Below, in pieces: positions 1 to 64,000 of a stretch of DNA of 64,000 nt. The stretch spans positions 1 through 64,000 of IMG/VR virus record IMGVR_UViG_3300028800_000087. The stretch is one strand, 5' to 3'. Below the pieces are notes generated by a model. The model ran no database searches. It had not been told where the DNA came from and saw nothing but the letters and a program-made list of their open reading frames with translations. Numbering within the stretch: position 1 is the first letter of the stretch; each line of letters starts with the position of its first letter. This DNA is from a virus. Both the position numbers and the translations under genes were made by a program.

Positions 1-290
1 AAGTAGGCGGCAGGCGACGGCAGGATCGTCCCGGCGCCCCCACCCGCAACGCCCCACACCGTTGCAACGGGGGCGTGGTTGACCGTCGCCTCGTAGTACA
101 GAAGGCCGCTCTGCTTCCCCACCGAAGCCCGACAGCCGACGAAGTTCCCGGCCTGCGTCGAGGTCAGCGTGAGGCCGCCCCCGCTGATCGTGATGTTGGT
201 GTTGCAGTCTCCGGAGACGAAGGTGGTCTGCGCCGATGCTGGGTGCGCGAGGCCAACCCAAAGGCAACCGAGTGCCAGAAGACGCCTCAT
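1..290 (-). CDS. Secreted fibre-region protein, 3' end beyond window
   Basis: This minus-strand gene starts at ATG 290 and runs off the left edge, so only the first 96 or so residues are visible. Residues 1-21 form a clear Sec-type signal peptide: MRRLL, a hydrophobic core, then a PASAQ cleavage site. The rest is Gly/Thr-rich, and the stretch GLLYYEATVNHAP looks like the start of a SPRY/concanavalin-type beta-sandwich, a weak resemblance only. The start overlaps the stop of the upstream gene by ATGA, so it belongs to the late operon. A signal peptide is unexpected on a virion protein. It may be an accessory secreted protein. Confidence 0.7.
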   Translation of the reverse strand, partial: MRRLLALGCLWVGLAHPASAQTTFVSGDCNTNITISGGGLTLTSTQAGNFVGCRASVGKQSGLLYYEATVNHAPVATVWGVAGGGAGTILPSPAAY

Positions 291-994
291 GGCTTGAAGG
301 CTGCCATGGAACAGCCAGCGCCCGTGGGAATACTCCACGTAGCAGTGGCGGAAACCGCTGTGGTCTGAATAAGATATGCAGATGCGCTCCCAAAGTACAC
401 GCCGGCTGAGGCCTGATCGTACGACGAGATCGTAAACCCACCTGATACACTAGGGATTCCGGAACCCGAGGTCGAGAACCCAGTAATCAGTAGGGAGTTA
501 TTTTGGGACGGCGTAAGCGGCCCGGCGGTTGGGGAAAAATTGCCGGTTTGGACATCAAACGGCGATGAAGAAGCAGCGCCGCTCCATGCCGTGACCTGCA
601 TTGCGCTGAAACCATTGGAAATAGTGAAGGTATGTCCACTTCCAACCGAAGTGGGCGTGGAATAGCAAATGTAAGAGTTTGGACTTCCGTAGTCCGGCAG
701 AAGTGTCCACGTATTCCCTCGACTATCTGTAGGGGCGACACCACTGCTGCTGGTCGTCATGACAGTAATAAGTAGGTTGGCGCACGTTGTATCAATGGCT
801 GGAGTCGTGCCACCGGAATTGCCGGCTATATGTGTGCTGGCGATCAGGGCAAAGGTGCTACCGCCTGGGCAGGCGGCGGCGGTGTGCGGTGTTCCCGGCC
901 CCGGCATCATACCGCCCTGAGCGTTGGCCCGGCGATGCGGTAGGATCAGTGCAGGGGCAGCAAGCCTCAGAAGCTTTCGGCGGGGGAGGATCAT
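287..994 (-). CDS. Ser/Thr/Gly-rich fibre-region protein with N-terminal signal
   Basis: The protein has 235 residues. Residues 1-25 carry [15 protein letters not shown] followed by a polar stretch and ANAQ, which resembles a Sec or twin-arginine signal. The body is low-complexity Ser/Thr/Gly with aromatic residues, typical of beta-rich phage adhesins or secreted carbohydrate-binding modules. I do not recognise a named family. It is coupled by ATGA to its neighbours on both sides in a run of three consecutive genes that all begin with a signal-like sequence. Confidence 0.75.
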
Positions 995-2886
995 CGTACC
1001 ACCCGCCAGTTTAGCGTCAGCGAACCTGGCGTGATGCTGGCACTCGTCAAATTGCAGACCTTAAAATTGACGTTATTCGCTGATGGGTAAGCGAAGATCG
1101 TCAAAGCGCCGGTCGTAACCGGGGTGTAGCCGGTGACGCCTGTCGGATCGCCGTTGAACCCCCAGGTGATGACGTCCGTCGTGGCCGTATTGGTCGCGGT
1201 CGCAGTCACCACAGTAGCGCACGCCGCAGATGAGATCGCGCCAGTCCCCATTGCTGAGGTGCCGCTAGCAATTAGTACCGCGAAAGCCCCCGCTGAGCCC
1301 GTATTCACCCCGAGCGCGGTAGCAACACCAGTGCCTGTTGTGATGCCCTGGATGGTCGTTGCCCCGGTCCACTGCCCAAGTTGACCATTCGTTGGAGTGC
1401 CCACGTTGCTGACGTTGCCGCCGCCAGATGGCGTTGCCCATGTCGCATCACCACGCCAGAACGTCGAGGACGAAGCGCTGGTGCCACTGTTGAGATTGGC
1501 GACTGGCAGGTTGCCCGTAACGCCACCGTTGCTGCTTGATGCGAGATTAGCGGCTGGAACATCCGCCCCTACCAGCGCCCGCAGCTTCGGCTGGCCGGTC
1601 GAGCCGTTCGGCGTGGCGAGAACCTTGTTCTGGGTGCCGGATGGTGGAAGCCCAAGCGCCACGTCGTAGTTCGAACCATCCACCGCGAAGCTGGCAAACT
1701 GCCCCTGGTCCAATGCAAGCGCCGCCAAGCCGCCAATAGTCGATGTAGTCGGGGTGAGAGTCGATCCGCCCGATGCCCCGACAAGGCTTGATCCCCAGCC
1801 AGCAACAAAGCCCCCGGTCCCTGCTTGAGCAATCGTTGTCGTGGTCGCGCCGGTGATGAGCTTGGTGTTATCCCCGGCCACGACCGCATAGGCGCCGGAC
1901 TGCGCGCTGGTCGCAACCACGCTGCTGATCGTCCCCGTCCCGGTGATCGGGCTGGGCGCAACAACGATGTTTGGCGTGAGCGATGTGATGGAAACCGACC
2001 CACCGCCTGCGATGGTGTTGCATCCGAAGCCCGTCCCCGAGGTCCAGATCAGCGCATTGGACGCGCCGCTGCATGATGGCATGGCGAGCGCGGTTGGCGA
2101 TGCGCTGCCGCCTGTCCCGTTGCCCACAACAGTGTTGGCAGCCTGTGCCGCGTGCCCGCTGAGGGGAAGCCCGGTCGCATTGGTCAACGTCAGAGATGAT
2201 GGGGTACCGCCGACCCCGCCAAGCAGGACCGGAGCACCGGCGCTACCGACAGCGACCTGAAGCGCGGCCAGGACGTTCGCACCATAGCCGGTCAGGTCAA
2301 CGATGGAGATCGCCTGGGTGCCCCCCAGGGAAACCGAGTGACCCGCGATCGTCATCGCGCTGTTGACGAGAGCGGAGTTGGCGATCAGTCCGGTTGCGGT
2401 CAAGGACCCGGTAACGGTCAGGCCGGCAATCGTCGGGCTTGTAGCTTCTACCAACACGCCGCCAGACCCGGTGACATTTGATACCGCATGCCCGTTGATA
2501 GCTGCCACGGTGGCGGCCTGGGAGCCGGTGCCAGGGCCGGCGGTCACATCCCCGGTTAGTTGGTTGATGCCAGCCCCAGACCCGCCGCAGGGTATGCCAG
2601 CGTCAGCAATGCCCCCCACGGTGTCCGCCGCCATGAGGCAGTCGTTGGTGACCCAGGAACCGGACTGATAGGCCAACGGCACGGATGCGCCCGGCATCGC
2701 ATAGCCGAACGTCCCGGCCGGGAAGGCAAAGGTCTTGGTGCCCGATCCTGTCGTGACCAAAGCTGCGCCCAACGTAAGGGTGGAACCGGCCGCATTGCTC
2801 TTGCCCGTTCCGCCGTTGGGAGGTGAGGTAGGCGCCGCTGCCATCAGCAAGATGGCAGCGATCAGAACAGCGCTAAGACGCTTCAT
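991..2886 (-). CDS. Tail fibre-like protein with N-terminal signal sequence
   Basis: The protein has 631 residues. The ATG at 2886 is chosen because it overlaps the upstream stop by ATGA; a longer frame exists. Residues 1-22 look like a Sec signal ([19 protein letters not shown]). The body is low-complexity Gly/Ser/Thr/Ala with recurrent [10 protein letters not shown] and [13 protein letters not shown] motifs, which are hallmarks of phage tail fibres built from triple beta structures. The C-terminal 90 or so residues (from about [10 protein letters not shown]) may be the distal tip. Fibre assignment follows from composition and place in the late operon. The signal peptide is unusual for a fibre. 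Confidence 0.75.
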
Positions 2887-3320
2887 TGTAAGCACCACAG
2901 TCTACCAGTGACATTGGCTAATCCCCATGATGCCGAGTTTAGAAAGATGTTTTGCGCCGCCACCCAGGAGTCGGGCTGACTAAGGGCGTCCAGCGGGATC
3001 AGGACCGGCGCCCCGCCGCCTGGGACGCTGATAGCGCTTAGTAGCTCCGATCCGCCTGATGTTGTGCCCAGCGAGCAGTTAACGGTATGCCCTGCGATCT
3101 CCTGTAAGGCGATCATAAGCATTGCGGCGCCGGCTGGCAGCGCGCAGATCAAACCATTGGCCGATACTGTCACGCTGAACCGGATCAAGCCCCCAGCGGC
3201 ATAGGTCTTGAGCTGTGCGCCGGTCGCCTTGGCATCGGCGCCGGATTGGACTGTATAAAACAGATCGGCATCGCCGATAGGACCGGCGGGGTCGAGGCCG
3301 GAAAGCAGGGAGCCCGACAT
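2883..3320 (-). CDS. Small structural protein between neck and fibre genes
   Basis: The protein has 145 residues, is rich in Ala, Gly and Leu, and starts [13 protein letters not shown]. The N-terminal half, with a [21 protein letters not shown] segment, resembles the short repeat-like entry domains found at the start of phage fibre proteins, where a 'parameters to be met' list is common. I cannot name a family. It lies 3 bp downstream of the neck protein and overlaps the next gene, so it is co-translated with the fibre-like genes and could be an adaptor or chaperone for them. Confidence 0.7.
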
Positions 3321-3323
3321 TGA

Positions 3324-3980
3324 CTATCCTTCCAACAAGAGGTTGCCGCCCTCGATAAGCGACAGGGGACCGCCCTGGATCAATTCTAGCGGACCATTGA
3401 TGGGGTTATCCTCCAGCAACAAAGGTCCGCCTTGGACCAGCAACAAGGAACCGCCCTGGATCAACTCGAGTGATCCGCCGCTGATCGGGTTATGTTCCAA
3501 CAGGAGTGCGCCGCCCTGGATCAACAGGAGCGGACCGCCCTGGATCAGCAGGAGCGCGTCTACATCATCAGTCGGCCCATCGACCGGCGCGTTCCACTCA
3601 AAGCCAACGCATTGAACCTGCCAGAAGCCGGCGCCGATGCGACTGTAGGAATTGACCTGCCTGGGAATATAGGTCTTGCCATCCCAGGTGATGATATCCG
3701 GCAGGAAGTTGCGCCCGTTTGTATCAACACCCGCCGTCCTGATCGCGAACCGCGTGATGATCTCGATGCTGTCCATCTGGCTTTCAAAAGCCTCGGTGCG
3801 CGTCAGAGTATTATCGCCCGTTGGATAGACAACGCCCCCAACCGCGCTGAAGGTCTGGAAGATGCTCTCGACCGGCTCGCCAAAGCCATTGATGGTTTGA
3901 AGGCGGCGGATCACATCGAACTGATCTTCCAGCCATGCGTCCTCAATGACCTCGGACAGATCAAGCCAGGGCCGACCCAT
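3324..3980 (-). CDS. Head-tail connector-like protein with C-terminal LxLIQGG repeats
   Basis: The protein has 218 residues from ATG 3980, which overlaps the upstream stop (TGATG). A longer upstream frame is not used. Residues 1-135 look like a phage neck/tail-completion protein: MGRPWLDLSEVIED at the start, then beta-rich sequence with TGVDTNGRN and FWQVQCVGFEWN motifs. Residues 142-218 are a different kind of sequence made of short Leu/Gln/Gly repeats. The location after a DUF4054 and a gp10-like gene supports a neck role. The repeat tail is absent from any connector family I know. Confidence 0.75.
   Translation of the reverse strand: MGRPWLDLSEVIEDAWLEDQFDVIRRLQTINGFGEPVESIFQTFSAVGGVVYPTGDNTLTRTEAFESQMDSIEIITRFAIRTAGVDTNGRNFLPDIITWDGKTYIPRQVNSYSRIGAGFWQVQCVGFEWNAPVDGPTDDVDALLLIQGGPLLLIQGGALLLEHNPISGGSLELIQGGSLLLVQGGPLLLEDNPINGPLELIQGGPLSLIEGGNLLLEG
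3327..3557 (-). repeat. Tandem LxLIQGG-coding repeats
   Basis: The last 77 codons of the connector-like gene encode about nine degenerate 7-8 residue units (LLLIQGGP, LLLIQGGA, LELIQGGS, LLLVQGGP, LELIQGGP, LSLIEGGN, LLLEG). Two units are replaced by longer ones, LLLEHNPISGGS and LLLEDNPINGP, giving a superrepeat of about 28 residues. The alternation of Leu pairs with GG turns suggests a beta-solenoid or beta-roll, which is inference. Confidence 0.85.
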
Positions 3981-4600
3981 CAGAGTTGCTTCCCTATCGC
4001 GCGGTCTCGATTGGTCTTGCGCTCGCGGATGACATAGGTAACGGCATGAAGCAGCTTGCCGGTATCGACCAGGGTGCGGAAGACCCCGATCCCTGGTGCG
4101 GCGGCCGTTGCGGGGTGGTTGGGGTCCGCGACATTGCCGGCGATCAGCATCCGCCGCTGGACACGCCATTGCGACGATTTACGGCGCGCTATGCGGGCCG
4201 CAACGGTCGCCGGGGCCAATGGGGGCGGGGTGTCGCTGTTAAGCCTGTTGCGGATAGAAAGCTGGAACAGCAGGCCAACGCGATGAAGGCCCTTATCCAA
4301 CTCTGCGTTGCCATTGTTCTTGGGGTCGAGAACACGCAGGCATGTCTCCTGCATATCGCGTACTGCCTTATCGCGGATATCGGCAGCGGCCGGCTCCATA
4401 AACGGGCGGGCGGGGATATGCATGGCCGGCTCGCCGTAGTTCTGAATGTAGCCGATCTCGGCATTGCCGATGGGATCGCCTTGCCGCCTATCGGTCTGTT
4501 GCGGGAACCCGGCCAGGACGCGACGATCCGCAAGGGCCTGGATGTTCTTTTCCAGCTCCTTGACATAATCGACCGTTATCTTCATGTATGGCCGGGTCAT
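3980..4600 (-). CDS. HK97 gp10-like neck / tail-completion protein
   Basis: The protein has 206 residues. It has the pattern of phage gp10-like neck proteins: an N-terminal helix, then VLAGFPQQT, an NAEIGYIQNYGEP segment, HIPARPFMEPA, and a C-terminal half with LAPATVAARIARR and LVDTGKLLHAVTYVI. These motifs (an 'A.IGYIHNYG' core, 'IPARPFL' and 'L.DTGRLL.SI') are characteristic of minor head-tail joining proteins. It follows a DUF4054 gene and precedes another connector, which is the usual order. Confidence 0.8.
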   Translation of the reverse strand: MTRPYMKITVDYVKELEKNIQALADRRVLAGFPQQTDRRQGDPIGNAEIGYIQNYGEPAMHIPARPFMEPAAADIRDKAVRDMQETCLRVLDPKNNGNAELDKGLHRVGLLFQLSIRNRLNSDTPPPLAPATVAARIARRKSSQWRVQRRMLIAGNVADPNHPATAAAPGIGVFRTLVDTGKLLHAVTYVIRERKTNRDRAIGKQL

Positions 4601-4606
4601 GCGCGC

Positions 4607-5101
4607 CTAACTGCTGAAGAAGTAACTTGCTGGCCAGGGTGGCGGTCCTGGCCATGCCGGTCCAAAGCCTGGACCCTGGGGGACGCATCCGATCCCCAGC
4701 TGTATCCCAACCGTTGCGAGCTGCCGGGCCAGCCGGATGTAACGCTGGCCGTAGGTTGTTTCGTTCCAATGGCCGGCATTCAATTCCGCCGCTGATCCCG
4801 TATCCCAGTTGATCGACAAGGGACCGGCTGACTTGCCCGATAGCATGCCCACCTGTCCCCCAGGCGGTTGACCCTTGCCGGCTGCCGTTTGTGCGGTAAA
4901 CTCAAGGACAAGGTTATGGGCAACGAATAGCTGGACGCCATAGGGCAGCGCCGCGTTCCAGATGGCGGGAGCCAGCAGCAGGTAGGCCAGACCCAGATAG
5001 AAGTTGATCACCGGGTCCGGGTAGTTGGTTGTGCTGGCAAACTCGGGGAAGTTGGTCCGCAAGGTTGCGGCATCGATAACCGGGATGGGAGGCGCGGCCA
5101 T
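4607..5101 (-). CDS. DUF4054-like head-tail connector
   Basis: The protein has 164 residues. It starts with a typical connector segment, VIDAATLRTNFPEFAS, followed by PDPVINFYLGLAYLLL and an AHNLVLEF helix. This matches the DUF4054 family, adaptor proteins that bind below the portal. The C-terminus is Gly/Pro-rich (GFGPAWPGPPPWP). Its ATG at 5101 touches the upstream stop. Order and length fit the family. Confidence 0.8.
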   Translation of the reverse strand: MAAPPIPVIDAATLRTNFPEFASTTNYPDPVINFYLGLAYLLLAPAIWNAALPYGVQLFVAHNLVLEFTAQTAAGKGQPPGGQVGMLSGKSAGPLSINWDTGSAAELNAGHWNETTYGQRYIRLARQLATVGIQLGIGCVPQGPGFGPAWPGPPPWPASYFFSS

Positions 5102-5616
5102 TACTTCTTGCCGCCCATCGGGTTTGACCAGATCGGGGTGGCATCTTTGTTGCCCAGAAGCGACCGATCGCCCTTGAAGCTGGGATGCTCGGGGGCATCC
5201 GCCGCGTTGATGCTGTAGCCGGTTTTCTTGTTGCCGACCCAGGACTCCGCGCCCACGCCGCTGACCTCATCCTTGTGGTGGCGGTTGGGGAACATCCGAT
5301 CGCGCAAGGCAGCATCCTCAACGCCAACAAGGCCCTCGCTGGCGCCCATGTTGCCGGTCGGGCTTTCGCTGGTTGACATTTGGGGGACCCTTCCCTCTGG
5401 TGATCCGGCTGCGGATGTTGCCGGCAGGTCGGCATCGCGGCCCCGGCGCGGCTGATAAAGGACCTCAGCGCCGGGCTTGCCGCCATAGGGCGCATCGACG
5501 CCGCTGATCGTGCCTGCATTCTTGCTGGCGTAGAAAACCTCCTTGGCCTTTTCCGGGCTTTTGTAGGTTTTCTGCATGCCATGCATGATTTCCTGGCCTT
5601 TTTCAGTCAATGGCAT
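5101..5616 (-). CDS. Hypothetical head-region protein
   Basis: The protein has 171 residues from ATG 5616, chosen because GGAG lies 8 bases upstream of it; an ATG at 5625 is too close to that site. The sequence starts MPLTEKGQEIMHGMQKTYKSPEKAKEVFYASKNAGTI-like, a helical motif common in small alphaproteobacterial phage proteins of unknown function, followed by a polar, probably disordered region with few hydrophobics. It sits between capsid and connector genes. Function unknown. The -35 box of the oppositely directed promoter for the 5679 gene overlaps its start. Confidence 0.65.
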   Translation of the reverse strand: MPLTEKGQEIMHGMQKTYKSPEKAKEVFYASKNAGTISGVDAPYGGKPGAEVLYQPRRGRDADLPATSAAGSPEGRVPQMSTSESPTGNMGASEGLVGVEDAALRDRMFPNRHHKDEVSGVGAESWVGNKKTGYSINAADAPEHPSFKGDRSLLGNKDATPIWSNPMGGKK

Positions 5617-5645
5617 TGCATCCACTCCGGTTTGTGGCGTATAAA
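5616..5645 (+). promoter_or_regulatory. Sigma-70-like promoter for the plus-strand gene at 5679
   Basis: TTGCAT (5616-5621) and TATAAA (5640-5645) are separated by 18 bp. The GTGGCG before the -10 box and the downstream ACCAACCAAGGAGACC leader are shared with the promoters at 45729 and 46391, which supports a common phage early-promoter design. Confidence 0.6.
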
Positions 5646-5678
5646 GCTGCGGCTACCAACCAAGGAGACCAAACCCCA

Positions 5679-5873
5679 ATGCGCATCCTCAAGCCGCATC
5701 CCTACATTAAGTCCATCAGCTTTACGCCGGCTGATCGGGTAGTTGAGGTGGACCAAGGCTTTGACTGCATAGTCCAGGGCAGGACTTTCGGGACCTGGGC
5801 AACGCGGGAACTGGCCAAGGCCGGCATGCGGGTGGAGCAGGATCGCGCTAACCAGCGCAAGGCCAGCCAATGA
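5679..5873 (+). CDS. Small counter-oriented protein within late operon
   Basis: The protein has 64 residues from ATG 5679, preceded by a strong AAGGAGACC ribosome site. Its sequence (MRILKPHPYIKSISF, then VEVDQGFDCIVQGRTFGTW and a basic helical C-terminus) matches nothing I know. It is the only plus-strand gene among 20 kb of minus-strand head genes and has its own promoter (5616-5645) and terminator (5967-5997). This is the layout of a self-contained moron expressed apart from the late genes, probably early, since it shares its leader with early-region promoters. Confidence 0.75.
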   Translation: MRILKPHPYIKSISFTPADRVVEVDQGFDCIVQGRTFGTWATRELAKAGMRVEQDRANQRKASQ

Positions 5874-5966
5874 CCCCCCATCGGTTCCCGCCGCCGGTCC
5901 GCTATCCGCCCGTCCCCGCGCCTATCCCTGGGGACGGGCCAGCCCAGACTGGGGCCTAACCAAAGC

Positions 5967-5997
5967 AAAAGGGGCGCCTGATTATGGCGCCCCTTTT
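5967..5997. terminator. Bidirectional intrinsic terminator
   Basis: AAAAGGGGCGCC (5967-5978) pairs with GGCGCCCCTTTT (5986-5997) around a 7-base loop. The A and T tracts make it active on both strands, so it ends the plus-strand gene at 5679 and, from the other side, transcription leaving the gene at 6002. Confidence 0.8.
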
Positions 5998-6001
5998 CAT
6001 A

Positions 6002-6529
6002 TCAGCAATCCTCGGTGCGCGATCGACCCCGCTTGCGGAGTCTGGGTTGCGCCCGCTTGACGCCACTGGCCGCCAGGAACCAGTGATCCGCCAGCCGCTC
6101 CGGGACCTCATTGGCGCCGGCCGGGAAGTGGATGCGCTGGTGACCGCGATCATCGGTCAGCGTCACATCCTTGGGGAAGTTCATCAGGACGCCGGGCTCA
6201 TCCTTGTCGAAGGCATCCTCGCCCTCAATGACCTGCCCCGATGGCGTCCCCGGCCCAACCTTGAGTGCGGCGCGGCGGGCCTCATCAGCCATTGCCTCCC
6301 GCGCTATCCGCTGAGCATCCGCAGTATCTGCCGTATCGGGATGCCTGGGCAACGCAGCGCCAGTGCCCGATGCACCATTGTCCTCCTGACGCATAGCGCC
6401 TGGACTGCCCTGGCCAGCCAATGCGCCATCACCTGTTGCGTTGGCGCCTTGCCCCTTGGTCTGATCTTCATCCGTATCTGCCTTTGCGCGGGCGCCACGC
6501 GGTCGCAGGGCCTCCTTGTCGTCATCCAT
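6002..6529 (-). CDS. Hypothetical charged head-region protein
   Basis: The protein has 175 residues from ATG 6529, selected over a TTG at 6535 because GAGG lies 8 bases upstream of it. The N-terminal half is Asp/Lys/Ala/Gly-rich and probably disordered. The C-terminal half has a compact segment, VLMNFPKDVTLTDDRG and IHFPAGANEVPERLADHW, which looks like the short 'K.V.L.DDRG..I.F.AG...VP..LA.HW' proteins often found beside phage capsid genes. Their function is not known to me. It may decorate or complete the head. Confidence 0.7.
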   Translation of the reverse strand: MDDDKEALRPRGARAKADTDEDQTKGQGANATGDGALAGQGSPGAMRQEDNGASGTGAALPRHPDTADTADAQRIAREAMADEARRAALKVGPGTPSGQVIEGEDAFDKDEPGVLMNFPKDVTLTDDRGHQRIHFPAGANEVPERLADHWFLAASGVKRAQPRLRKRGRSRTEDC

Positions 6530-6559
6530 GATCAATGCCTCGGTTGGTTGTTTGCAACG

Positions 6560-6595
6560 CCCCAGGCGCCAAGTAAACCGGGATAGCGCCTGGGG
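6560..6595 (-). other. Inverted repeat after the capsid gene
   Basis: CCCCAGGCGC (6560-6569) pairs with GCGCCTGGGG (6586-6595), loop 16. On the minus strand no T tract follows, so it is more likely an mRNA-stabilising hairpin or processing site after the capsid cistron than an efficient terminator. Confidence 0.5.
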
Positions 6596-6611
6596 TTTGA
6601 CCTATACCCGA

Positions 6612-7760
6612 TCAGATACCGTCGAAATACCCGCCGGTCAGGACGTAGACCCACTCGACAACACCCAGCCGACCGAAGTAGGTGGTCTTGTGCCAGATGC
6701 TATCATACTGGACGGGGGTCCGCTGAAGCAGGGTCATTGGGAAGCGGACGCGGCGCTTCTCGTTGGTGTAGACGATCATGCGGTCAACCGTGCCGGTGGT
6801 CCCGATGGTGCCACCCTGGCCGGCGCCGATCGCCCACTTGAGCGGCTGGATGTTCAGCTTGCCCCGGCCGGCTGCGGTCAGGACGTTGTTCTCCTCGATG
6901 TATTTGAGGACCGAGACGTTGCCGGCTTGGCTGACGAGCTGGGTGGACAGATAGCCGAACTGGAACGGCGGGATCAGGACATCCTGCGGGATGACAGCCC
7001 ACGCGCTGTTGGCCCAGACCGTTGTGATCGCAAAGTTGAAGTCAGCCAGGATTTCATTGGGGGTCTTGTTGACCCAGTTGGGCGAGGACTGGCTGCCGTT
7101 GGGGACGTTGGTATGACTGACGCCGGTGTTGTTGATCAGGCCGGTGTCGCCCATCTCGGTGTTGCCGACATAGACCTGCTGATCGGTATCCATCTGATGC
7201 GCCAGCCGCAAGCCTTCATGCTTCTGGTCATCGATCGGGCGTCCGACCTTGGCAGCCGATTCCAGCTCAAAGATCGTCCAGGCAACCTCCTTGCCCCAGG
7301 GCCGCAACGGATGCGGGACCTTGGCAATGTCCAGGTCAATACGAGTGATCTGGGTGGTGTTGCGGCCGATCCAGGAGATGCCGGATGTGGTCGAAACGCC
7401 GGTGCCCAGCGACCCAGGCGTGGCGTAGGTTGACAGGCTGAAGCTGGTCACATCGTCCGCGATCGTCACATCCTCGCGAAGTTCGATATCGCGGAGGTAG
7501 CTGACCTCGGCCAAGGGCATATGCAGCTCTTGGTCCAGGCGTTCCAACTCGCCGACCAGGAATGCGCCGGTGCTGTCAACGGTGCGCCCATCATGGGTCT
7601 GGTAACCGCCGGCAGGAAACTTCTTGCCGATCATGTTACCCGCGCTGTCGTGGGTCTGATAGGCGGCGGATGCGCCGACGCTGTCGAAGGTCAGCATGCC
7701 GTCGCGTGTGCGGAAGCGCCCGAGAGGCCGGCCGCTCCTGGGGATACCATCAAAAGGCAT
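6612..7760 (-). CDS. Major capsid protein (DUF2184-like)
   Basis: The protein has 382 residues. It shows the pattern of the DUF2184 capsid family with an HK97 fold: an N-terminal arm containing TFDSVGASAAYQTHDSAG, a long alpha helix at LVGELERLDQELHMPLAEV, the E-loop strand LREDVTIADDVTSFSLS, then NTTQITRIDLDI and a C-terminal RRVRFPMTLLQRTPVQYD plus TYFGRLGVVEWVYV. Position after the protease and cement genes is the standard head-gene order. The GGAG site lies 10 bases before ATG 7760. It should be the most abundant virion protein. Confidence 0.85.
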   Translation of the reverse strand: MPFDGIPRSGRPLGRFRTRDGMLTFDSVGASAAYQTHDSAGNMIGKKFPAGGYQTHDGRTVDSTGAFLVGELERLDQELHMPLAEVSYLRDIELREDVTIADDVTSFSLSTYATPGSLGTGVSTTSGISWIGRNTTQITRIDLDIAKVPHPLRPWGKEVAWTIFELESAAKVGRPIDDQKHEGLRLAHQMDTDQQVYVGNTEMGDTGLINNTGVSHTNVPNGSQSSPNWVNKTPNEILADFNFAITTVWANSAWAVIPQDVLIPPFQFGYLSTQLVSQAGNVSVLKYIEENNVLTAAGRGKLNIQPLKWAIGAGQGGTIGTTGTVDRMIVYTNEKRRVRFPMTLLQRTPVQYDSIWHKTTYFGRLGVVEWVYVLTGGYFDGI

Positions 7761-7826
7761 AACTTTGGTACTCCGTGGATTGCATTGGTTGCGGGAGCGG
7801 CGCGGTTCTAGGCGCCGGTAGACTGG

Positions 7827-8375
7827 TTAGGTGCCGGCGCCGCCGACAAAGCCGACGCTGATTTCAACGTTGCCATTGCTGTCGGCCGGGCCGTTGAACT
7901 GATAGAGTTCGGTATCAAGCGCCGCGGTGTTACCGCCCGATGCCGCGCTTTCGAAACCGCCCTGGATATGCGCGCCGGATGTTGCGGCGCACCAGACGAA
8001 GACCGCGCCGCCTTTCTTGACCGCAGCGCTGCCGGCCGGCAGGACCGTCATAATGTAGCCCATTCGCAGGATATCGATCGCGCCTGATGTCGGGGGCGCT
8101 GCCGATCCAAAGCCGATGGCGCCGTAGTCCTGATTAGTCTGCGGCTGCTGGATCGGGTAGGGGCGGACGGTCACGCCCCAAGGGGCAGTGATCGCGGTAT
8201 CGCCGGCAGCAAACGGGCGGACGCCGTTGCTGGCCTGATCGATCACCACCGCCTGCCCATAAGCTGTGGGCGGGCTGCTGGCATCGATCAGCGCAGGCTC
8301 AATCGACGCAAAGTGGCGCCCGACATCGCCGGGGAAACCTGCCCCCATGCGAAAGGAAAAAGCTGTTCCAGACAT
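7827..8375 (-). CDS. Structural cement / decoration protein
   Basis: The protein has 182 residues and starts MSGTAFSFRMGAGFPGDVGR. The segments FPGDVGRHFASIEPALID, YGQAVVIDQASNGVRPF and AAVKKGGAVFVWCAATSGAHIQGGFE are typical of phage cement proteins (DUF2190 and P22 gp24-like relatives), which form beta-barrels stabilising capsomers. It lies between the protease/scaffold and capsid genes, as expected. Named by motif pattern and position. Confidence 0.75.
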   Translation of the reverse strand: MSGTAFSFRMGAGFPGDVGRHFASIEPALIDASSPPTAYGQAVVIDQASNGVRPFAAGDTAITAPWGVTVRPYPIQQPQTNQDYGAIGFGSAAPPTSGAIDILRMGYIMTVLPAGSAAVKKGGAVFVWCAATSGAHIQGGFESAASGGNTAALDTELYQFNGPADSNGNVEISVGFVGGAGT

Positions 8376-8422
8376 TGCTCAGTTAACTCCGTTTGGTATG
8401 GGGTGGGGGCAGGCGCCGCCGG

Positions 8423-9916
8423 TTAATGCGCCCAGGCGTTGTTCTTCTTCATCTCCTTGGCAATCTTGTTGAGATCGCCGGGCGTTGTGACCTTGCCGCG
8501 CACGCCCATGCCGCCGCCTGCGCCTTCCTGGGCCTGCTTGCGACCAAAGGCGAGGTCGTTGGCCTGCTGGGTGCGGGAGCCGCCGCCGACGTTGTTGGCA
8601 GCCGCCTTGTCACGGACCACCATGGACAGCATAAGGCGTGCGGACTGGCAATCCATGGTGGCGAACGTTGGCATGCGGCCGCCGTTCAGTTCCATCATGG
8701 TCTTGGAGGCGCCGGGGTCCATCTTGAACGCGGTCTCCAATGCCTCGCGCCGCATGGTGCACATCGCATCATAGGTCTTGGCCGGGCGCGCATCGCGCGT
8801 GAAGGTCGGCAGCTTGGCTCCGGGCAGCAGGACCTCGATCTGGCTGACCAGCTCTTGGTAGCTATCTTCCAGATACATGCTGTCCTTGGCCTTGCGCGCC
8901 TTGTCGCCGGTCCCAGGCGGGGATTCCATCTCGAGTGCGCCCTCGATGGTCTCATCATCCTTGGACTTCTTTGCGTCCTTGGACTCCTTCTTGTCCTTGT
9001 CGTCCTCGTCCTCATCTTCCTTGGCATCGCCGGTCATGCCCAGCTTCTTGAAGACCTTGTCGAGGCCCTTGGTCAGCCGGTCCACTGCATCGATCACCGA
9101 GGCGTCCAGCGCCTTGCGGTCTTCCATTTCCTTCTTCTTCATCTTCTCCTCTTCCTCGTCCTCGTCGGGGTCCTTCTCGTCCTTGGACGCTTTCTTGTCC
9201 TCGCCGCCGGCGTGGATGTGGATGTGGCTTTCGTTGGCGCCGCCCTTGACCAGCTCCTCAGCCTCCTTGGCTGCGGACTCCGCATCGGCGACCTTATGCT
9301 TCGCCATGAGAGCGCGAAGCTTGTCCAGGGTGCTCATGTCATCGCATTCCTTACAGTTACAATCAGCGTCGTGGGGTTTGGCATCGCCAATGGAACAACG
9401 GTGACCACATCGGCCTTGGCTGACCAGCGCGACATGGTTAACGATGATGTTTTTCTGAACAGCCTCGCCGGGCGCAATCTGTTCATAGTCGGCATCATAT
9501 CCAACCGAGACCTCAATCTTGTCGTCGGCAAGGATCATCTCGATGGCGTCCCGGTCATAGACCATGACCGTCCCGACGATTACATCACTGTCAGGGCCGT
9601 CGCCGCGCCTGGGGTCCATGATGGTTCCCATCGCAAGCAGGCGCCAGGTATCGGGGGTTACATCATCCTCTGGATGCTCATCGACCAAAGGCTTGCCGGA
9701 GAAGCTGGCCAGGGTACGCGGGGCAAACACTTCCTCTGGATGCCGATGGACCTTGATCATCGGCTCGCCAACCTTGGGCTGGACGATCGGCAGCTCCAAT
9801 GGATGGTATTCCTGCATGCCTGTGCGCGCCAGAGGCACATCAAAGCAGATAAGAAAGCCTTCCTTGGTCATGCGCCGGCGGGGGCTGACCTTTGAAGTTG
9901 TCAGATAGGTTTGCAT
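8423..9916 (-). CDS. DUF2213-like prohead protease with scaffold region
   Basis: The protein has 497 residues from ATG 9916. Residues 1-165 match the DUF2213 prohead protease family: a FLICFDVPLARTGMQEY start, VFAPRTLASFSGKPLVDEHP, GTVMVYDRDAIEMI, and VSVGYDADYE near a conserved core. After NHVALVSQGRCG the chain becomes a highly charged Lys/Asp/Glu coiled region (about residues 190-330), typical of a fused scaffold, followed by a folded C-terminal part ending KKNNAWAH. No good ribosome site precedes ATG 9916, and a hairpin with T tract lies just upstream, so its level may be controlled separately. Confidence 0.8.
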   Translation of the reverse strand: MQTYLTTSKVSPRRRMTKEGFLICFDVPLARTGMQEYHPLELPIVQPKVGEPMIKVHRHPEEVFAPRTLASFSGKPLVDEHPEDDVTPDTWRLLAMGTIMDPRRGDGPDSDVIVGTVMVYDRDAIEMILADDKIEVSVGYDADYEQIAPGEAVQKNIIVNHVALVSQGRCGHRCSIGDAKPHDADCNCKECDDMSTLDKLRALMAKHKVADAESAAKEAEELVKGGANESHIHIHAGGEDKKASKDEKDPDEDEEEEKMKKKEMEDRKALDASVIDAVDRLTKGLDKVFKKLGMTGDAKEDEDEDDKDKKESKDAKKSKDDETIEGALEMESPPGTGDKARKAKDSMYLEDSYQELVSQIEVLLPGAKLPTFTRDARPAKTYDAMCTMRREALETAFKMDPGASKTMMELNGGRMPTFATMDCQSARLMLSMVVRDKAAANNVGGGSRTQQANDLAFGRKQAQEGAGGGMGVRGKVTTPGDLNKIAKEMKKNNAWAH

Positions 9917-9930
9917 GATTATTAGGGGAT

Positions 9931-9976
9931 AAAACGGAAAGACCCCGGTCAGGTGGTTGCGTTCCTGCCGGGGTCC
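9931..9976 (-). terminator. Intrinsic terminator or attenuator before protease gene
   Basis: On the minus strand GACCCCGG plus AGG pairs with CCT plus CCGGGGTC (9941-9975) and is followed by TTTCCGTTTT. It lies after the small gene at 10035 and 15 bases before the protease start. A late antiterminator, such as the NusG-like protein, would allow read-through. Confidence 0.65.
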
Positions 9977-10034
9977 TCGTTCCAAGAGCCGATTTGGTTA
10001 TATGATACTATGCGATAACGCATAGGCCCCTCCT

Positions 10035-10127
10035 TCAAAACAGCAGGCGATCGATCTCGGCCAGGGCGCAGAACAGCGCAAGGGCCAACAGCAATATACC
10101 AAACTGAATTGCGATCCAGCGCTTCAT
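10035..10127 (-). CDS. 30-residue single-pass membrane peptide
   Basis: The frame starts at ATG 10127, which overlaps the upstream stop by ATGA, and ends at TGA 10035. It encodes MKRWIAIQFGILLLALALF followed by a short polar tail, i.e. one membrane-spanning segment with a positive N-terminus. Too short for family assignment. The coupling and clean hydrophobic profile make it likely real. Confidence 0.6.
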   Translation of the reverse strand: MKRWIAIQFGILLLALALFCALAEIDRLLF

Positions 10128-10417
10128 TTTGTCGGCCGCTCGGCCATGATCTCCGGTGGCGGGTCCTCGACAAACTCAATCTTGAGGACGCGATGCCTGG
10201 GAAAGACAACCCGGCGCAGGCGTTCAGAGGAAGAATAGGGCTGATAAGGCTGGTCAATGCCGTCGATTGAAACCCAGTTATCTGAGCCAGCATCGACATC
10301 AATATCCTTGCCTTCATATTCCCGGGTCTCAACGCCGTTGCTTACCGTGACGAGCGTTGGTCCCTGCTGTTGGGCAAAAGCAGGCATGGGGGACAGCGTT
10401 ACTACGACTTTATTCAT
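10124..10417 (-). CDS. Hypothetical small protein
   Basis: The protein has 97 residues. The N-terminus MNKVVVTLSPMPAFAQQQG has no strong hydrophobic core. The middle is acidic (VDAGSDNWVSIDGID) and the end basic-proline (RVVFPRHRVLKIEFVEDPPPE). No family recognised. It lies between two head-region genes and is coupled to the membrane peptide downstream. Confidence 0.6.
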   Translation of the reverse strand: MNKVVVTLSPMPAFAQQQGPTLVTVSNGVETREYEGKDIDVDAGSDNWVSIDGIDQPYQPYSSSERLRRVVFPRHRVLKIEFVEDPPPEIMAERPTK

Positions 10418-10429
10418 AGTCAGGAACCT

Positions 10430-10861
10430 TCAATGGATGATCTGCTGATGCGCGGCCTTGGTGACCGGGCTGGCGCCCATCGCGTCCTCGGCGAACTCGG
10501 GCTTATAGTCGGGGAAAGCCTGATGGACCGCCATTGCGATCTCGGCCATGCTGACGCGCGGATACTTGACGGTCAGATTGATAACCAGTTGCTCAACCGA
10601 TGCGCGGTCATAGCTGGCGCGGACAAACTCAAATTGGGGGACCGATGGTAAGGCCACAACGGTCATGCGTGGGAACTCAACGCCCCATCGATCCTTGCAG
10701 CGCTCGCGCATCATGCGGAACAGATCGCGGTAACCCTGTAACTGATCGCGCCAGGGGGCGTTCTTGAGCGCAAGGTCGAGGCGCAGCTTGTCCATCCGGT
10801 CGCGCAGATCGGTCAGGATGGTTGCGCGATGTTCGCTTTCTTCAAGATCGATCAAAGCCAT
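10430..10861 (-). CDS. Hypothetical head-region protein
   Basis: The protein has 143 residues. It begins MALIDLEESEHRATILTDLRDRMDKLRLDL, an amphipathic helix likely to form a coiled coil, followed by a mixed alpha/beta region with RWGVEFPRMTVVALP and a helix-rich C-terminus (MAEIAMAVHQAFPDYK). I do not recognise the family. It begins just after a 14-bp-stem hairpin. Confidence 0.65.
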   Translation of the reverse strand: MALIDLEESEHRATILTDLRDRMDKLRLDLALKNAPWRDQLQGYRDLFRMMRERCKDRWGVEFPRMTVVALPSVPQFEFVRASYDRASVEQLVINLTVKYPRVSMAEIAMAVHQAFPDYKPEFAEDAMGASPVTKAAHQQIIH

Positions 10862-10885
10862 GTCAGGAACCTCATTGCATCCCCA

Positions 10886-10925
10886 CCAGATCGGGGTAGG
10901 CTGAGCCGGGACTACCCCGATCTGG
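10886..10925. other. Perfect 14-bp inverted repeat
   Basis: CCAGATCGGGGTAG (10886-10899) and CTACCCCGATCTGG (10912-10925) are exact complements with a 12-base loop, in the 149-bp gap between two minus-strand genes. There is no T tract on either side, so it is probably a processing or pausing site, or a protein-binding operator. Nothing else was found in the gap. Confidence 0.75.
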
Positions 10926-11010
10926 CCTCAGACGGGAAGGAAACAACAGCGATAGTCCCCGCAATCTTATCAGCCCGGCTTTCTAATCAGATTGCGAACA
11001 TGGATATATA

Positions 11011-11436
11011 CTAGACCTTCTGCAGCACGCCTTCCAACGCGGTGATGGTCGATGCCGCGCCCGCGCTGTTGATCAGCGTCAAGCGGCCGGCGCCCCATGC
11101 CTTGCCATCGTTGATTTCAATGGTTGCTGCGGTCGCTGCGGTCAAGGCTTGGCTGATCGTTGTCCCGGCCGGGAAGGCGATGTCAGGACCGATGTAACGA
11201 TCGAACAGCAGGGTCCCGGCATGGGACACGTTGATGCCGATCGATGCATTGCACAGCCCATTGCTTGGGAAGACCGCGGAGACAATCGATCCGCTGGCTG
11301 CCAGCGTTGTGCCAACCGCAAACGGGGTGCCTGATTGGCTGATCGGGATGGTCCCCGGTACGCTGACCGATCCCGAGTTGAGAAACTGTTGCAGGCCGGT
11401 GTAAGATGGCGGATAGGAATAGGGAGGGGCAGCCAT
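11011..11436 (-). CDS. Hypothetical beta-rich virion protein
   Basis: The protein has 141 residues starting MAAPPYSYPPSYTGLQQFLN. It is Ser/Thr/Ala/Gly-rich with strands such as VSHAGTLLFDRYIGPDIAFPAG and a regular C-terminal strand IEINDGKAWGAGRLTLIN. Its composition resembles the neighbouring 11551 protein, so both may be paralogous head decoration proteins. Ribosome site AAGGA precedes the ATG. Confidence 0.65.
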   Translation of the reverse strand: MAAPPYSYPPSYTGLQQFLNSGSVSVPGTIPISQSGTPFAVGTTLAASGSIVSAVFPSNGLCNASIGINVSHAGTLLFDRYIGPDIAFPAGTTISQALTAATAATIEINDGKAWGAGRLTLINSAGAASTITALEGVLQKV

Positions 11437-11463
11437 TGACTTGTCCTTTGGTTAGGCAATCAA

Positions 11464-11520
11464 GAAAGGCGACGGTCCGCGTTCCCTCAGACCTGACCGG
11501 CTGGCGCCGGATCGCCTTTC
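11464..11520 (-). terminator. Possible long-loop terminator
   Basis: GAAAGGCGA (11464-11472) pairs with TCGCCTTTC (11512-11520), with further CGG/CCG pairing inside a long loop. It lies in the gap between the genes ending at 11551 and starting at 11436. The T tract is weak (TTTCTTGATT on the minus strand). Confidence 0.4.
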
Positions 11521-11550
11521 CTGATCCCTACATCAATATACCCAGGCGGA

Positions 11551-12192
11551 TTACTGCTCCAACCACTCAACCGTGACGGTCAGGACCGCGCCGGCAACCA
11601 GCGATGATCCCAGGCCGGACAAGGCGAGCTGCTGGGCAACGCCACGCAGGGTCAACGCCTGATCGTTGGTGCTGCTGAAGTCGAAAACCAACTGACCGCC
11701 CGCTGCCGAGGTAGCCGCGACCGATGTCCGCAAACGTCCGCCAGCCACGATACCGACCGCTGTCCCCGTTGTCGGGTTGGCGCTATAGGCAACAACCGTT
11801 GCCGTTGCCGCCGCATTGGCGCTGTCCAGCGGGACAAGCTGACCACCAGCGGTTGCTGATGGGGTGATGGGCGTCCCCAAGGTATCGGCGGTGCTGCGCT
11901 TGATCAGCGCAACAGAGCTTGTGCCATCGGCCGTTGAGATGCCGCTGACCGTCATGCGCTTGACAAAGATCGTCTTGGTGGCGGAGCCGCCGACCACAAC
12001 GATGTCGGTTGCGGATGCTGCCGCCGTCACCGCCTGATAGGTCGCCTGGTATGTCTGGAAGCGCGCGGGAGCAACGATGTTGGGTCCGCCTGCCGGGCTG
12101 ACGGTCTGGGCATGAAGCTGCCCCAAGATGCCGGCAGTAATAGTCAGGCCAACGAAACCTGACAGCAAACCATATTTGAACTTGTTACGCAT
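11551..12192 (-). CDS. Signal-peptide-bearing beta-rich protein
   Basis: The protein has 213 residues. It begins with MRNKFKYGLL, a hydrophobic stretch to residue 25 and an LHAQ|T cleavage-like site, a clear Sec signal profile. The mature part is Ala/Thr/Gly/Val-rich with a 'VTVSGISTADG...ALIKRSTADTLGTPI' pattern, like virion cement proteins that bind small ligands. It has a strong AGGAG ribosome site. Either it is exported or the N-terminal helix inserts in the membrane or is removed in the virion. Function unknown. Confidence 0.7.
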   Translation of the reverse strand: MRNKFKYGLLSGFVGLTITAGILGQLHAQTVSPAGGPNIVAPARFQTYQATYQAVTAAASATDIVVVGGSATKTIFVKRMTVSGISTADGTSSVALIKRSTADTLGTPITPSATAGGQLVPLDSANAAATATVVAYSANPTTGTAVGIVAGGRLRTSVAATSAAGGQLVFDFSSTNDQALTLRGVAQQLALSGLGSSLVAGAVLTVTVEWLEQ

Positions 12193-12201
12193 GGGTATCT
12201 C

Positions 12202-13065
12202 CTAGTTGCGTTCGGGCAGGATGACTTCTGGCCAACATCGGCAGTTGTAGATGCAACCGGGATGCGACCGTTCCCCCTGCTCGCCCGAGATTGGGGGGTC
12301 GTTCCAATAACAGAACTTGCCTTCAAGCTTGCGATGCAAGGGGCGCACATCGCGATCCCTTGCAGTCCGCCAGATGTAGCCGTCCGATCCCACATGCTTT
12401 GCGCGAGCCTCGGTCAGAACAGCGGCGGTCCTTGCGGTCTCGGTCCTGGCGATCAGCGTTGCGTGGTTCTTGCTGACCAAGCCTGTCCGCATGATCAGCT
12501 CAACGATATTCTCGCCACGCGTTGACTCGCTGATGCTATTGAGCGCCAGCTCTTGGACGCGCTTGGCAGCATCCAGGGGTAGGCTGGTTATCAGGTCAAC
12601 CTGTTCATCCAACAGGGCGCGCATTACTTCACCCGTGGGGGCGTTGGCGATCTCTTCCGCTAGGCCAGCGCCGATCTCCCTTGATCGCTCCCGCCACGCC
12701 TTGTAATCGCGCCGCGCAACATCGGCAATCATCTTGGTGGCAACGTTGCGCGCCCACGGCGCTATGATCTTACTGTAAGCGCGCAAGGCGTCTTCAAGGA
12801 TGGTTGTCGCCATTGGGGCTACCGGATCGTAAAGGTGTTCGGTCAGCGCCCCGATCTGTTGGCTGATCTTGCGGAGTTGGATGGAATACCAGGTCTCAGC
12901 GTTGCGCGCATAGATGAAGCGGCGCTGCTGATTGCGGTAAGCCTTGGCAGCTTCGGACCTAAGTGGCGCGTCCCCGATTTGCAATCGTAAGATGCCGTCG
13001 CTGTTGCGTAAGGTGGTAAGTCCGCTTTGCCCCGGAGGCAAGGGCCGCAAGCCGGCCATGATCAT
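12202..13065 (-). CDS. Mu F-like minor head morphogenesis protein
   Basis: The protein has 287 residues (ATG 13065, with an alternative at 13059; AGAAGG precedes both). Residues 60-225 are helical. The C-terminal 60 residues carry the Mu F signature: a RTETART motif at TLIARTETARTAAV, a DRDVRPLHRKLEGKFCYW segment and a final GERSHPGCIYNCRCWPEV, a probable metal site. These proteins bind the portal region of the head. It overlaps the upstream gene by 107 bp. Confidence 0.85.
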   Translation of the reverse strand: MIMAGLRPLPPGQSGLTTLRNSDGILRLQIGDAPLRSEAAKAYRNQQRRFIYARNAETWYSIQLRKISQQIGALTEHLYDPVAPMATTILEDALRAYSKIIAPWARNVATKMIADVARRDYKAWRERSREIGAGLAEEIANAPTGEVMRALLDEQVDLITSLPLDAAKRVQELALNSISESTRGENIVELIMRTGLVSKNHATLIARTETARTAAVLTEARAKHVGSDGYIWRTARDRDVRPLHRKLEGKFCYWNDPPISGEQGERSHPGCIYNCRCWPEVILPERN

Positions 13066-13438
13066 CTGCCCTTCTGATATGCTCCTGCGGGGTCAATCCG
13101 GTTTCTGGCATCGGATCGGACATCAGCGGTCGATGCGCTGGACCGGGGGCGATTGGCTGACCAACTGACTTTGGCGGGGGATGAATGATCTGGCCCGTTA
13201 TATCCGGTTGGATTTCCGGTGCAACAAACACCGGCTTATCGCCGGGGGCGCCGGTAGTCTTAGCTGCCGGCCGGATAATCTGACCTGTTACATCAACCTG
13301 CTTTTCAGGTACAAGGAATATCGGCTTATCGCCGGGGGCGCCAGCGCCGACCGTTGGGGCGGGGGGGTCGATGCGCTTGCCTTCCCTGATCCAGGGTCGG
13401 CGCCGGCTGACAATGCGGGTGGAGATGCCCACAGTCAT
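12959..13438 (-). CDS. Proline-rich protein with duplicated GAPGDKP motif
   Basis: The protein has 159 residues from ATG 13438, coupled by ATGA to the gene upstream. Residues 32-90 contain an imperfect tandem duplication with the pattern GAPGDKP-[IV]F-..PE-.Q-.D[VI]TGQII[RH]P. The C-terminal third (TPQEHIRRADDHGRL) overlaps the Mu F-like start by 107 bp in another frame. Probably extended and disordered. Function unknown; the position suggests a portal or head-assembly accessory. Confidence 0.6.
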   Translation of the reverse strand: MTVGISTRIVSRRRPWIREGKRIDPPAPTVGAGAPGDKPIFLVPEKQVDVTGQIIRPAAKTTGAPGDKPVFVAPEIQPDITGQIIHPPPKSVGQPIAPGPAHRPLMSDPMPETGLTPQEHIRRADDHGRLAALASGAKRTYHLTQQRRHLTIANRGRAT

Positions 13439-13638
13439 AGCGGTGTCACATCAAACTTAATAGGAACCTGGGGGCGCCCATTCATGGCAATCAGTTCCAT
13501 CGCGTCCGCCATGCGGCACATCTGGATCACGGCAATCCCGGCAAGCTGCCAGATGCATTCATCGGTCAGGCGGTCATCGCCGGTATGGATGCTTTCGCGC
13601 AGCGCCGCCATAACACCCACAACATCGCGCTCACTCAT
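13435..13638 (-). CDS. Small helical hypothetical protein
   Basis: The protein has 67 residues, mostly helical (SERDVVGVMAALRESIH and IAVIQMCRMADAMELIAM). It is coupled by ATGA on both sides within a chain of five small cistrons after the portal gene. Function unknown. Confidence 0.7.
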   Translation of the reverse strand: MSERDVVGVMAALRESIHTGDDRLTDECIWQLAGIAVIQMCRMADAMELIAMNGRPQVPIKFDVTPL

Positions 13639-13760
13639 TCTTTGATGACCTTGTGCGTATCAGACGCAGGTGGCGGTGGCGGCTTAGGGTTACCGCATGA
13701 CGCGCAATGCGCCCAGATCGCCAGATTCCGCGCATAACCGCAGGCGCATTTCCAAGTCAT
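13635..13760 (-). CDS. 41-residue zinc-ribbon peptide
   Basis: The frame starts at ATG 13760 within the stop of the preceding small gene and ends in an ATGA overlap with the next one. It encodes MTWKCACGYARNLAIW followed by HCASCGN, so two Cys pairs (CxC and CxxC) that should bind one zinc, then a poly-Pro stretch. The coupling on both sides supports it. Confidence 0.6.
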   Translation of the reverse strand: MTWKCACGYARNLAIWAHCASCGNPKPPPPPASDTHKVIKE

Positions 13761-13936
13761 TGGGATACCATCTTGGGATGACCGCTACCGCGCCCTTCCA
13801 GGCAATCGGGGCAAGAGATCACATTCGCAGTATGCGCGGCAAACCAGTATTTGCATTGCCCGCATTGAACCTTGACCATCCCAGGTGGCGGCTCCCAAGG
13901 CTGGGCGTTGATTTCCCGCGCATTAACGTTATTCAT
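13757..13936 (-). CDS. 59-residue zinc-ribbon protein
   Basis: The frame starts at ATG 13936, overlapping the portal stop by ATGA, and ends at 13757. It contains VKVQCGQCKYWF and, 18 residues on, CPDCLEG, a standard four-Cys zinc ribbon. Similar tiny Com-like ribbons occur near phage head genes, and one in phage Mu (Com) is a translational regulator. Whether this one binds RNA is unknown. Confidence 0.65.
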   Translation of the reverse strand: MNNVNAREINAQPWEPPPGMVKVQCGQCKYWFAAHTANVISCPDCLEGRGSGHPKMVSQ

Positions 13937-15480
13937 TCCCCAACTGCCTTCAGCTTGGGGACGCCGCCAGTCGCGCCCCCTTCCATGCCGGGAAGCTTGG
14001 GGGCAGGGCGCGGGATGGCGCCGCCGCTGCCCTGGAAACCGCCGCCACCTGGGACCTTGGGGTTGAGTTCCTGGGTCTCCGCCATCGCATCGGGCGCCGG
14101 CAGGTCCTCCGCCTCTTTGATGTCCTTGTCGGTGATGTTGGTAAAGGTGCCGGTGTCCCGCCCGATCTGGCGCAGCTCGCGCAAGACCCCAGAAGGCTTG
14201 AGGACGGTTGCGCCGGCTTCTAGGACCGCGTTGGTCCGGGTGGACGCAACAGCCGCCTTCTGCTCAGGGGTCATCTGCCACAAACTGTTGAAGGTGATGC
14301 GGAAGTCCTTAGGGATCGGGATTCCCTCGCTGATGGCGATCATCTTGTATAGCTGCAACAGGAAGACGCCCAGATCGGACTTCTGGCGCTGCATGATGCC
14401 ATCGTAGTAGGTCCGCAGATCGCTATCGCCAGAACTGTTGAGCCCACCTGGGGACTGCCCAAAGAGCCGCGTCAGGGGTATCTGCAAGGCGCCGGCAAGC
14501 TGCTGGCCAAACTGATTGAGCGCGTCTGCCAGTCCGCTGAATGCCGTTGCCTGACTGACCTCAAACTCATCGCGGCTATCGATCAGGGACATGCCCTCAA
14601 TCGACTGAAAGCGCCGCATCATTTCAAAGTAACGGAAGATACCGGAGACCGCAAATGTGTTGCCAAGGCCGGACTCTGCGATGGCTTCGCGCAGGCTTTC
14701 AACCTTAATGGTGCGGAGATGGGCGCGATAGACAAGCTGCGCTGCGCCGGTTGTGGCGCTATCGAACGCGATCATGCGGTCATATAGCCGCTCTATGACA
14801 GACTCGCCCCACATGTTTTCCGCAACACGCTGCCAATATGGTAGGCGGATGCCTTCAAGACGCAGGACCCGGCTATGGTGGATCGTCATGTTGGGGATAG
14901 CTGGGGCTGATATGCTGACCTTGTAGAACTTTGGCAGGCCCAATGATGGGCCAAGTTCCGTCACAAGGTTGTTAAGCGAAGGCTCAACCATCCAGCGATC
15001 GAGAACGATCAGACCCTTGAACTGGCCTTTGCGTAGGCGATCGGGATAGAGCGGGGTCGCCATATCCTGACCGTCGATCAGCGGGGCAGCAATGCATCCA
15101 CCATATAGGCGCGACCACTTAATGGCATCGTTGATCGATGGCCAAACTGCCAACCGATCGGCCGATGCATGCAGCTCCTCGCCATCCTCGGGCTTCATGG
15201 TGGATGTAAAGTCAATGCCGGCGCGGGTCATATCATCGGCAACGAGATCGACCGCAACGCCACCAAGCCATGATCCGCGATGCACCCATTCCAGCAACGT
15301 GTGGTTGCGGGTGATAGGGTTGAAGCCATAGGTCGAGGATGAGGTTGGGTTCGCGGTCCCAACGCCCATATTGAACAAGAAGTTCTGGAAGCTGTCGGCG
15401 GTCTTGCCAGACTGCAACTGATCCCGCTCAACACGCTGAGCAAGGTTACGCGCTGCAATGACTGACCGGCGACGGCTCAT
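13933..15480 (-). CDS. Portal protein (DUF1073-like)
   Basis: The protein has 515 residues, normal for this portal family. Recognisable segments include TLLEWVHRGSWLGGVAVDLVADDMTRAGID, split here at family-typical places, the WSRLYGGCIAAPLIDG core, HHSRVLRLEGIRLPYW, and the wing motif IPLTRLFGQSPGGLNSSGD followed by DLRTYYDGI. Portals form the dodecameric DNA channel at one head vertex. The C-terminus is Gly/Pro-rich. It lies after the terminase and before the Mu F-like gene, the usual order. Confidence 0.9.
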   Translation of the reverse strand: MSRRRSVIAARNLAQRVERDQLQSGKTADSFQNFLFNMGVGTANPTSSSTYGFNPITRNHTLLEWVHRGSWLGGVAVDLVADDMTRAGIDFTSTMKPEDGEELHASADRLAVWPSINDAIKWSRLYGGCIAAPLIDGQDMATPLYPDRLRKGQFKGLIVLDRWMVEPSLNNLVTELGPSLGLPKFYKVSISAPAIPNMTIHHSRVLRLEGIRLPYWQRVAENMWGESVIERLYDRMIAFDSATTGAAQLVYRAHLRTIKVESLREAIAESGLGNTFAVSGIFRYFEMMRRFQSIEGMSLIDSRDEFEVSQATAFSGLADALNQFGQQLAGALQIPLTRLFGQSPGGLNSSGDSDLRTYYDGIMQRQKSDLGVFLLQLYKMIAISEGIPIPKDFRITFNSLWQMTPEQKAAVASTRTNAVLEAGATVLKPSGVLRELRQIGRDTGTFTNITDKDIKEAEDLPAPDAMAETQELNPKVPGGGGFQGSGGAIPRPAPKLPGMEGGATGGVPKLKAVGE

Positions 15481-15482
15481 TC

Positions 15483-15728
15483 CTATATCCTGCTGCCGGC
15501 CGGGCTATGCTGCGCGGCGTTGATGTCATGCATCTTCTTCATGACACAAAGGGGATTGCAGAAGTGCATGGGACCGACAAAGGTGGCGGTCGGTTGCGGG
15601 GAGGTATCAGGGCTGGATGTCCGATCGCGCCGCATCCATTCAAAGTTAACGACAATGCGGCCCCGCTGGACTGGGGCCGTTGTCAGGTCAGCTTGGCAGG
15701 CATCGCAAATGTAACTAGTCGTCTGCAT
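15483..15728 (-). CDS. Small Cys-rich protein
   Basis: The protein has 81 residues from ATG 15728, which overlaps the upstream stop by 14 bp. Longer upstream frames are ignored. CDAC near residue 10 and HFCNPLC near residue 55 make a likely zinc site, with a basic FEWMRRDR in between. Function unknown. Confidence 0.65.
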   Translation of the reverse strand: MQTTSYICDACQADLTTAPVQRGRIVVNFEWMRRDRTSSPDTSPQPTATFVGPMHFCNPLCVMKKMHDINAAQHSPAGSRI

Positions 15729-15981
15729 GGGCTGCAATCCAGTTTTGAATATTGCGTGCGGCGTCGATGTAGGCAGTGCTGGGGGTCTTGGTGACCTCCT
15801 GGCCGGGCCGATAGGTTGCCCAAATGCGCTGCCGCAAGGCCAGGGGCAGCTTATACCAGTGCTTGCGACAGCCCCACATGGCCGCTGGCACGATCTGGCT
15901 GCAACCCGGCCAATGGCACGTGTGCTTGCCGTCACCGGGCTGGGCGCGAACGTAAGCGGCTTTATCGGCTATGGTTGGCAT
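15715..15981 (-). CDS. Small zinc-binding protein
   Basis: The protein has 88 residues from ATG 15981, preceded by AGGAG. HTCHWPGCSQIVPAAMWGC followed by RKHWYKLP forms a Cys/His cluster (CxxxxC...CxxHW), a pattern common in short phage proteins located beside terminase genes. The C-terminal half is a helix ending AAHADD. The precise role is unknown. Confidence 0.7.
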   Translation of the reverse strand: MPTIADKAAYVRAQPGDGKHTCHWPGCSQIVPAAMWGCRKHWYKLPLALRQRIWATYRPGQEVTKTPSTAYIDAARNIQNWIAAHADD

Positions 15982-16027
15982 CAGATTGGGAGCTCCTAGG
16001 GTTGAGACCAACCTATACGATCATGCT

Positions 16028-16069
16028 ATCCCCGCGCCGGACCAACCAAGGGAAAAACGGCGCGGGGAT
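16028..16069. other. 12-bp GC-rich inverted repeat
   Basis: ATCCCCGCGCCG (16028-16039) and CGGCGCGGGGAT (16058-16069) are exact complements around an 18-base loop that reads TTTTTCCC on the minus strand. No T tract follows. It lies in the gap between the terminase-end genes and the portal-side genes, so it may be a pause or processing hairpin. Confidence 0.65.
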
Positions 16070-16109
16070 CGCTGACCAGGGACGGACCGGGTTCCTGCTC
16101 AACCCGTCC

Positions 16110-16214
16110 CTAATTCCATGGCGGACGGCGCAACAGCCGATCCAGGCAGATCGCACCAAGGAAGACGCACTGGATGAGGTTGAAGCCAATAATGGCATAT
16201 TGGTATGGAGTCAT
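16110..16214 (-). CDS. 34-residue membrane peptide
   Basis: The frame starts at ATG 16214, overlapping the stop of the 16211 gene, and ends at TAG 16110. It encodes MTPYQYAIIGFNLIQCVFLG then AICLDRLLRRPPWN: one membrane segment followed by a basic tail. Too short to classify. Confidence 0.5.
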   Translation of the reverse strand: MTPYQYAIIGFNLIQCVFLGAICLDRLLRRPPWN

Positions 16215-16381
16215 TGCAACAGATCATCCAGCTTGCCGTGCCGCCGCTCTGCTTCTGCAACAAAGTTTTCGGCCTCAACAAAGTAATCCGCATTGCTCCA
16301 ACTCTTATTGCCGAATATCTTCAATCCGGTTGCAACAATGATGGAAAGCAACTTGCGGGCATCATCTTTCTTCTGGGTCAT
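16211..16381 (-). CDS. Small helical hypothetical protein
   Basis: The protein has 56 residues from ATG 16381, the start that matches the terminase end in the duplicated segment. It reads MTQKKDDARKLLSIIV and continues as an amphipathic helix ending RRHGKLDDLLQ. Its first codons are also present as a frameshifted copy just upstream (see the 16337-16468 repeat). Function unknown. Confidence 0.6.
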   Translation of the reverse strand: MTQKKDDARKLLSIIVATGLKIFGNKSWSNADYFVEAENFVAEAERRHGKLDDLLQ

Positions 16382-16468
16382 CGCGCCATCGCTCCTATGC
16401 GAATGATGGAAAGCAACTCTTGCGGGCATCATCTTTCTTCTGGGTCATCTCGCCATCGCTCCTATGCG
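16337..16468. repeat. Adjacent 65/67-bp tandem duplication
   Basis: Positions 16337-16401 and 16402-16468 are near-identical copies differing by one substitution and a 2-bp insertion. The unit spans the last codons of the large terminase and the first codons of the small gene after it. The copy at the terminase end keeps the terminase stop but its small-gene start is frameshifted (17 codons only); the other copy keeps the working start. Confidence 0.9.
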
Positions 16469-17947
16469 GGACCAAAGGCTTGTCCCGCCATCATATACAA
16501 TGCCAAAGGCGCGCGAGCAGGCATCGATCTGATCCATGGTGACGCCTACCGGGAAGGCGCGCGCCTCCTCAATGAACGGGGCGTTCCAATCGCCAGCAAC
16601 CATCATAACGTTGCCCACATTGACCTGGGATGCAAAGGGGCCAGCGCGCGTTGCTTTGTCGCCGGTCTCGGGGCTGCTATCGACGGTAAAGCCTGACAGC
16701 ATCTTGACGAACACTTCAACCTGGAATTTGCCGGCCTGCCCTGGGTCCTGCGGGATGCTGATGCGAACCCCATGCCCATCCAGCTTGGCAGTATTCTCAA
16801 GGTTCCTGGTAAGCTCTTCAGGCGCCCAACGCTGGCGGATCATATGACCAATGATGTATTTGCCGTCCATCGTCTTGCCAATCTTGGCGCCAGCGCTGTA
16901 AGCCTGATTAAGCGTCCCCTGATCCTTGGTGGCGGCAAAGTCCCAACCGCGTCCCCATTGCACGCCTACCGGGATTTCAGATGGCGGGATGATGCGATCG
17001 ATAAGGTTCTGCACCTTGAAGATCGACCCCTCAGCCGGCTTGGGGTCCTGCTGATAAAGGCTGGCCCACTCAAGCGCTGCGCCTGATGTCTCCAACTCCT
17101 TTTGAATGGCGCGGAGCGATGCGCCATAGCCGTAATCGTCATCGTCCCATAGCAGATCACCAGGGGCGCGGCCTAGTGGATCATCGAGGCCCGTCGCAAT
17201 GGCAGGCAGGCAGATGACCTTCCAGCGGCCGGGCTGATATTTAAGCAAGCGACCAGCCAGATCATCTTCATGCCAGCGCGTATGCATGAGAACCAAGCGG
17301 CCCTCGGGCTTTAATCGACGCGCCAGATCGCCGTGGAACCAACGCCAGACCTTGTTTCTAAAGTTCTCACGATCCGCTTCGTCACGCTTGGGCACCGGGT
17401 CATCGATGATGGCCAGATCAGCGCGGAAGCCTGCAATGCCACTATCAACACCAGCAGCAAGATAATCGCATCCCTGGTAGGTCTTATCGGTCCCATCGGG
17501 TTGCTTGATCACCTTCTCTGTTGTGCGCCAGCGGCCAGTATTCTCGGTCTTGAGTTGCAGATCGAGAAACTGTTCATACTCTTGAATATAGCGGATCGCG
17601 TAGCTGCTGTTCTCGAGCGCAAAGTCAACCTTGTGGGATGCGCCGATGATCGACCAGCCGGGCTTGCGCTGCATGATCCAGGGTATCGACAGGCGGCTGA
17701 CATAGGTGGTCTTTGCTGACCCAGGCGGGGCAAAGATCATCACGCGTTGCCCTGGGGGACCATCTACAATGTTCTGGATGGCCTCGCAGATCAGTTGGTG
17801 ATGCTTGCGCGGTCCCCAGCCATAGGGGCGCAGCGCATGCTTGCACCAAGCTGTATAACTATCGAGGCAGTCGCGTCGCCAGCGCTCGCGATGTAGCGAC
17901 AGTATCCTGCGCTTCTTTGAGCCAGTTGAGTTCAGAGTCGAGCTCAT
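16445..17947 (-). CDS. Terminase large subunit
   Basis: The protein has 500 residues. The packaging ATPase domain has Walker A APPGSAKT (about residues 73-80), Walker B LAIIDDP (about 178-184) and a motif LMHTRWHEDDLAGR typical of phage terminases. The C-terminal nuclease begins near GWDFAATKD (about residue 333) with later acidic residues and an EEARAFPVGVTMDQIDA segment. It cuts and translocates DNA into the prohead at the portal. It overlaps the small subunit by 89 bp. Its 3' end lies in a tandem duplication that leaves the stop intact. Confidence 0.92.
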   Translation of the reverse strand: MSSTLNSTGSKKRRILSLHRERWRRDCLDSYTAWCKHALRPYGWGPRKHHQLICEAIQNIVDGPPGQRVMIFAPPGSAKTTYVSRLSIPWIMQRKPGWSIIGASHKVDFALENSSYAIRYIQEYEQFLDLQLKTENTGRWRTTEKVIKQPDGTDKTYQGCDYLAAGVDSGIAGFRADLAIIDDPVPKRDEADRENFRNKVWRWFHGDLARRLKPEGRLVLMHTRWHEDDLAGRLLKYQPGRWKVICLPAIATGLDDPLGRAPGDLLWDDDDYGYGASLRAIQKELETSGAALEWASLYQQDPKPAEGSIFKVQNLIDRIIPPSEIPVGVQWGRGWDFAATKDQGTLNQAYSAGAKIGKTMDGKYIIGHMIRQRWAPEELTRNLENTAKLDGHGVRISIPQDPGQAGKFQVEVFVKMLSGFTVDSSPETGDKATRAGPFASQVNVGNVMMVAGDWNAPFIEEARAFPVGVTMDQIDACSRAFGIVYDGGTSLWSRIGAMAR

Positions 17948-18395
17948 CGTCAGTCAGTTCCGCCGCTTCTTTCTGCTCATTGGGATTATCTGCTGGCGCC
18001 TCCTTGGGGATCACCCAACCGGCATGAATTGCCATCCACCACATCAGGACCTTGGTATCGCCCTTGATGATCGCCTGCTGACAGAACTTGGCATTGCAGG
18101 CGATGGCGATGGCGTGACCATCATCCAGCACATCTTGGAGATACTTATGCAGAGTGGCAATGCTGGTCCCGATCAGGCGCGCAATGTGGATATGCGGGAC
18201 GCCAAGGCCAGCAAGCTCCCGCGTCAGGTTGACCTGTTGCTCGCTGGGAACAAATGGCTTCTGATGCATCTCATTCCCACGCTGATGCCAGTTGCCTTCA
18301 TACCAATAGCCGCCTGGATCATCGTTGTCCGGCGGCGGCTGGGAGGCTTGGTGCTTGGGGTCAAGCTTGTCAGGATCGATGTGGACTTTCGGCAT
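17859..18395 (-). CDS. Probable terminase small subunit
   Basis: The protein has 178 residues. The centre (residues 50-85) has a helix-turn-helix-like stretch, VNLTRELAGLGVPHIHIARLIG then TSIATLHKYLQ, matching small terminases that recognise packaging sites. It is followed by helices that could form the oligomer and an acidic C-terminal tail (AELTDDELDSELNWLKEA). Position directly before terL supports it. The N-terminus VHIDPDKLDP resembles that of the sigma-like protein at 24256. Confidence 0.8.
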   Translation of the reverse strand: MPKVHIDPDKLDPKHQASQPPPDNDDPGGYWYEGNWHQRGNEMHQKPFVPSEQQVNLTRELAGLGVPHIHIARLIGTSIATLHKYLQDVLDDGHAIAIACNAKFCQQAIIKGDTKVLMWWMAIHAGWVIPKEAPADNPNEQKEAAELTDDELDSELNWLKEAQDTVATSRALATRLPR

Positions 18396-18990
18396 TAGGA
18401 ACCAGTTCCAGGTCTTTCAGATAGAACTCAATGGGGCTATCGCGGCCAAATATTTTGATCACAACCTCTGCGCGCTCGGCATCTGACCAGTTAACCAAGG
18501 CGCCGCGATCATCAACCAACCTACTTAACGGATGATCATCGCGCACCCGCACATGGCAACCGGCATCGATCACCGGTATGGGGGCGGCCAGGGCGATGCT
18601 GGGCAGGTTGCGCGGGATGCCCCGCTGCCTGACATCCAGGTTGGCCGCGACCTGCTGCAAGGTAGCGATGGCGGCTGATCCGGCCGGGCTGGGCATATCA
18701 TAGTCGGCGAGGTGCGGTCGATGCAGCAACAGGTGCGAGATGCCGGCTGTCCACCTGATCTGCGGCCACTTGCTGGGATCATCCAGATGCACAAACACGT
18801 AGCGATGAAACAGCAGCTTGGCGACCAGATGATAGTGGGTGGCCTTGTCGCATTTCAGATAGACCGGCAGCATGCAGGGGATGCCGCGTTGTATCAATCG
18901 CTGCCTGACCTGCCACTCCTGGTTGTTATGCACAACCGCACAATACCATGTTGGGAGCAGCTTATTGAGGTCGGCTTTGAAACGCGGCAT
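18370..18990 (-). CDS. NusG/RfaH-like transcription antitermination factor
   Basis: The protein has 206 residues from ATG 18990. Residues 14-90 form an NGN domain: WYCAVVHNNQEWQVRQRLIQ, GIPCMLPVYL, then LLFHRYVFVHLDDPSKW and a TAGISHLLL end, aligning with the family's W-(Y/F), 'flP', 'fpgYvFv' and 'GV..l(L/V)' positions. Residues 137-197 look like a KOW domain (PVIDAGCHVRVRDDHPL ... KIFGRDSPIEFYLKDLELV). Such proteins travel with RNA polymerase and suppress termination. It lies near the start of the late operon, where several hairpins occur between genes, so it may act as late antiterminator. Inference only. Confidence 0.75.
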   Translation of the reverse strand: MPRFKADLNKLLPTWYCAVVHNNQEWQVRQRLIQRGIPCMLPVYLKCDKATHYHLVAKLLFHRYVFVHLDDPSKWPQIRWTAGISHLLLHRPHLADYDMPSPAGSAAIATLQQVAANLDVRQRGIPRNLPSIALAAPIPVIDAGCHVRVRDDHPLSRLVDDRGALVNWSDAERAEVVIKIFGRDSPIEFYLKDLELVPNAESPHRS

Positions 18991-19110
18991 CGGCAAAGGT
19001 CCTATGAATTGCTGCCGCAAGGGCAGCCGGGTTTGCCGGCGCTTACAAGGTCAAGGCGCCGGGTATAACATCCGCGCGATCGATTTGGCAAGCCTCTTAT
19101 TTGCAGGCGC

Positions 19111-19518
19111 CTAGCGGGGCGGTAAACCCTTGCGCAAAGCAGGATGCAGAAAGGTCATATCATTAGGATCGCGGCGGGGATCATCTCCGGGATGCGCATC
19201 AGTTGGCGTCGTCGCCTTTACCAACGCCACGTAGGCATCAATCAACTCTTGGAACGCGGTCTCCTTGGTCAAGCTCTCATGCAACCATAATAGGGTCAGC
19301 GCCTCATCACTGGTCTGCCAGTAAACGCGCCGATAGGCATGGCGCCCCACCATGCCTGCAATCATTTGCAGGTCTTCCGCGTGGGTTGGGAACAACCGAT
19401 CCAGTCCAGCTCGGGCTGGGATCGCCTCCTGATGAATGAACACCTCAAAGCTAATGGCATGCTTGGGCGGCGGCTGACCTGCCAGCGGACCACCTATGCA
19501 TATGCTGACCTGCTTCAT
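19111..19518 (-). CDS. Hypothetical protein upstream of NusG-like gene
   Basis: The protein has 135 residues from ATG 19518, which follows GGGAGG by 8 bases and overlaps the upstream stop. It begins MKQVSICIGGPLAGQ and has FEVFIHQEAIPAR, then MVGRHAYRRVYWQTSDEALTL, ending in a polar tail. The 'ICIGGPLAG' and 'Y.R' layout is common to short phage proteins of unknown function. No function assigned. Confidence 0.65.
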   Translation of the reverse strand: MKQVSICIGGPLAGQPPPKHAISFEVFIHQEAIPARAGLDRLFPTHAEDLQMIAGMVGRHAYRRVYWQTSDEALTLLWLHESLTKETAFQELIDAYVALVKATTPTDAHPGDDPRRDPNDMTFLHPALRKGLPPR

Positions 19519-19826
19519 GGATATGACCTCCCAGCGCATCCATCCTTGCAGAACTGGGGATGCGCGCAACCGTTGAGTGGATATAGGGAGCAGCTAGGTC
19601 CGCTTGGTTGGATAAATGTTCTGTCTCTGTCTCCCCATGCATAGACCCGGCATGTCCCAACAGGCGCCACGTAGTTGATGACCGGCTGGCGACCATGCAA
19701 CGGCATCCCATGGAACACATGCAGGTAGGCGCGGGTATGGGGATAGCGCTGGCCATCCCGTTGCAATCGATAACCCAACCGACGGCATCGATATGCGAGA
19801 AACAATTGTTTTATCGCGGCAAACAT
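19515..19826 (-). CDS. Hypothetical protein
   Basis: The protein has 103 residues with ribosome site AAGGA 9 bases before ATG 19826. It starts with a basic helix (MFAAIKQLFLAYRCRRLGYRL), then a Tyr/His-rich beta region (RAYLHVFHGMPLHGR) and a Cys-rich end (SCSLYP, CAHPQFCKDGC) that may bind zinc. Function unknown. Confidence 0.6.
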   Translation of the reverse strand: MFAAIKQLFLAYRCRRLGYRLQRDGQRYPHTRAYLHVFHGMPLHGRQPVINYVAPVGTCRVYAWGDRDRTFIQPSGPSCSLYPLNGCAHPQFCKDGCAGRSYP

Positions 19827-19861
19827 TGGTTAATCCTTATGAAAGGTTTTATCTACCTACG

Positions 19862-20314
19862 CTAGTTGTGGAAACTAGGACTGTCATTGGGGCGCGGCTT
19901 GGGTGGGGGTAGCGAGGCGCGCGGCATCCTTGATCTTATCTTCATCAGCAGCCATGGCTTGCGCCATTTGAAAGCATTGGCAATGCGCCACTCTAGGAAC
20001 TTCTCGGCGAGGCGCGCGGCATCCTTGATCTTATCTTCATCAGCAGCCAGTTTCTCGGGCTGGGTGCGTTCCAAGCGCGCATAACGATAACGTCCCCACC
20101 TACGCAAGGTACTCGGGGCATCGGGGTCGCGAGCAAGTAGAACAAAGAACGGCTCGCCATCGATGCGGGAGGCTAGGCATGGATTGCTTAGCAGGTCGAT
20201 CAGTTGGCTGAGCATGTCGCGAGCAAGGTTGGCGTCCTGCGCTGTTATTGGGTCACCAAGCACCCAGGCGCGGAGCGCATCCCGGACTTTACTGATCTGT
20301 TCAACATCAAACAT
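19862..20314 (-). CDS. First gene of late operon; hypothetical
   Basis: The protein has 150 residues from ATG 20314, preceded by AAGGAG; a longer frame to 20491 lacks this signal. It is helical: MFDVEQISKVRDALRAWVLG, then LARDMLSQLIDLLSNP, DGEPFFVLLARDPDAP and LAEKFLEWRI. The last 30 residues (RSRMPRASLPPPKPRP) arise from reading a duplicated 43-bp segment in another frame, so the C-terminus looks like the product of a duplication plus frameshift. Function unknown. Confidence 0.6.
   Translation of the reverse strand: MFDVEQISKVRDALRAWVLGDPITAQDANLARDMLSQLIDLLSNPCLASRIDGEPFFVLLARDPDAPSTLRRWGRYRYARLERTQPEKLAADEDKIKDAARLAEKFLEWRIANAFKWRKPWLLMKIRSRMPRASLPPPKPRPNDSPSFHN
19912..20049. repeat. 43-bp direct repeat, 95-bp period
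   Basis: The segments 19912-19954 and 20007-20049 are identical. The upstream copy encodes AADEDKIKDAARLA in frame; the other is read in a different frame because 95 is not a multiple of three. Confidence 0.9.
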
Positions 20315-20616
20315 GGTTTTCAAACTCCTTGGGTGGATTGACGCTAGCATGCATATACCTGGCAGCCAAAAGGCAACGATGGCACCGGAGCACTTGCGGA
20401 GGTGACATCTGCGGCGCGACAGCGCCGCCAATGCTGGCATGTTGTTTTCAATCTGTCGATTATTTCGGTTTAATACTCCTAACTTTGGCATACTAACATC
20501 GCCTCCCCCCTAACACCATCCCCCTTTAGGGGGGTGGTTAGGGGATTTTATATCGCGCGCGCGAGGGCAGCGGGCGGGTATAGATTGGCAGGATGTTTGA
20601 ATAGGAGATACAAACC
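20315..20616. promoter_or_regulatory. Divergent control region between late and early operons
   Basis: This 302-bp gap separates the first minus-strand gene (start 20314) from the first plus-strand gene (start 20617). It holds a small hairpin GCGGCGC/GCGCCGC near 20410 and a large imperfect inverted repeat at 20505-20545 followed by ATTTTAT. A TATAGAT -10-like box near 20579 precedes the plus-strand gene. I see no clear -35 boxes. Both operons must be driven from here or nearby, and it is a candidate operator or origin. Confidence 0.55.
20505..20550 (+). terminator. Leader hairpin with T tract in divergent region
   Basis: A C-rich arm CCCCTAACACCATCCCCC pairs with GGGGGGTGGTTAGGGG with small bulges, followed by ATTTTATAT. 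The form is that of an intrinsic terminator, but it lies ahead of the early operon, so it would act as an attenuator, or it may be an origin or operator structure. Confidence 0.45.
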
Positions 20617-20826
20617 ATGCTGACCCTGGCCACCAGTTGCATGTGCCGGTTACAGGAAGGGATCGACAAGGCTGAGGGGGACTTCTGCCTTGTCAGGGCG
20701 TCCGATCTGCGCGGACTGATTGAGGAATATCTGCAAGCGGTATCGGTGGTCAACGCGATCAGCGTATATGGCGCTGGTGAGGCTTGGTCGTTGAAGGCGG
20801 CGCGCAAGAGGAGATTTGAACGATGA
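20617..20826 (+). CDS. Small early hypothetical protein
   Basis: The protein has 69 residues. AGGAGATACAAACC precedes the ATG. It begins MLTLATSCMCRLQEGIDKAEG and contains a helix DLRGLIEEYLQAVSVVNAI. It is the first gene of the plus-strand early block and starts a run of five overlapping small genes. Function unknown. Confidence 0.65.
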   Translation: MLTLATSCMCRLQEGIDKAEGDFCLVRASDLRGLIEEYLQAVSVVNAISVYGAGEAWSLKAARKRRFER

Positions 20827-20936
20827 TTGTAAGGGATTGGATTGCCGCTGGCTTGGTCAGGCTGGCGATCCTGTTGAGCAAGGAGCGCGATCGCAATCTG
20901 TTTCTTGCTCAGTTTGTGCAACTGCGGGGGCTCTGA
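20823..20936 (+). CDS. 37-residue early peptide
   Basis: ATG 20823 overlaps the stop of the gene before and its TGA overlaps the next ATG. It encodes MIVRDWIAAGLVRLAILLSK then a polar C-terminal half, i.e. an amphipathic or weak membrane helix. Function unknown. Confidence 0.5.
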   Translation: MIVRDWIAAGLVRLAILLSKERDRNLFLAQFVQLRGL

Positions 20937-21331
20937 TGACGCCGGAGCAACTGATCGGGATTGTAGAGGCGCGCATCCGGCATGCCAAGTCCATCAGCAC
21001 CTCGCATGGCTTACAGCCGGTGGTCCTAGCACAGAATGATGTCACCGCGATGGTCGATCATTACAAACAAATGATGGACTATGCGCGCGGTCTGGCGGGC
21101 AGGTTGGAACAGGCGCTTGCGTCACCTTGGCATTATCCAACCGAGAACAAGCCCGATATCGATCGATTTGTGATCGTTGAATGGGTGCAGGATCAGATCG
21201 GGACGCGGACGCCTGGGGTGCCGCCGCGTATGGAGCTGATGATGATGGGCCAGGTCATGCTTGAGAACTGGGAGGATCGATCCAACTGGATCAAGCGTTG
21301 GTGTTATTGCCCCATGCCAGGAGAAGGTTGA
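20936..21331 (+). CDS. Early hypothetical protein
   Basis: The protein has 131 residues from ATG 20936. The first half is helical (MTPEQLIGIVEARIRHAKSI, VTAMVDHYKQMMDYARGL). The second half has PDIDRFVIVEWV and a Trp-rich end NWEDRSNWIKRWCYCPMP, similar to the short DUF551-like domains found in phages ('...WI...YWCPLP'). That resemblance is weak. Coupled to both neighbours. Confidence 0.65.
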   Translation: MTPEQLIGIVEARIRHAKSISTSHGLQPVVLAQNDVTAMVDHYKQMMDYARGLAGRLEQALASPWHYPTENKPDIDRFVIVEWVQDQIGTRTPGVPPRMELMMMGQVMLENWEDRSNWIKRWCYCPMPGEG

Positions 21332-21519
21332 TGTCTGAACATCGCAAACCTGAAACCACCGCCGCCGCGCCGTTTCCGGACAAACTGACAATTCGACGCG
21401 TCGCGAACGGCTGGATAATTCAGCCGGGGCCGGGCGGTGACGAATACACGCACATCGCGGCGACGCCAGACGATCTAGCGAAACACGTCAACCTATGGGC
21501 AAAGGCGCAGTTGAAATGA
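21331..21519 (+). CDS. Small early hypothetical protein
   Basis: The protein has 62 residues from ATG 21331 (TGATG overlap). A short beta-hairpin pattern, KLTIRRVANGWIIQPGPGG, is followed by a helix DDLAKHVNLWAKA. Similar 'I....NGW.v......' miniproteins are frequent in phages. Function unknown. Confidence 0.6.
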   Translation: MSEHRKPETTAAAPFPDKLTIRRVANGWIIQPGPGGDEYTHIAATPDDLAKHVNLWAKAQLK

Positions 21520-21725
21520 GCGATGTAAAATCCCCAACCACGCTGCCGACTTATCGTGTGCTATTCACGAACAACGACGCAGCGGATGCGCAGCAAGCCA
21601 TCGTCCGCGTCATCGCTTCGGTGTGCAGCGATGGAAACTCAGATGTCAGCCGTGTGGCGCGTGATGTGGTCACATCGCTCGCTGCGGCGGGCTTTAGCAT
21701 TGTAAGGATCAACCTCGATGCCTGA
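21516..21725 (+). CDS. Small early hypothetical protein
   Basis: The protein has 69 residues from ATG 21516, overlapping the preceding stop. It has an alternating beta/helix/beta pattern (YRVLFTNNDAADAQQAIVRVI, then VVTSLAAAGFSIVRINLDA), resembling a small ferredoxin-like fold. Function unknown. Confidence 0.6.
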   Translation: MSDVKSPTTLPTYRVLFTNNDAADAQQAIVRVIASVCSDGNSDVSRVARDVVTSLAAAGFSIVRINLDA

Positions 21726-21855
21726 AACCACCGCGCCCGCTAGCGGCTGGGTGATCATGCTGTTCCCGAGCAGGGAGGATCGTCCGCAAGAACCGGATGC
21801 GCCGCCAGAGGACTTTGATAACGTTGTCCCCTTTCCAACCGATGATGGCGCATGA
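21718..21855 (+). CDS. 45-residue acidic early peptide
   Basis: ATG 21718 lies 8 bases inside the preceding gene. The peptide MPETTAPASGWVIMLFPSRE is followed by an acidic Pro-rich tail. The first codons repeat a 14-bp string also found at the start of the 21331 gene. Small acidic phage peptides can be DNA-mimic inhibitors, but nothing here proves that. Confidence 0.45.
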   Translation: MPETTAPASGWVIMLFPSREDRPQEPDAPPEDFDNVVPFPTDDGA

Positions 21856-21888
21856 TTATTGCGTGCTTGCGATAACGATATTTTGCGA

Positions 21889-21917
21889 TTGCCAAATACT
21901 ATGGGCTCCCATATATA
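21889..21917 (+). promoter_or_regulatory. Promoter close to the start codon at 21924
   Basis: TTGCCA (21889-21894), 17-bp spacer, TATATA (21912-21917). The ATG at 21924 is only 6 bases past the -10 box, so transcription would begin at or next to the start codon and give a leaderless mRNA. Confidence 0.55.
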
Positions 21918-21923
21918 GCATTC

Positions 21924-22397
21924 ATGGACCATGCTGCGTTCATTGCTGGGCTATCGGCTGCCGATCGGGCAGAGCTGCTTGCGCGGCTCGCGCGGGATGA
22001 TGGCAAGGCGCGCGCTGGCGGCAAGGGCTATCCGGCTGACCAGCTTGAGCTTTGGGATATGCTGAACGAGGTCTGCGGCAAGCTGCCGATGCCGATGGGC
22101 GTTTTCATCAAGCAGTATGGCGTGGCCAAGTTTGCCGCCGCTGCTGCGATGCTGGATGCCTTCGTCATGGAGGCAACACCAGACTTGACGCGCAGGCCGG
22201 TTACAAGGGCCGTCAAGGCGGTCTGCCTGGAATGCATCGGGGATTATCTGCGGGGGCGGCGGATCGTCGCAGGCCCGTCTGTAATCCTTGGTATGATGTC
22301 GATCGTCAGGCAATGCGTCGATCAGGCGTTTCCGGGCTACGCGGATGCCAAGCTGTTGCATCATGTGGCGAGGGCCAGCGGCAAGCTTGCGGCCTGA
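21924..22397 (+). CDS. Early hypothetical helical protein
   Basis: The protein has 157 residues. It has helices at AAFIAGLSAADRAELLARLA and KFAAAAAMLDAFVMEA, with a Cys pair at VCLECIG and IVRQCVD. There is no usable ribosome site; a promoter sits right before the ATG. No family recognised. Confidence 0.7.
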   Translation: MDHAAFIAGLSAADRAELLARLARDDGKARAGGKGYPADQLELWDMLNEVCGKLPMPMGVFIKQYGVAKFAAAAAMLDAFVMEATPDLTRRPVTRAVKAVCLECIGDYLRGRRIVAGPSVILGMMSIVRQCVDQAFPGYADAKLLHHVARASGKLAA

Positions 22398-22439
22398 GGC
22401 CGTATATCTGGGTAGGTTCCAGAAAAGGCCCGCTCTCTC

Positions 22440-22754
22440 ATGATTCCACAATCTTGTTGCTGCCAACGTTGTCAGGATGCATGCAAAAGAAACCCAGGAT
22501 GGTTTCTACCAGAGGAAGCAAGGATGGCGATCCTGGCGGGCCTTGCCCAATTTGCTAAGTTAACAAAGCAGAGGGAAAAGTTTCATATGACGACGCGTGA
22601 CAGGCCGGTAGGCGCAGGCAAAGGGAAAGACCTAGAAATTTTGGCATCAGAGGCAGGGTGCCCAATTTTCAAAGTCGGAGAAACGATTGCCGTCTACGAT
22701 GGGAAGACGACTCTTACGATCGTGGTTACGAACCAAAATCTCCATAGCTTATAG
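22440..22754 (+). CDS. Cys-rich small protein, possibly two joined pieces
   Basis: The protein has 104 residues. The first 28 carry CCCQRCQDACKRNPGWFLPEEA, a CxxC/PGWF.P.EA zinc-binding element seen at the N-terminus of short phage proteins. After residue 40 the DNA becomes AT-richer and the sequence changes character (KLTKQREKFHMTTRDRP, then FKVGETIAVYDGKTTLTIV). A separate start at ATG 22587 in the same frame is possible. I am unsure whether this is one gene or a fusion after rearrangement. Confidence 0.5.
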   Translation: MIPQSCCCQRCQDACKRNPGWFLPEEARMAILAGLAQFAKLTKQREKFHMTTRDRPVGAGKGKDLEILASEAGCPIFKVGETIAVYDGKTTLTIVVTNQNLHSL

Positions 22755-22761
22755 ATGCTGC

Positions 22762-23028
22762 ATGCAACGCAGATCATTCATCACGGGTCTAGTCAGCCTG
22801 GGGGCGCCGGCCATCATTCGGACCCCTGGGTTGCTTATGCCTATTTCCTCCCGGCTGTTGTCGCAAGCAGAGGCAGTCGCATGGCTTGATCAAGAGATAC
22901 AAAAGGTCCTCTATAAAATGCTGGCGACCGGCGAGGTAGTTGCTGTCCCGGAAGAGCTGGCTCGCATCATCAGCCCCATAGTCGGTATCCCCATCAGGTA
23001 TCTGCGCGGCGCAGTCTGCGCGAAATGA
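22762..23028 (+). CDS. Small protein with twin-arginine-like signal
   Basis: The protein has 88 residues from ATG 22762. It begins MQRRSFITGLVSLGAPAIIR, matching the twin-arginine consensus (RRxF) with a hydrophobic core and an APAI end. The remainder is a helix (AEAVAWLDQEIQKVLYKML) and a PIVGIPIRYLRGAV tail. Short proteins of the form RRSF(L/I)..L..APAIVR..SLMP are recurrent in phages of alphaproteobacteria. Their role is unknown to me. It suggests export of a small phage factor. Confidence 0.6.
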   Translation: MQRRSFITGLVSLGAPAIIRTPGLLMPISSRLLSQAEAVAWLDQEIQKVLYKMLATGEVVAVPEELARIISPIVGIPIRYLRGAVCAK

Positions 23029-23327
23029 CCCGTAAGATTGGTAGGTGGCGCAAGCGCAAGCTGGGCGCCAACGACAAGGCATGGCATGAGGCCATGATGG
23101 CGCAGGGCTCATATATTGGCCGCGACAACCAGACCGGCGCCCCGGTCTTTGCGCCTTGGGACCACTTTGAACTGCTTCAGATGGCGCTGCTATCTTTCCC
23201 GCAACCTGACCTGGACCTTGGCCGCGACATCATGGCGCCGGACTGGCGGGAAATGCGCCAAGAGGCCAAGCGGCGCAATGCGGCAATGGGCTTTATCATC
23301 TCGCGGTTGTATGGCTTGCCGCTCTGA
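23025..23327 (+). CDS. Early hypothetical protein next to primase
   Basis: The protein has 100 residues from ATG 23025 (ATGA overlap). Very basic at the start (MTRKIGRWRKRKLGAND), so it may bind nucleic acid. The middle has APWDHFELLQMALLSFPQPD. Co-translated with the primase gene. Function unknown. Confidence 0.6.
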   Translation: MTRKIGRWRKRKLGANDKAWHEAMMAQGSYIGRDNQTGAPVFAPWDHFELLQMALLSFPQPDLDLGRDIMAPDWREMRQEAKRRNAAMGFIISRLYGLPL

Positions 23328-24298
23328 TGCAAATAGACTGGCGCAATCTACTCAAGACGCTGAACGTCGAGTGGCGGGATCGCGGCCCCAACACATCAAA
23401 CGGTAACGTGAATATATGCTGCCCGCAGTGCGGCAATGCCGACAGCGGCTTTCATCTTTCCATATCCGAGACCAAGGAAGCCTATTACTGCTATCGTCGG
23501 CCAAACGAGCATAGCGGGTCTAATTTCCGCTACCTGCTGATCGGGCTGGGCATGGATCGGATCGCTGCCGTTGAAACGCTAAATGCGTTCATGGATATGC
23601 GCGGCAACCGATCGCAGATTGAAGAGCGCGTTATCGACAAAACCAAGCTTGCCAAGCAATGGGGGTTCTTTGAGCCGGCCGATCTGTCCCACGATGTCCG
23701 CTGGTACATGCAGGATCGCGGCATAGTCGGGGAGTTGGATGCCGCCAATGTTGTAGCGGAGTTTGGTTTGCGTTACTCGCAACACGGCCAATGGTCGCGC
23801 CGCCTGCTGATCCCCTATCGCGACCCTGACGGCAAGCTGCAATCCTGGTCGGGTCGCGCCATCCGGGTTGAGATGCAGCCGCGCTATCTGACCCAGACCA
23901 GCGATGCTGGCCTGATCTATGTACCGACCTGGGACCTTTACGGCAAGACCGACCTGATCATTGTTGAGGGACCGATCGATGCCCTCAAGATCGCCATCGC
24001 AGCCAGGGGGACCAATGTTGCCGCCGCCGCGCTGACCGGCCTCGCCATCAACCACGCCAAGCTGCTGCGGCTGCGGCGCCTATGCAATGAGTTTGATCGC
24101 GTTCATCTGACCCTGGATGGCGACGCAGATTTCATGACCAACCGCCGCATGCAAAACGAACTTGCATCGGCGCTTGGCGCTCGCTATCCTGCCAATCTTA
24201 CCCTGCCCGGCCAATACAAAGACGCGGGGGAGATGTCTATTGAGGAGATTAAACGATGGCTAGGGTGCAGGTCGATCCTGACAAGATCGCGCCAGTAA
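23327..24298 (+). CDS. DnaG-like DNA primase
   Basis: The protein has 323 residues from ATG 23327. Residues 30-60 form a zinc-binding domain (NICCPQCGNADSGFHLS ... AYYCYR). The Toprim domain follows: LIIVEGPIDALKIA with the catalytic Glu, and HLTLDGDADF with the DxD metal site. It makes RNA primers for the replisome. Shorter than bacterial DnaG because it lacks a helicase-binding domain. The C-terminus overlaps the next gene by 43 bp. Confidence 0.88.
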   Translation: MQIDWRNLLKTLNVEWRDRGPNTSNGNVNICCPQCGNADSGFHLSISETKEAYYCYRRPNEHSGSNFRYLLIGLGMDRIAAVETLNAFMDMRGNRSQIEERVIDKTKLAKQWGFFEPADLSHDVRWYMQDRGIVGELDAANVVAEFGLRYSQHGQWSRRLLIPYRDPDGKLQSWSGRAIRVEMQPRYLTQTSDAGLIYVPTWDLYGKTDLIIVEGPIDALKIAIAARGTNVAAAALTGLAINHAKLLRLRRLCNEFDRVHLTLDGDADFMTNRRMQNELASALGARYPANLTLPGQYKDAGEMSIEEIKRWLGCRSILTRSRQ

Positions 24299-24825
24299 GG
24301 CGCGGGCGTTACCAACCCAGCTTTGAGTGGGGCGGGGTCTTTGAGGCATGGGCGCGCAACTTCATCCGCCGCAATCATTGGCGCATCCGTTACATCTATG
24401 GCGGGGAAGATGACGCCTTGCAGGAGTGCGCCATCGTTTTCCTGCGGATCAGCCGCAAATATCCGGGGATCATTGAGCCCCGGCATATGATGGCGCTGTT
24501 CAAGCTGGCGGTCATCAACGACTTCAACACCGCATCGACCAAGGATAGCAAGCAGCGCCCGGTTGCGCTGGTCGATCCTGATTTCCAGGTCCAGCCCAAC
24601 GATAGCTATTTCCGCGCCGCAATGGCGTTCCTGTCGGGGGAGGCGCGGACGGCCGTTGATGCCATCATGAGCGCGCCGGCTGAGTTCCTGGACCTGCTGA
24701 CCGCCGGGGCGTCGATCGCGGATGAGGCCGGCGCGGCACAGTTTAATGCCCGATGCAAGCGGCTGTTGCGCCTGGACAAGAAGGCGGATATCGCGGCGGA
24801 GATCAACGACCTACTAAGCCTTTGA
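24256..24825 (+). CDS. Sigma-factor-like (region 2) protein
   Basis: The protein has 189 residues from ATG 24256, preceded by GAGGAG inside the primase gene. Residues 45-100 (GGEDDALQECAIVFLRISRKYP, then MALFKLAVINDFNTASTKD) follow the region 2 pattern of ECF-type sigma factors: 'DDlvQE.fl.l....', 'f..wl..ia.N...d..R'. The rest has no clear region 4 helix-turn-helix (AEFLDLLTAGASIADEAGAAQF is the best candidate). It may redirect host polymerase to late genes. Tentative. Confidence 0.5.
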   Translation: MARVQVDPDKIAPVRRGRYQPSFEWGGVFEAWARNFIRRNHWRIRYIYGGEDDALQECAIVFLRISRKYPGIIEPRHMMALFKLAVINDFNTASTKDSKQRPVALVDPDFQVQPNDSYFRAAMAFLSGEARTAVDAIMSAPAEFLDLLTAGASIADEAGAAQFNARCKRLLRLDKKADIAAEINDLLSL

Positions 24826-24920
24826 TTTCCCTGCTGTAATCTTTTCGCTTGCTTTGCCCAAAAGAAACGCTTATGCGCTTACTTGTTCCCACAACCGGGG
24901 CAATAACCAGGAGACCAACC

Positions 24921-25664
24921 ATGACGACCAAGGATCAGCTCACAACCTCGACCGCCATCCCGGCGCAGGCAGCGCGCGGCCCGGCACCGGCCAAGAAGAG
25001 CGCCGGCAAGGCAGCCAACAGCGACTTCGGCGCCAAGATGAAGGAGGCCAAGGCCAAGAAGGCAGCCGAGCGCGCAGCGGCGGCATCCAACCCTGCGCCG
25101 GCCGATGAGGCGAAACTGCCGCTCGAAGATGATCAGGCTATCACCGTTTACGACGAGCTGCTGGACCTGACGCGCGGCACCGACCGGGGCTTTGCCAGCC
25201 AGTCGATCCGCGAGAACGACAAGGACTACCTGCGGCGGATGTTCGGCGTCATCGCCAAGGCGACCATCCCCGAAGGCCAGGATGACCCGTTCGACAGCAT
25301 GTCGGCGGAGGCGCAGGACTATTACAACGCGACCGTCCAGAAGGTGCAGGACGGCGAGGACTGGACCCCGCCCCCAGGCTTTGTCAGCAAGTTTGGCAAG
25401 AAGGCGGACAAGCCGGCTGCTGGCGCCAAGGGCGAGAAAGCGCCCAAGGTTGCCAAGGAAAAGGCGCCACCCAAGGTTCGCGCGCCGGGCGTCTCCGTCG
25501 CGGTCCGCACCATGGTCCTGAAGCACCCATCGTGGACGGTCGATGATCTCAAGGCCGGACTGGTCAAGGCGGGGCATATCGTAAAGGATGCAACGGTCAC
25601 CACATTGCGGTCCGATGTCAACGCAACCCTGGCCGTCATGCGGTCCCTCAAGCTGATCGACTGA
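24921..25664 (+). CDS. Lys/Ala-rich protein with C-terminal winged-helix-like domain
   Basis: The protein has 247 residues from ATG 24921, with the AGGAGACC leader used by other early genes. Residues 1-60 are Ala/Lys-rich and disordered (KKSAGKAANSDFGAKMKEAK). Residues 75-150 look folded (DELLDLTRGTDRGFASQSI). After another basic linker (GAKGEKAPKVAKEKAPPK) the last 60 residues (VRTMVLKHPSWTVDDLKAGL, then DATVTTLRSDVNATLAVMRSL) resemble a winged helix. It may bind DNA as a nucleoid or regulatory protein. A terminator follows. Confidence 0.65.
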   Translation: MTTKDQLTTSTAIPAQAARGPAPAKKSAGKAANSDFGAKMKEAKAKKAAERAAAASNPAPADEAKLPLEDDQAITVYDELLDLTRGTDRGFASQSIRENDKDYLRRMFGVIAKATIPEGQDDPFDSMSAEAQDYYNATVQKVQDGEDWTPPPGFVSKFGKKADKPAAGAKGEKAPKVAKEKAPPKVRAPGVSVAVRTMVLKHPSWTVDDLKAGLVKAGHIVKDATVTTLRSDVNATLAVMRSLKLID

Positions 25665-25690
25665 CCGCCGGCAAAACGAGGCAAGCGTAT

Positions 25691-25724
25691 AAAGGGGCAG
25701 GGGATTTCCTGCCCCTTTTATTTT
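25691..25724 (+). terminator. Intrinsic terminator
   Basis: GGGGCAGG (25694-25701) pairs with CCTGCCCC (25708-25715) around a 6-base loop, followed by TTTTATTTT. It separates the 24921 gene from the modification operon. Confidence 0.8.
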
Positions 25725-25734
25725 GGAGGTCAAT

Positions 25735-26985
25735 ATGTGCTCAATCTTTGGGGCGTTCAGCCAGGTGCCGATATCTGACTATGAACGCGCCATGCTTGGC
25801 CAGATCGCGGAACGCGCCAAGGATCGGGGACGGGATGGCGGGCGCATGCTCGATTACAAGCTTGCTGGCGGGCGCTTTGCCATCCTTGGCAACTGGCGCG
25901 CAACCCCGACAACCGAGCCGCCTGGGGCGCCCCCACAGCCGTTTGATGGCGTTGTCCACAATGGGGTGATCGCCAATGACAAGGAGCTGGGCAACGCCCC
26001 CGGCGCCGTCGATAGCCTGATCCTACCTAAGGTGCTGGTGCGCGATCAGGGCTTGGTGGCATTTGCCGAGAGCCTGGATCAGATCAAGGGCAGCTATGCC
26101 ATAGCCGCCATCGGGACCGATACCGTCTACCTGGCAACGAACTTCAAGCCGATCTATGTATGCCGGATCGGGCAGGTCTTCTATTTTAGCAGCATGGAAC
26201 GCCATCTGGCCCCATTGCTGGCTGCTTGGGAGCGGCCGGCGCGGATCAATCCCTACACGGCTGTTGATCTCGCCAGGATGGGGCAGGGCGGCGTTGCGGT
26301 CATACCCCGCCAATATGATCACCGGGCGCTGGTCATCGCCTCTGGCGGGCTGGATAGCACCGTTGCCGCGTGGGCTCTCAAGGCTAAGGGCATGACTGTT
26401 GATCTGATCCACTTTACCTATGGCTGCAACGCCCAGAAACGAGAATTGGATCGGGTGGTCCGCATTGGATGGGCAGGGGAGATGCGCGGGCATATCGTCC
26501 CGATCGATTATAGCCGCATGTTGGGTGCAAGCGGCATCATGCAACCCGGCCAGATCGCCCCAGGCATTGCCGGCGCAGAGTTCGCGCATGAGTGGGTGCC
26601 AGCGCGCAACCTGATGATGATCTCGCATGCGGTCGCGTTTGCTGAGGCCAATAACTATGGGTTTGTGGCGCTGGGCAACAACCTTGAGGAAGCCGGTGCC
26701 TATCCCGACAATGAGGAAGAGTTTACCAACCTACTGGATCAGGCGCTCGACTATGCGGTTGGGCCGCATCGGCAGGTCAAGCTTCTTGCGCCGGTCGGCA
26801 ACCTGATGAAGCATGAGATCGTCAAGCTGGGCTTGCAACTTGGCGTCCCGTTTGAGCATACCTGGTCTTGCTATCGGGACGGGGACGCGCATTGCGGCGA
26901 GTGCGGACCGTGCTTCATGCGGCGGGAGGCGTTTAGGCGCAATGGCGCTGTTGATCCGGTCTTCCCGCCATCACCTGTTTATTAA
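25735..26985 (+). CDS. gat-queC: Gat-QueC: glutamine amidotransferase fused to preQ0 synthase
   Basis: The protein has 416 residues from ATG 25735, which gives the required N-terminal Cys2 nucleophile (MCSIFGAF) of a class II amidotransferase; GGAGG precedes it. The amidotransferase domain has the HNG motif at 75-77. The QueC half starts near residue 196 with the PP-loop SGGLDST (203-209) and ends with a zinc site, CYRDGDAHCGECGPC. QueC makes preQ0 from CDG using ATP and ammonia. The Gat fusion occurs in phages that carry 2'-deoxyarchaeosine in DNA, for example Enterobacteria phage 9g. First of the folE-dpdA cluster. Confidence 0.9.
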   Translation: MCSIFGAFSQVPISDYERAMLGQIAERAKDRGRDGGRMLDYKLAGGRFAILGNWRATPTTEPPGAPPQPFDGVVHNGVIANDKELGNAPGAVDSLILPKVLVRDQGLVAFAESLDQIKGSYAIAAIGTDTVYLATNFKPIYVCRIGQVFYFSSMERHLAPLLAAWERPARINPYTAVDLARMGQGGVAVIPRQYDHRALVIASGGLDSTVAAWALKAKGMTVDLIHFTYGCNAQKRELDRVVRIGWAGEMRGHIVPIDYSRMLGASGIMQPGQIAPGIAGAEFAHEWVPARNLMMISHAVAFAEANNYGFVALGNNLEEAGAYPDNEEEFTNLLDQALDYAVGPHRQVKLLAPVGNLMKHEIVKLGLQLGVPFEHTWSCYRDGDAHCGECGPCFMRREAFRRNGAVDPVFPPSPVY

Positions 26986-26997
26986 AAGGAACATAAC

Positions 26998-27576
26998 GTG
27001 GCAACAAGAGCCGATGCGCTGGCTGCGGTCAGGACCATTCTCGAGTATATCGGGGAGGACCCGTATCGCCCCGGCTTGGCGGAGACGCCTGACCGCTATA
27101 TCCGCGCCTGGGAGGAAGATCATGGCCGGTTCTATTTCGTCAAGGAAACCGAGCGGCTGGTCAAGCTGTTCCCTGCCGAGCTTGGGGAAAACGGTTGCTA
27201 TGACCAGATGGTGACGGTCCGCAACATTAGCATCACATCGACCTGTGAACACCATCTGGCGCCTTTCTTTGGCCGGGCGCATATCGCCTACCTGCCATCG
27301 GCTGCCGGCATTGTCGGGATCAGTAAGCTTGCCAGGGTCGCAACGCACTTTGCCAGCCGGTTGCAGACCCAGGAGCGGCTGACCGAGAATATTGCGGACT
27401 TCCTGGAATTGAAGGTCGCCAATGATGTTGCGATCATGTTGGAATGCGAACACACCTGCATGATGACGCGCGGGGTTCGGCAACCGGAGGCGGTCACTAT
27501 CACAACCGGATTGCGCGGCATCTTCCGCGATGATCCCGGCGCCAAGTCAGAATTCCTGCGGACGATAGGCAAATGA
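26998..27576 (+). CDS. folE: GTP cyclohydrolase I
   Basis: The protein has 192 residues, the usual length. It starts at GTG 26998, after AAAAGGA. The zinc residues are C83 and H86 in TSTCEHHLAPFF, and a Cys in LECEHTCM near the end. RVATHFASRLQTQERLT and LKVANDVAIML are conserved core segments. It converts GTP to dihydroneopterin triphosphate, the first step of 7-deazaguanine synthesis. Overlaps dpdA by ATGA. Confidence 0.92.
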   Translation: MATRADALAAVRTILEYIGEDPYRPGLAETPDRYIRAWEEDHGRFYFVKETERLVKLFPAELGENGCYDQMVTVRNISITSTCEHHLAPFFGRAHIAYLPSAAGIVGISKLARVATHFASRLQTQERLTENIADFLELKVANDVAIMLECEHTCMMTRGVRQPEAVTITTGLRGIFRDDPGAKSEFLRTIGK

Positions 27577-28634
27577 AACTCAACTGCATTGTTGACAGCG
27601 GCGCCTACTCCGCGTGGCGATCCGGCAACAGCATCGACCTGGACGCATATTGCGACTTCATCAAGGATAACGAGGATTGGATTGGGCACTATGTTGTCCT
27701 CGATGAGATCAATCCCCGCGACCCAGAGGCCGCAGCCTCCGCCAGCTTTGAGAACCTTAAACGCATGCGCAAGCGCGGTCTCAACCCCATGGCAGTTTAC
27801 CACGCTGCGGAGGGCATCGACTGGCTCTATAGGACGCTGGACGCGGGATGCGATTACATAGGTCTGGCGGGGCTCTCCCTTGACACCCGCAAGTCAGCAG
27901 ACGACTGGTACGATCTGGTCTGGCAGCACCTTGTAAACGCCAAGGGGGAGCCGGTTGTCAAGGTCCATGCGCTTGGCGAGGGCAGACCTAACCTGCTATG
28001 TCGGTTCCCCTGGCAGTCAGCAGATAGCACCAGCGGCATTTACTCCTCGCAACTGACCGGCAAGCTAGATCTTGGCAATGGGATCAATCTTGGTATGCGA
28101 AATGATTTTCAAAGCATGCCAGGAGCGCGGGAGATCGGCGCGCTATCAGGCCAGGAGCGCGCGGCTGTCAACCAACTGTTGCGGGCCAAAGGCATCGATC
28201 CGAAGTTCTTAGACGTGGCGCGCGGCGTCAAGTCGGAACAGCGCAGCGCGTTGGTTATGCGTACCTATCTTGCTGTTCTCAAGCATTTGGAGATCGAGGA
28301 CAAAGTCAGAACAGCATGCGTGACGCGCTTTAGTGCGCAAGGCTTGTTCAAAGCTCCACCGCAGAAGGCGCCTGGGGCAAAGCTATCCGTTTTCGATTTC
28401 TATATGGTCGTCATGAGTTATGCAGGTCTTAACTTTGCCAGCGTCCCCTCCATGGCGCAGCTTGGCGGGCAATCGATCCTAACAAGTTTCTTCTATATGA
28501 TGTCGCCAACTCCTAAAATACAAAGGGAGGTAGAGCTTCTGCGCCGTATAGTTCTCGACCCCACCGACGCCCTTAACAATCCCCCTGCCAACTGGTTGGA
28601 TACGGTAGACATCATAAAGGAACATCGTCTATGA
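27573..28634 (+). CDS. dpdA: DpdA-like DNA deazaguanine transglycosylase
   Basis: The protein has 353 residues. It has a phage-type DpdA/TGT pattern: DSGAYSAW with Asp8 as likely nucleophile, HYVVLDEINPRDPEAA, LNPMAVYHAAEGIDWLYRTL, GCDYIGLAGLSLDTRK, VKVHALGEGR. DpdA swaps guanine in DNA for preQ0 or a related base. It lies between folE and the clamp gene, overlapping both by ATGA. The C-terminal third lacks the tRNA-guanine transglycosylase zinc motif, as expected for phage forms. Confidence 0.82.
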   Translation: MKLNCIVDSGAYSAWRSGNSIDLDAYCDFIKDNEDWIGHYVVLDEINPRDPEAAASASFENLKRMRKRGLNPMAVYHAAEGIDWLYRTLDAGCDYIGLAGLSLDTRKSADDWYDLVWQHLVNAKGEPVVKVHALGEGRPNLLCRFPWQSADSTSGIYSSQLTGKLDLGNGINLGMRNDFQSMPGAREIGALSGQERAAVNQLLRAKGIDPKFLDVARGVKSEQRSALVMRTYLAVLKHLEIEDKVRTACVTRFSAQGLFKAPPQKAPGAKLSVFDFYMVVMSYAGLNFASVPSMAQLGGQSILTSFFYMMSPTPKIQREVELLRRIVLDPTDALNNPPANWLDTVDIIKEHRL

Positions 28635-29713
28635 AAGCTGGCCTGATCGCTGAATGCCTGGAACCGTTTACGCTGGTTGCCAGCAAATATGCATTGTCGC
28701 CCGAGTTTGGCGTTGTTGAGATCGGCCCCAAGCTGATCCGCGCATGCGCCCCCTGGGGACTGCTTGAGGCAGATATGGAGATCGGGATCGACGCAACGAT
28801 CTGGGCCGATATCGCTGTGTTTGTTTCCGTCATGAAGTCGTTGCCTGATCAGGAGGTCGAGTTCAAAGTCAAGTCGGGCGTCCTGGCTTGGCAATGCGGC
28901 TTTTCCGATGGCAAGCTGGCGACGCGGGAGGAGATCAAGCTGCCGGCGCTGACCAAGCCCAAGGGCCTGACCCTATGGCCGGTCACGCAAAACTTCCTGG
29001 ATGGCTTGGAGCTGGGCGGTCTTTCTTGCGGCAACAAGGGCATGCAGTCGGCGGGGCTGTATGGAGTCGCGATCGACAACCGGGACAGCCTGACGGTCTG
29101 TTCAAGCGATAGCGCGACAGTCAGCGCCTACATGGTCGATGCGGACGGGATCGCGGCGTTCCCCAAGATGACCGTTGTCGATCCCGAAGTGATCCGGTTG
29201 CTGGTCGCAATCGTTGATGGCAACGTGCATAAGGAAAAGAGCAAGCCGGAGGAAGCGGCGCAGCTTGCCATAACCCCCGATGCGATCTACTGCGAGAACA
29301 AACCGTTCCGTATGCTATGCCGGCCTCGCGCTGCGCTCAAATGGGACCTGCGCGAGATCATCAACAAGTATAGCGCGGCGGAGACCTGCGCTGAAATCCC
29401 GCAACAGGCCATCGCCGCGTTCGTCAAGCGCGCAACCGCGATGGCGGACAGCAAGACCAAGACAACGGTTGACCTGTCAGCGGCAGAGGGCGCGCTGTCC
29501 CTGGCATTCGAAGAAGGCGTTTCATCCAGCGTTGAGTATTATATCGCGCAAGGGCTGGACATCCCGGAGACGCCGCCCATTCCACTTGATGCGGCGCGGC
29601 TGGCGCGGGCCTTGTCGCATGTCACCGAGGTCGTGTTGGATCACATCGGCGATGGCGCGATCGTCCTGCGATCCGACAAGTTCACTTACATCATCAGCAG
29701 GCGGGAGAAGTAG
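28631..29713 (+). CDS. Sliding clamp (beta-clamp-like)
   Basis: The protein has 360 residues, close to DnaN. It has three similar segments, as in beta clamps: an N-terminal LVASKYALSPEFGVVEIG, a middle EIKLPALTKPKGLTLWPVTQNFLDGLELG with LYGVAIDNRDSLTVCSSDSATVSAY, split at family-typical points, and a C-terminal DAARLARALSHVTEVVLDHIGDGAIV. It would hold the polymerase on DNA. Located directly before the polymerase gene and two genes before the clamp loader. Confidence 0.75.
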   Translation: MKAGLIAECLEPFTLVASKYALSPEFGVVEIGPKLIRACAPWGLLEADMEIGIDATIWADIAVFVSVMKSLPDQEVEFKVKSGVLAWQCGFSDGKLATREEIKLPALTKPKGLTLWPVTQNFLDGLELGGLSCGNKGMQSAGLYGVAIDNRDSLTVCSSDSATVSAYMVDADGIAAFPKMTVVDPEVIRLLVAIVDGNVHKEKSKPEEAAQLAITPDAIYCENKPFRMLCRPRAALKWDLREIINKYSAAETCAEIPQQAIAAFVKRATAMADSKTKTTVDLSAAEGALSLAFEEGVSSSVEYYIAQGLDIPETPPIPLDAARLARALSHVTEVVLDHIGDGAIVLRSDKFTYIISRREK

Positions 29714-29719
29714 GATCAG

Positions 29720-32281
29720 ATGGGCTTCTTCGTCCCTGATGAAGACCTGGATCGGCTTACCAAGCGCAAACCCATAACACCCAAGCCGGCCAAGGAACGC
29801 CGGCAACTGGACCCAGCATTGCGAGGCTGCAATCATTGCAGCCTTCGCCATGAATGGCGTTTCATCAACAGTCCAGAGATGCGGATCAGCGGCAATGTCC
29901 GCGATCCCGATATCCTGGTGCTGGGGGAGGCGCCGGGGGAGGAGGAGGACTATGCCGACAAGGCATTTGTAGGCCAGTCTGGCAAGCTGATCCGCCGCGT
30001 TATCCCAGGCCGGGAGCTTAGCCGCTGCGCCTTCCAGAACGTTGTAAGGTGCCGTCCCCAGGACAATCAGACCCCATCGCCTGCCGATGCCCATGCGTGT
30101 AGCATCCACCTTGAGGATGATGTCGCGGACTTTGACTTTCGCGCCATCCTTGGCGTTGGATCGGTCCCGCTGGCGCGCTATCTGCCAGGGCAGGCGATCA
30201 CCCGCGTTCATGGTTGCCATTTCCCGGTGCAGATCGGGGACCGCGTTATGTGGTATATGCCGGTCCTGCATCCCAGCTTTGTCCTGCGATCCGGTGGCGA
30301 TGGTGGACCGCATTTCCCGCACCTGATGGCGGATACCAAGCGGCTGTTTGAGGGCCTGGACAGTTGGGGCAAGCCGCAGATCATCCGCCCCAATCCCGAC
30401 GATGTCCTATATCCCAGGTCTTACAACGATGTCCTGGCCATCCTGGCGGCTATGGACCTATCAGCGCCCCTTGGCCTGGATATCGAGACCACCGGCCTTT
30501 ACTTTGCCCATAGGCAAGCGGAAATACTGACAGCAGCGGTCAGCGATGGCACAATCAACATGGCATGGCCCATCATGCACCCAGAGGGCCGCACCGATTG
30601 GGGCCTGCGCGCGCTGTTGCATATAGCCGAGGGCAACGGGTGGGTCGCGCATAACGCGGCATTTGAACTTATCTGGATGATCGACCAAGCCGCGCGCGCC
30701 GGCATCCCATTTAAGCCGGCGCCCTTCCACGACAGCATGGCATGCGGTCGCATCTACTATCAGCGCGCGACCATCCTCAATCTTGAAGTGATGTCGCATC
30801 TGGCCCTTGGCCACAGCTTCAAGGAAGAAGGCGCCAACCTCAACAAGAACCGCATGGCGGAAGAACCGCTGGATCGGGTCTTGACTTACAACGGGATCGA
30901 CGCACAAGCGCCCAACCTGATATGGCGCAAGCTGCGCCCGCTGGTCGATGATCGGCACTATGAACGTATCATCGAGACAATCGAGAGCTGCGTGGGTATG
31001 CAGCTCCTCGGCCTACCAATCGACCGTGATCTGAACGATGAGTTGGCGGATCATTGGCAAGCCAAGATCGATGCAGCGGTCAAGACCAGTCAAACAATCT
31101 ACGAGGTCAAACAGTTCCAACGCGATCGGCAAGCAGAGTTCAACATCGGCAGCAATAAGGATGTGGGCATTGCGCTATCCGAGTATGGCCGCGTCCGCCT
31201 CGAAAAGATGGCCAGCGGTCAGCTCAAGACTGATGACCAGGAACTAAGGCTCAAGGCGCCGGATCATCCCTTGGTCCCGATCATCGTTGACTATCGCGAG
31301 GCCACCAAGGCCAAGTCCACCTACATCGACAGTCCGCGCAAGCTGGCTGACCTTGCGATCGATGGCAACATTCATCCAATCTACAACGCAATGAAGGTGG
31401 AGACCTGCCGGCTATCAAGCGAGATGCCCAATCAACAGAACTGGCCCAAGCGCAACGCGGAACAGGCGCCGATGCGGGCGCAGGTGATCCCGCCCAAGGG
31501 CATGATCTTCCTTTCGTTCGATTATGGCCAGATCGAGGCGCGCGGCATTGCTATGGCCAGCAAGGACCGCGCATTGTGCGAGTCAATAATTGATGGCGGG
31601 GATATTCATTCCAAATGGCTTAAACGCGCATTGGAAATATATCCGCCCTATTGGGACAACATGATCAAGCGTACCAATGAGACCAAGGATGATAAGATAT
31701 TCAAAGGCGCACGTGACATCATAAAGACTGACTTTGTATTTGCATCGTTCTTTGGATCAACGGCAGAGGCTTGCGCGGACCGATCCGGCCTTCCTTTGCA
31801 TATTGCTCGTGACCTGCTGGCAGAGTTCTGGCGCGAGTATCCCGATGTCCTAAAGTATGTAAAATCCAAACAAGCCGAGTATGAGAAGACCGGCTCGGTG
31901 TCGCTGCTGACTGGCTTTATCCGGCGCGGGATCATGGAAGGCAACGAGTATATCAACACGCCAATCCAGGGTTCAACCACCGGCCATCTGGTGGTTGAGG
32001 CGCAGAACGATTGCGCCAAGCTGTCGCGGGAAACCGGCGACATCTGCCTGCATCCGCGCATGAATATCCATGATGATCTGACCTTCATAGTGCCGGACAA
32101 TGAAGATGCGATCATGGGGTATATAGACCAACTGGCGCCGATACTCCTCAAGGTCCGCTATAACTGGCAGATTGTCCCGCTGATGATTGAGGCGCGCATT
32201 GGCAAGAACTTCCGGGACTACGAAGAGATTACCAAGATAACAGGAGACTACATCGATGCCGGATTTGGACAACGACGATAA
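29720..32281 (+). CDS. Uracil-DNA glycosylase / family A DNA polymerase fusion
   Basis: The protein has 853 residues. Residues 30-215 are a family 4/5-like uracil glycosylase: iron-sulfur Cys37, Cys40, Cys111 and Cys127, catalytic-loop GEAPGEEED (69-77), GQSGKL (85-90) and a distal LHPSFV. A 3'-5' exonuclease follows (GLDIETTGLYF, DxE; VAHNAAFEL). The polymerase domain has motif A SFDYGQIEARG, motif B RDIIKTDFVFASFFG, and motif C as HDD (NIHDDLTF) where HDE is usual. This should be the replicative polymerase. SPO1-like phages are reported to have related architectures, but I have not checked the relation. Confidence 0.85.
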   Translation: MGFFVPDEDLDRLTKRKPITPKPAKERRQLDPALRGCNHCSLRHEWRFINSPEMRISGNVRDPDILVLGEAPGEEEDYADKAFVGQSGKLIRRVIPGRELSRCAFQNVVRCRPQDNQTPSPADAHACSIHLEDDVADFDFRAILGVGSVPLARYLPGQAITRVHGCHFPVQIGDRVMWYMPVLHPSFVLRSGGDGGPHFPHLMADTKRLFEGLDSWGKPQIIRPNPDDVLYPRSYNDVLAILAAMDLSAPLGLDIETTGLYFAHRQAEILTAAVSDGTINMAWPIMHPEGRTDWGLRALLHIAEGNGWVAHNAAFELIWMIDQAARAGIPFKPAPFHDSMACGRIYYQRATILNLEVMSHLALGHSFKEEGANLNKNRMAEEPLDRVLTYNGIDAQAPNLIWRKLRPLVDDRHYERIIETIESCVGMQLLGLPIDRDLNDELADHWQAKIDAAVKTSQTIYEVKQFQRDRQAEFNIGSNKDVGIALSEYGRVRLEKMASGQLKTDDQELRLKAPDHPLVPIIVDYREATKAKSTYIDSPRKLADLAIDGNIHPIYNAMKVETCRLSSEMPNQQNWPKRNAEQAPMRAQVIPPKGMIFLSFDYGQIEARGIAMASKDRALCESIIDGGDIHSKWLKRALEIYPPYWDNMIKRTNETKDDKIFKGARDIIKTDFVFASFFGSTAEACADRSGLPLHIARDLLAEFWREYPDVLKYVKSKQAEYEKTGSVSLLTGFIRRGIMEGNEYINTPIQGSTTGHLVVEAQNDCAKLSRETGDICLHPRMNIHDDLTFIVPDNEDAIMGYIDQLAPILLKVRYNWQIVPLMIEARIGKNFRDYEEITKITGDYIDAGFGQRR

Positions 32282-32645
32282 GAAGCGCGACGATGGTTAC
32301 CCCTGGGGCCATATCAGCTCGGAAGGCGACTGGGTTGCGCTACCCAAAGGCCCAATGCTGAAGGCCGGGTATGGACCGCCGCCGTTCGATCTGATCATGC
32401 CAGATGGGTCAACCCGGCATGTTGTCCACCAGCCCGGTCATGGTCCCGGCGAGAAGCCGGCATGGGCCGCGCATATGGCAGCGCCCATGCCCAGCGCGGA
32501 AGTCAAGGATGGCAAGCTTTACAAGCTGACCGCGCGCTTGCGCTGGACTACCTATGCCTCCGGTCCATCGACCTTGGAACAAGCCTGGATCGCTGACGAT
32601 GGCTCCATTGATTGGCGCGAAATCCCAGTTGAGCGCCAGCCATGA
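32256..32645 (+). CDS. Hypothetical protein between polymerase and clamp loader
   Basis: The protein has 129 residues from ATG 32256, with AGGAGA upstream and a 26-bp overlap with the polymerase gene. It is polar and acidic at the start (MPDLDNDDKKRDDGYPWGH), then has PPPFDLIMPDGSTRHVV and a C-terminal strand pattern LYKLTARLRWTTYASG. Function unknown. Confidence 0.65.
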   Translation: MPDLDNDDKKRDDGYPWGHISSEGDWVALPKGPMLKAGYGPPPFDLIMPDGSTRHVVHQPGHGPGEKPAWAAHMAAPMPSAEVKDGKLYKLTARLRWTTYASGPSTLEQAWIADDGSIDWREIPVERQP

Positions 32646-34627
32646 GCGATGGCGCGCTCATCACGAAGTATCGTCCCGCAGAGTGGGATGAGGTTGTTGG
32701 CAATGGGCGCGCGATCGACCATCTGCGCCGCGCCCTTGCCGCCGCAAGCAGCATGCCGCATTCGTTTCTGTTTACCGGGCCATCTGGGACCGGCAAGACA
32801 ACGCTCGCGCGCATCATCGGCAAGGAGCTGAAGGCGGACATCGTTGAGATCGATGCGGCCAGCAATGCAGGCGTTGCCGATGCCCGACAGATCGTTGAGT
32901 TCGGCGAGCATGCATCCCTACATGGCGATGGCAAGCGGCTGATCATCATCGATGAATGTTTTGCTGCCGGCAGTTTAGTGGATACCCCAAAAGGTGCGGT
33001 TCCAATAGAACAGCTACAAAAAGGGGACGCAATCCTTGGCGCTCAAGGCGAAGCAAACATTGGGAAAATTATCAAAACGCGCGTCGAGTTGTCACGCATT
33101 GTCCAGTTGCGCTTGGCAACTGGACAGACTATAGTTTGCTCCGAAGACCATCCTTTTCTTACGCCCCAAGGATGGATAGAGGCAAAAAATGTCCAATCAA
33201 TATCAACACTTCGAGCCCAGCTATCAACACCAGTGCTGCAAATGTGGGATAGCATTTATGAGCAACGGCGGTGGTTCCCGATGCTGTCAAACTTGCTCAC
33301 GCAAGACTTGCCCGGTTTGCGGCGGGGGATATTGGAGTCGGGCAAACACCTGTTCCCGGATATGCGGCAACAAGATCGCGGCCAACAAACGAACTGGCCC
33401 GCGACCCGAGGACTGGAAACAATCAATGCGGGTAGCGCAACAGAAGCGAGCGGCCAGCCCGAGGGGCAAAGAGTTAGCAGCTATGCATTCCGCGCGCATG
33501 ACGCAAAACAATCCAATGCGCTTCCAAGCTGTTATACAAAAGATGATGGAAACCAAAAGCGCCAATGGAACATTGCGGCCCGTCAAACCCTGGCAAGGGG
33601 GCAACGGGCGAGGACCGACCACCCAACAAGCTGCGATCCAAGCGGCGTTCCCGGGCAGCATTATGGAACTTGCTATTCGCACCGCGATGTTGGGTCCTCG
33701 CAAAACAACAGGATATCCCCATGCTTACAAAGCAGACATAGCCTTTCCGGATATCAAGCTTGCGATCGAGATAGACGGGAGCACTCATCGATCAGCGGAA
33801 GGCCGCGTCCTCGATCAAAAGAAGGACCAATGTCTTCAACAATTAGGGTGGAGAGTGTTGCGCATCTCCAACCGGCAGATATCCAGAGACTTCGACAAAG
33901 CGGTCAAACGCATCAAATCGGTGATAAGGAGTATGCGGACTTCTATGATCTTACAATCGACGGGCACCCATCCTTCTCAATCGAAGGATGCATAGTTCAT
34001 AACTGCCATACCCTATCAAAGCCGGCATGGCAGGCGTTGCTCAAGATACTCGAGGAACCGCCCCGCCATCTGTTCTTTGCGCTATGCACAACCGAGCTGG
34101 ACAAGATCATCGAGACGGTCCGACAGCGCTGCTATCACTGCATCCTCAAGCCAGTCAGCCGCGAGGATACCCAAGACCTACTAGACGCAATCATTGCTGC
34201 TGAGCATATGCAGGTCAAGCCCGATGTGATGCAGATGATTGTGCAGGAATGCAACGGGTCACCGCGCAAGGCCATTTCCTTGTTACAGGTCGCGCATGAT
34301 GCGCCCAACAAGGCCGAGGCGCAGCGCATCATCAGCTTACAGGATGCATCCGACCCGCTGAAGGAACTGTTGCAGCTCTTTGTATCAGGCCGCAAGACAT
34401 GGCCATTGGTCCGCGATCTGCTGCTCAAGATCAAGGAGCAGGACAGCTTCGAGGACTCGGTCATGCAGGCCGGCGGGTATATGGCTGCGGTCCTGATCAA
34501 CCAGGAGGACGAGAAGCGGGCGCGCATGGTCTGGCAGTTGTTGGATGCGCTGTTATTCCCGGTGACAACCTTTGACCGCAAGCAGCAGTTCATCGCCGCT
34601 GTTGGTCGCATGATGTGGGGAGGCTAA
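32642..34627 (+). CDS. Clamp loader ATPase (DnaX/gp44-like) interrupted by an intein
   Basis: The open frame has 661 codons. Residues 1-105 are the clamp-loader start: TKYRPAEWDEVVG, Walker A GPSGTGKTTLARI, and Walker B LIIIDE. The intein is residues 106-454. The C-extein resumes exactly at CHTLSKPAWQALLKILEEPP, restoring the DECHTLS box, then LFFALCTTELDKIIETVRQRC and a lid and collar region. The mature protein would have 312 residues, a normal loader size. It loads the clamp at primer ends. ATGA overlap with the gene before. Confidence 0.9.
   Translation: MSDGALITKYRPAEWDEVVGNGRAIDHLRRALAAASSMPHSFLFTGPSGTGKTTLARIIGKELKADIVEIDAASNAGVADARQIVEFGEHASLHGDGKRLIIIDECFAAGSLVDTPKGAVPIEQLQKGDAILGAQGEANIGKIIKTRVELSRIVQLRLATGQTIVCSEDHPFLTPQGWIEAKNVQSISTLRAQLSTPVLQMWDSIYEQRRWFPMLSNLLTQDLPGLRRGILESGKHLFPDMRQQDRGQQTNWPATRGLETINAGSATEASGQPEGQRVSSYAFRAHDAKQSNALPSCYTKDDGNQKRQWNIAARQTLARGQRARTDHPTSCDPSGVPGQHYGTCYSHRDVGSSQNNRISPCLQSRHSLSGYQACDRDRREHSSISGRPRPRSKEGPMSSTIRVESVAHLQPADIQRLRQSGQTHQIGDKEYADFYDLTIDGHPSFSIEGCIVHNCHTLSKPAWQALLKILEEPPRHLFFALCTTELDKIIETVRQRCYHCILKPVSREDTQDLLDAIIAAEHMQVKPDVMQMIVQECNGSPRKAISLLQVAHDAPNKAEAQRIISLQDASDPLKELLQLFVSGRKTWPLVRDLLLKIKEQDSFEDSVMQAGGYMAAVLINQEDEKRARMVWQLLDALLFPVTTFDRKQQFIAAVGRMMWGG
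32957..34003 (+). other. Intein, 349 residues, inserted in Walker B of clamp loader
   Basis: The N-terminal block starts with Cys1 (CFAAGSLVDTPKGAVPIEQL, then QKGD) and continues to block B TIVCSEDHPFLTPQGW, with the TxxH-like His. The C-terminal block reads FYDLTIDGHPSFSIEGCIVHN, split over two blocks, ending HN before Cys+1 at 34004. All splicing residues look intact. The middle 200 codons in this frame are Ser/Arg/Gln-rich with no fold, because that DNA encodes an endonuclease in another frame. This is unlike ordinary inteins, where the endonuclease is fused in frame. Confidence 0.92.
33189..33995 (+). CDS. Out-of-frame homing endonuclease inside the intein (zinc fingers + Vsr/EDxHD-like)
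   Basis: The protein has 268 residues, read in +1 relative to the clamp-loader frame and wholly inside the intein. It begins at ATG 33189, 7 bases after AGAGG. Residues 16-60 hold CCKCG, CCQTC, CPVCG and CSRIC, i.e. one or two zinc fingers. Residues 155-235 are a Vsr/DUF559-like nuclease: E160, D183 in KADIAF, E194-x-D196 in LAIEIDGSTH, H200, then D209/K211/D213 and LGWRVLRISNRQI. This is the pattern of EDxHD homing endonucleases of phages. It ends 8 bases before the splice junction. Confidence 0.85.
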   Translation: MSNQYQHFEPSYQHQCCKCGIAFMSNGGGSRCCQTCSRKTCPVCGGGYWSRANTCSRICGNKIAANKRTGPRPEDWKQSMRVAQQKRAASPRGKELAAMHSARMTQNNPMRFQAVIQKMMETKSANGTLRPVKPWQGGNGRGPTTQQAAIQAAFPGSIMELAIRTAMLGPRKTTGYPHAYKADIAFPDIKLAIEIDGSTHRSAEGRVLDQKKDQCLQQLGWRVLRISNRQISRDFDKAVKRIKSVIRSMRTSMILQSTGTHPSQSKDA

Positions 34628-34628
34628 G

Positions 34629-35165
34629 TTGCCCATTTATATCTTTCACGAAGAAGACTATGTCCGGCTGCGCGATGGCCTCAAGAAAGGCATCGATGAG
34701 CTGCGGCTGGATGATGAGCTATTGCGACAACCGGCATCCATGCAGGAGGTCGCGGAACACTGCGCGGGCGCGGTCAGGGATCGCGACATCTGCAAGCATG
34801 ACCTGATCCTTGCGGAAGCGGAGGAGGCCAACAAACTCCGCCGGCTGACCGATGATAACGATAAGCCATTCTCGGAAGCCAGGGTCAACCGGGAACTGCC
34901 GTTGACCAAGTCAGTCCAGAAGGCAACCGCCGTCATGGAGGATGCAGAGCATAGCGTCCGCATCTGGTCAGCGCTTACCGGCGCTTACAGCGACCTGGGC
35001 AGCGCTATCAGGCGCATCGCGGACCTAACGACCGCCGGCTATCTGACGCCGTCCAGCGCCATGCGTGACCGGCGCGATGATATCAACGAGCTGCGCCAAC
35101 AGATGAAGGAAAAGGAGGACCCCGATCCCCCCCTCAAGCAACGGGGCAGCCGTCGCAATGGATAG
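34629..35165 (+). CDS. Coiled-coil hypothetical protein
   Basis: The protein has 178 residues starting at TTG 34629 after GGGAGG. Strongly helical and charged (YVRLRDGLKKGIDELRLDDEL, LILAEAEEANKLRRL, RRDDINELRQQMKEKED). Contains one Cys in EHCAGAV. It lies between the clamp loader and SSB, so a replication or recombination accessory is plausible. No family recognised. Confidence 0.65.
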   Translation: MPIYIFHEEDYVRLRDGLKKGIDELRLDDELLRQPASMQEVAEHCAGAVRDRDICKHDLILAEAEEANKLRRLTDDNDKPFSEARVNRELPLTKSVQKATAVMEDAEHSVRIWSALTGAYSDLGSAIRRIADLTTAGYLTPSSAMRDRRDDINELRQQMKEKEDPDPPLKQRGSRRNG

Positions 35166-35325
35166 TGCGCTCTCAGTTTTGAGCAGCGCTATCAGGCTGG
35201 GTCTGGGGGGTCTGGCCGCAATCCTACTGGCGCTTCTATTGGTATATGCAGTCGTGCGCGTCGCGGGCGCTGCATGGAAGCGCAGCGTTGACCGCGACAA
35301 TAACCCAAGGAGTGGAAATGGCTAA
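35158..35325 (+). CDS. 55-residue membrane peptide
   Basis: The ATG at 35158 lies inside the end of the preceding gene and the stop overlaps the SSB start by 8 bp. It encodes MDSALSVLSSAIRLGLGGLA followed by AILLALLLVYAVVRVAG and a basic tail, a single membrane segment. Function unknown. Confidence 0.5.
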   Translation: MDSALSVLSSAIRLGLGGLAAILLALLLVYAVVRVAGAAWKRSVDRDNNPRSGNG

Positions 35326-36619
35326 AGGGCGTTTTGAATATCGCGAGCGCGATGACAAGGACTGGGAGGATCGCGCCAATAATCAGGGGGCCGGTTTTAC
35401 CAGCTTCATGAGCAATGAGTTCCGGACCTATAGCCCGCAGAAGGGCGATAACTGGGTCCGCTTCATGCCGCCGACGTGGGAGGATGCGCGGCACTTCGGC
35501 CTGGATATCTTTGTCCATTACGGCATCGGCCCTGATCGCGGCGCAGTGCTTTGCCTTGCCAAGATGGGCGAGGAGGCAGAGAAGCGCGGCTTCGGCAACC
35601 GTTGTCCGATCTGCGAGGCCAGGACCAAGGCCAACCGGGCAGGGGATGAGGAGCTTGAGAAAGAACTCAAGTGGAATTACCGCGTCCTTTGCTGGGTTGT
35701 CGATATGAAGGATGAGGAACGCGGCCCGCTGCTCTGGTCCATGCCGCCCAGCCTGGACAAGAACTTCACAAAGCTGGCCAAGGACCGGCGATCTGGCCGG
35801 CTGCTGGTCATTGATCATCCCTGGGACGGTTACAACGTCAGCTTTGATCGGTCAGGGGAACGGGATAGGACGCGCTATGAAGGGGAGCGCATCGACCGCG
35901 ACCCATCCAGCGTCAATGAGGCCGACATGGAATTTGTCGAGGATCATCCGTTGCCGGAGGTCCTGGTCTGGCGGGACTATGATGCGGTCAAGAAAATCTT
36001 CGACGGTGGGGTGCCACAAGATGATGACGATAAAGATGCGCGGTCAGGAGGTGGTCGGCGCGATGCGCGTTCTCGCGATGATACTGATCGGGATCGCGGT
36101 TCCACTCGCGCTCGTGATAGCGGTGGTCGGGATGATGCTCGCTCTCGTGATGATGATGCTCGCAATCCCCGTGATCGCGATCGTACAACTCGCGATCGGG
36201 GTGGTGACGCTGACAGCCGGGACCGCGGTTCTGCTGATCGCCAGGGCGGTGACCGCGATCGGGGCGAGGATAGGTCGCGGGATCGGGAGGAAGCCCCCAG
36301 GGACCGCGCCAGCGGCCGGGACAGGGGCGATGATCGGGACCGGGAGACCCGGCGCGGTCGTGACGATGATCGGGAGGAGGCCAAGCCCAAGGAAGAGCCC
36401 TTGAAGCAACGGGGGGCCAGGGCGCGGGCAGCTGAGGAAGATAAGGCCAAGGATGAGCCGCCACCGCCCAATGATGATGATGCACGCGCCGGTCCGGCTG
36501 ATGATGATCGCGGCCGGGATCGGGACAGGGGCCGAGATCGCGATGATACCCGCGACAGCGCCCGGTCGACATCCGCCAATCTCCGCGAGCGGTTCGGTAA
36601 CCGCAACCGGGACCGCTAA
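35318..36619 (+). CDS. gp32-like single-stranded DNA-binding protein with long Arg/Asp tail
   Basis: The protein has 433 residues from ATG 35318 after AAGGAG; the longer frame upstream is not used. Residues 1-230 fit T4 gp32: FRTYSPQKGDNWVRFMPP, and zinc ligands H67, C79, C96, C99, spaced like gp32 (H-x12-C-x9-C-x2-C). Residues 230-433 are almost only Arg, Asp, Gly, Ser and Glu (many RDRD and DRGRD units), a polyampholyte in place of gp32's short acidic tail. It coats ssDNA and should recruit partners through the tail. Confidence 0.8.
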   Translation: MAKGRFEYRERDDKDWEDRANNQGAGFTSFMSNEFRTYSPQKGDNWVRFMPPTWEDARHFGLDIFVHYGIGPDRGAVLCLAKMGEEAEKRGFGNRCPICEARTKANRAGDEELEKELKWNYRVLCWVVDMKDEERGPLLWSMPPSLDKNFTKLAKDRRSGRLLVIDHPWDGYNVSFDRSGERDRTRYEGERIDRDPSSVNEADMEFVEDHPLPEVLVWRDYDAVKKIFDGGVPQDDDDKDARSGGGRRDARSRDDTDRDRGSTRARDSGGRDDARSRDDDARNPRDRDRTTRDRGGDADSRDRGSADRQGGDRDRGEDRSRDREEAPRDRASGRDRGDDRDRETRRGRDDDREEAKPKEEPLKQRGARARAAEEDKAKDEPPPPNDDDARAGPADDDRGRDRDRGRDRDDTRDSARSTSANLRERFGNRNRDR

Positions 36620-36641
36620 CCACTAAAGAAGGGTTGACCAG

Positions 36642-37643
36642 ATGCCACGCGCCAGATTTGTCGAGCCGGAAGCGCCTCCCGCAGTTGAGTTCATAACAAG
36701 CGGAAGCTTGTTACTGGACCTGATCTTGGGAGGCGGCTGGGCGGTCGGGCGCGTGGCAAACATTGTCGGGGATGCAAGCAGCGGTAAGACGCTGCTTGTC
36801 ATCGAGGCATGCGCCAACTTTGCCCAACGCTGGGCGCCGGGCAATATCCGTTACGCGGAGTCAGAAGCGGCGTTCGATGTCGCCTATGCCGAAAGCCTGG
36901 GGATGCCCAAAGGGATCAGGCTTAGCAGCGAGGAAGAAACCACAACGCTGCGGACCGTTGAGGATTGGCACAACGACCTGAAAGCCTTTCTCAAAGATGC
37001 CGATGAGGGGCCAAAGCTTTACGCGCTGGATAGCTTCGATGGGCTGTCCGATGCGGCGGAACTGGCGGCTGACTTTGGCGCGGCCAGCTATGGCACCGGT
37101 AAGGCGCGGGATAGCTCCAAGATGCTGCGCCTTGTCACCGCCGATGTCAGGGATGCGCAATGCGCCATGCTGGTCATATCGCAGACGCGGGAAAACATTG
37201 GGGTGACGTTTGGCGAGAAGAAGACCCGATCGGGCGGCAAGGCGCTGCGGTTCTATTGCAGTCAGGAGATATGGCTGGCAGAGACCGGCAAGATTTACAG
37301 GGAATGGGATAAGGTCAAGCGGCCGATTGGCGTTGAGGTGCTGGTCAACAATAAGAAGAACAAGATCAGCCTACCTTATCGGCGCGCGGAGATCAGCATC
37401 CTATTCGGCTATGGCGTCGATGATGAAACCAGCAACGCGCAATGGTTGCAGGATAACAACGGCAAACTGCCATTCAAAAACATCACCGAGACCAAGGCCG
37501 AGATTGCGCGGTTTCGCCGCAATCAGGACCGCGATGGGTTGCTTGATCTGGCGCGGGAACTGCGGGACAGCGTCAAACATCGTTGGGGCGATATCGAGGA
37601 TGCGATGCGCCCGACCATGCGCAAGTATCAGGCGGGGGGTTGA
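36642..37643 (+). CDS. RecA/UvsX-like recombinase
   Basis: The protein has 333 residues. Walker A is GDASSGKT (43-50) after FITSGSLLLDLILGGGWAVG. A RecA-type Glu is at YAESEAAFD, Walker B at KLYALDSFDGLSD, and an L2-like segment at VISQTRENIGVTFGEKKTRS. It catalyses strand exchange and fits with the SbcC/SbcD pair and SSB nearby. Shorter than RecA; the C-terminus ends in a helical domain (LARELRDSVKHRWGDIEDAM). Confidence 0.85.
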   Translation: MPRARFVEPEAPPAVEFITSGSLLLDLILGGGWAVGRVANIVGDASSGKTLLVIEACANFAQRWAPGNIRYAESEAAFDVAYAESLGMPKGIRLSSEEETTTLRTVEDWHNDLKAFLKDADEGPKLYALDSFDGLSDAAELAADFGAASYGTGKARDSSKMLRLVTADVRDAQCAMLVISQTRENIGVTFGEKKTRSGGKALRFYCSQEIWLAETGKIYREWDKVKRPIGVEVLVNNKKNKISLPYRRAEISILFGYGVDDETSNAQWLQDNNGKLPFKNITETKAEIARFRRNQDRDGLLDLARELRDSVKHRWGDIEDAMRPTMRKYQAGG

Positions 37644-37644
37644 G

Positions 37645-38208
37645 TTGCGCAGCGGCGGTGGGCACGCAAAGGGATCGGCCTGGGAGCGCGAGGTCGGCAA
37701 GCGGCTGTCCCTCTGGCTGACCAACAATCAGCGGCCGGATATCTTCAGCCGCAACGTCCTGTCGGGCGGCTCGTTTACCATCACAGCCCAGCAAGGCAAG
37801 ATGTCATCGCGCATGCCGGGCGATCTGATGGCGGCGCACCCGCTGGCCTTCAACTTCCTGTCCAAGTATTCAATCGAGTGCAAGCATCTGGCCAGCCTGG
37901 GGCTTGAACAGTTCATTTACGATAGCCGGGGCAGCTCCATCCTCTATCAGATCAATTCCCTGGCCGATGGTCAGGCGCAGGCAATCGGATGCCGTTACCT
38001 GCTGATCGCCAAGCAGAACCATAAGGCGCCGCTGCTGATGTGCGGCGCGCGGACCGGGCAGCTCATCATGGATTGCTTTACCCTGGCAGCCAACAACAGC
38101 CGGCGCGGGGTCATCATGCCGCGCCATCTGATCGTCAACCGTTGGTGGTTCATCATGGCGCTGGATGACTTCCTGCGTATAAACCCTGATGACTTCCTGA
38201 AGGTTTGA
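37645..38208 (+). CDS. Putative PD-(D/E)xK nuclease (resolvase-like)
   Basis: The protein has 187 residues if it starts at TTG 37645, directly after the recombinase stop. The frame extends further upstream but inside that gene. GSAWEREVGKRLSLWLT gives the N-terminal acidic helix, MPGDLMAAHPL the Asp, and SIECKHLASLGLEQF the ExK, the order of PD-(D/E)xK enzymes such as Holliday-junction resolvases. A GQAQAIGCRYLLIAK strand and a basic helix follow. Its role is probably cleaving recombination intermediates. Confidence 0.7.
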   Translation: MRSGGGHAKGSAWEREVGKRLSLWLTNNQRPDIFSRNVLSGGSFTITAQQGKMSSRMPGDLMAAHPLAFNFLSKYSIECKHLASLGLEQFIYDSRGSSILYQINSLADGQAQAIGCRYLLIAKQNHKAPLLMCGARTGQLIMDCFTLAANNSRRGVIMPRHLIVNRWWFIMALDDFLRINPDDFLKV

Positions 38209-38212
38209 CCCC

Positions 38213-39235
38213 ATGCCCATATTGACTGCCGACTGGCATCTGACCGATGCCCCAGAAGATGAATATCGCTGGCAGGTATTCGATCATCTGGCCAGACTGG
38301 TCAAGGATTACAACGATACCGAGGTTTGGGTTCTCGGGGACCTGACCGACCGCAAGGACAAGCATGGGCGCTTGCTGGTCAATCGGCTGGTGCAAGAGCT
38401 GGCCCAACTCCCGGCTTATGTTGAAATCCTAATGGGCAACCATGATATGCCCTTGGATGGGACGCCATTTTGGTCATTCCTCAACAAGATCAAGAATGTA
38501 GAATATCATCCAAAGCCCCGCGCGATCCGCAATGATGCGCTGATGCTGCCCTATAGCGCCAACCCCAAGGCAGATTGGGAGGGCATAGACTTCAAGCGTT
38601 ACAAATGCGTCCTGACGCATCAGACCTTTGCCGGCGCAACCGAGAACGGGCAGGAGTTTGGTACTGACAAGTTCGATGAGATCAGTTTCCCGCGCGGCGT
38701 CCAGTATTATGCCGGCGACATCCATACAACCCAGCGGGTCAAGCTTGGCAACGCGGGCGCCAGCCTGCTCTATGTTGGCGCTCCGCATGTCATCAAATAT
38801 GGTGACAGCTATCCGCCACAGATGGTGGTCATTGATGACCAGTATAAAGTAGTCAAGCAGGTCCCGATCCGGGGCATCCGCAAATGGATGATCCGGCTGG
38901 ATGATCTGGCAAACCTGGACGCTATTAAGGTTTACAAAGGGGATATGGCCAAGGTCATCTATAGCCTGCCGATTGATCAAATGGACCGCTGGGGCGCCAT
39001 GCAGGATCAAGTAACGGGCTGGGCGCGGCAGCATGGCGTTATCCTGGCATCCATCGAACCATCGATCCAGGCGACCAGCGTCCTCGGCGAGCGGCCGGAC
39101 TTTGAAACAATGACCTGGGTGCCGGGCGGGCCAACGGAAACCTTGCGGGACTTTGCAGCGGCGGAAGAGATCGATGGCGCCACGCTGGACCTGGGGCTTG
39201 CGATGATTGAGGAGGCGCGCGGTGCGACGGATTGA
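38213..39235 (+). CDS. SbcD/gp47-like metallophosphoesterase
   Basis: The protein has 340 residues. Motifs of Mre11/SbcD nucleases are visible: ADWHLTD (D.H), WVLGDLTDRKD (GD..D), EILMGNHDMPLDG (GNHD), and YYAGDIHTTQRV (G..H). Pairs with the SbcC-like ATPase downstream. Recombination, end processing and degradation of host DNA are the known roles. Overlaps the next start by 14 bp. Confidence 0.85.
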   Translation: MPILTADWHLTDAPEDEYRWQVFDHLARLVKDYNDTEVWVLGDLTDRKDKHGRLLVNRLVQELAQLPAYVEILMGNHDMPLDGTPFWSFLNKIKNVEYHPKPRAIRNDALMLPYSANPKADWEGIDFKRYKCVLTHQTFAGATENGQEFGTDKFDEISFPRGVQYYAGDIHTTQRVKLGNAGASLLYVGAPHVIKYGDSYPPQMVVIDDQYKVVKQVPIRGIRKWMIRLDDLANLDAIKVYKGDMAKVIYSLPIDQMDRWGAMQDQVTGWARQHGVILASIEPSIQATSVLGERPDFETMTWVPGGPTETLRDFAAAEEIDGATLDLGLAMIEEARGATD

Positions 39236-41021
39236 CCTTGCCCAAGTATCCATGCAGCGGTTCCGGTCGTTCCATGCGGCAACCATCGACCTATCCGTGG
39301 CGCCCGGCCTCAAGTTCATCGGGGGCGATAACAAGACCCAGCCGCGCCTGGGGGCCAATGGTGCCGGCAAGTCAACGCTGTGGGATGCGGCGGTCTTCGC
39401 GCTGACCGGGCGCAGCGTCAAGGGCCTGCGCGCGGCTGATCTTGTTACCTGGGGCGAGAAACAACCCCAGGCCGGCGCCTACCTGATGATCGATGATGAA
39501 CTGGTGGACGTCATTCGCCAAGGCTCCCCTGATCGCCTGACCTTGCAGGGCTTGCAGGTCGAGCAGGCAACCGTTGACCGCGCAATGGGGCTGACCCGGC
39601 TGCGCCTATTGCATGCCGTCATCTTTGGTCAGGGCGTCCCGCTGTTCATCGATCTATCGATGCCTGAGCGCGCCGCGCTGCTTGATGAGGTCTTGGACCT
39701 GCAAATATGGCTTGACCTGTCCGCCCATGCCGCGCGCAAGGAAAAGGATGCGCGGGCGGATATGGACAAGATCGACAACGACATCAGCTTTGCAGAAGGC
39801 AAACTGGCCGGCATGCCATCGGCTGACAATCTGCAAGCCAGGGCCGATGAATGGGATACCCAGCAGGATCAACGCGTTGAGCGCGCGATTGATGATGTAG
39901 AGAAAGAGGAAAAGCGCGCGGATGATTTAAGGCTCAAGGACAAGATGACAGAGGCTGCCTATGCAGCGACACCAAAGCTGGACCAGCGGCGCAAGGGCCT
40001 GGATCGCATGCGGGAAGACAAGGCGCGATTGGAAGCTGATTATCGCGCGCTATTCAAAGCCAGGACTGAGGCAGAACAAGTCCTGGCCTTCTATAAGAAG
40101 AACAAGGTCTGCCCAACCTGTCGGCAGAAGATTGATGCCAACAACATTGTTCAGCATGTCCGCAAACATGGGGCAGACCTGGACCGCATCCAAGCCGATC
40201 TTGCCTTGAGCAACAACAACACCGTGCGCCTGACCGAAAGCATCAACCGCGAGGAAAACGACTACAACAAGGAACTGCGCAAGGTTGAGTTCCTGCGCGA
40301 CAAATGGCAGCGCGAGAAAGCAGAAGCCGAGGCACAAGATCGGGTTATCCAGGGTGCGGCTGCCGTCGTTGAGCGGCTGGCTGATGAGCCCAATCCGTTC
40401 CTTGCTGACATTGAAAAGCTTGAGGCCGATCGCGCGGCGCTGACCAAGGCAATCCGCGCCTTGCACAGCCAGAAGCGCCGCGCCGGCAGTGCGGTCCTGC
40501 AATATGAATTCTGGGTGGCAGCCTATAAGCGCGTCCGGCTATTTGAGGTCCGCCGCGTCCTACAACAGTTAGAGATAGAGTCAGCTGCCGCTGCGCTATC
40601 GCTGGGCTTGGTTGGCTGGCGCATTGAGTTTGCGACTGAGACTGAGACCAAGTCGGGGACGTTGCGGCCTGGGGTGCAGATCATCGTTCATAGCCCGCAG
40701 GCGTCCGCAATCTGGGAGGCATGGTCGGGTGGGGAGGCGCAGCGGATCAAGCTGGCGGTCGCGATCGGCATGTCAAACATGATCCAGCGCGCGGCGGGGG
40801 TCCAGTTTGGGTTTGAGGTCTGGGATGAGCCGACCGCTTGGCTCTCCGACCTGGGTATAGAGGACCTGTTGACCATGCTTAAACATCGCGCCGATATCAC
40901 CCAGAAGTCCATCTGGGTCTGCGATCACCGGGCGCTGGCGCATGGGGCGTTCGATGAGGTCTGGATTGTCAGCAAGACGGAACAAGGATCAGCGATGGCG
41001 CTGGTCAGCAAAGCGGAGTAG
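39222..41021 (+). CDS. SbcC/gp46-like ATPase with zinc hook
   Basis: The protein has 599 residues from GTG 39222, chosen for the GAGGAGG site 8 bases upstream; an upstream start at 39207 lacks one. P-loop GANGAGKS (44-51), long coiled coils in the middle with the hook CPTCRQKI near residue 297, ABC signature WSGGEAQRIKLAVAIGMSN, and Walker B FEVWDEPTAWLS. It forms the Rad50-like partner of the SbcD homologue. Short for a SbcC, as in phage gp46. Confidence 0.85.
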   Translation: MRRIDLAQVSMQRFRSFHAATIDLSVAPGLKFIGGDNKTQPRLGANGAGKSTLWDAAVFALTGRSVKGLRAADLVTWGEKQPQAGAYLMIDDELVDVIRQGSPDRLTLQGLQVEQATVDRAMGLTRLRLLHAVIFGQGVPLFIDLSMPERAALLDEVLDLQIWLDLSAHAARKEKDARADMDKIDNDISFAEGKLAGMPSADNLQARADEWDTQQDQRVERAIDDVEKEEKRADDLRLKDKMTEAAYAATPKLDQRRKGLDRMREDKARLEADYRALFKARTEAEQVLAFYKKNKVCPTCRQKIDANNIVQHVRKHGADLDRIQADLALSNNNTVRLTESINREENDYNKELRKVEFLRDKWQREKAEAEAQDRVIQGAAAVVERLADEPNPFLADIEKLEADRAALTKAIRALHSQKRRAGSAVLQYEFWVAAYKRVRLFEVRRVLQQLEIESAAAALSLGLVGWRIEFATETETKSGTLRPGVQIIVHSPQASAIWEAWSGGEAQRIKLAVAIGMSNMIQRAAGVQFGFEVWDEPTAWLSDLGIEDLLTMLKHRADITQKSIWVCDHRALAHGAFDEVWIVSKTEQGSAMALVSKAE

Positions 41022-41024
41022 CAG

Positions 41025-41564
41025 ATGAAAGCGTTTAGCCTGACCGAGTTGTTGACCGACCATCCCTATGCCAACGTCATGGTGATGGATGCGTTCGGCA
41101 ACAAGGTAGAATGCACCGCCAGCCTTGAGGCCGGCGGCAACATGGTCGTCATCCGCCCAATCATGCAGGCATCGACCAAGGACCCGCTTACGCTTAACGG
41201 CTACCAGGACTATGCATGGGCCGAGGCTATCTACCCGGCGCGGGGGTCAGGGGCGCCTAGCAGCATTACAATTGCCTTGGCGGGGCTGGCAGGCGAGGCC
41301 GGGCGGGCGCTGCAAAAGCATCACGACGTGATGATCGGTCTTGCGCCGGTTACTGCCGACAACAAGCAGGCAATCGCAACCGGGTTGGCGCATTGCATGT
41401 GGTATCTGGCGGCAACAGCGCGCGAGGTCGGGGTAACCCTGTCCGACCTGGGCAGGCAGAGCATCATGCAGGCCCGCGCTTGGCGCCGGCAACACGACCT
41501 GACCTTGGCGCAGGGGGATATGGGCGAGACCAAGCGCGGACGGCAGGCAGCGGAGCCACGATAA
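41025..41564 (+). CDS. MazG-like protein with degenerate active site
   Basis: The protein has 179 residues. Residues 55-155 match the all-alpha NTP pyrophosphatase fold: LNGYQDYAWAEAIYP, ITIALAGLAGEAGRALQKH, and AHCMWYLAATAREVGVTLSDL with a RAWRRQHD end. The consensus is GLxGExGE..E and E..DvlWYLA. Here the second Glu is Arg and the Glu/Asp before WYL are Ala/His, so the metal site is at least partly lost. It may act as a binding protein. Confidence 0.7.
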   Translation: MKAFSLTELLTDHPYANVMVMDAFGNKVECTASLEAGGNMVVIRPIMQASTKDPLTLNGYQDYAWAEAIYPARGSGAPSSITIALAGLAGEAGRALQKHHDVMIGLAPVTADNKQAIATGLAHCMWYLAATAREVGVTLSDLGRQSIMQARAWRRQHDLTLAQGDMGETKRGRQAAEPR

Positions 41565-42001
41565 TGATCACGGCAACAAGGTTTCATGACTTCTCATACG
41601 GGCACCGGGTAGTTGGCCATGAGAATAAATGTAGGGGATTGCACGGACACAACGGCAGGGTTCACTTTGAATGCGCTGCCGAGCGCCTCGATATCGTCGG
41701 CCGCGTGATCGACTTTGGCGTTATCAAGTCCCGGCTCTGCCAATGGCTTGAGGACAACTGGGACCATAAGATGCTGTTGTGGAACAATGATGTCGTTGCA
41801 TCAGAATTACTAGGCGGACTGCTTGAGCCCGCATGCCTGGACTCCATCTATTTGGTTCCATTCAACCCAACGGCCGAGAACATGGCGGAGTATTTGCGGA
41901 CGGTCATTGGTCCGCAGCAGCTTGCCGGAACGGGGGTATATCTGCGGCGGGTGCAGGTCGATGAGACCCGCAAGTGCAGCGCAGTTTCGCAAGCAGACTA
42001 A
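41564..42001 (+). CDS. queD: QueD: 6-carboxy-tetrahydropterin synthase
   Basis: The protein has 145 residues from ATG 41564 (overlapping the preceding stop). The catalytic set is present: H14, Cys23, H27 and H29 in GHENKCRGLHGHN, IDFGVIKS, DH at 67-68, NPTAENMAEYL, and E134 in QVDETRKCSA. It converts dihydroneopterin triphosphate to CPH4, the step after FolE. Directly precedes queE. Confidence 0.9.
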   Translation: MITATRFHDFSYGHRVVGHENKCRGLHGHNGRVHFECAAERLDIVGRVIDFGVIKSRLCQWLEDNWDHKMLLWNNDVVASELLGGLLEPACLDSIYLVPFNPTAENMAEYLRTVIGPQQLAGTGVYLRRVQVDETRKCSAVSQAD

Positions 42002-42019
42002 ACGGAAAGGTTGGGGGCA

Positions 42020-42751
42020 ATGTTCGGTAAGAATGCTATTGCGTCGCGGGTGCCTGGGGCGGCTGGCTTTAGGGTCCACTCAATGTTTCCGACAATCCAA
42101 GGCGAGGGGCCGTATGCGGGGGTGCCGGCGATCTTTGTCCGGCTGGCTGGCTGCAATCTGCGCTGCTGGTTCTGTGATACCCAGTTTGAGACCCCGGTAA
42201 CCCAGATGAAGCACGGGGAACTGCTATATGCCATGCTGGAATCAGCGGAGCGCAATAACTGTCGGTTCTTTGTCTTCACCGGCGGGGAGCCCATGTTGCA
42301 GGAGATCGGCGCGCTGTTCCGCCATGAGAAGTTGGCCAAGATGCTGTTCCAGGTCGAGACGGCGGGATCGGTCTGGCCGCGCGAGGATATGCGGGTCGAT
42401 GGCAGGGTCTCGATTGTCTGTTCGCCCAAGACGCATGGGGTGGCGGCGGAAATCAGGCATATGGCGAGCGACAGTAACCCTTATTTGTTCTTCAAATATC
42501 TGATCAGCTCCACCGACAAGATCGATGAGGAGACCGGTATCCCGATTGTTGATACCCAGAAGGGCGGCAAGCCCCTGATCCTATATCATCCGCCCCAGCT
42601 CAAGCTGGCCAAGCGGCGGATATATCTGCAACCGATGGATGAAAACGACGACGCCAAGAACGCGGCCAACGCCAAGCGCGCGGCGGAGCTTTGCATGCGC
42701 TATGGATACCGGTTGTCGTTACAGCTCCATAAGATCGTCGGCCTGGATTGA
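42020..42751 (+). CDS. queE: QueE: 7-carboxy-7-deazaguanine synthase
   Basis: The protein has 243 residues from ATG 42020 (a TTG at 42011 is also possible). The radical-SAM motif is C45xxxC49xxC52 in LAGCNLRCWFCDTQFETP, with the family's SMFPTIQGEGPYAG just before and FVFTGGEPMLQ after. It turns CPH4 into CDG, the substrate of QueC. Together with queD it completes the set at 25.7-27.6 kb. Confidence 0.9.
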   Translation: MFGKNAIASRVPGAAGFRVHSMFPTIQGEGPYAGVPAIFVRLAGCNLRCWFCDTQFETPVTQMKHGELLYAMLESAERNNCRFFVFTGGEPMLQEIGALFRHEKLAKMLFQVETAGSVWPREDMRVDGRVSIVCSPKTHGVAAEIRHMASDSNPYLFFKYLISSTDKIDEETGIPIVDTQKGGKPLILYHPPQLKLAKRRIYLQPMDENDDAKNAANAKRAAELCMRYGYRLSLQLHKIVGLD

Positions 42752-44166
42752 AGGAAACACTTAGGGGCGCAAACGAAGCCAACGTTCTGACGCTCCTGTG
42801 CACATCCGATGACCACGCGCCGCGACTGGTCCTTGAGATAAGCGCAAGCATATTCTCCTCGCGGAGTTATCGACGCATTGCTGAGGTGGCGATTGATTAT
42901 GTAGAGCGTTTTGGCCGCGCGCCGGGTCCCCATCTGATCGACCTACTTGAGCCCGATATGCGGCGCGGGGAGGAAGGCAAGCTGATGGAGCGCATCGTTG
43001 GCGACATCCAAAAGCTGGCGCCGGCCCTGCAACCCGAGTATGTCCTGGGGGAACTCGGGCAATGGCTCGATTTACGGCATGTTGCCAAGGCTGCGGAAGC
43101 TGCCCTGGATGCAGTTGACGCCGGCAACCTTAAAGCCGCGCAGGACGCCTTACATCGGGCAGAGATCAAGGGGGACCAGACCGAGGGGATATTCCTGCAT
43201 GACCCCGATGCCATGCTATCGTTCATGCAAGAACGCGAGGAAGACTATTTCCCGTTGGGGATCGACGTTCTTGACCGCATGGGGGTCAGGCCGCAACGCA
43301 AGGAAATGATGGTAGCGATTGGCAACAAGAAGATCGGTAAGAGCTGGTTCCTGATCCAGGCTTCCAAGATGGCGCTGATGCATCGCCAATCAGTGCTTTA
43401 TATCACATTGGAGATGCGGCAGGAGAAGGTTGCGCGCCGGTTCATTATGGCGGTCCTTGCCATGTCAAGCCGGGAGGTCGGCAAGATCAGGGTCCCGGTG
43501 TTTAAGAAAGACAAAGCCGGTAAGATGATCGGGCTGGACTGGGATGAGCTGACGCCCGACGCCATCAACCCGGATCGCCGGGCGGCAATCGCCAAGCAGC
43601 TTGCGCGCTTCAAGGCGCGTCCGCCGTTGCTGATCAAAGAGTTTTCATCGGGCAGCCTGACCGTGCCGCAGCTCCGCGCATATCTGCGCTATCTGGAAAA
43701 GACCAAGAACTTCAAGCCCGATCTGCTGGTAGTCGATTATGCCGGCATCATGCAGTACGATGAGCAAAACGCGCGGCTATCGATGGCGCGCAACTTCTTG
43801 GGGCTGCGCCAGCTATGCCAGGATTTCAACATGGCCGGGTTGACAGTCTGGCAGGGCAACCGGACAACGGATACCGCCAAGACCGTCACATCCAGCATGG
43901 CATCGGAAGCCTATAAGATCGTGCAGGATGCGGATGTCGTGATAACGATCAGCAGGACCGGCAAGGAACGCCAGCTTGGCCTTGCACGCATACTGGTCGA
44001 TGCAGGCCGCGATGTTGAAGACAAGGTTATGGTGATGATCACGCAGAACTATTCAACCGGCCAGTTCTGCCTGGATAGCGTTTACATGTCAAAGTTTGTC
44101 GATGCGGAAGTCAACCGCATAACTGGCGACGGGGAAGAGGGAGGCGACGATCCCGACGAATCCTGA
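42748..44166 (+). CDS. DnaB-like replicative helicase
   Basis: The protein has 472 residues. It starts at TTG 42748 by overlap with the preceding stop; the exact start is uncertain. The N-terminal half is helical. The RecA-like domain has Walker A IGNKKIGKSW (191-200), VLYITLEMRQEKVARRF, Walker B LLVVDYAGIM, and a DRxN-like WQGNRTTDTA switch with a C-terminal R finger region. It unwinds DNA at the fork. The tail is acidic (GDGEEGGDDPDES). Confidence 0.85.
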   Translation: MKETLRGANEANVLTLLCTSDDHAPRLVLEISASIFSSRSYRRIAEVAIDYVERFGRAPGPHLIDLLEPDMRRGEEGKLMERIVGDIQKLAPALQPEYVLGELGQWLDLRHVAKAAEAALDAVDAGNLKAAQDALHRAEIKGDQTEGIFLHDPDAMLSFMQEREEDYFPLGIDVLDRMGVRPQRKEMMVAIGNKKIGKSWFLIQASKMALMHRQSVLYITLEMRQEKVARRFIMAVLAMSSREVGKIRVPVFKKDKAGKMIGLDWDELTPDAINPDRRAAIAKQLARFKARPPLLIKEFSSGSLTVPQLRAYLRYLEKTKNFKPDLLVVDYAGIMQYDEQNARLSMARNFLGLRQLCQDFNMAGLTVWQGNRTTDTAKTVTSSMASEAYKIVQDADVVITISRTGKERQLGLARILVDAGRDVEDKVMVMITQNYSTGQFCLDSVYMSKFVDAEVNRITGDGEEGGDDPDES

Positions 44167-44236
44167 AGCCATAAAGCGGTTCCTTGATAAGCCGGCGCCA
44201 TATCTGCCGGCATTCAAGGGGGAGTCCGCATCACAG

Positions 44237-45727
44237 TTGCGCCGGCTGATCTATGATAGCACCGGCAGCCAGTATGATGAAAAGACGGTAAGCCGGCCGC
44301 ATCAGTTGGAGGGGACCGCGTTCGCCCTCTATAAGCGCCGGTCCCTGTTGCTCTATTGGATGCGGCTGGGCAAGTCCAAGATGGCGCTGGACTGGTCAAT
44401 GCATCTCCGCCGCGCCGGTTTACTTGACCGGGGACGCAAGGGACTGATCCTCGCCCATGCCCCGATAGCCTGTCAGGTCTGGCGCACCCAGGCAGCGTTA
44501 CATTCGGACCTGGATATCAGGACGGTTGAAAGCTATCAGGATGACAGCCGCGAAGATCAGCTACTCGATGCGCTGGATAGCGATTGCGATCTCATCGTCA
44601 TGCCGCCAACAACCGTTCAGTTGCTGTTTACGATCAAGAAGCTAAGCCGCAAAGAAGAGCCCAAGCTTTACCCCAACCGGGACTGGCTCAAGATCGCGGC
44701 GCACGCGTTCAGCCACGCCATCATCGATGAAATCCATATCTATAGCAACCCTTGGGCGCTGCGGACAGAACTCGTGCGGCTGCTGATTACCGAGTGCAAG
44801 CAGCGCGTAGGGCTGACCGGCACGCCAATAGGCCGCAACCCGTTTGACATCTGGGCGCAAGCCGCGCTGATCGATGATGGCGCGACGTTTGGCTACAATT
44901 TCCCGTTCTTCCGCGAAGCCTTCAGCACCAAGAAGAAGGGCTTCAAAGGCTTCACCGAGATGGTGTTCGATAAGCGCAAGATGCCGGCCTTCCAGGACAA
45001 GCTGGGCGGGCTGGCGCTGGCCTATGGCAAGGATGAGGTCAGGTCGGCTGAGGTATTTGCCGGGGATGTCGCGCTGACCATGCCGGAGGAACAGGCTGCC
45101 GCGTATGAGGAGGTCATCGATAAGGCGGTCAACCTTGACGGCTACGATGAGATTGAGATCAAGGCAACGTTCCATCGGCTGCGGCAGGTCGCGGCTGGCT
45201 ATCTGCCATTCGATCACGACAAGCATGGACGGATGACCGTTCATTTCGATGGGTCGGTCAAGCTGCGCTGGCTGGCTGAGATGCTGGATACCCTGCCGGC
45301 CGGCATCCAGTTATTGATCTTCCACGAGTATACCCATAGCGGGGAGCTGATCTGCAAGGCGCTGGCGCAGGCCAAGCTGACCCATGCATGGCTGCGCGGC
45401 GGGGACGATCGGCGCGGGGACAAGGTTGCGGCGTTCCAGTCCGGGGAGGCGCAGGTCTTGGTCGCCCAGAGCCGGGTTGGCGGGACCAGCCTTGATCTGC
45501 CCCAGGCTGACTATGTCCTGATGTTCGAGTGCCCGGTCAGTCCCAGGGACTATGAGCAGGCGATCGCGCGGCCGATGGCGCGCGGGGACCGGCCGCTGAT
45601 GCTGGATCACCTGATCGCGGCGCCGGTCGATCGCAAGATATTGGCCTTCATCAAGGAGGGGCGGGACCTGTCGGATGAAATAATCCGGTCGGGGCGCAAG
45701 TTTTTCAGCGATCTGCGCGCAAAGTAG
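44237..45727 (+). CDS. SNF2-type DEAD/DEAH helicase
   Basis: The part from TTG 44237 has 496 residues, but coding continues about 30 codons upstream in frame (residues TIPTNPEAIKRFLDKPAP) without ATG, GTG or TTG, so the true start may be CTG 44123 or ATC 44150 after GGGAGG. Motifs: I as WMRLGKSKMAL, Ia SPI-like, II as IIDEIHIY, III LTGTPIGRNP, V GGTSLDLPQADYV, VI QAIARPMARGD. It likely remodels forks or recombination intermediates. Its 3' end is copied at 46343. Confidence 0.8.
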   Translation: MRRLIYDSTGSQYDEKTVSRPHQLEGTAFALYKRRSLLLYWMRLGKSKMALDWSMHLRRAGLLDRGRKGLILAHAPIACQVWRTQAALHSDLDIRTVESYQDDSREDQLLDALDSDCDLIVMPPTTVQLLFTIKKLSRKEEPKLYPNRDWLKIAAHAFSHAIIDEIHIYSNPWALRTELVRLLITECKQRVGLTGTPIGRNPFDIWAQAALIDDGATFGYNFPFFREAFSTKKKGFKGFTEMVFDKRKMPAFQDKLGGLALAYGKDEVRSAEVFAGDVALTMPEEQAAAYEEVIDKAVNLDGYDEIEIKATFHRLRQVAAGYLPFDHDKHGRMTVHFDGSVKLRWLAEMLDTLPAGIQLLIFHEYTHSGELICKALAQAKLTHAWLRGGDDRRGDKVAAFQSGEAQVLVAQSRVGGTSLDLPQADYVLMFECPVSPRDYEQAIARPMARGDRPLMLDHLIAAPVDRKILAFIKEGRDLSDEIIRSGRKFFSDLRAK

Positions 45728-45728
45728 C

Positions 45729-45757
45729 TTGCGTTTGTGGCGGCTCGCGCGTATAAA
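45729..45757 (+). promoter_or_regulatory. Sigma-70-like promoter
   Basis: TTGCGT (45729-45734), 17-bp spacer, TATAAA (45752-45757), followed by AAGGAGACC before ATG 45785. Close to consensus and duplicated at 46391. Confidence 0.75.
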
Positions 45758-45784
45758 ATCCGGGTTAACCAAGGAGACCAACCA

Positions 45785-46075
45785 ATGCCCCGCGCAACCG
45801 TCGATCCCGCGCTGATCGCGCCGCCTGCCCCGCCCCCGCAGCTTTCGCCGCTGCAACTGATGATCGCCCGCCTGGACAGCCTGCCGGTCGATGGCAAGGC
45901 CGATCAGGTCGAACTGCTGATGACCGCCCTATCTGCCGTTGAGACCTGGGCGATGGGGACCAACCCGGCCGATGTCTTCATCCGCAAGGTCGCCCAGCAT
46001 GCCCGCGAGCGCGTCCTGGCCACCCAAGCGCGCGGCAACAAGGGAACGGTGATCGTCGGCCGGGGGACCAACTGA
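45785..46075 (+). CDS. Small early hypothetical protein
   Basis: The protein has 96 residues from ATG 45785. The N-terminus PALIAPPAPPPQLSPLQLM is also seen, in variant form, near the start of the 47025 helicase. The remainder is helical (VELLMTALSAVETWAMG, VFIRKVAQHARERVL). Function unknown. It has its own strong promoter. Confidence 0.7.
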   Translation: MPRATVDPALIAPPAPPPQLSPLQLMIARLDSLPVDGKADQVELLMTALSAVETWAMGTNPADVFIRKVAQHARERVLATQARGNKGTVIVGRGTN

Positions 46076-46263
46076 TGGCCATGACAAAAGTTAAAATCAT
46101 CGTTGAGCAAATGGGCAAAACAGCTTGGACATGGGAATTGCGTGATGCTGTGCCGCCAAGGTTAGGCGGAACTGGTCGAATTGCGCTTTCTGACCAATGT
46201 TTCGCTACGGCCGAACGTGCAATGGCTAATGCAATTGAAATTAAAGACCGATATGTAAAATGA
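46075..46263 (+). CDS. Small hypothetical protein of different base composition
   Basis: The protein has 62 residues, ATG 46075 overlapping the stop before. It reads MAMTKVKIIVEQMGKTAWTW then a PPRLGG turn and a helix ending EIKDRYVK. Its AT content is higher than that of its neighbours, which hints at recent arrival. It is followed by a truncated VRR-NUC remnant. Confidence 0.55.
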   Translation: MAMTKVKIIVEQMGKTAWTWELRDAVPPRLGGTGRIALSDQCFATAERAMANAIEIKDRYVK

Positions 46264-46418
46264 CACCAGAACAGCTAGCCAAATCTGGTAGCGAGGATGC
46301 CGAGCAATCGGCATTCTTCGCGTACGCCCTACAGATGAAATATAATCCGGTCGGGACGCAAGTTTTTCAGCGATCTGCGCGCAAAGTAGCTTGCGTTTGT
46401 GGCGGCTCGCGCGTATAA
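46260..46418 (+). pseudogene. Truncated VRR-NUC nuclease remnant
   Basis: ATG 46260 begins MTPEQLAKSGSEDAEQSAFF, very like the N-terminus of phage VRR-NUC nucleases ('...SEh.EQ.alF.wa'). After 27 codons the sequence runs into the duplicated segment from the SNF2 gene end, read in a different frame, and stops at the -10 box (46418). The nuclease core is missing, so this is probably a gene cut off by the duplication. The family name rests on the N-terminus alone. Confidence 0.5.
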
Positions 46419-46419
46419 A
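46391..46419 (+). promoter_or_regulatory. Duplicated sigma-70-like promoter
   Basis: TTGCGT (46391-46396), 17 bp, TATAAA (46414-46419), identical to the promoter at 45729. It drives the gene at 46446, with the leader ACCAACCAAGGAGACC. Confidence 0.75.
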
Positions 46420-46445
46420 ATAGGGACCAACCAAGGAGACCCCCA

Positions 46446-46712
46446 ATGGCCAAGTTTCGCGCGCGTTTCCCAAATCATCATCATCCCAAATCGTTTACCG
46501 AAATAATTCAGGCATTGGACGCTGGTAAACTGTTTTGGAAATTCACCAACCATCCCACCCTGTGCCCGGTAGTACGGCGCGCTAATGAACCGCGTCGGGC
46601 AGGTATGGTTGCCATCGCGGTGCAAGGCGGTCCTGGCCCCGGCGTCGCGATGTGGCACACCACCAGCATGACTGATGCCCGCCTAATGTACATCCCAGTC
46701 GTGGAGGGCTGA
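46446..46712 (+). CDS. Small hypothetical protein
   Basis: The protein has 88 residues. It begins MAKFRARFPNHHHPKSFTEI with a His-rich stretch, then a beta-rich part (RRAGMVAIAVQGGPGPGVAMW). No family recognised. It is the first gene after the duplicated promoter. Confidence 0.65.
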   Translation: MAKFRARFPNHHHPKSFTEIIQALDAGKLFWKFTNHPTLCPVVRRANEPRRAGMVAIAVQGGPGPGVAMWHTTSMTDARLMYIPVVEG

Positions 46713-46927
46713 TGATGGCCAAGCATGCAATACTTATCAAGCATCGGGCGCGCAAGGCGCTAGCGTCCGGCTTTGTCAACACCGCTGTTTACCCGCAAGG
46801 CGTTGGCGGGATCGATGGCCACGAATGTTGCATCGGTCTGGAGGTTAACGGGGTCCGGCTGATCATGCCACGATCGACCTGGGAGGAGGCCAACAAATCG
46901 CTGGAAAGATTACTGGCTGATATCTGA
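46712..46927 (+). CDS. Small hypothetical protein
   Basis: The protein has 71 residues (or 70 from the second Met), coupled by TGATG. Basic N-terminus (AKHAILIKHRARKAL), two Cys in HECCIGLEV, and a C-terminal helix EEANKSLERLLADI. A terminator follows. Function unknown. Confidence 0.6.
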   Translation: MMAKHAILIKHRARKALASGFVNTAVYPQGVGGIDGHECCIGLEVNGVRLIMPRSTWEEANKSLERLLADI

Positions 46928-46935
46928 TCCAATTA

Positions 46936-46960
46936 GGGGCGCCTTCGGGCGCCTTTTTTA
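46936..46960 (+). terminator. Intrinsic terminator with TTCG loop
   Basis: GGCGCC (46938-46943), TTCG loop, GGCGCC (46948-46953), then six T. A stable tetraloop terminator ending the short operon. Confidence 0.85.
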
Positions 46961-46961
46961 T

Positions 46962-46990
46962 TTGCCTTGTGGCGCGGCATCCCGTATATA
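46962..46990 (+). promoter_or_regulatory. Promoter for the SF1 helicase
   Basis: TTGCCT (46962-46967), 17-bp spacer starting TGTGGCG, TATATA (46985-46990). The GTGGCG element after the -35 box is shared with the other phage promoters. ACGGGAGAAC precedes ATG 47025. Confidence 0.7.
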
Positions 46991-47024
46991 TCGCCGGTCA
47001 CCAACCGACCTACGGGAGAACCCA

Positions 47025-48839
47025 ATGGCATCCGAACTTCGCTTTCGCGGCAAGCGCGCCCATCTGTTCCAGACCTCAGCGATCGTCGCGCCGCCCGCCC
47101 CAACCGCCCAACTGCCCGCGCTGTCCCCGCGCCAGATCATGCTGGCCAACCTCGAGAAGCGGGAGCGCGCCTTCGACGCCGAGCAGGCCGCCAAGCCGGT
47201 CTTCGTCCCATCGCCGCAGCAAGCCGCCCTATTCGACTGGGTTGAAACCGGGCACGGCAATGCGGTCCTGCTCGCGGTTGCCGGTGCCGGTAAGTCAACC
47301 ACGCTGATCCAGGCGCTATCCCGGATGCAGGGAAAGATATTCCTGGGCGCCTATAACGCCAGCGCCGCCAAGGACCTCAAGGCCAAGGCGGGGGCAGAGG
47401 GCATCGGCAGCAACGTCTACATTGCAACCATGCATAGCGCCGGCTACAGCGAGTTCCGCAGCGCCTTCAAGGGCGTTGTCGTTGAGGAGACCAAGGTCGC
47501 CAAGCTGATCGATGATCTGGGCAAGGCAATGCCGGCGCGGCGGGAGGAGATCGATAGCGCCTACAGCTTCATCCGCAAGATGGTCAGCTTCGGCAAGCAA
47601 TATCTGATCGGCTGCAAGGGCAAGACCGCGATCGATGATCTGGCGACTTGGCGCAAGCTTGTGGATCATTTCAGCGCGGACCAGGACCTACCCGAGACCT
47701 ATGACGTTGAGGAGGTCCTGGGTTGGGTCCAGACGATCTACAAGCGCAGCGCGGATCAATGCCCCAAACTGATCGACTTCGACGACATGCTGTTCGCGCC
47801 GATCTACTATCAGACCCGGCCATTCCAGAACGACTGGTTCCTGGGCGATGAATGGCAGGATGCCAATCCGGCAAGGCTTGAGATGGCGCAGCGCATGGTC
47901 AAGCGGACCGGGCGGGCGCTGTTCGTTGGCGATCGGCGCCAGTCGATCTACGGCTTCACCGGAGCCGGCGGGGATAGCATGGACAAGACTATTGAGCGGT
48001 TTAACGCGATCGAGCTGCCCCTGACCGTCACCTATCGCTGCCCCAAGGCGGTTGTAAGCTTTGTCAGGGGCTTTGCGCCGGAGTATGACATCATCGCGCA
48101 TGACCGCGCGCCAGAGGGCATCGTTCGGCCTGTAAACGTTGCTAATGTCGTCCCCTGCCCAACATGTAAGGGTACCGGCAAGGCGGGCGAGCTGGTTGGC
48201 AAGGTGGAGTGGCCATTTGCCGAGAAGCCGATCTGTCCCGATTGCCAGGGCAAGCCATTGCCGGTCAAGCCTTGGTTCATGCAGGACGCGCCGGACGCGA
48301 CCAGCGCGGTCATCTGCCGGTTTACCCGCCCCCTGATCGCGACCGCCTACCGGATGATCCGCGAGGGCGTTGCCTGCAAGGTTGAGGGGCGCGACCTCGG
48401 CAAGGGGCTGGTAGCGCTTTGCCGGCTATGGAAAATCCGGTCGATCAAGTTGCTTGAGGAGCGGCTGGCCAAGCATCTGGAACGCGAGATCGCCAAGGCG
48501 CGCGCTGCCAAGTCTGAGCGCCGGGAGCAGGACATCACCGACAAGGTCGAGACCATCCGTATATTTATCGATCGCTGTCGGCAGCAGGGTAAGACCCAGA
48601 TCGATGAGCTGGTGGTGGAGATTGAGTCGCTGTTCCAGGATGATGTTACTGGCATGATAACCCTATGCACCGGGCATAAGTGCAAGGGCCGCGAGTGGCA
48701 GCGGGTCTTCTGGCTGCGGACGGCAACCACCATGCGGCTGCAAAAGGAGTGGGAGGAGGAGCAGGAGGCCAACGTAAGAATAGTGATGGGCACCCGATCC
48801 AAGTTCGAGATGGTGCTCGTTCCCGATAACCTGATCTAG
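47025..48839 (+). CDS. UvrD/Rep-like SF1 helicase with zinc-finger insertion
   Basis: The protein has 604 residues from ATG 47025. Motifs: Q-motif PSPQQAALFDWVETG, I VAGAGKSTTL, Ia YNASAAKDLKAKA with TMHSAGYSEF, II as DEWQDAN (usually DExQD), III GDRRQSIYGFTGA, IV TYRCPKAVV, and VI-like VMGTRSKFEMVLVP. A CPTCKGTGKAG...CPDCQGKP element, like a DnaJ zinc finger, is inserted about residue 385. It probably acts in repair or fork restart. The N-terminal extension contains the APPAP...LSPRQIM motif shared with 45785. Confidence 0.82.
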   Translation: MASELRFRGKRAHLFQTSAIVAPPAPTAQLPALSPRQIMLANLEKRERAFDAEQAAKPVFVPSPQQAALFDWVETGHGNAVLLAVAGAGKSTTLIQALSRMQGKIFLGAYNASAAKDLKAKAGAEGIGSNVYIATMHSAGYSEFRSAFKGVVVEETKVAKLIDDLGKAMPARREEIDSAYSFIRKMVSFGKQYLIGCKGKTAIDDLATWRKLVDHFSADQDLPETYDVEEVLGWVQTIYKRSADQCPKLIDFDDMLFAPIYYQTRPFQNDWFLGDEWQDANPARLEMAQRMVKRTGRALFVGDRRQSIYGFTGAGGDSMDKTIERFNAIELPLTVTYRCPKAVVSFVRGFAPEYDIIAHDRAPEGIVRPVNVANVVPCPTCKGTGKAGELVGKVEWPFAEKPICPDCQGKPLPVKPWFMQDAPDATSAVICRFTRPLIATAYRMIREGVACKVEGRDLGKGLVALCRLWKIRSIKLLEERLAKHLEREIAKARAAKSERREQDITDKVETIRIFIDRCRQQGKTQIDELVVEIESLFQDDVTGMITLCTGHKCKGREWQRVFWLRTATTMRLQKEWEEEQEANVRIVMGTRSKFEMVLVPDNLI

Positions 48840-48854
48840 AAGGGGGTCACAATT

Positions 48855-48968
48855 ATGATAATTCTGTTGGTTCTGATCCTGGGGGCGCTGTTGTTCCCAG
48901 GCATAATGCGGGGCGCAGTTTACATCATCCTGATCATGCTGGCGGTCGCAGCGGCGGGGGCAGGCTGA
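48855..48968 (+). CDS. 37-residue membrane peptide
   Basis: ATG 48855 follows AAGGGGG by 8 bases; its TGA overlaps the next ATG. It encodes MIILLVLILGALLFPG then AVYIILIMLAVAAAGAG: two short membrane segments. It could be a small holin-like or toxin-like peptide. No family recognised. Confidence 0.6.
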   Translation: MIILLVLILGALLFPGIMRGAVYIILIMLAVAAAGAG

Positions 48969-49384
48969 TGCCGTTTACATGGCTCTGCGCGCCGGTCCTG
49001 ATCCGCACCATTGCGCCAGTCGCAAAGCTGGCAGCCAAGGGCGCCAGCATCGCGGTAAAGCCCATTGCTGCGGGGGTTGGGGTCGGCCGGCGCATCATCC
49101 ATCACTGGCATAAGCCCCACGCCGTCGCGGCAAGGCGCATCATTCGCCACAAAGCGCTGGTCGCCTTTGTATGCTTTGCGGTCCCGCTAGGCGGGCTGGC
49201 AGGCGGCGGGGCGCTCCTTTGGGGACCTGGGGGACTATCAGGCGGGGGCAACCTTGAGGCGATCCCAGGCGCGTCCCAGGGCAGCAGCGCGGAGGCATCA
49301 CCGGTCAATATCCCGGAGCCTTCGTCCATGCTGATCTTGTTGGCGGCAATCGGCGCATTATTGATAACAAAGCGCAATGATTAG
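48968..49384 (+). CDS. Membrane protein with PEP-CTERM-like C-terminus
   Basis: The protein has 138 residues. The N-terminal half is basic with hydrophobic patches (IAPVAKLAAKGASIAVKPIA), then a membrane segment LVAFVCFAVPLGGLAGGGALL. The C-terminus is NIPEPSSMLILLAAIGALL followed by ITKRND, which fits the PEP-CTERM sorting signal: PEP, hydrophobic stretch, basic end. Such tails are cut by exosortases of Gram-negative bacteria. No other phage function is visible. It is the last plus-strand gene. Confidence 0.65.
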   Translation: MPFTWLCAPVLIRTIAPVAKLAAKGASIAVKPIAAGVGVGRRIIHHWHKPHAVAARRIIRHKALVAFVCFAVPLGGLAGGGALLWGPGGLSGGGNLEAIPGASQGSSAEASPVNIPEPSSMLILLAAIGALLITKRND

Positions 49385-49393
49385 GGTCAATAA

Positions 49394-49430
49394 AAGACCG
49401 GCCGGGAGGTGGGTCCCGGCCGGCTAGTTT
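49394..49430. terminator. Bidirectional terminator between convergent operons
   Basis: CCGGCCGGGA (49398-49407) pairs with TCCCGGCCGG (49414-49423), loop 6. On the minus strand TCTTTTATT follows; on the plus strand only CTAGTTT. It ends the late operon and probably the early one. The rest of the gap to 49526 holds nothing I can identify. Confidence 0.75.
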
Positions 49431-49526
49431 GCATGTCTATTGAGAGACCAGGGCAAATCCCAGGTGATGGAGTTGCCCCGCGCCTATATGGGACTTGCGC
49501 CCCTGATTGCAATCAAGCCTACGTTA

Positions 49527-50342
49527 TCAGGGGTTCTTCAATCCGGCCCGCGCAACGTCGGCCGATGTGCCGCTTGCCGCTGCGCTGGCGGCCGGGATCA
49601 TATTGACCTCCATCTCAATGACCGGCAACAGGACATCGGCAAGCTGGACCGCCTGCAATGCCTTGGGCGGCAATCCGGGGATACTGCCGGCAGCCGCGAC
49701 GATCGCGTTGATGTCGGCCTCAACGCGCTTTACAACGGTCTGCTGCGCCGCCTGACTATCCGCCGCCGCAAAGGCCCCCGCCTCTGCCTGCAAGTCCGCC
49801 AGGGCGCTTGTAACCGCTGGCGGGACGCTAACCCCTGGCATGTTGCCCAGCGCCGCCTGCAAGCCGCTGGCGGCTAGGCTGATGTCCTGCGCGGCCTGGG
49901 ATGGTGTTTGCTTGCCACAGGCTGCCAGGGTCAGGGCAAAGCCGATCGCGAACAGTAGGGCGATCACCTTGGTAAGTGGGGTGCTGCCCTGCATGGCGGC
50001 GGTCGATGCAGGGGCAGCGGTAAAGATGCCGGTGATCGGCTGGCCGGTCAGCGCGCGGAAGATCAGCGTTGCCACCATGACGATTGCGCCGGTCACCATT
50101 GCGCTGGTGTTGGCGTCCCAGCCAAGGCCATAGCGGGTAACAACCCAGGAGACCACCAGCGCGATGGCATTGCCCCAGACCGACTTGGAGGCGAGCAGGG
50201 CCTTACCGGTGAACATGCTGGCAAGGTCGGGATCGACCGCCTGCGCCTTGCGGATCAGGTCAGGTAAGGACTTGGCATCGGCGATCAGGTCATTACGGGT
50301 GACAAGGTTGGGATTGGATGCGGCGGGGTTGGTCGTTGACAT
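49527..50342 (-). CDS. Holin-like protein joined to lipoprotein-like domain
   Basis: The protein has 271 residues from ATG 50342, with AAAGGAGAGG ahead. Residues 55-100 have two membrane segments (SVWGNAIALVVSWVVTR and AMVTGAIVMVATLIFRALTG), like small phage holins. Residues 122-141 are a second hydrophobic stretch ending in a lipobox, FALTLAAC|GKQ, followed by an Ala/Gln-rich helix. An internal ATG at 49994 could start a separate lipoprotein (spanin-like), although no ribosome site is visible. It is next to a coiled-coil membrane protein. This pair is likely the lysis cassette. Confidence 0.6.
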   Translation of the reverse strand: MSTTNPAASNPNLVTRNDLIADAKSLPDLIRKAQAVDPDLASMFTGKALLASKSVWGNAIALVVSWVVTRYGLGWDANTSAMVTGAIVMVATLIFRALTGQPITGIFTAAPASTAAMQGSTPLTKVIALLFAIGFALTLAACGKQTPSQAAQDISLAASGLQAALGNMPGVSVPPAVTSALADLQAEAGAFAAADSQAAQQTVVKRVEADINAIVAAAGSIPGLPPKALQAVQLADVLLPVIEMEVNMIPAASAAASGTSADVARAGLKNP

Positions 50343-50861
50343 TTATACCTCTCCTTTGGGTGCGCGGTATCGGACAGTATGTTCTGGCTGGTTGTAGGAG
50401 CCGGCAAGTCGATCGATCTGTTCAGCCAGTTGATTGCGCGTCACCATGATTGCGAGCATGTTGGCGCGGTCAACTGCGGCAGCCTTGCGGTCATCTTCAA
50501 ACTTGACTTGTAGGCCCTCCAACGCCCGCCATATACGGTCGTCGGTTTTATCCCGTTGACTTAGCGCCTCGTTGCGTAGGCTATCCAGCTTTGTTTCAAG
50601 CTGTCGCATGGCGTTGGTGATCGCCATCGCAGCCTCCTTGTTGCCCGCCTCTACCCGATCTCGGGCCGTATCCAAATCACGACGAAAGGTTTCATCCATT
50701 TTATCGAGCCTCCCATGTAGGGCGCGCTCAACCCGGTCGATCCTTGCATGGGTGTAAACCATGATGCCGCCCAGAATACCAGCCAGGACAGCGGCGGCCC
50801 AATCGATGATAGAGGTTAAAACTTGGAACCATGAGCCAGGGTCTTCTGGTCCGGTCGCCAT
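50343..50861 (-). CDS. Membrane-anchored coiled-coil protein
   Basis: The protein has 172 residues. A single membrane segment (IIDWAAAVLAGILGGIMVY, residues 18-36) is followed by a charged coiled coil (RIDRVERALHGRLDKMDETF, RQLETKLDSLRNEAL). This layout suits an inner-membrane spanin or holin partner. It precedes the holin/lipoprotein gene directly; its last codons contain that gene's ribosome site. Assignment by layout only. Confidence 0.65.
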   Translation of the reverse strand: MATGPEDPGSWFQVLTSIIDWAAAVLAGILGGIMVYTHARIDRVERALHGRLDKMDETFRRDLDTARDRVEAGNKEAAMAITNAMRQLETKLDSLRNEALSQRDKTDDRIWRALEGLQVKFEDDRKAAAVDRANMLAIMVTRNQLAEQIDRLAGSYNQPEHTVRYRAPKGEV

Positions 50862-50867
50862 GATGAA

Positions 50868-51593
50868 TTATGCGACCCCAACTTTTAGTACCGTATTCAA
50901 GAATCCTTTTATTGATCCATAGAGCGTCTGAAGCGCGGTCAGGTTCAGCGCCTGCCCTTGTATAATGGCCTCAAAGTTAGCGCTTGGATGCAAGCCCGAT
51001 ACCGGGCGCCCACCATTGACGCCCGCGAAGATATCAACGGGGTCGGTGTTGTTGGCCAGATTTTCCGTAGCGGTTACTGAGGCCCCTGATGCCACATCAA
51101 ACAGGGTAGCCAGTTGCCCATTGCCGCCCCCTGACATCGCATACATGCGAGGCACCCGCGTATCAGGAACCGTCAGGGTTGTTGGGAACAAATTGCCAAC
51201 GCCACCAAAGATTGTCGGCTGATTGGAGTTGCCGGCGAGGGCTTGGTTGAGAAGGAAGTAGCGCTGCTGACAGCCCATCAGGAAGTTGGTGGTCCCTGCA
51301 CCCGGCCCCTTGCCTACGAATATCATGGTCCAGGGTTGGGAATTATCAGCTTGCAGTGCAATTTGGGTGGAATAACCGGCTCCGGTGGTTCCAGTTGTCC
51401 CAACAATGGCGTTGGAAGTAATTGTTGGGGCGGAGCAGCCTGCGGGGACAACGAGCGCCGGCTGGCCTACGATCTGATTCTGCCCTAAGCCTGTTCCAAA
51501 GAACACCCAGGAGACCGATCCAATGGGGAGGTCAGGAAAAGTGACCGGAGACAGCGGGAATATATCATCCCCAAGACGTTTCTGACTTGCCAT
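50868..51593 (-). CDS. Hypothetical fibre-region protein
   Basis: The protein has 241 residues, beta-rich and Gly/Ser/Thr-rich (TSNAIVGTTGTTGAGYST, PWTMIFVGKGPGAG, MYAMSGGGNGQLAT), resembling a concanavalin-like sandwich. It lies after the large fibre gene in the late operon and may be an adhesin tip, a fibre chaperone or a decorative protein. No family recognised. Confidence 0.65.
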   Translation of the reverse strand: MASQKRLGDDIFPLSPVTFPDLPIGSVSWVFFGTGLGQNQIVGQPALVVPAGCSAPTITSNAIVGTTGTTGAGYSTQIALQADNSQPWTMIFVGKGPGAGTTNFLMGCQQRYFLLNQALAGNSNQPTIFGGVGNLFPTTLTVPDTRVPRMYAMSGGGNGQLATLFDVASGASVTATENLANNTDPVDIFAGVNGGRPVSGLHPSANFEAIIQGQALNLTALQTLYGSIKGFLNTVLKVGVA

Positions 51594-51605
51594 GCGTATT
51601 GCCCC

Positions 51606-54600
51606 TTATGCAGAGAAGTCCTGAACAGCAATGACCGGACGCCCGATCAGTTCCCCCCATCGGCTGCTGGGGTGAGCTGGCGACCCGCCGAAAGCCAGAT
51701 CGGCATTGGTATCCTGAATGCCCCGCGCTTCCCACACCGTTAGGCTAGGGGTAAAGGGCATGATGGCGTCCACCCAGCAGCGATCCAGGGTCAGCGTTGC
51801 TGAAACGGCCGGGGTAAGCAGCGGATTAAAGTAACCGCCAAATCGCTCTATCACCCCACTATAGGCCACCGGAACCTCATTCATAGTTGATGCATGGGAA
51901 CCGATAGCATAGCGCACGATGACCTGATCGCCTTTGAACGAAAAGCCAATCCACGCACCGGGGTTGGTATCGGTTGTGACCGCAATGCCGGTATCGGTCT
52001 CGGGGAGGCTGATGCGCCCAACAAACACATCCAGCGTCAAACCTCCGCTGAGATCGCGCGGGAATGGATCGGCCAGCGTGACATGCTGCGCATCGGTATA
52101 GCCGGTGATTTTAGTCCGGAACGCGGTGCCGTCGCTGAAGAAGAAAACGATATCACTCTGCGCTGTGGCATCAAACGGAACAAACTGATGCGCTCCGATG
52201 GTAATTGTTTCCGTCACCCCCAAAGTATCAATGGTGTTGTTGGGGACATCGCCCATCCATGCGACTTGATCCGATGCATGTTCCCGCAGGAAGAACCGCT
52301 GCAACGATTGGTTGTAGCCGCCATTTGGGACAAGGATCGATTTGAAGTCGGTCGTGGAGTCAAACGGTCCCGATCCTGATACGGGGGTAGCGACTATGTA
52401 TCGATAGTTGGTGCGCCCGCCTAGGACGATACTGCCATTAAAAGTGACGGTAGGGGCCGCAACAGCAAGGCTTGTGCTGCCAAGACCAATGGTGCATGGG
52501 GTCGATATGCGCATGCCCCAGGTCTGGGCGTAAACCGTCAGATGACCGGCGGCATTGCATCCGATCCGGAAGATATTCTCCTGTTGAGTGCTAACCTGGA
52601 AGTCGAACTGTTGACCGCCAGCCCAACCAGCCGCGCCGGTTGACCCAGGCAGGTTAATGTTGCCACCAAAGTCTCGGCATCGGCAGGGCCAGGAAAGGGG
52701 CAAGGTCGGGCTTATAGTGGCGCTGAAAGACGGCAGCCGCCGTTCCCAACGTCGGATGGCATCAAATCCCCAGGTAGTTTGTTGCTGGGTGGATGCAAAC
52801 TCCATCACGCCAAACTTTAGTTTCTTGCCAAGGCTGCGGATCACCCCATTACCGTATTCATCACCAGCCAGTTCCGTCGCCTGACCGGGGACGGAACTTA
52901 TGCCGAAGGCATGGATGAAGTCGGTCATCAACACAACATCGGTGGGTGGCCCGCTGCCATGCGTTATGGCCCTGATCTGATTGATGACCGACATCACATC
53001 CAGCGGATGGAAGTTAAAGTCATCATTTCCCTGCGACATCATAATCAGCACGCCATCAGGCGCCAGCGGCAGGATGAAGTCGCGCAACCAATTTTTCGAT
53101 GTATCAGTCATCCAGAAGTATTGCTGGTCCTGATTAGCCGCGATACTGGCAATCGACCCGGCGTAGTTGAGACGGCTCCATGTCCCGCCACCCCAACCGC
53201 GCAAGATGAAATTGATAGTTTTGTCCGGGTTCTGCGCTCGGATATATTCCATCAACAATGCGGCGCGACCCCACATCGGGGACTGCCGCTGCGGGTCCAT
53301 CTCCGAGAGGCTGTCGCCAGTAAGGACAAAGGTATAGGTCGATAGGCTGGCGAGCCGGGGCAACTGCTTCCATCCCACGATGCCCTTGACCGGCGGGAGC
53401 GGAGGGGATGATCCAACCGGGCTTGGCTGGCGAGGATAAGGCTGCCCGCCACCATCAATTGTCAGCGCCTCAACATTGTCCCCCATCCAAATAGTATTGT
53501 TGAGTGCAATGGTAGGGTCAACGCTCGTCTGGCCGTTGAAAAGTGGGGTCCAGGCGTCGCCAATGATAAGCGAGTTCAAAAGGAACTTCTTACCATTGCC
53601 CCGGAAGTATAGGAACCGGGCATTGGCCGCCGCCGCAGCCTGACCGGACAGCGCAACCGCTGCGCTGTCATCCGTCCCCCAGGCCGTCCTGTAAGCAGTG
53701 CCAGCCTGACTTGCCAACGGGAAAGCCAGACTAACCGTGATCTGGTTGGGCGCTGTTACCGCACTAATGCTGGCCATATAAGCATTCTGGCCATAGGTCA
53801 GCGTCGCATCGATAACGCGCGCAAGCGTGATCGGGGCGCGGTAGATGCGGGGGTAGGCGCCATCAATGTAAAGAGTCTTGCCTACATCCTGGGGAGCGCG
53901 CCAGCATGGCCAAAGAAGGTTGATGTTGGCGTTGGTGAGCGGGGTTATGCTGGCGGCAGAAACAATCATGTTCTGGCCATCAACATATTGAAGCATCAGC
54001 GCCACTAGATCAGCGCTGGCGGGTCCTCCTCCGGGGACATGAATATATCCCCCCACATCATCCGGTTGGAATGCAACGCCGGACCCATAGGTTGCCCCCA
54101 CAAGGGTGACCAGGGCCGTCCCCGAGGCTGCGCCCGCCGCAAGCGTTGTCGATCCAGAATACCGATAGGCGGTTACCGTTGTGCCTGATGCGCTGAAAGT
54201 CAGATAGAGGAAGCTCCTTTGCATATCGCCAACCGCGCCATACGTAGGATCGGTTACATCGATAGCATTCGACGGCGCAGGCGCGGAAGATATTCCAGAG
54301 CTTAGAGAGCCGGTGACCACCAGATTGCCGATAAAGTACCAGCTATCCTTGCCGGGAAAATAGAACATCCCGACCTTGTCATTCACATCCCCAATATTCC
54401 AACTTATTGGCAGGGATAGGGGCAATGGCCCATCTTGATCATCTGATATGGTGATCGCAGTTGCGCTTATAGGGTTTTCAAACGAGGCATCAATCAGATA
54501 TGCTTGATTGACCCACAACACCCCAGCTCCAAGCGGGTGCTGCGCGTTGGTGATACCATATGATATATTTGCCGGGGAGCTGGAATCCGTCACATAGTAA

Positions 54601-55133
54601 CCATATCCAGGGATGGGCGGGGATAGCACCGCGCGGTTCTCTGTGCCATCAGCAGTACCGAGCTTTGTTTGTCCGGTGGTAAAGCCGGCGGTGACCTGGA
54701 CATTATCAGCAAACTGAACCGCCATCGTGCCGAAGCCAGATGAAATCTGGACGCGCTGCCAGATGGTGCCAGAGTTGACAATCCAATCGCCGGCAAGCCA
54801 AGTCGTCAGGCCATCGATCGCGGCGGAAGTCCCGCTGTTGTTGACTACGAAAAAGTCGTTCTTTGAGCCGCCAACGCCCCCCGAAAACAAGGATGGTCCC
54901 GCGCTTCCATTAAGCAGGATGGAGGTATTGGCGACCGGATTCCAAGAGCCAAGCCGGTTGAAAGTAATGGTCGGATTGAGGATATTCTCGCCGGAGGGGA
55001 CCGCCACGCCGTTGACATAAAGCTGCCCTGAAATATTTACATCGCCATCCTGCATGCCCCCAGGAACCGGGGCCGGATCGCCAACAACAGTCTGCCGAAG
55101 CCTGGGGGCGGGAAAATCTGCTACGTCCGTCAT
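51606..55133 (-). CDS. Large tail fibre/tailspike with SGNH-hydrolase-like domain
   Basis: The protein has 1175 residues from ATG 55133 (AAGGGA upstream; a longer frame to 55259 overlaps the gene before). The N-terminal 100 residues look like a fibre anchor. The middle is beta-rich. Around residues 600-745 an SGNH-type esterase is visible: FVLTGDSLSEM (block I, Ser), MMSQGNDDF (block III, GxND) and a DFIHAF segment (possible D..H). It probably deacetylates surface polysaccharide while binding the host. Most likely the main receptor-binding protein. Confidence 0.75.
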   Translation of the reverse strand: MTDVADFPAPRLRQTVVGDPAPVPGGMQDGDVNISGQLYVNGVAVPSGENILNPTITFNRLGSWNPVANTSILLNGSAGPSLFSGGVGGSKNDFFVVNNSGTSAAIDGLTTWLAGDWIVNSGTIWQRVQISSGFGTMAVQFADNVQVTAGFTTGQTKLGTADGTENRAVLSPPIPGYGYYVTDSSSPANISYGITNAQHPLGAGVLWVNQAYLIDASFENPISATAITISDDQDGPLPLSLPISWNIGDVNDKVGMFYFPGKDSWYFIGNLVVTGSLSSGISSAPAPSNAIDVTDPTYGAVGDMQRSFLYLTFSASGTTVTAYRYSGSTTLAAGAASGTALVTLVGATYGSGVAFQPDDVGGYIHVPGGGPASADLVALMLQYVDGQNMIVSAASITPLTNANINLLWPCWRAPQDVGKTLYIDGAYPRIYRAPITLARVIDATLTYGQNAYMASISAVTAPNQITVSLAFPLASQAGTAYRTAWGTDDSAAVALSGQAAAAANARFLYFRGNGKKFLLNSLIIGDAWTPLFNGQTSVDPTIALNNTIWMGDNVEALTIDGGGQPYPRQPSPVGSSPPLPPVKGIVGWKQLPRLASLSTYTFVLTGDSLSEMDPQRQSPMWGRAALLMEYIRAQNPDKTINFILRGWGGGTWSRLNYAGSIASIAANQDQQYFWMTDTSKNWLRDFILPLAPDGVLIMMSQGNDDFNFHPLDVMSVINQIRAITHGSGPPTDVVLMTDFIHAFGISSVPGQATELAGDEYGNGVIRSLGKKLKFGVMEFASTQQQTTWGFDAIRRWERRLPSFSATISPTLPLSWPCRCRDFGGNINLPGSTGAAGWAGGQQFDFQVSTQQENIFRIGCNAAGHLTVYAQTWGMRISTPCTIGLGSTSLAVAAPTVTFNGSIVLGGRTNYRYIVATPVSGSGPFDSTTDFKSILVPNGGYNQSLQRFFLREHASDQVAWMGDVPNNTIDTLGVTETITIGAHQFVPFDATAQSDIVFFFSDGTAFRTKITGYTDAQHVTLADPFPRDLSGGLTLDVFVGRISLPETDTGIAVTTDTNPGAWIGFSFKGDQVIVRYAIGSHASTMNEVPVAYSGVIERFGGYFNPLLTPAVSATLTLDRCWVDAIMPFTPSLTVWEARGIQDTNADLAFGGSPAHPSSRWGELIGRPVIAVQDFSA

Positions 55134-55143
55134 TGCGTTTCCC

Positions 55144-56031
55144 TTAGTAGAGTAAGATTGCGCCAGGAGCCCCCAAGCCGCCGGTGCCGGCAGTGCTGGC
55201 AGTCGAACCGGCGCCAGACCCCCCAGCACCATAGCCAGTGCTATCTGCCGCGCTGCCATTAGTGCCAGGAGTCCCGCCGTTGCCCCAGAATCCTTTACCT
55301 TGCGCGCCAGTCCCGGCAGAGCCAGTCAGACCCGTATTCATTTGAGTAACCCCAATAATGAATACGCTGGTTGTTGGGATCAGCGAAGTCCCACTGACCA
55401 TCGTATTAAAGCCGGCGCCAGTAGCGCCAGTGACTACAATGCCCGCGTTGCCTGACGTAGAACCTTGTCCGCCTAGACCGCCTTTAGCGGTTAGCGTTCC
55501 GAAAGTTGTATCGCCACCCGTTCCGCCCGTTCCGCCCGTATTTGCTCCGCGCGCCCCGCCTGCCCCATTTGCATATGCGATAACTTGTCCGGGTGTAACC
55601 ACCATTACGAACGAAATCAAAACTCCTGCCAAACCATTCCCGGCTGTAGCTGCCGCCGCTGATACACCGCCGCCGCCGCCACCCGCTCCGGTCATGGCGC
55701 CGCGCAGTCTGGTAACGCCCGCCGGAACGGTGAAACTGCCGCTGGTAGCAGTCAACAGTTGCGGGGACGCCAGGGAGACGATGGCTGCGCCGGTCACCCG
55801 CCCCTTGGAGTCAACAGTCAGGCCGTTATAGGTGCCGGCGGCAACGCCGGTGGTGCTTAGGACTGCGCTAATAGTTCCAACATTGTTGAGGCCGGTCACA
55901 TCGCCAACCAACTCAATGACGCCACCCTCAACCGGAGTAACCGCGCCAAGGATCGCAACGCCAAAAGCATTCAGATCATCGGCGGTGATGGTCTGCCCTG
56001 GCTGAAAGAACGCTCCAATAGAACCTGACAT
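55144..56031 (-). CDS. Glycine-rich tail fibre tip / adhesin
   Basis: The protein has 295 residues. The N-terminus GAFFQPGQTITADDLNAFG is a fibre entry motif and GLTVDSKGRVTGA is a well-known fibre repeat. After SFTVPAGVTRLRGAMTGAG comes a long Gly-rich array ending GLGAPGAILLY, the hallmark of S16 gp38-like adhesins (FxVPAGV...GGGGG...GapG.I...). It would bind the host receptor. AAGGAG precedes the ATG. Confidence 0.8.
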   Translation of the reverse strand: MSGSIGAFFQPGQTITADDLNAFGVAILGAVTPVEGGVIELVGDVTGLNNVGTISAVLSTTGVAAGTYNGLTVDSKGRVTGAAIVSLASPQLLTATSGSFTVPAGVTRLRGAMTGAGGGGGGVSAAAATAGNGLAGVLISFVMVVTPGQVIAYANGAGGARGANTGGTGGTGGDTTFGTLTAKGGLGGQGSTSGNAGIVVTGATGAGFNTMVSGTSLIPTTSVFIIGVTQMNTGLTGSAGTGAQGKGFWGNGGTPGTNGSAADSTGYGAGGSGAGSTASTAGTGGLGAPGAILLY

Positions 56032-56043
56032 CAGCGGCGCTCC

Positions 56044-57111
56044 TTATGCATACTGTCCGCCCGATGCGACGGACCCGGCGCTGCCGCCCGGGAAGTAGGT
56101 GCCGCCACCACCATTGGTATTTATCACGCCGTTAATCTGCGCCAGATAGCGCGGGCCGGTTGCAGCGCCGGAATAGGGCGATGTGTTTTGAACGGATTGG
56201 ATGGCACCAACAGCGGAGGCGATGGCAAAAGCAGTACTAAAAGCGGGCGTCCCGGTTAGAGTGACCGTGTTTCCGCTGGCAACGTTGATGCTGCCCCCGG
56301 TCTGCGCGAACAGATGGGATGCGCCCCCGCCGGTGATAGTGTAAGGACTGGTGCCGGCCTGAATAACGCCAGAGCTGCTTGCCACAAGCTGATTGCCGCC
56401 GGACGATCCAAAGGTTGTGGCCTGACCAACCGTAAAGATTGATCCGCTCTCCGATCGGACGGTATCAAAGCCGGTACCGGAAGTCATGGTCAGCCCTTGG
56501 GTCTGAACCTTGGCCCCCTGTGCGCAATCGATTGTGACCGCCCCTGTGGTTTGCAGGATAACGGTGCCAGGGGAGGAGACATTGCCCAGCAGGGTGATAG
56601 GATTACCGAATACCCCGGGGGCCGGGCCGTTAGCAAGAAGCAGCGATGAGCCGGTTGCCGCATAGGTCCCCGCCGCAATGTTTATGAAGACATTGAAGCC
56701 GTTGACATCATAAGCAGCCTGCACATAGTTGTATGCATGCTGGATGGTCAGGAACGGCGAGCCGATGGTGAGACCGGTGTTGAGACTATCGCTCCCGGTT
56801 GTTGCCACATAGATATTCAGATCGGCAACCAGCTTAATACGCTGAAGCTGGTTCAATGCTGCAATAAACAACGCCTCAAGCGTTGCGGTTGTGCCATCAT
56901 CAACCGCGTTCTGTCCGGTTCGATCAACGATGAACTGCGCGATCATGCTGGAAATAATCGATGCCTGCCTGATTGGCTTGTTGATCCAGGCCGAGGGCAG
57001 GATGCCGCTGGTCCAGCCAGTCGATAGCCAGGACTGAACCGCGTAGAGCGCCTGACTGATGACATTTGCCCCGCCTGCGCCGGCAAACACCTTGAAGTCA
57101 TTTGTTGGCAT
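56044..57111 (-). CDS. Tail fibre protein with beta-helix
   Basis: The protein has 355 residues. The first 100 resemble a baseplate-attachment domain (FAGAGGANVISQALYAVQSW, IRQASIISSMIAQFI). Residues 103 onward fit a right-handed beta-helix: IYVATTGSDSLNTGLTIGSP, FLTIQHAYNYVQAAYDVNG (the 'a..ai' element) and repeated short strands. Such 'tailspike-like' domains bind or cut polysaccharide. No catalytic residues were identified. Confidence 0.78.
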   Translation of the reverse strand: MPTNDFKVFAGAGGANVISQALYAVQSWLSTGWTSGILPSAWINKPIRQASIISSMIAQFIVDRTGQNAVDDGTTATLEALFIAALNQLQRIKLVADLNIYVATTGSDSLNTGLTIGSPFLTIQHAYNYVQAAYDVNGFNVFINIAAGTYAATGSSLLLANGPAPGVFGNPITLLGNVSSPGTVILQTTGAVTIDCAQGAKVQTQGLTMTSGTGFDTVRSESGSIFTVGQATTFGSSGGNQLVASSSGVIQAGTSPYTITGGGASHLFAQTGGSINVASGNTVTLTGTPAFSTAFAIASAVGAIQSVQNTSPYSGAATGPRYLAQINGVINTNGGGGTYFPGGSAGSVASGGQYA

Positions 57112-57121
57112 TTATCGTTCC

Positions 57122-57814
57122 TCAGGTTGGCATATCTATTTCAAGCGCGCCGACATCCAGCCCGCTCACATATTGGTTCTCAACGTCAAGGCCAAAGATC
57201 GGGGCACTGGGCACGGAGGTCACAAAGTAAAACGCCTCAATCCCTGCTGGCTTTAAGTTGAGCAATCCCTGCGAAAGTAGCGCCATGTAGACCGGCGGCG
57301 GGACAACGCCTGAGATCGCAAAGAACATGCTCAGGTCACAGTTGTCCTGAATGAAGATGTTTGAACCCGGCGAGACGTTATCAAATAGCTCTTGCAGCGC
57401 CACCACAGCACCAGCAACCGTCCCGTCCCAACTGTTGGCGATGATCTTGGCCTTGATCAGGAACCGATAGGTCGCATCGTTAAGGCTTACAAGGCCCTCC
57501 AACGGGTCAAACGGTCCCAGGAGATAGCCTTGATCCAGTCCCAGGCCCTCGATGTCCAGCGAGAAGTAAACGTTGGTTAGCGGAACCGCGATCGTCCGGC
57601 TGATCCCAACCCACTCGCCAATGGTGTCAAGCTGATCACCAACCGCGACATCGACATCGAACAGCGCCGGCATCGATAATGCCGCATTGGCCTGATCGAC
57701 CATCGGCTGACAGGACAGCGCAACGGTTGCAACGAACTTGGGCTTCTGATTATGCTCAGAGGTGATCAACCCGAGATAGCTGTCAAGGATCACCGGGCCA
57801 TTGGGGGCCGCCAT
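57122..57814 (-). CDS. DUF2612-like tail / baseplate protein
   Basis: The protein has 230 residues. YLGLITSEHNQKPKFVATV at the start and FDVDVAVGDQLDTIGEWVGISR match the DUF2612 pattern of phage baseplate-fibre joining proteins, with a YRFLIKAKIIANSWDGT repeat-like helix further on. It follows baseplate J and precedes the fibres, the same place as gpI in P2-like phages. Confidence 0.78.
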   Translation of the reverse strand: MAAPNGPVILDSYLGLITSEHNQKPKFVATVALSCQPMVDQANAALSMPALFDVDVAVGDQLDTIGEWVGISRTIAVPLTNVYFSLDIEGLGLDQGYLLGPFDPLEGLVSLNDATYRFLIKAKIIANSWDGTVAGAVVALQELFDNVSPGSNIFIQDNCDLSMFFAISGVVPPPVYMALLSQGLLNLKPAGIEAFYFVTSVPSAPIFGLDVENQYVSGLDVGALEIDMPT

Positions 57815-59028
57815 TATAGCACCGTAAGGGTCACTGTTCCGGCAACGGCAATACTGTCAAAGCCGATGCCGATGTCAACGGTACCCGGACTGGCGGGATG
57901 GATGGCAGCCTTGACCGTCCCCACGTTCAGGTCATAGGTCAAGGCATCATCGGGGCTGGCCGGGCTGGCGCTGGGACCTGATAGCAGGGCCGGAGCATAG
58001 AGCCGGCTGATCAGGACATCATCACCGGCGGTCAGCGTGTTGATGTAGGTCGTCATGGCGTTTACAATTTCATCGCCGATTGCGCTCTGATAGTTGTCCA
58101 GCGCGGTGATCGTCAGACTGGTGTCGATGGTCTGCTGCTGCGGGATGCTGAAATTGATGGCATGGTCAATCCCATAGGCATCCACATAGATGCCTGATGT
58201 ATTGCCATAGGTCTGCGTTCCGGGCGGCTTCTTTAAGCCGATGGCGTTCACTATGGACTGGATGCTGCCGCCCTGGACAACGATGGCAAACGAGTGGGGC
58301 GGCAATCCATCGAGGTCCGTTGTCCCCTCATCGTTCTCCAACGCCTTGACGCTTTGCACGCCCGTTACATTGGCAACAGCGCCCGCAATGGCGGACAGGG
58401 CATCTTGCGCCGGCAGGTTGGTTGAGATGCGCTGGCGCGCGCGTAACTGGGCGTCGTTCTCGGATGGGGCGCCTAGGGTCGCGGCCTCGGGGTTATCGGA
58501 TGCCTGCCAGCCGGCCACAGGGGTTAGGATGTTGACCAGGGTATGCGCGCTGGCTGGGATTGCGCCGGGCGTTGTGCAGGTGCCGGTGACCGTTATCGAC
58601 CCGCCGCCTGGGATTGTGATCGTCCCCGGCATCAGCCATTGGGTGTTAAGGTTCTGGTTATCCCCGACAATCCCGTTGACGATGCCCTTGCCCGCTTGGC
58701 CGGTCAGGGTGATGGGGGCGGTGCTGCGGGTCGGGACATCGCGGTTGATGCCGTTAATTTTCACGTTGATGCTGAGGCCGGCGCCCTGCGCTGTTGCTGG
58801 CGACTGGTTCTGATAGGTCGCAACGATGGCCATGTTTTCATCGTTGATGGCCTTGGCCTGGATCGCGATCCATTGGCCGTCCTGGGTGTCGGGGGTCAGG
58901 ACCGCATCGGAACCGTAGACCTGCTGATAGGATGCCTGCAAGGATAGCAGCACATCCTCAAAGCTGGGGATGGTGATCCCGCTGGCATCGATCGTCGGAG
59001 CGAGGGTGGGTAGCGGATAGGTTGTCAT
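57814..59028 (-). CDS. Baseplate J-like protein
   Basis: The protein has 404 residues. The family signature is present: LLSLQASYQQVYGSDAVLTP, DGQWIAIQAKAINDEN, GLSINVKINGINRDVPTRST, SENDAQLRARQRI and DALSAIAGAVANVTGVQSVKAL with LPPHSFAIVVQGG. It forms the baseplate wedge of contractile tails (Mu gp47/P2 gpJ), connecting to the sheath. Confidence 0.88.
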   Translation of the reverse strand: MTTYPLPTLAPTIDASGITIPSFEDVLLSLQASYQQVYGSDAVLTPDTQDGQWIAIQAKAINDENMAIVATYQNQSPATAQGAGLSINVKINGINRDVPTRSTAPITLTGQAGKGIVNGIVGDNQNLNTQWLMPGTITIPGGGSITVTGTCTTPGAIPASAHTLVNILTPVAGWQASDNPEAATLGAPSENDAQLRARQRISTNLPAQDALSAIAGAVANVTGVQSVKALENDEGTTDLDGLPPHSFAIVVQGGSIQSIVNAIGLKKPPGTQTYGNTSGIYVDAYGIDHAINFSIPQQQTIDTSLTITALDNYQSAIGDEIVNAMTTYINTLTAGDDVLISRLYAPALLSGPSASPASPDDALTYDLNVGTVKAAIHPASPGTVDIGIGFDSIAVAGTVTLTVL

Positions 59029-59471
59029 CCGAGGATGATGCTCCCGAGGGCGTTGCGGCCGTCTAGGTTGAGGACCAGGACCGGCAGGGCCGCTGGGGCG
59101 CCGCCCGATATGCCGGGCTGGCCGGGTGGCCCAAGCGATACTTGACCGAACTGGGTGGTCAGCGTCGCCTGGATGGTCAGGACGCGGGTCTCGCCATCCA
59201 GGCTTGAGGAATAGCTATCGAGCTGGATGACGCCTGGGGTGCCCAGCAGGACCGCCTGGATCGCAGCGTCATAGAGCGGCTGCGTATGGCTGCCGAGTAT
59301 CTGGGTCGGATATGGCGTCCCCTGGGTCGTGTCCAGAAACCATTCGCCCTCCCATAGCAGCAGGCGGGTCTGGCAAAGCTGGCGGACGGCAGCGGGGCTA
59401 TTGATGAGGAAATTGGCGCCGGACCCGCCGAACGTCATGTCCCCATTGGCATCCATCGTCCTGACGCGCAT
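59025..59471 (-). CDS. gp25/W-like baseplate wedge protein
   Basis: The protein has 148 residues. SPAAVRQLCQTRLLLWEGEW is the typical 'v.q.i...L.t..GEwf.d' helix of gp25-like baseplate proteins, with GTPYPTQILGS and an EGTRVL-like DGETRVLTIQATLTT strand. Together with J it makes the inner wedge. Overlaps J by ATGA. Confidence 0.8.
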   Translation of the reverse strand: MRVRTMDANGDMTFGGSGANFLINSPAAVRQLCQTRLLLWEGEWFLDTTQGTPYPTQILGSHTQPLYDAAIQAVLLGTPGVIQLDSYSSSLDGETRVLTIQATLTTQFGQVSLGPPGQPGISGGAPAALPVLVLNLDGRNALGSIILG

Positions 59472-59480
59472 GGGTAAATC

Positions 59481-60170
59481 CTATGAGTTGGGGATCGGGG
59501 GCGTTGTAGCCTGCTCGCTGTCCCCATGACTATCGGCCGGCTGATTGTGGTCATGTGTCAACAGCCCAACGGTTGCGCCGCTATCAGCGCCGGCTGTGAT
59601 CTCGCCCGTCACAAACAGGTCGCCAAATATCTTGACCTGATCGGATACGTGGATGTTGACGAAGCCGGTCGCCTTGTCGATCTCGATGTAGTTGGTCCCG
59701 GCATCATCCCTAAGCTGGACCGTTGTTGTGGATATGCCGGACAGCTTGCGCGGGACCGATCGGAAGCCGGGGATCGCAAAGCCATCGGACAGATCATGCG
59801 CGCGGAAGTCAATCGCATTGCCGACCCCGCCATTCTGCCACCAAGCATCGATGCAGCGCGAACCGAAGACAACCAAGACCTCATCGCCATCCGCGATCGG
59901 CATGGTCAGGTTATAGCCGCCGCCGCCTGGGAACTGGACCGGAACCTTGATGAGCTGCGGCAGTTGAACCCATTGCTGGACCTGCTTGCCAGTCTTGGGA
60001 TCAACGACAAGGATCAGGGACCGGATTGCGGGGGTGCAGGATATGGTCTGATCCGCCCCGATGCCGCCATTGACCAGGGCCGGGGTTGCCGTCCAGATGC
60101 CACGCTGCCAGCCTTGCAGGGCTTGCTTGAGGCCGGCTGTATGATCGGCAGAGCGTTCTTTCTGGTCCAT
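59481..60170 (-). CDS. Gp138-like baseplate spike
   Basis: The protein has 229 residues. An OB-fold-like start (IRSLILVVDPKTGKQVQQW, GDEVLVVFGSRCIDAWW) is followed by strands TVQLRDDAGTNYIEIDKATG and a beta-prism (FVTGEITAGADSGATVGLL). It ends THDHNQPADSHGDSE, a His-rich metal site like the iron-binding spike tips. It would be the needle at the bottom of the tail tube. Gp138_N-type proteins fit. Confidence 0.8.
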   Translation of the reverse strand: MDQKERSADHTAGLKQALQGWQRGIWTATPALVNGGIGADQTISCTPAIRSLILVVDPKTGKQVQQWVQLPQLIKVPVQFPGGGGYNLTMPIADGDEVLVVFGSRCIDAWWQNGGVGNAIDFRAHDLSDGFAIPGFRSVPRKLSGISTTTVQLRDDAGTNYIEIDKATGFVNIHVSDQVKIFGDLFVTGEITAGADSGATVGLLTHDHNQPADSHGDSEQATTPPIPNS

Positions 60171-61294
60171 TAACCCAATCCGCCACCTGTCGCGCCGCCG
60201 GTTGCGGTCCCGCTGGGATATAGCGGGACTGACTGGCCTGGGGCCGCACTGCTATCCAGCGCGAGGCAGATCAGCTTTGCGTACCAGGGGTTGCCGCGAC
60301 TATCGCCTTCGAAGTCCTGCACGATGACCCGATAGAACCCATCATCGACAACCGAGGCATAGGCGCCGGCGAAGGGGTTGTCATAGGATGGCAGAATGTT
60401 GCCGTCCTTGTTCTGGGTCTGATTGACCAGAGCATTGTTGATCTGTATCCGCGTTCCCACCATGATCTTGGGATTGATCAGGATAGTAAGCTCGATGCCT
60501 TGCTGGGTGGACTGCGGGACCCCGACCAGACCAGTCTGGCTTGTGATGACCGGGACCTCGTTGGGCAGATAGCCGGTCAGCGGCACCATGACGATCTTGC
60601 CGTTCTGGACCACCCAGGTCGTGCCGGTAGTCTTGGCGACAGTATCGAGATGCTGCATCGCCATCCCAAACAGGACCCGACCGCGCGGCAAGGTCCCGCC
60701 GATGAGGTCGTTGCTCTCGCCGCTGGCAGGGTCGTCAGGGGGCGGGACAACCGGGAAGCCATATGGTCCCAGGACCGCGCTCAAAGCCGCCAGCACGTCT
60801 TTCTGCGAGGCCCCTGGGGCTAGTGTTTGGTTGACCACCGAGAAGTTGTAAGGGAGATCGCCTTCAGTCGCCATGATGTCGAGGAAGCTATCGACATTAC
60901 GCTCGCGGCCGATGCGCGTCTGAACGATTGTCCCATCAAAGATGATGCCAAAATTGGTGTTCTCGTACCCGGCCTGGACAACGACGCGCGTGAACTCCTG
61001 CTGTATCTGCTTGGCGGTCCGGTTAGCCAGATTGTAGACGCGGATCACGGCGGTATTGGGGCTGCCGGCATCCTGCTGCCTGATCTGGAAAGTAAACCGG
61101 AAGGCGGACAGGTCAAGCGCGGGCTGGGTGGTCGATCCGCCTGGACCGTTGGGACTGCCGACAATCAGCGTCCCCTTGCGTATCCATTGCAGGCCGCTTT
61201 CAGCGGTCTGGGACGCTGCCGCAATGTTATCCGAGGTTAGGTTGCTGAAGTTGACCTGCGCGCCGCCCTGCCCAGCTGTAACCGCCGCGCTCAT
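60170..61294 (-). CDS. Baseplate hub-like protein
   Basis: The protein has 374 residues from ATG 61294 (ATGA overlap with the 29-residue peptide; ATG 61300 is an alternative). The segment FRFTFQIRQQDAGSPNTAVIRVYNLANRT, split into known strands, is typical of phage hub domains, with VVVQAGYENTNFGIIFDG and TTWVVQNGKIVMVPLTG. Later parts carry an acidic 'VQDFEGDSRGNPW'. It connects the spike to the tube. The C-terminus is Gly-rich. Confidence 0.78.
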   Translation of the reverse strand: MSAAVTAGQGGAQVNFSNLTSDNIAAASQTAESGLQWIRKGTLIVGSPNGPGGSTTQPALDLSAFRFTFQIRQQDAGSPNTAVIRVYNLANRTAKQIQQEFTRVVVQAGYENTNFGIIFDGTIVQTRIGRERNVDSFLDIMATEGDLPYNFSVVNQTLAPGASQKDVLAALSAVLGPYGFPVVPPPDDPASGESNDLIGGTLPRGRVLFGMAMQHLDTVAKTTGTTWVVQNGKIVMVPLTGYLPNEVPVITSQTGLVGVPQSTQQGIELTILINPKIMVGTRIQINNALVNQTQNKDGNILPSYDNPFAGAYASVVDDGFYRVIVQDFEGDSRGNPWYAKLICLALDSSAAPGQSVPLYPSGTATGGATGGGLG

Positions 61295-61380
61295 GGCCAT
61301 ACCACCCAGATGCCATGCAGCATGAGCAGCAGGCTAGCGCCAAACAGACCAACAACCAACCAGAACAACCAGCGCGGCAT
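61291..61380 (-). CDS. 29-residue membrane peptide
   Basis: ATG 61380 shares its A with the stop of the DNA-binding-domain gene. The peptide MPRWLFWLVVGLFGASLLL continues MLHGIWVVWP* and ends with an ATGA overlap to the hub gene. Nearly the whole chain is hydrophobic. Function unknown. Confidence 0.55.
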   Translation of the reverse strand: MPRWLFWLVVGLFGASLLLMLHGIWVVWP

Positions 61381-61691
61381 CACGGTAATGGGGCCAAGAG
61401 GCAGCCCACTCCCCATATGTTTTGGATCAGGTCAGCGCTTGCGCCAACTGCTTTCAGCTTTGCCCGCAGTCGATGAAGATGAACGCGCATTGCGTTGATA
61501 GGTCTTTCCGGTTCGTCCTCCGGCGGAGACCATACTGCGCTGATCAGCGCATCAAGCGTGACAAGCCGCCCGCGCCGAAGGGCCAGTTGGGTCAGCAAGT
61601 CGTGCTCCCTGCGCGTGACCCTGGCGAAGCCTTTTGGCCCAACCAGAAGGCGGCGGTCCGGATCATATGCGGCGGGCGGCAATGCGATCAT
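61380..61691 (-). CDS. Orphan OmpR/PhoB-type winged-helix protein
   Basis: The protein has 103 residues and consists only of a trans_reg_C-like domain: FARVTRREHDLLTQLALRRG, VTLDALISAVW, then NAMRVHLHRLRAKLKAVG and LIQNIWGVGCLLAP (the recognition helix and wing, 'v..ir.rGyrl'). No receiver domain is present. It is coupled by ATGA to the plug-like gene on one side and overlaps a tiny peptide on the other. Probably a phage regulator made with late proteins. Targets are unknown. Confidence 0.75.
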   Translation of the reverse strand: MIALPPAAYDPDRRLLVGPKGFARVTRREHDLLTQLALRRGRLVTLDALISAVWSPPEDEPERPINAMRVHLHRLRAKLKAVGASADLIQNIWGVGCLLAPLP

Positions 61692-61996
61692 GTCGTCACA
61701 TAATAGAGGTTGCCTTGCGACCCCAGGTTATAGAAGGTCGGGACCGCCTGGGGGTCGTTATCGGTCTGGCAGACCAGTTGCCCTGTAAATCCCAGATAGT
61801 CGTAAGCAGAAAGCAGGTTGGCGCCGGTTATGAGCGGCAGGCCGTTGACGATCGGGACATTGTTGACATCCGCAATGTCAAGGACCCAGCATTGGGCAAA
61901 TGTGTTCCATTTCAGGTTCATGTTATAGATGATGCCGCTGAGCGGGATGCTCAGGCGTTGCGGTGCGGCGATCAGGGGGACGCGGTATGCGGTCAT
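61688..61996 (-). CDS. Baseplate plug-like protein (Pam3 gp18 type)
   Basis: The protein has 102 residues. Strand pattern RLSIPLSGIIYNMNLKWNTFAQCW, then VLDIADVNNVPIVNGLPLITG and TGQLVCQTDND, matches the short 'cyanophage baseplate plug' proteins that close the tube near the hub. Located between the Dit-like gene and the hub. Assigned by pattern and position. Confidence 0.72.
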   Translation of the reverse strand: MTAYRVPLIAAPQRLSIPLSGIIYNMNLKWNTFAQCWVLDIADVNNVPIVNGLPLITGANLLSAYDYLGFTGQLVCQTDNDPQAVPTFYNLGSQGNLYYVTT

Positions 61997-62718
61997 GCTT
62001 CCAACGTCGCATCTTGTGGGTTGAACTTATCCCCTGGCTGGACCTGTTGCTGCCCGGTCTGTTGAACGGGCGTTGTCGCCTGGGGCTGGGCCTGCGCCGC
62101 ACTGTTGATCGGGGCCTGGACAACGGTTGTCCGAGCAATGAATAGTTGGCGAAACTGGCCTTGGATAATCATGGCGTTTTCCAGCGCCTCATCCGTTCGG
62201 ATCGTCAAGCCCTGGATCAGCATATTGTCGTAAGTGCGCTTGCCCGTGTAGATTTGCAGCAAGGTGCGCGTTGCCTGCAATGCAAGGAACCGTTGGTAAA
62301 CCTGCTGTAGGAAACTGCTGTTGCCTTGCGGGAAGAACCCGGCAAGCGTCGGGATCGGGATGATGCCGGCAATGGTCGGCAGGCCGGATGCAAGGGCGCT
62401 GGATGTTGTGTATCCAAGGTCCATATGCAGCAGCGACGGCAGCTTGAATGCATGATCGCTGATCACTGACCCCTGTTCAACGGGATGGTCGGTGATGATC
62501 ATCTCATCGTGATGTTCCTCAACCAGCGCCACATAGCCTGATATCCCCTGCTGGCGCCCGATCGGATTGGTTGTAATCGTCGGGGCGCCATCCGGTCCCT
62601 GGACCATCGTTGATGATGGAACCGGCCAAACGATCTGGCGCGTTGGCTTGGCGACAATAGAGCTGATGATCGACCGGACATAGCCGGCGCCCGAGAAGGC
62701 AGTTGCAAAGCCGCTCAT
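61993..62718 (-). CDS. Dit-like tail protein
   Basis: The protein has 241 residues. HHDEMIITDHPVEQGSVISDHAFKLP is a common element of Dit-like/baseplate N-terminal domains ('d.i.....Vt.g..ItDH....p'), followed by a helix and YDNMLIQGLTIRTDEALENAMII. The C-terminus is Gln-rich (QAQPQATTPVQQTGQQQ). It forms the ring where the tube meets the baseplate. Confidence 0.75.
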   Translation of the reverse strand: MSGFATAFSGAGYVRSIISSIVAKPTRQIVWPVPSSTMVQGPDGAPTITTNPIGRQQGISGYVALVEEHHDEMIITDHPVEQGSVISDHAFKLPSLLHMDLGYTTSSALASGLPTIAGIIPIPTLAGFFPQGNSSFLQQVYQRFLALQATRTLLQIYTGKRTYDNMLIQGLTIRTDEALENAMIIQGQFRQLFIARTTVVQAPINSAAQAQPQATTPVQQTGQQQVQPGDKFNPQDATLEA

Positions 62719-64000
62719 GCAAGGACCGCTGTGCGGAAGTCCCGCACCATTGATGCATTAGCCTGTTCCAGAGATCGCCTGACATTGTGGCCGGTTTCAG
62801 TGCCGGTGCCGCCCGGCTGGACGGTCACGTTGTTGTTGTTATGAATGGTCACGTGCTTATCGCCCCCGTTATTGGTCGTTACCGGGGCGCCAGCGCCGAG
62901 CGGGGTTGCATGGCCGGACTGGTTCATCATGCGCTCGATCTTGCTGATGTAGTTGGAAGTCTCGCGGGGAAGGTGATCGCGCCACTTATCGCCAAATTGT
63001 TGAATATCCTTCATCACATTGCCCTCGCCCCAATTATAGCCGGCAAGGGCTTGGGCAACATTGCCCTTGAACATCGTCAAAAGATCATGCAGGTAATCCG
63101 ATGCGCCACGCGCAGCCTGCTTAAAATCAAAGGGGTTGCCCACGCCATAGCGGCGCGCAGTCCCAGGCATAAATTGAAAGTCGCCTTCCGCACCTGCGGG
63201 GGATCGGGTATTGCGCCCGCGACCTGATTCGGTTGCCCAGACCGCATCAAGAACGCCGCCCGGCAGACTGCGGGTGCCTTCTAGAAAGCGGAAGAGAGAG
63301 GCAGAGGTCGCGGATGTTGCCGCATCGGGCATAGGACCGGGCGCTGATTGCTTTTGCACCCCGCCTGGGGCGGCGCCACCGGGGGCAGTTGATTTGCCGC
63401 TACCGAACCCAAACAAACCAAGGAACTTGTCGATCATATCAGGCGTCGATGGGATGTTCTTGTAGGTATCCTTGTTTGGCTTCATGCTATCGCCGGTGAT
63501 CCCATGCGACTCCAACAGCGTTATGAGCTGGGTCAGCAGTCCATAGACCAAGCCCAGCGGGCCAAACATCCGATACAGAATAATGTCGGCAATGGCCTCA
63601 AAGACCAGCCGCCACTTGTCGGTCTGGCCGGTCAGCTTGGCGATCAGATCAAACAACGGGTTGAGGTCGTTGATGATAAGCTGGACGCCGCTGGCCATCT
63701 CCTTGAAGACCGCCAGGATATCCTTGCCGTGATCCAACAGGAACTTAGTGATCTTTTCCGCCCAATCCAGGACGGTGTTGGCCATCTGGATCAGCGCGGC
63801 GGTGATCTGATCGCTGTTAGCCAGCAACCACTTTTTGAGGCTATCAAGTTCCGGCCTCAACCGCGTCTCAATAGCGGTTGAAATTTTGATCCACATCAAC
63901 TCAACGACTTCGCCCAACGAGCGAAGTGACCGCATAAACTCAACGCCAGTCTTGGCGGCATCGGTCAGGTTGACCCCGACCTGACGCGCCATATCGCGCC
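62715..64000 (-). CDS. Tape measure protein C-terminus with lytic transglycosylase domain
   Basis: At least 428 residues, continuing past the right edge. The N-terminal visible part is amphipathic helix (LRPELDSLKKWLLANSDQIT) with hydrophobic stretches (VLDWAEKITKFLLDHG), usual for tape measures. Near residue 260 of this part, LDAVWATESGRGRNTRSPAG and FQFMPGTARRYGVGNPFD, then ALAGYNWGEGNV, form a C-type transglycosylase/lysozyme fold with catalytic Glu in TESG. It opens the cell wall during injection. Confidence 0.82.
   Translation of the reverse strand, partial: RDMARQVGVNLTDAAKTGVEFMRSLRSLGEVVELMWIKISTAIETRLRPELDSLKKWLLANSDQITAALIQMANTVLDWAEKITKFLLDHGKDILAVFKEMASGVQLIINDLNPLFDLIAKLTGQTDKWRLVFEAIADIILYRMFGPLGLVYGLLTQLITLLESHGITGDSMKPNKDTYKNIPSTPDMIDKFLGLFGFGSGKSTAPGGAAPGGVQKQSAPGPMPDAATSATSASLFRFLEGTRSLPGGVLDAVWATESGRGRNTRSPAGAEGDFQFMPGTARRYGVGNPFDFKQAARGASDYLHDLLTMFKGNVAQALAGYNWGEGNVMKDIQQFGDKWRDHLPRETSNYISKIERMMNQSGHATPLGAGAPVTTNNGGDKHVTIHNNNNVTVQPGGTGTETGHNVRRSLEQANASMVRDFRTAVLA

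Follow-up and report, generated by a model that had tools for sequence, protein, structure and literature searches.

The clamp-loader gene of the phage studied here appears to contain a splicing intein on whose DNA a homing endonuclease gene is overprinted in the +1 frame, a reading to which we assign a probability of about 0.86. The sequence we analyzed (the window, 64,000 nucleotides) is part of a 69.8-kb IMG/VR phage record, and the features that carry the argument are listed below in window coordinates.

32642–34627, plus strand: DnaX-like clamp-loader open reading frame with intein, 661 codons (AAA, DNA_pol3_delta2; PHROG clamp loader, E 3.9e-54)
32957–34003, plus strand: intein, 349 codons, at the LIIIDE / CHTLS junction at Walker B (Cys1, block B, HN, Cys+1; Hint_2; profile match)
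32957–33271, plus strand: N-terminal Hint half, intein residues 1–105 (AlphaFold pLDDT about 97 to residue 80 and 84–90 to residue 100; served as the N profile in reading relatives)
33178–33182, plus strand: AGAGG, a Shine-Dalgarno-like site for the nuclease, 6 bases 5' of its ATG (read from the sequence; a habit common to the family)
33189–33995, plus strand: nested nuclease open reading frame, 268 codons, +1 relative to dnaX (DUF559; AlphaFold pLDDT 90.8; profile match to I-Bth0305I, 3r3p)
33234–33365, plus strand: four Cys pairs of the nuclease (its residues 16–59), probable zinc ribbons (read from the sequence)
33344–33811, plus strand: intein-frame filler under the nuclease gene, intein residues 130–285, predicted disordered (pLDDT about 42–57)
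33735–33872, plus strand: nuclease core, D183, E194, D196, H200, D209, K212, W221 and N228 (invariant columns in 48 sequences)
33824–34003, plus strand: C-terminal Hint half, intein residues 290–349 (pLDDT 89–97 from residue 291; served as the C profile)
33839–33995, plus strand: dual-coded zone, the Hint C strand RVESV onward in one frame and nuclease LGWRVLRISN plus the last helix in the other (translation; synonymous change)

Once the 349-codon intein is removed, dnaX is an open reading frame of 312 codons, and the host frame is continuous. Pfam places AAA and DNA_pol3_delta2 to the two sides of the insert and within it finds Hint_2 together with Intein_splicing, the latter at a score under its gathering threshold. 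The splicing blocks are those of a class 1 intein: Cys1 after LIIIDE, block B TIVCSEDHPF, a C-terminal VHN and then CHTLS, which supplies Cys+1. The gp41-1 intein (6qaz) matches by profile (E 3.9e-19) and is returned again by Foldseek on the intein model (E 8.2e-7), in which both halves of the Hint fold are ordered. The initial annotation had described a 349-codon intein with complete splicing blocks in a clamp-loader gene, and its coordinates, lengths and frames all check. Upstream of dnaX (29720–32281) lies a DNA polymerase A gene with an N-terminal uracil-DNA glycosylase superfamily domain.

The nested frame is recognized by Pfam as DUF559 (E 1.6e-10). Ahead of its core stand the Cys pairs C16 or C17/C19, C32 or C33/C36, C41/C44 and C55/C59, and the core itself is of the PD-(D/E)XK type, with the invariant D183, E194, D196, H200 and D209 of the DUF559/EDxHD (I-Bth0305I-like) enzymes. 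The catalytic domain of I-Bth0305I (3r3p) matches the nuclease both by profile (E 7.4e-5) and by fold (E 0.023, TM 0.66 on target). The AlphaFold model, made with relatives in the alignment, has a mean pLDDT of 90.8; the top Foldseek matches of this model are mitoribosomal proteins with low TM-scores. Sequence, Pfam and invariant columns agree on what had been read from the DNA at the outset, a 268-residue product in the +1 frame with four Cys pairs, an EDxHD/Vsr-type core and its own AGAGG. An apparent second relative in the same phage (62555–62743, minus strand, E 7.9e-5) is a short frame that overlaps larger open reading frames, and we take it as a chance Cys-rich match.

Relatives were collected in four alignment-based scans of viral contigs and one genome scan, with the best 80 kept per query and profiles built for reading; distinct nucleases were defined by clustering at 95%, and most loci in the family are metagenome contigs. 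At least 220 distinct full-length relatives of the nuclease were found, and among the matches listed 218 of 220 are nested in the +1 frame inside an intein. Both Hint halves were detected in 216 of these 220, with the nuclease +1 relative to their frame; two more have one half detected (L098, L163), and the remaining two are free-standing (L223, L348). The host genes of the nested elements listed encode clamp loaders, SF2 and SNF2-like helicases and terminases, and in 169 of 216 of the listed inserts the position is DE^C of the Walker B motif. A minority (L061, L066, L085 and L052) sit at a neighbouring site of the motif, one or a few codons on, at DEAH^C or past DEIHK. The nearest relative, which was also the first found (contig L003, nuclease 55% identical), carries the insert at the corresponding position of a polA-dnaX neighbourhood, with the nuclease shifted into the same frame. 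Searching phages at the DNA level with the dnaX gene returned no match. Isolated phages also carry the +1 nuclease in helicase genes, namely Vibrio phages CP-T1, 1.088.O, 104E43.1 and 159E43-1b, Pseudomonas phage MR14 and Corynebacterium phage phi673. In all six annotated phage records (L006–L009, L089, L090) only the helicase is listed and the nested nuclease has no annotated CDS. A nuclease fused in the host frame, which the initial annotation had said would point to a sequencing error in the present frame, was found nowhere among the matches listed.

Can the two frames share this DNA without selection on both? As a null model we shuffled synonymous codons within each nuclease, keeping protein and codon use. 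The window nuclease has no stop in the intein frame where shuffled versions have a mean of 8.6, and none of 300 shuffles reached zero. Over the 218 nested elements listed (47,641 nuclease codons), which were selected by the nuclease alone and not by an open intein frame, 2 stops occur in the intein frame, the expectation being 2,125.8, which bears out the proposed selection against stop codons in that frame; the third frame of the same elements holds 3,801 against 3,519.7. The free-standing nucleases lie near expectation (L223, 6 against 8.0; L348, 30 against 28.9), and so do the intein-equivalent frames of 26 free-standing DUF559 genes from Rhizobium, Brevundimonas and others that match the nuclease core alone. 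An invariant Gln of the intein frame stands opposite an invariant Tyr of the nuclease, a pairing that probably reflects the same avoidance, in that before a codon beginning AA the Tyr must be TAC, TAT giving TAA. The nuclease is itself under purifying selection, because in 29 close pairs, with sites treated as independent, its differences at codon positions 1, 2 and 3 are 0.112, 0.098 and 0.263.

The intein frame does not carry the same burden along its whole overlap with the nuclease. In the AlphaFold model of the intein frame only the two Hint halves fold, and the middle, overlapped by the nuclease gene, is disordered. Treating sites as independent, we find that synonymous change in the nuclease is 0.24 in the dual-coded zone and 0.43 upstream, and that change at four-fold sites is 0.29 and 0.52, respectively (73 pairs); free-standing DUF559 genes show no such fall (nine pairs, 0.35 versus 0.37). 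Because of this order in the model and this synonymous drop, we read the overlap as mostly nuclease over open filler, with true dual coding at its end. The intein frame had been called meaningless under the nuclease, a description that fits the filler and fails at the end, where the C-terminal Hint half begins within nuclease-coding DNA and both frames are constrained. The border at which mere stop avoidance gives way to true dual coding can be measured.

How the nuclease would be translated admits two answers. One is that ribosomes make a programmed +1 shift close to where the N-terminal Hint half ends, which would join nuclease to intein as a fused intein endonuclease. The nuclease is always in the +1 frame among the matches listed, and in the window an A-run (GCAAAAAATG) stands at its start, both of which would suit a shift; common descent explains the constant frame equally well. 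The start region speaks for the other answer, a separate nested gene with start signals of its own, as originally proposed. An ATG lies near the start of the zinc finger, and in the nested elements listed Shine-Dalgarno matches of at least 5 nt precede the best start in 66 of 216, against 1.0% of internal ATGs, and matches of at least 4 nt in 103 of 216 (under half), against 9.1%, an enrichment somewhat inflated by the use of the best candidate start per locus. Going upstream in the nuclease frame, the nearest stop lies at a median distance of 18 nt from the first ATG (no more than 60 nt in 86%), which leaves little room for frameshifting; in the window this stop (33177–33179) overlaps the AGAGG site. 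We consider the frameshift unlikely.

Now we consider mobility. Vibrio phages LMAVpH and 1.068.O have a related helicase without the insert, whose sequence at the site is DE^AHH and DE^GHH, against DE^CHH in occupied genes, so that empty and occupied alleles are both found at DE^xHH of Vibrio phage helicases (the empty ones being 57% and 44% identical). Several pairs show far less divergence in the nuclease than in the host gene, a contrast that could be due in part to stronger constraint on overlapping sequence. Third-position differences in one such pair (L344/L358) are 4 of 154 in the nuclease and 113 of 392 in the C-extein; the N-terminal Hint part of the pair is itself diverged (38 of 56), and the transfer may have been partial. 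On the nuclease tree we count 16 changes of host-gene class, where shuffling gives 104.9. Each of the two free-standing nucleases is followed directly by an intein-free gene, a terminase in L223 and a helicase in L348; these genes are of the same classes as the hosts of their nearest nested kin. Taken together, the Walker B sites, empty alleles, divergence contrasts, host-class tree and free-standing copies indicate site-specific homing. The intein-free helicase beside L348 has one extra base (GATGAA CGGA CACCAC, 3900–3925) exactly at DE^xHH, which breaks its frame and is either a misrepaired cut or an assembly error.

Each part of this reading has a rival. The nuclease could be real and serve repair, restriction or phage competition, with the intein as mere lodging: folds of the DUF559/Vsr type also serve repair and restriction, and the specificity of cleavage is a prediction. 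Such a role would leave it puzzling that nuclease lineages follow the host gene, that 169 of the 216 inserts listed share DE^C of one motif, that the free-standing copies adjoin the same genes in intein-free form, and that, among characterised homing enzymes, I-Bth0305I comes closest in both profile and fold; we judge it about as improbable as the frameshift, if anything a shade more so. The insert could also be merely tolerated, its frame open and the host protein keeping it unspliced, as the predicted disorder of its middle would allow. Against this, profile and fold comparisons both match the complete Hint halves to solved inteins, and the splicing residues are kept in nearly all of the elements listed (Cys1 in 211 of 216, HN or SN in 212, Cys or Ser at +1 in 213); moreover, the insert splits the Walker B motif of replication and packaging ATPases, where its retention should be lethal to function. 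We therefore regard this reading as very improbable. A chance open frame, or a sequencing or assembly error, is a general possibility in any metagenomic record, for which we found nothing further; the same build in isolated phages and in 218 distinct elements listed, and the 2 stops where 2,125.8 are expected, rule it out for practical purposes.

Under the overprinted-intein reading, ribosomes reading through dnaX would make a precursor whose Hint halves fold round the unstructured filler loop, splice the clamp loader and free the intein. Other ribosomes would start at the internal ATG behind the Shine-Dalgarno site inside the intein and produce the nuclease, a putative zinc-ribbon and DUF559/EDxHD-type enzyme. 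In a mixed infection this enzyme would cut the intein-free host gene at its Walker B codons; mending of the break with the occupied copy as template would then spread the element. Translation of the nuclease, splicing, cleavage and homing are all inferred here from sequence comparison and models.

Canonical large inteins such as PI-SceI carry a LAGLIDADG or HNH endonuclease as an in-frame intein domain; there, as in the window, a homing endonuclease interrupts Hint at the same place, but in the window it is out of frame. The Bacillus phage group I intron enzyme I-Bth0305I is likewise an EDxHD-type nuclease translated separately inside a splicing element, with the difference that splicing there is of RNA, which frees the intron from any need for an open host frame. 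Split inteins of fractured genes whose EDxHD endonucleases are separate (gp41-1, NrdJ-1) were reportedly described by Dassa et al. in 2009, and we take the gp41-1-like intein and the I-Bth0305I-like nuclease both to belong to that setting. The likeness is close: of the solved inteins, gp41-1 is the best match in profile and fold, and a nuclease gene of a related family lies between its Hint halves. In fractured genes, however, the host gene is in two pieces with the nuclease gene between them, whereas in the window there is one open host frame with the nuclease printed over it. The fractured form was absent from the window, and among the 218 nested elements listed only two have an intein-frame stop inside the nuclease. 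One of them (L186, 3069–3090) has a TGA near the nuclease start and, nine bases on, a same-frame ATG behind AGAAGGT, and from its sequence looks like an intein split in two. The other (L043, 3120) has a lone TAG in the filler of an otherwise intact element, with no start codon close downstream.

The published precedent is the ShiLan domain, a phage insertion without stops in the host frame, whose endonuclease is read in another frame and whose disjunct distribution suggests homing (PMC11855218). It shares the stop-free host frame and out-of-frame endonuclease with the window insert, but it has no intein splicing domain, its nuclease is HNH, no ribosome site is detectable and the third frame is used (PMC11855218); the window insert has Hint halves and a nuclease of DUF559/EDxHD type. 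For overlapping reading frames the same paper cites a preprint on actinobacteriophage inteins of non-canonical architecture (bioRxiv 10.1101/2025.01.02.630785), which, as far as that citation conveys its content, may describe the same build. Among the full texts that could be searched, none described an intein whose nuclease is encoded out of frame.

What had been presented as one odd gene belongs to a large phage family of at least 218 nested elements. More speculatively, in a reading that we hold to be less likely than not, overprinting of the homing nuclease in the +1 frame may be the general rule in this family of Walker B inteins. Being entangled in this way may shield the nuclease, in that a frameshift within it would also disable a host gene that is needed. 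Split inteins whose EDxHD nucleases are separate may in turn have arisen from such elements: the host gene would be fractured by a single stop in the filler with a start after it. The origin of split inteins thereby becomes testable. In the isolated-phage records examined, unannotated nuclease genes come to light, and the family is a source of inteins and of probably specific nucleases aimed at Walker B motifs. In hundreds of phage genes, one stretch of DNA would serve two unrelated demands, the splicing of a protein and the cutting of DNA.
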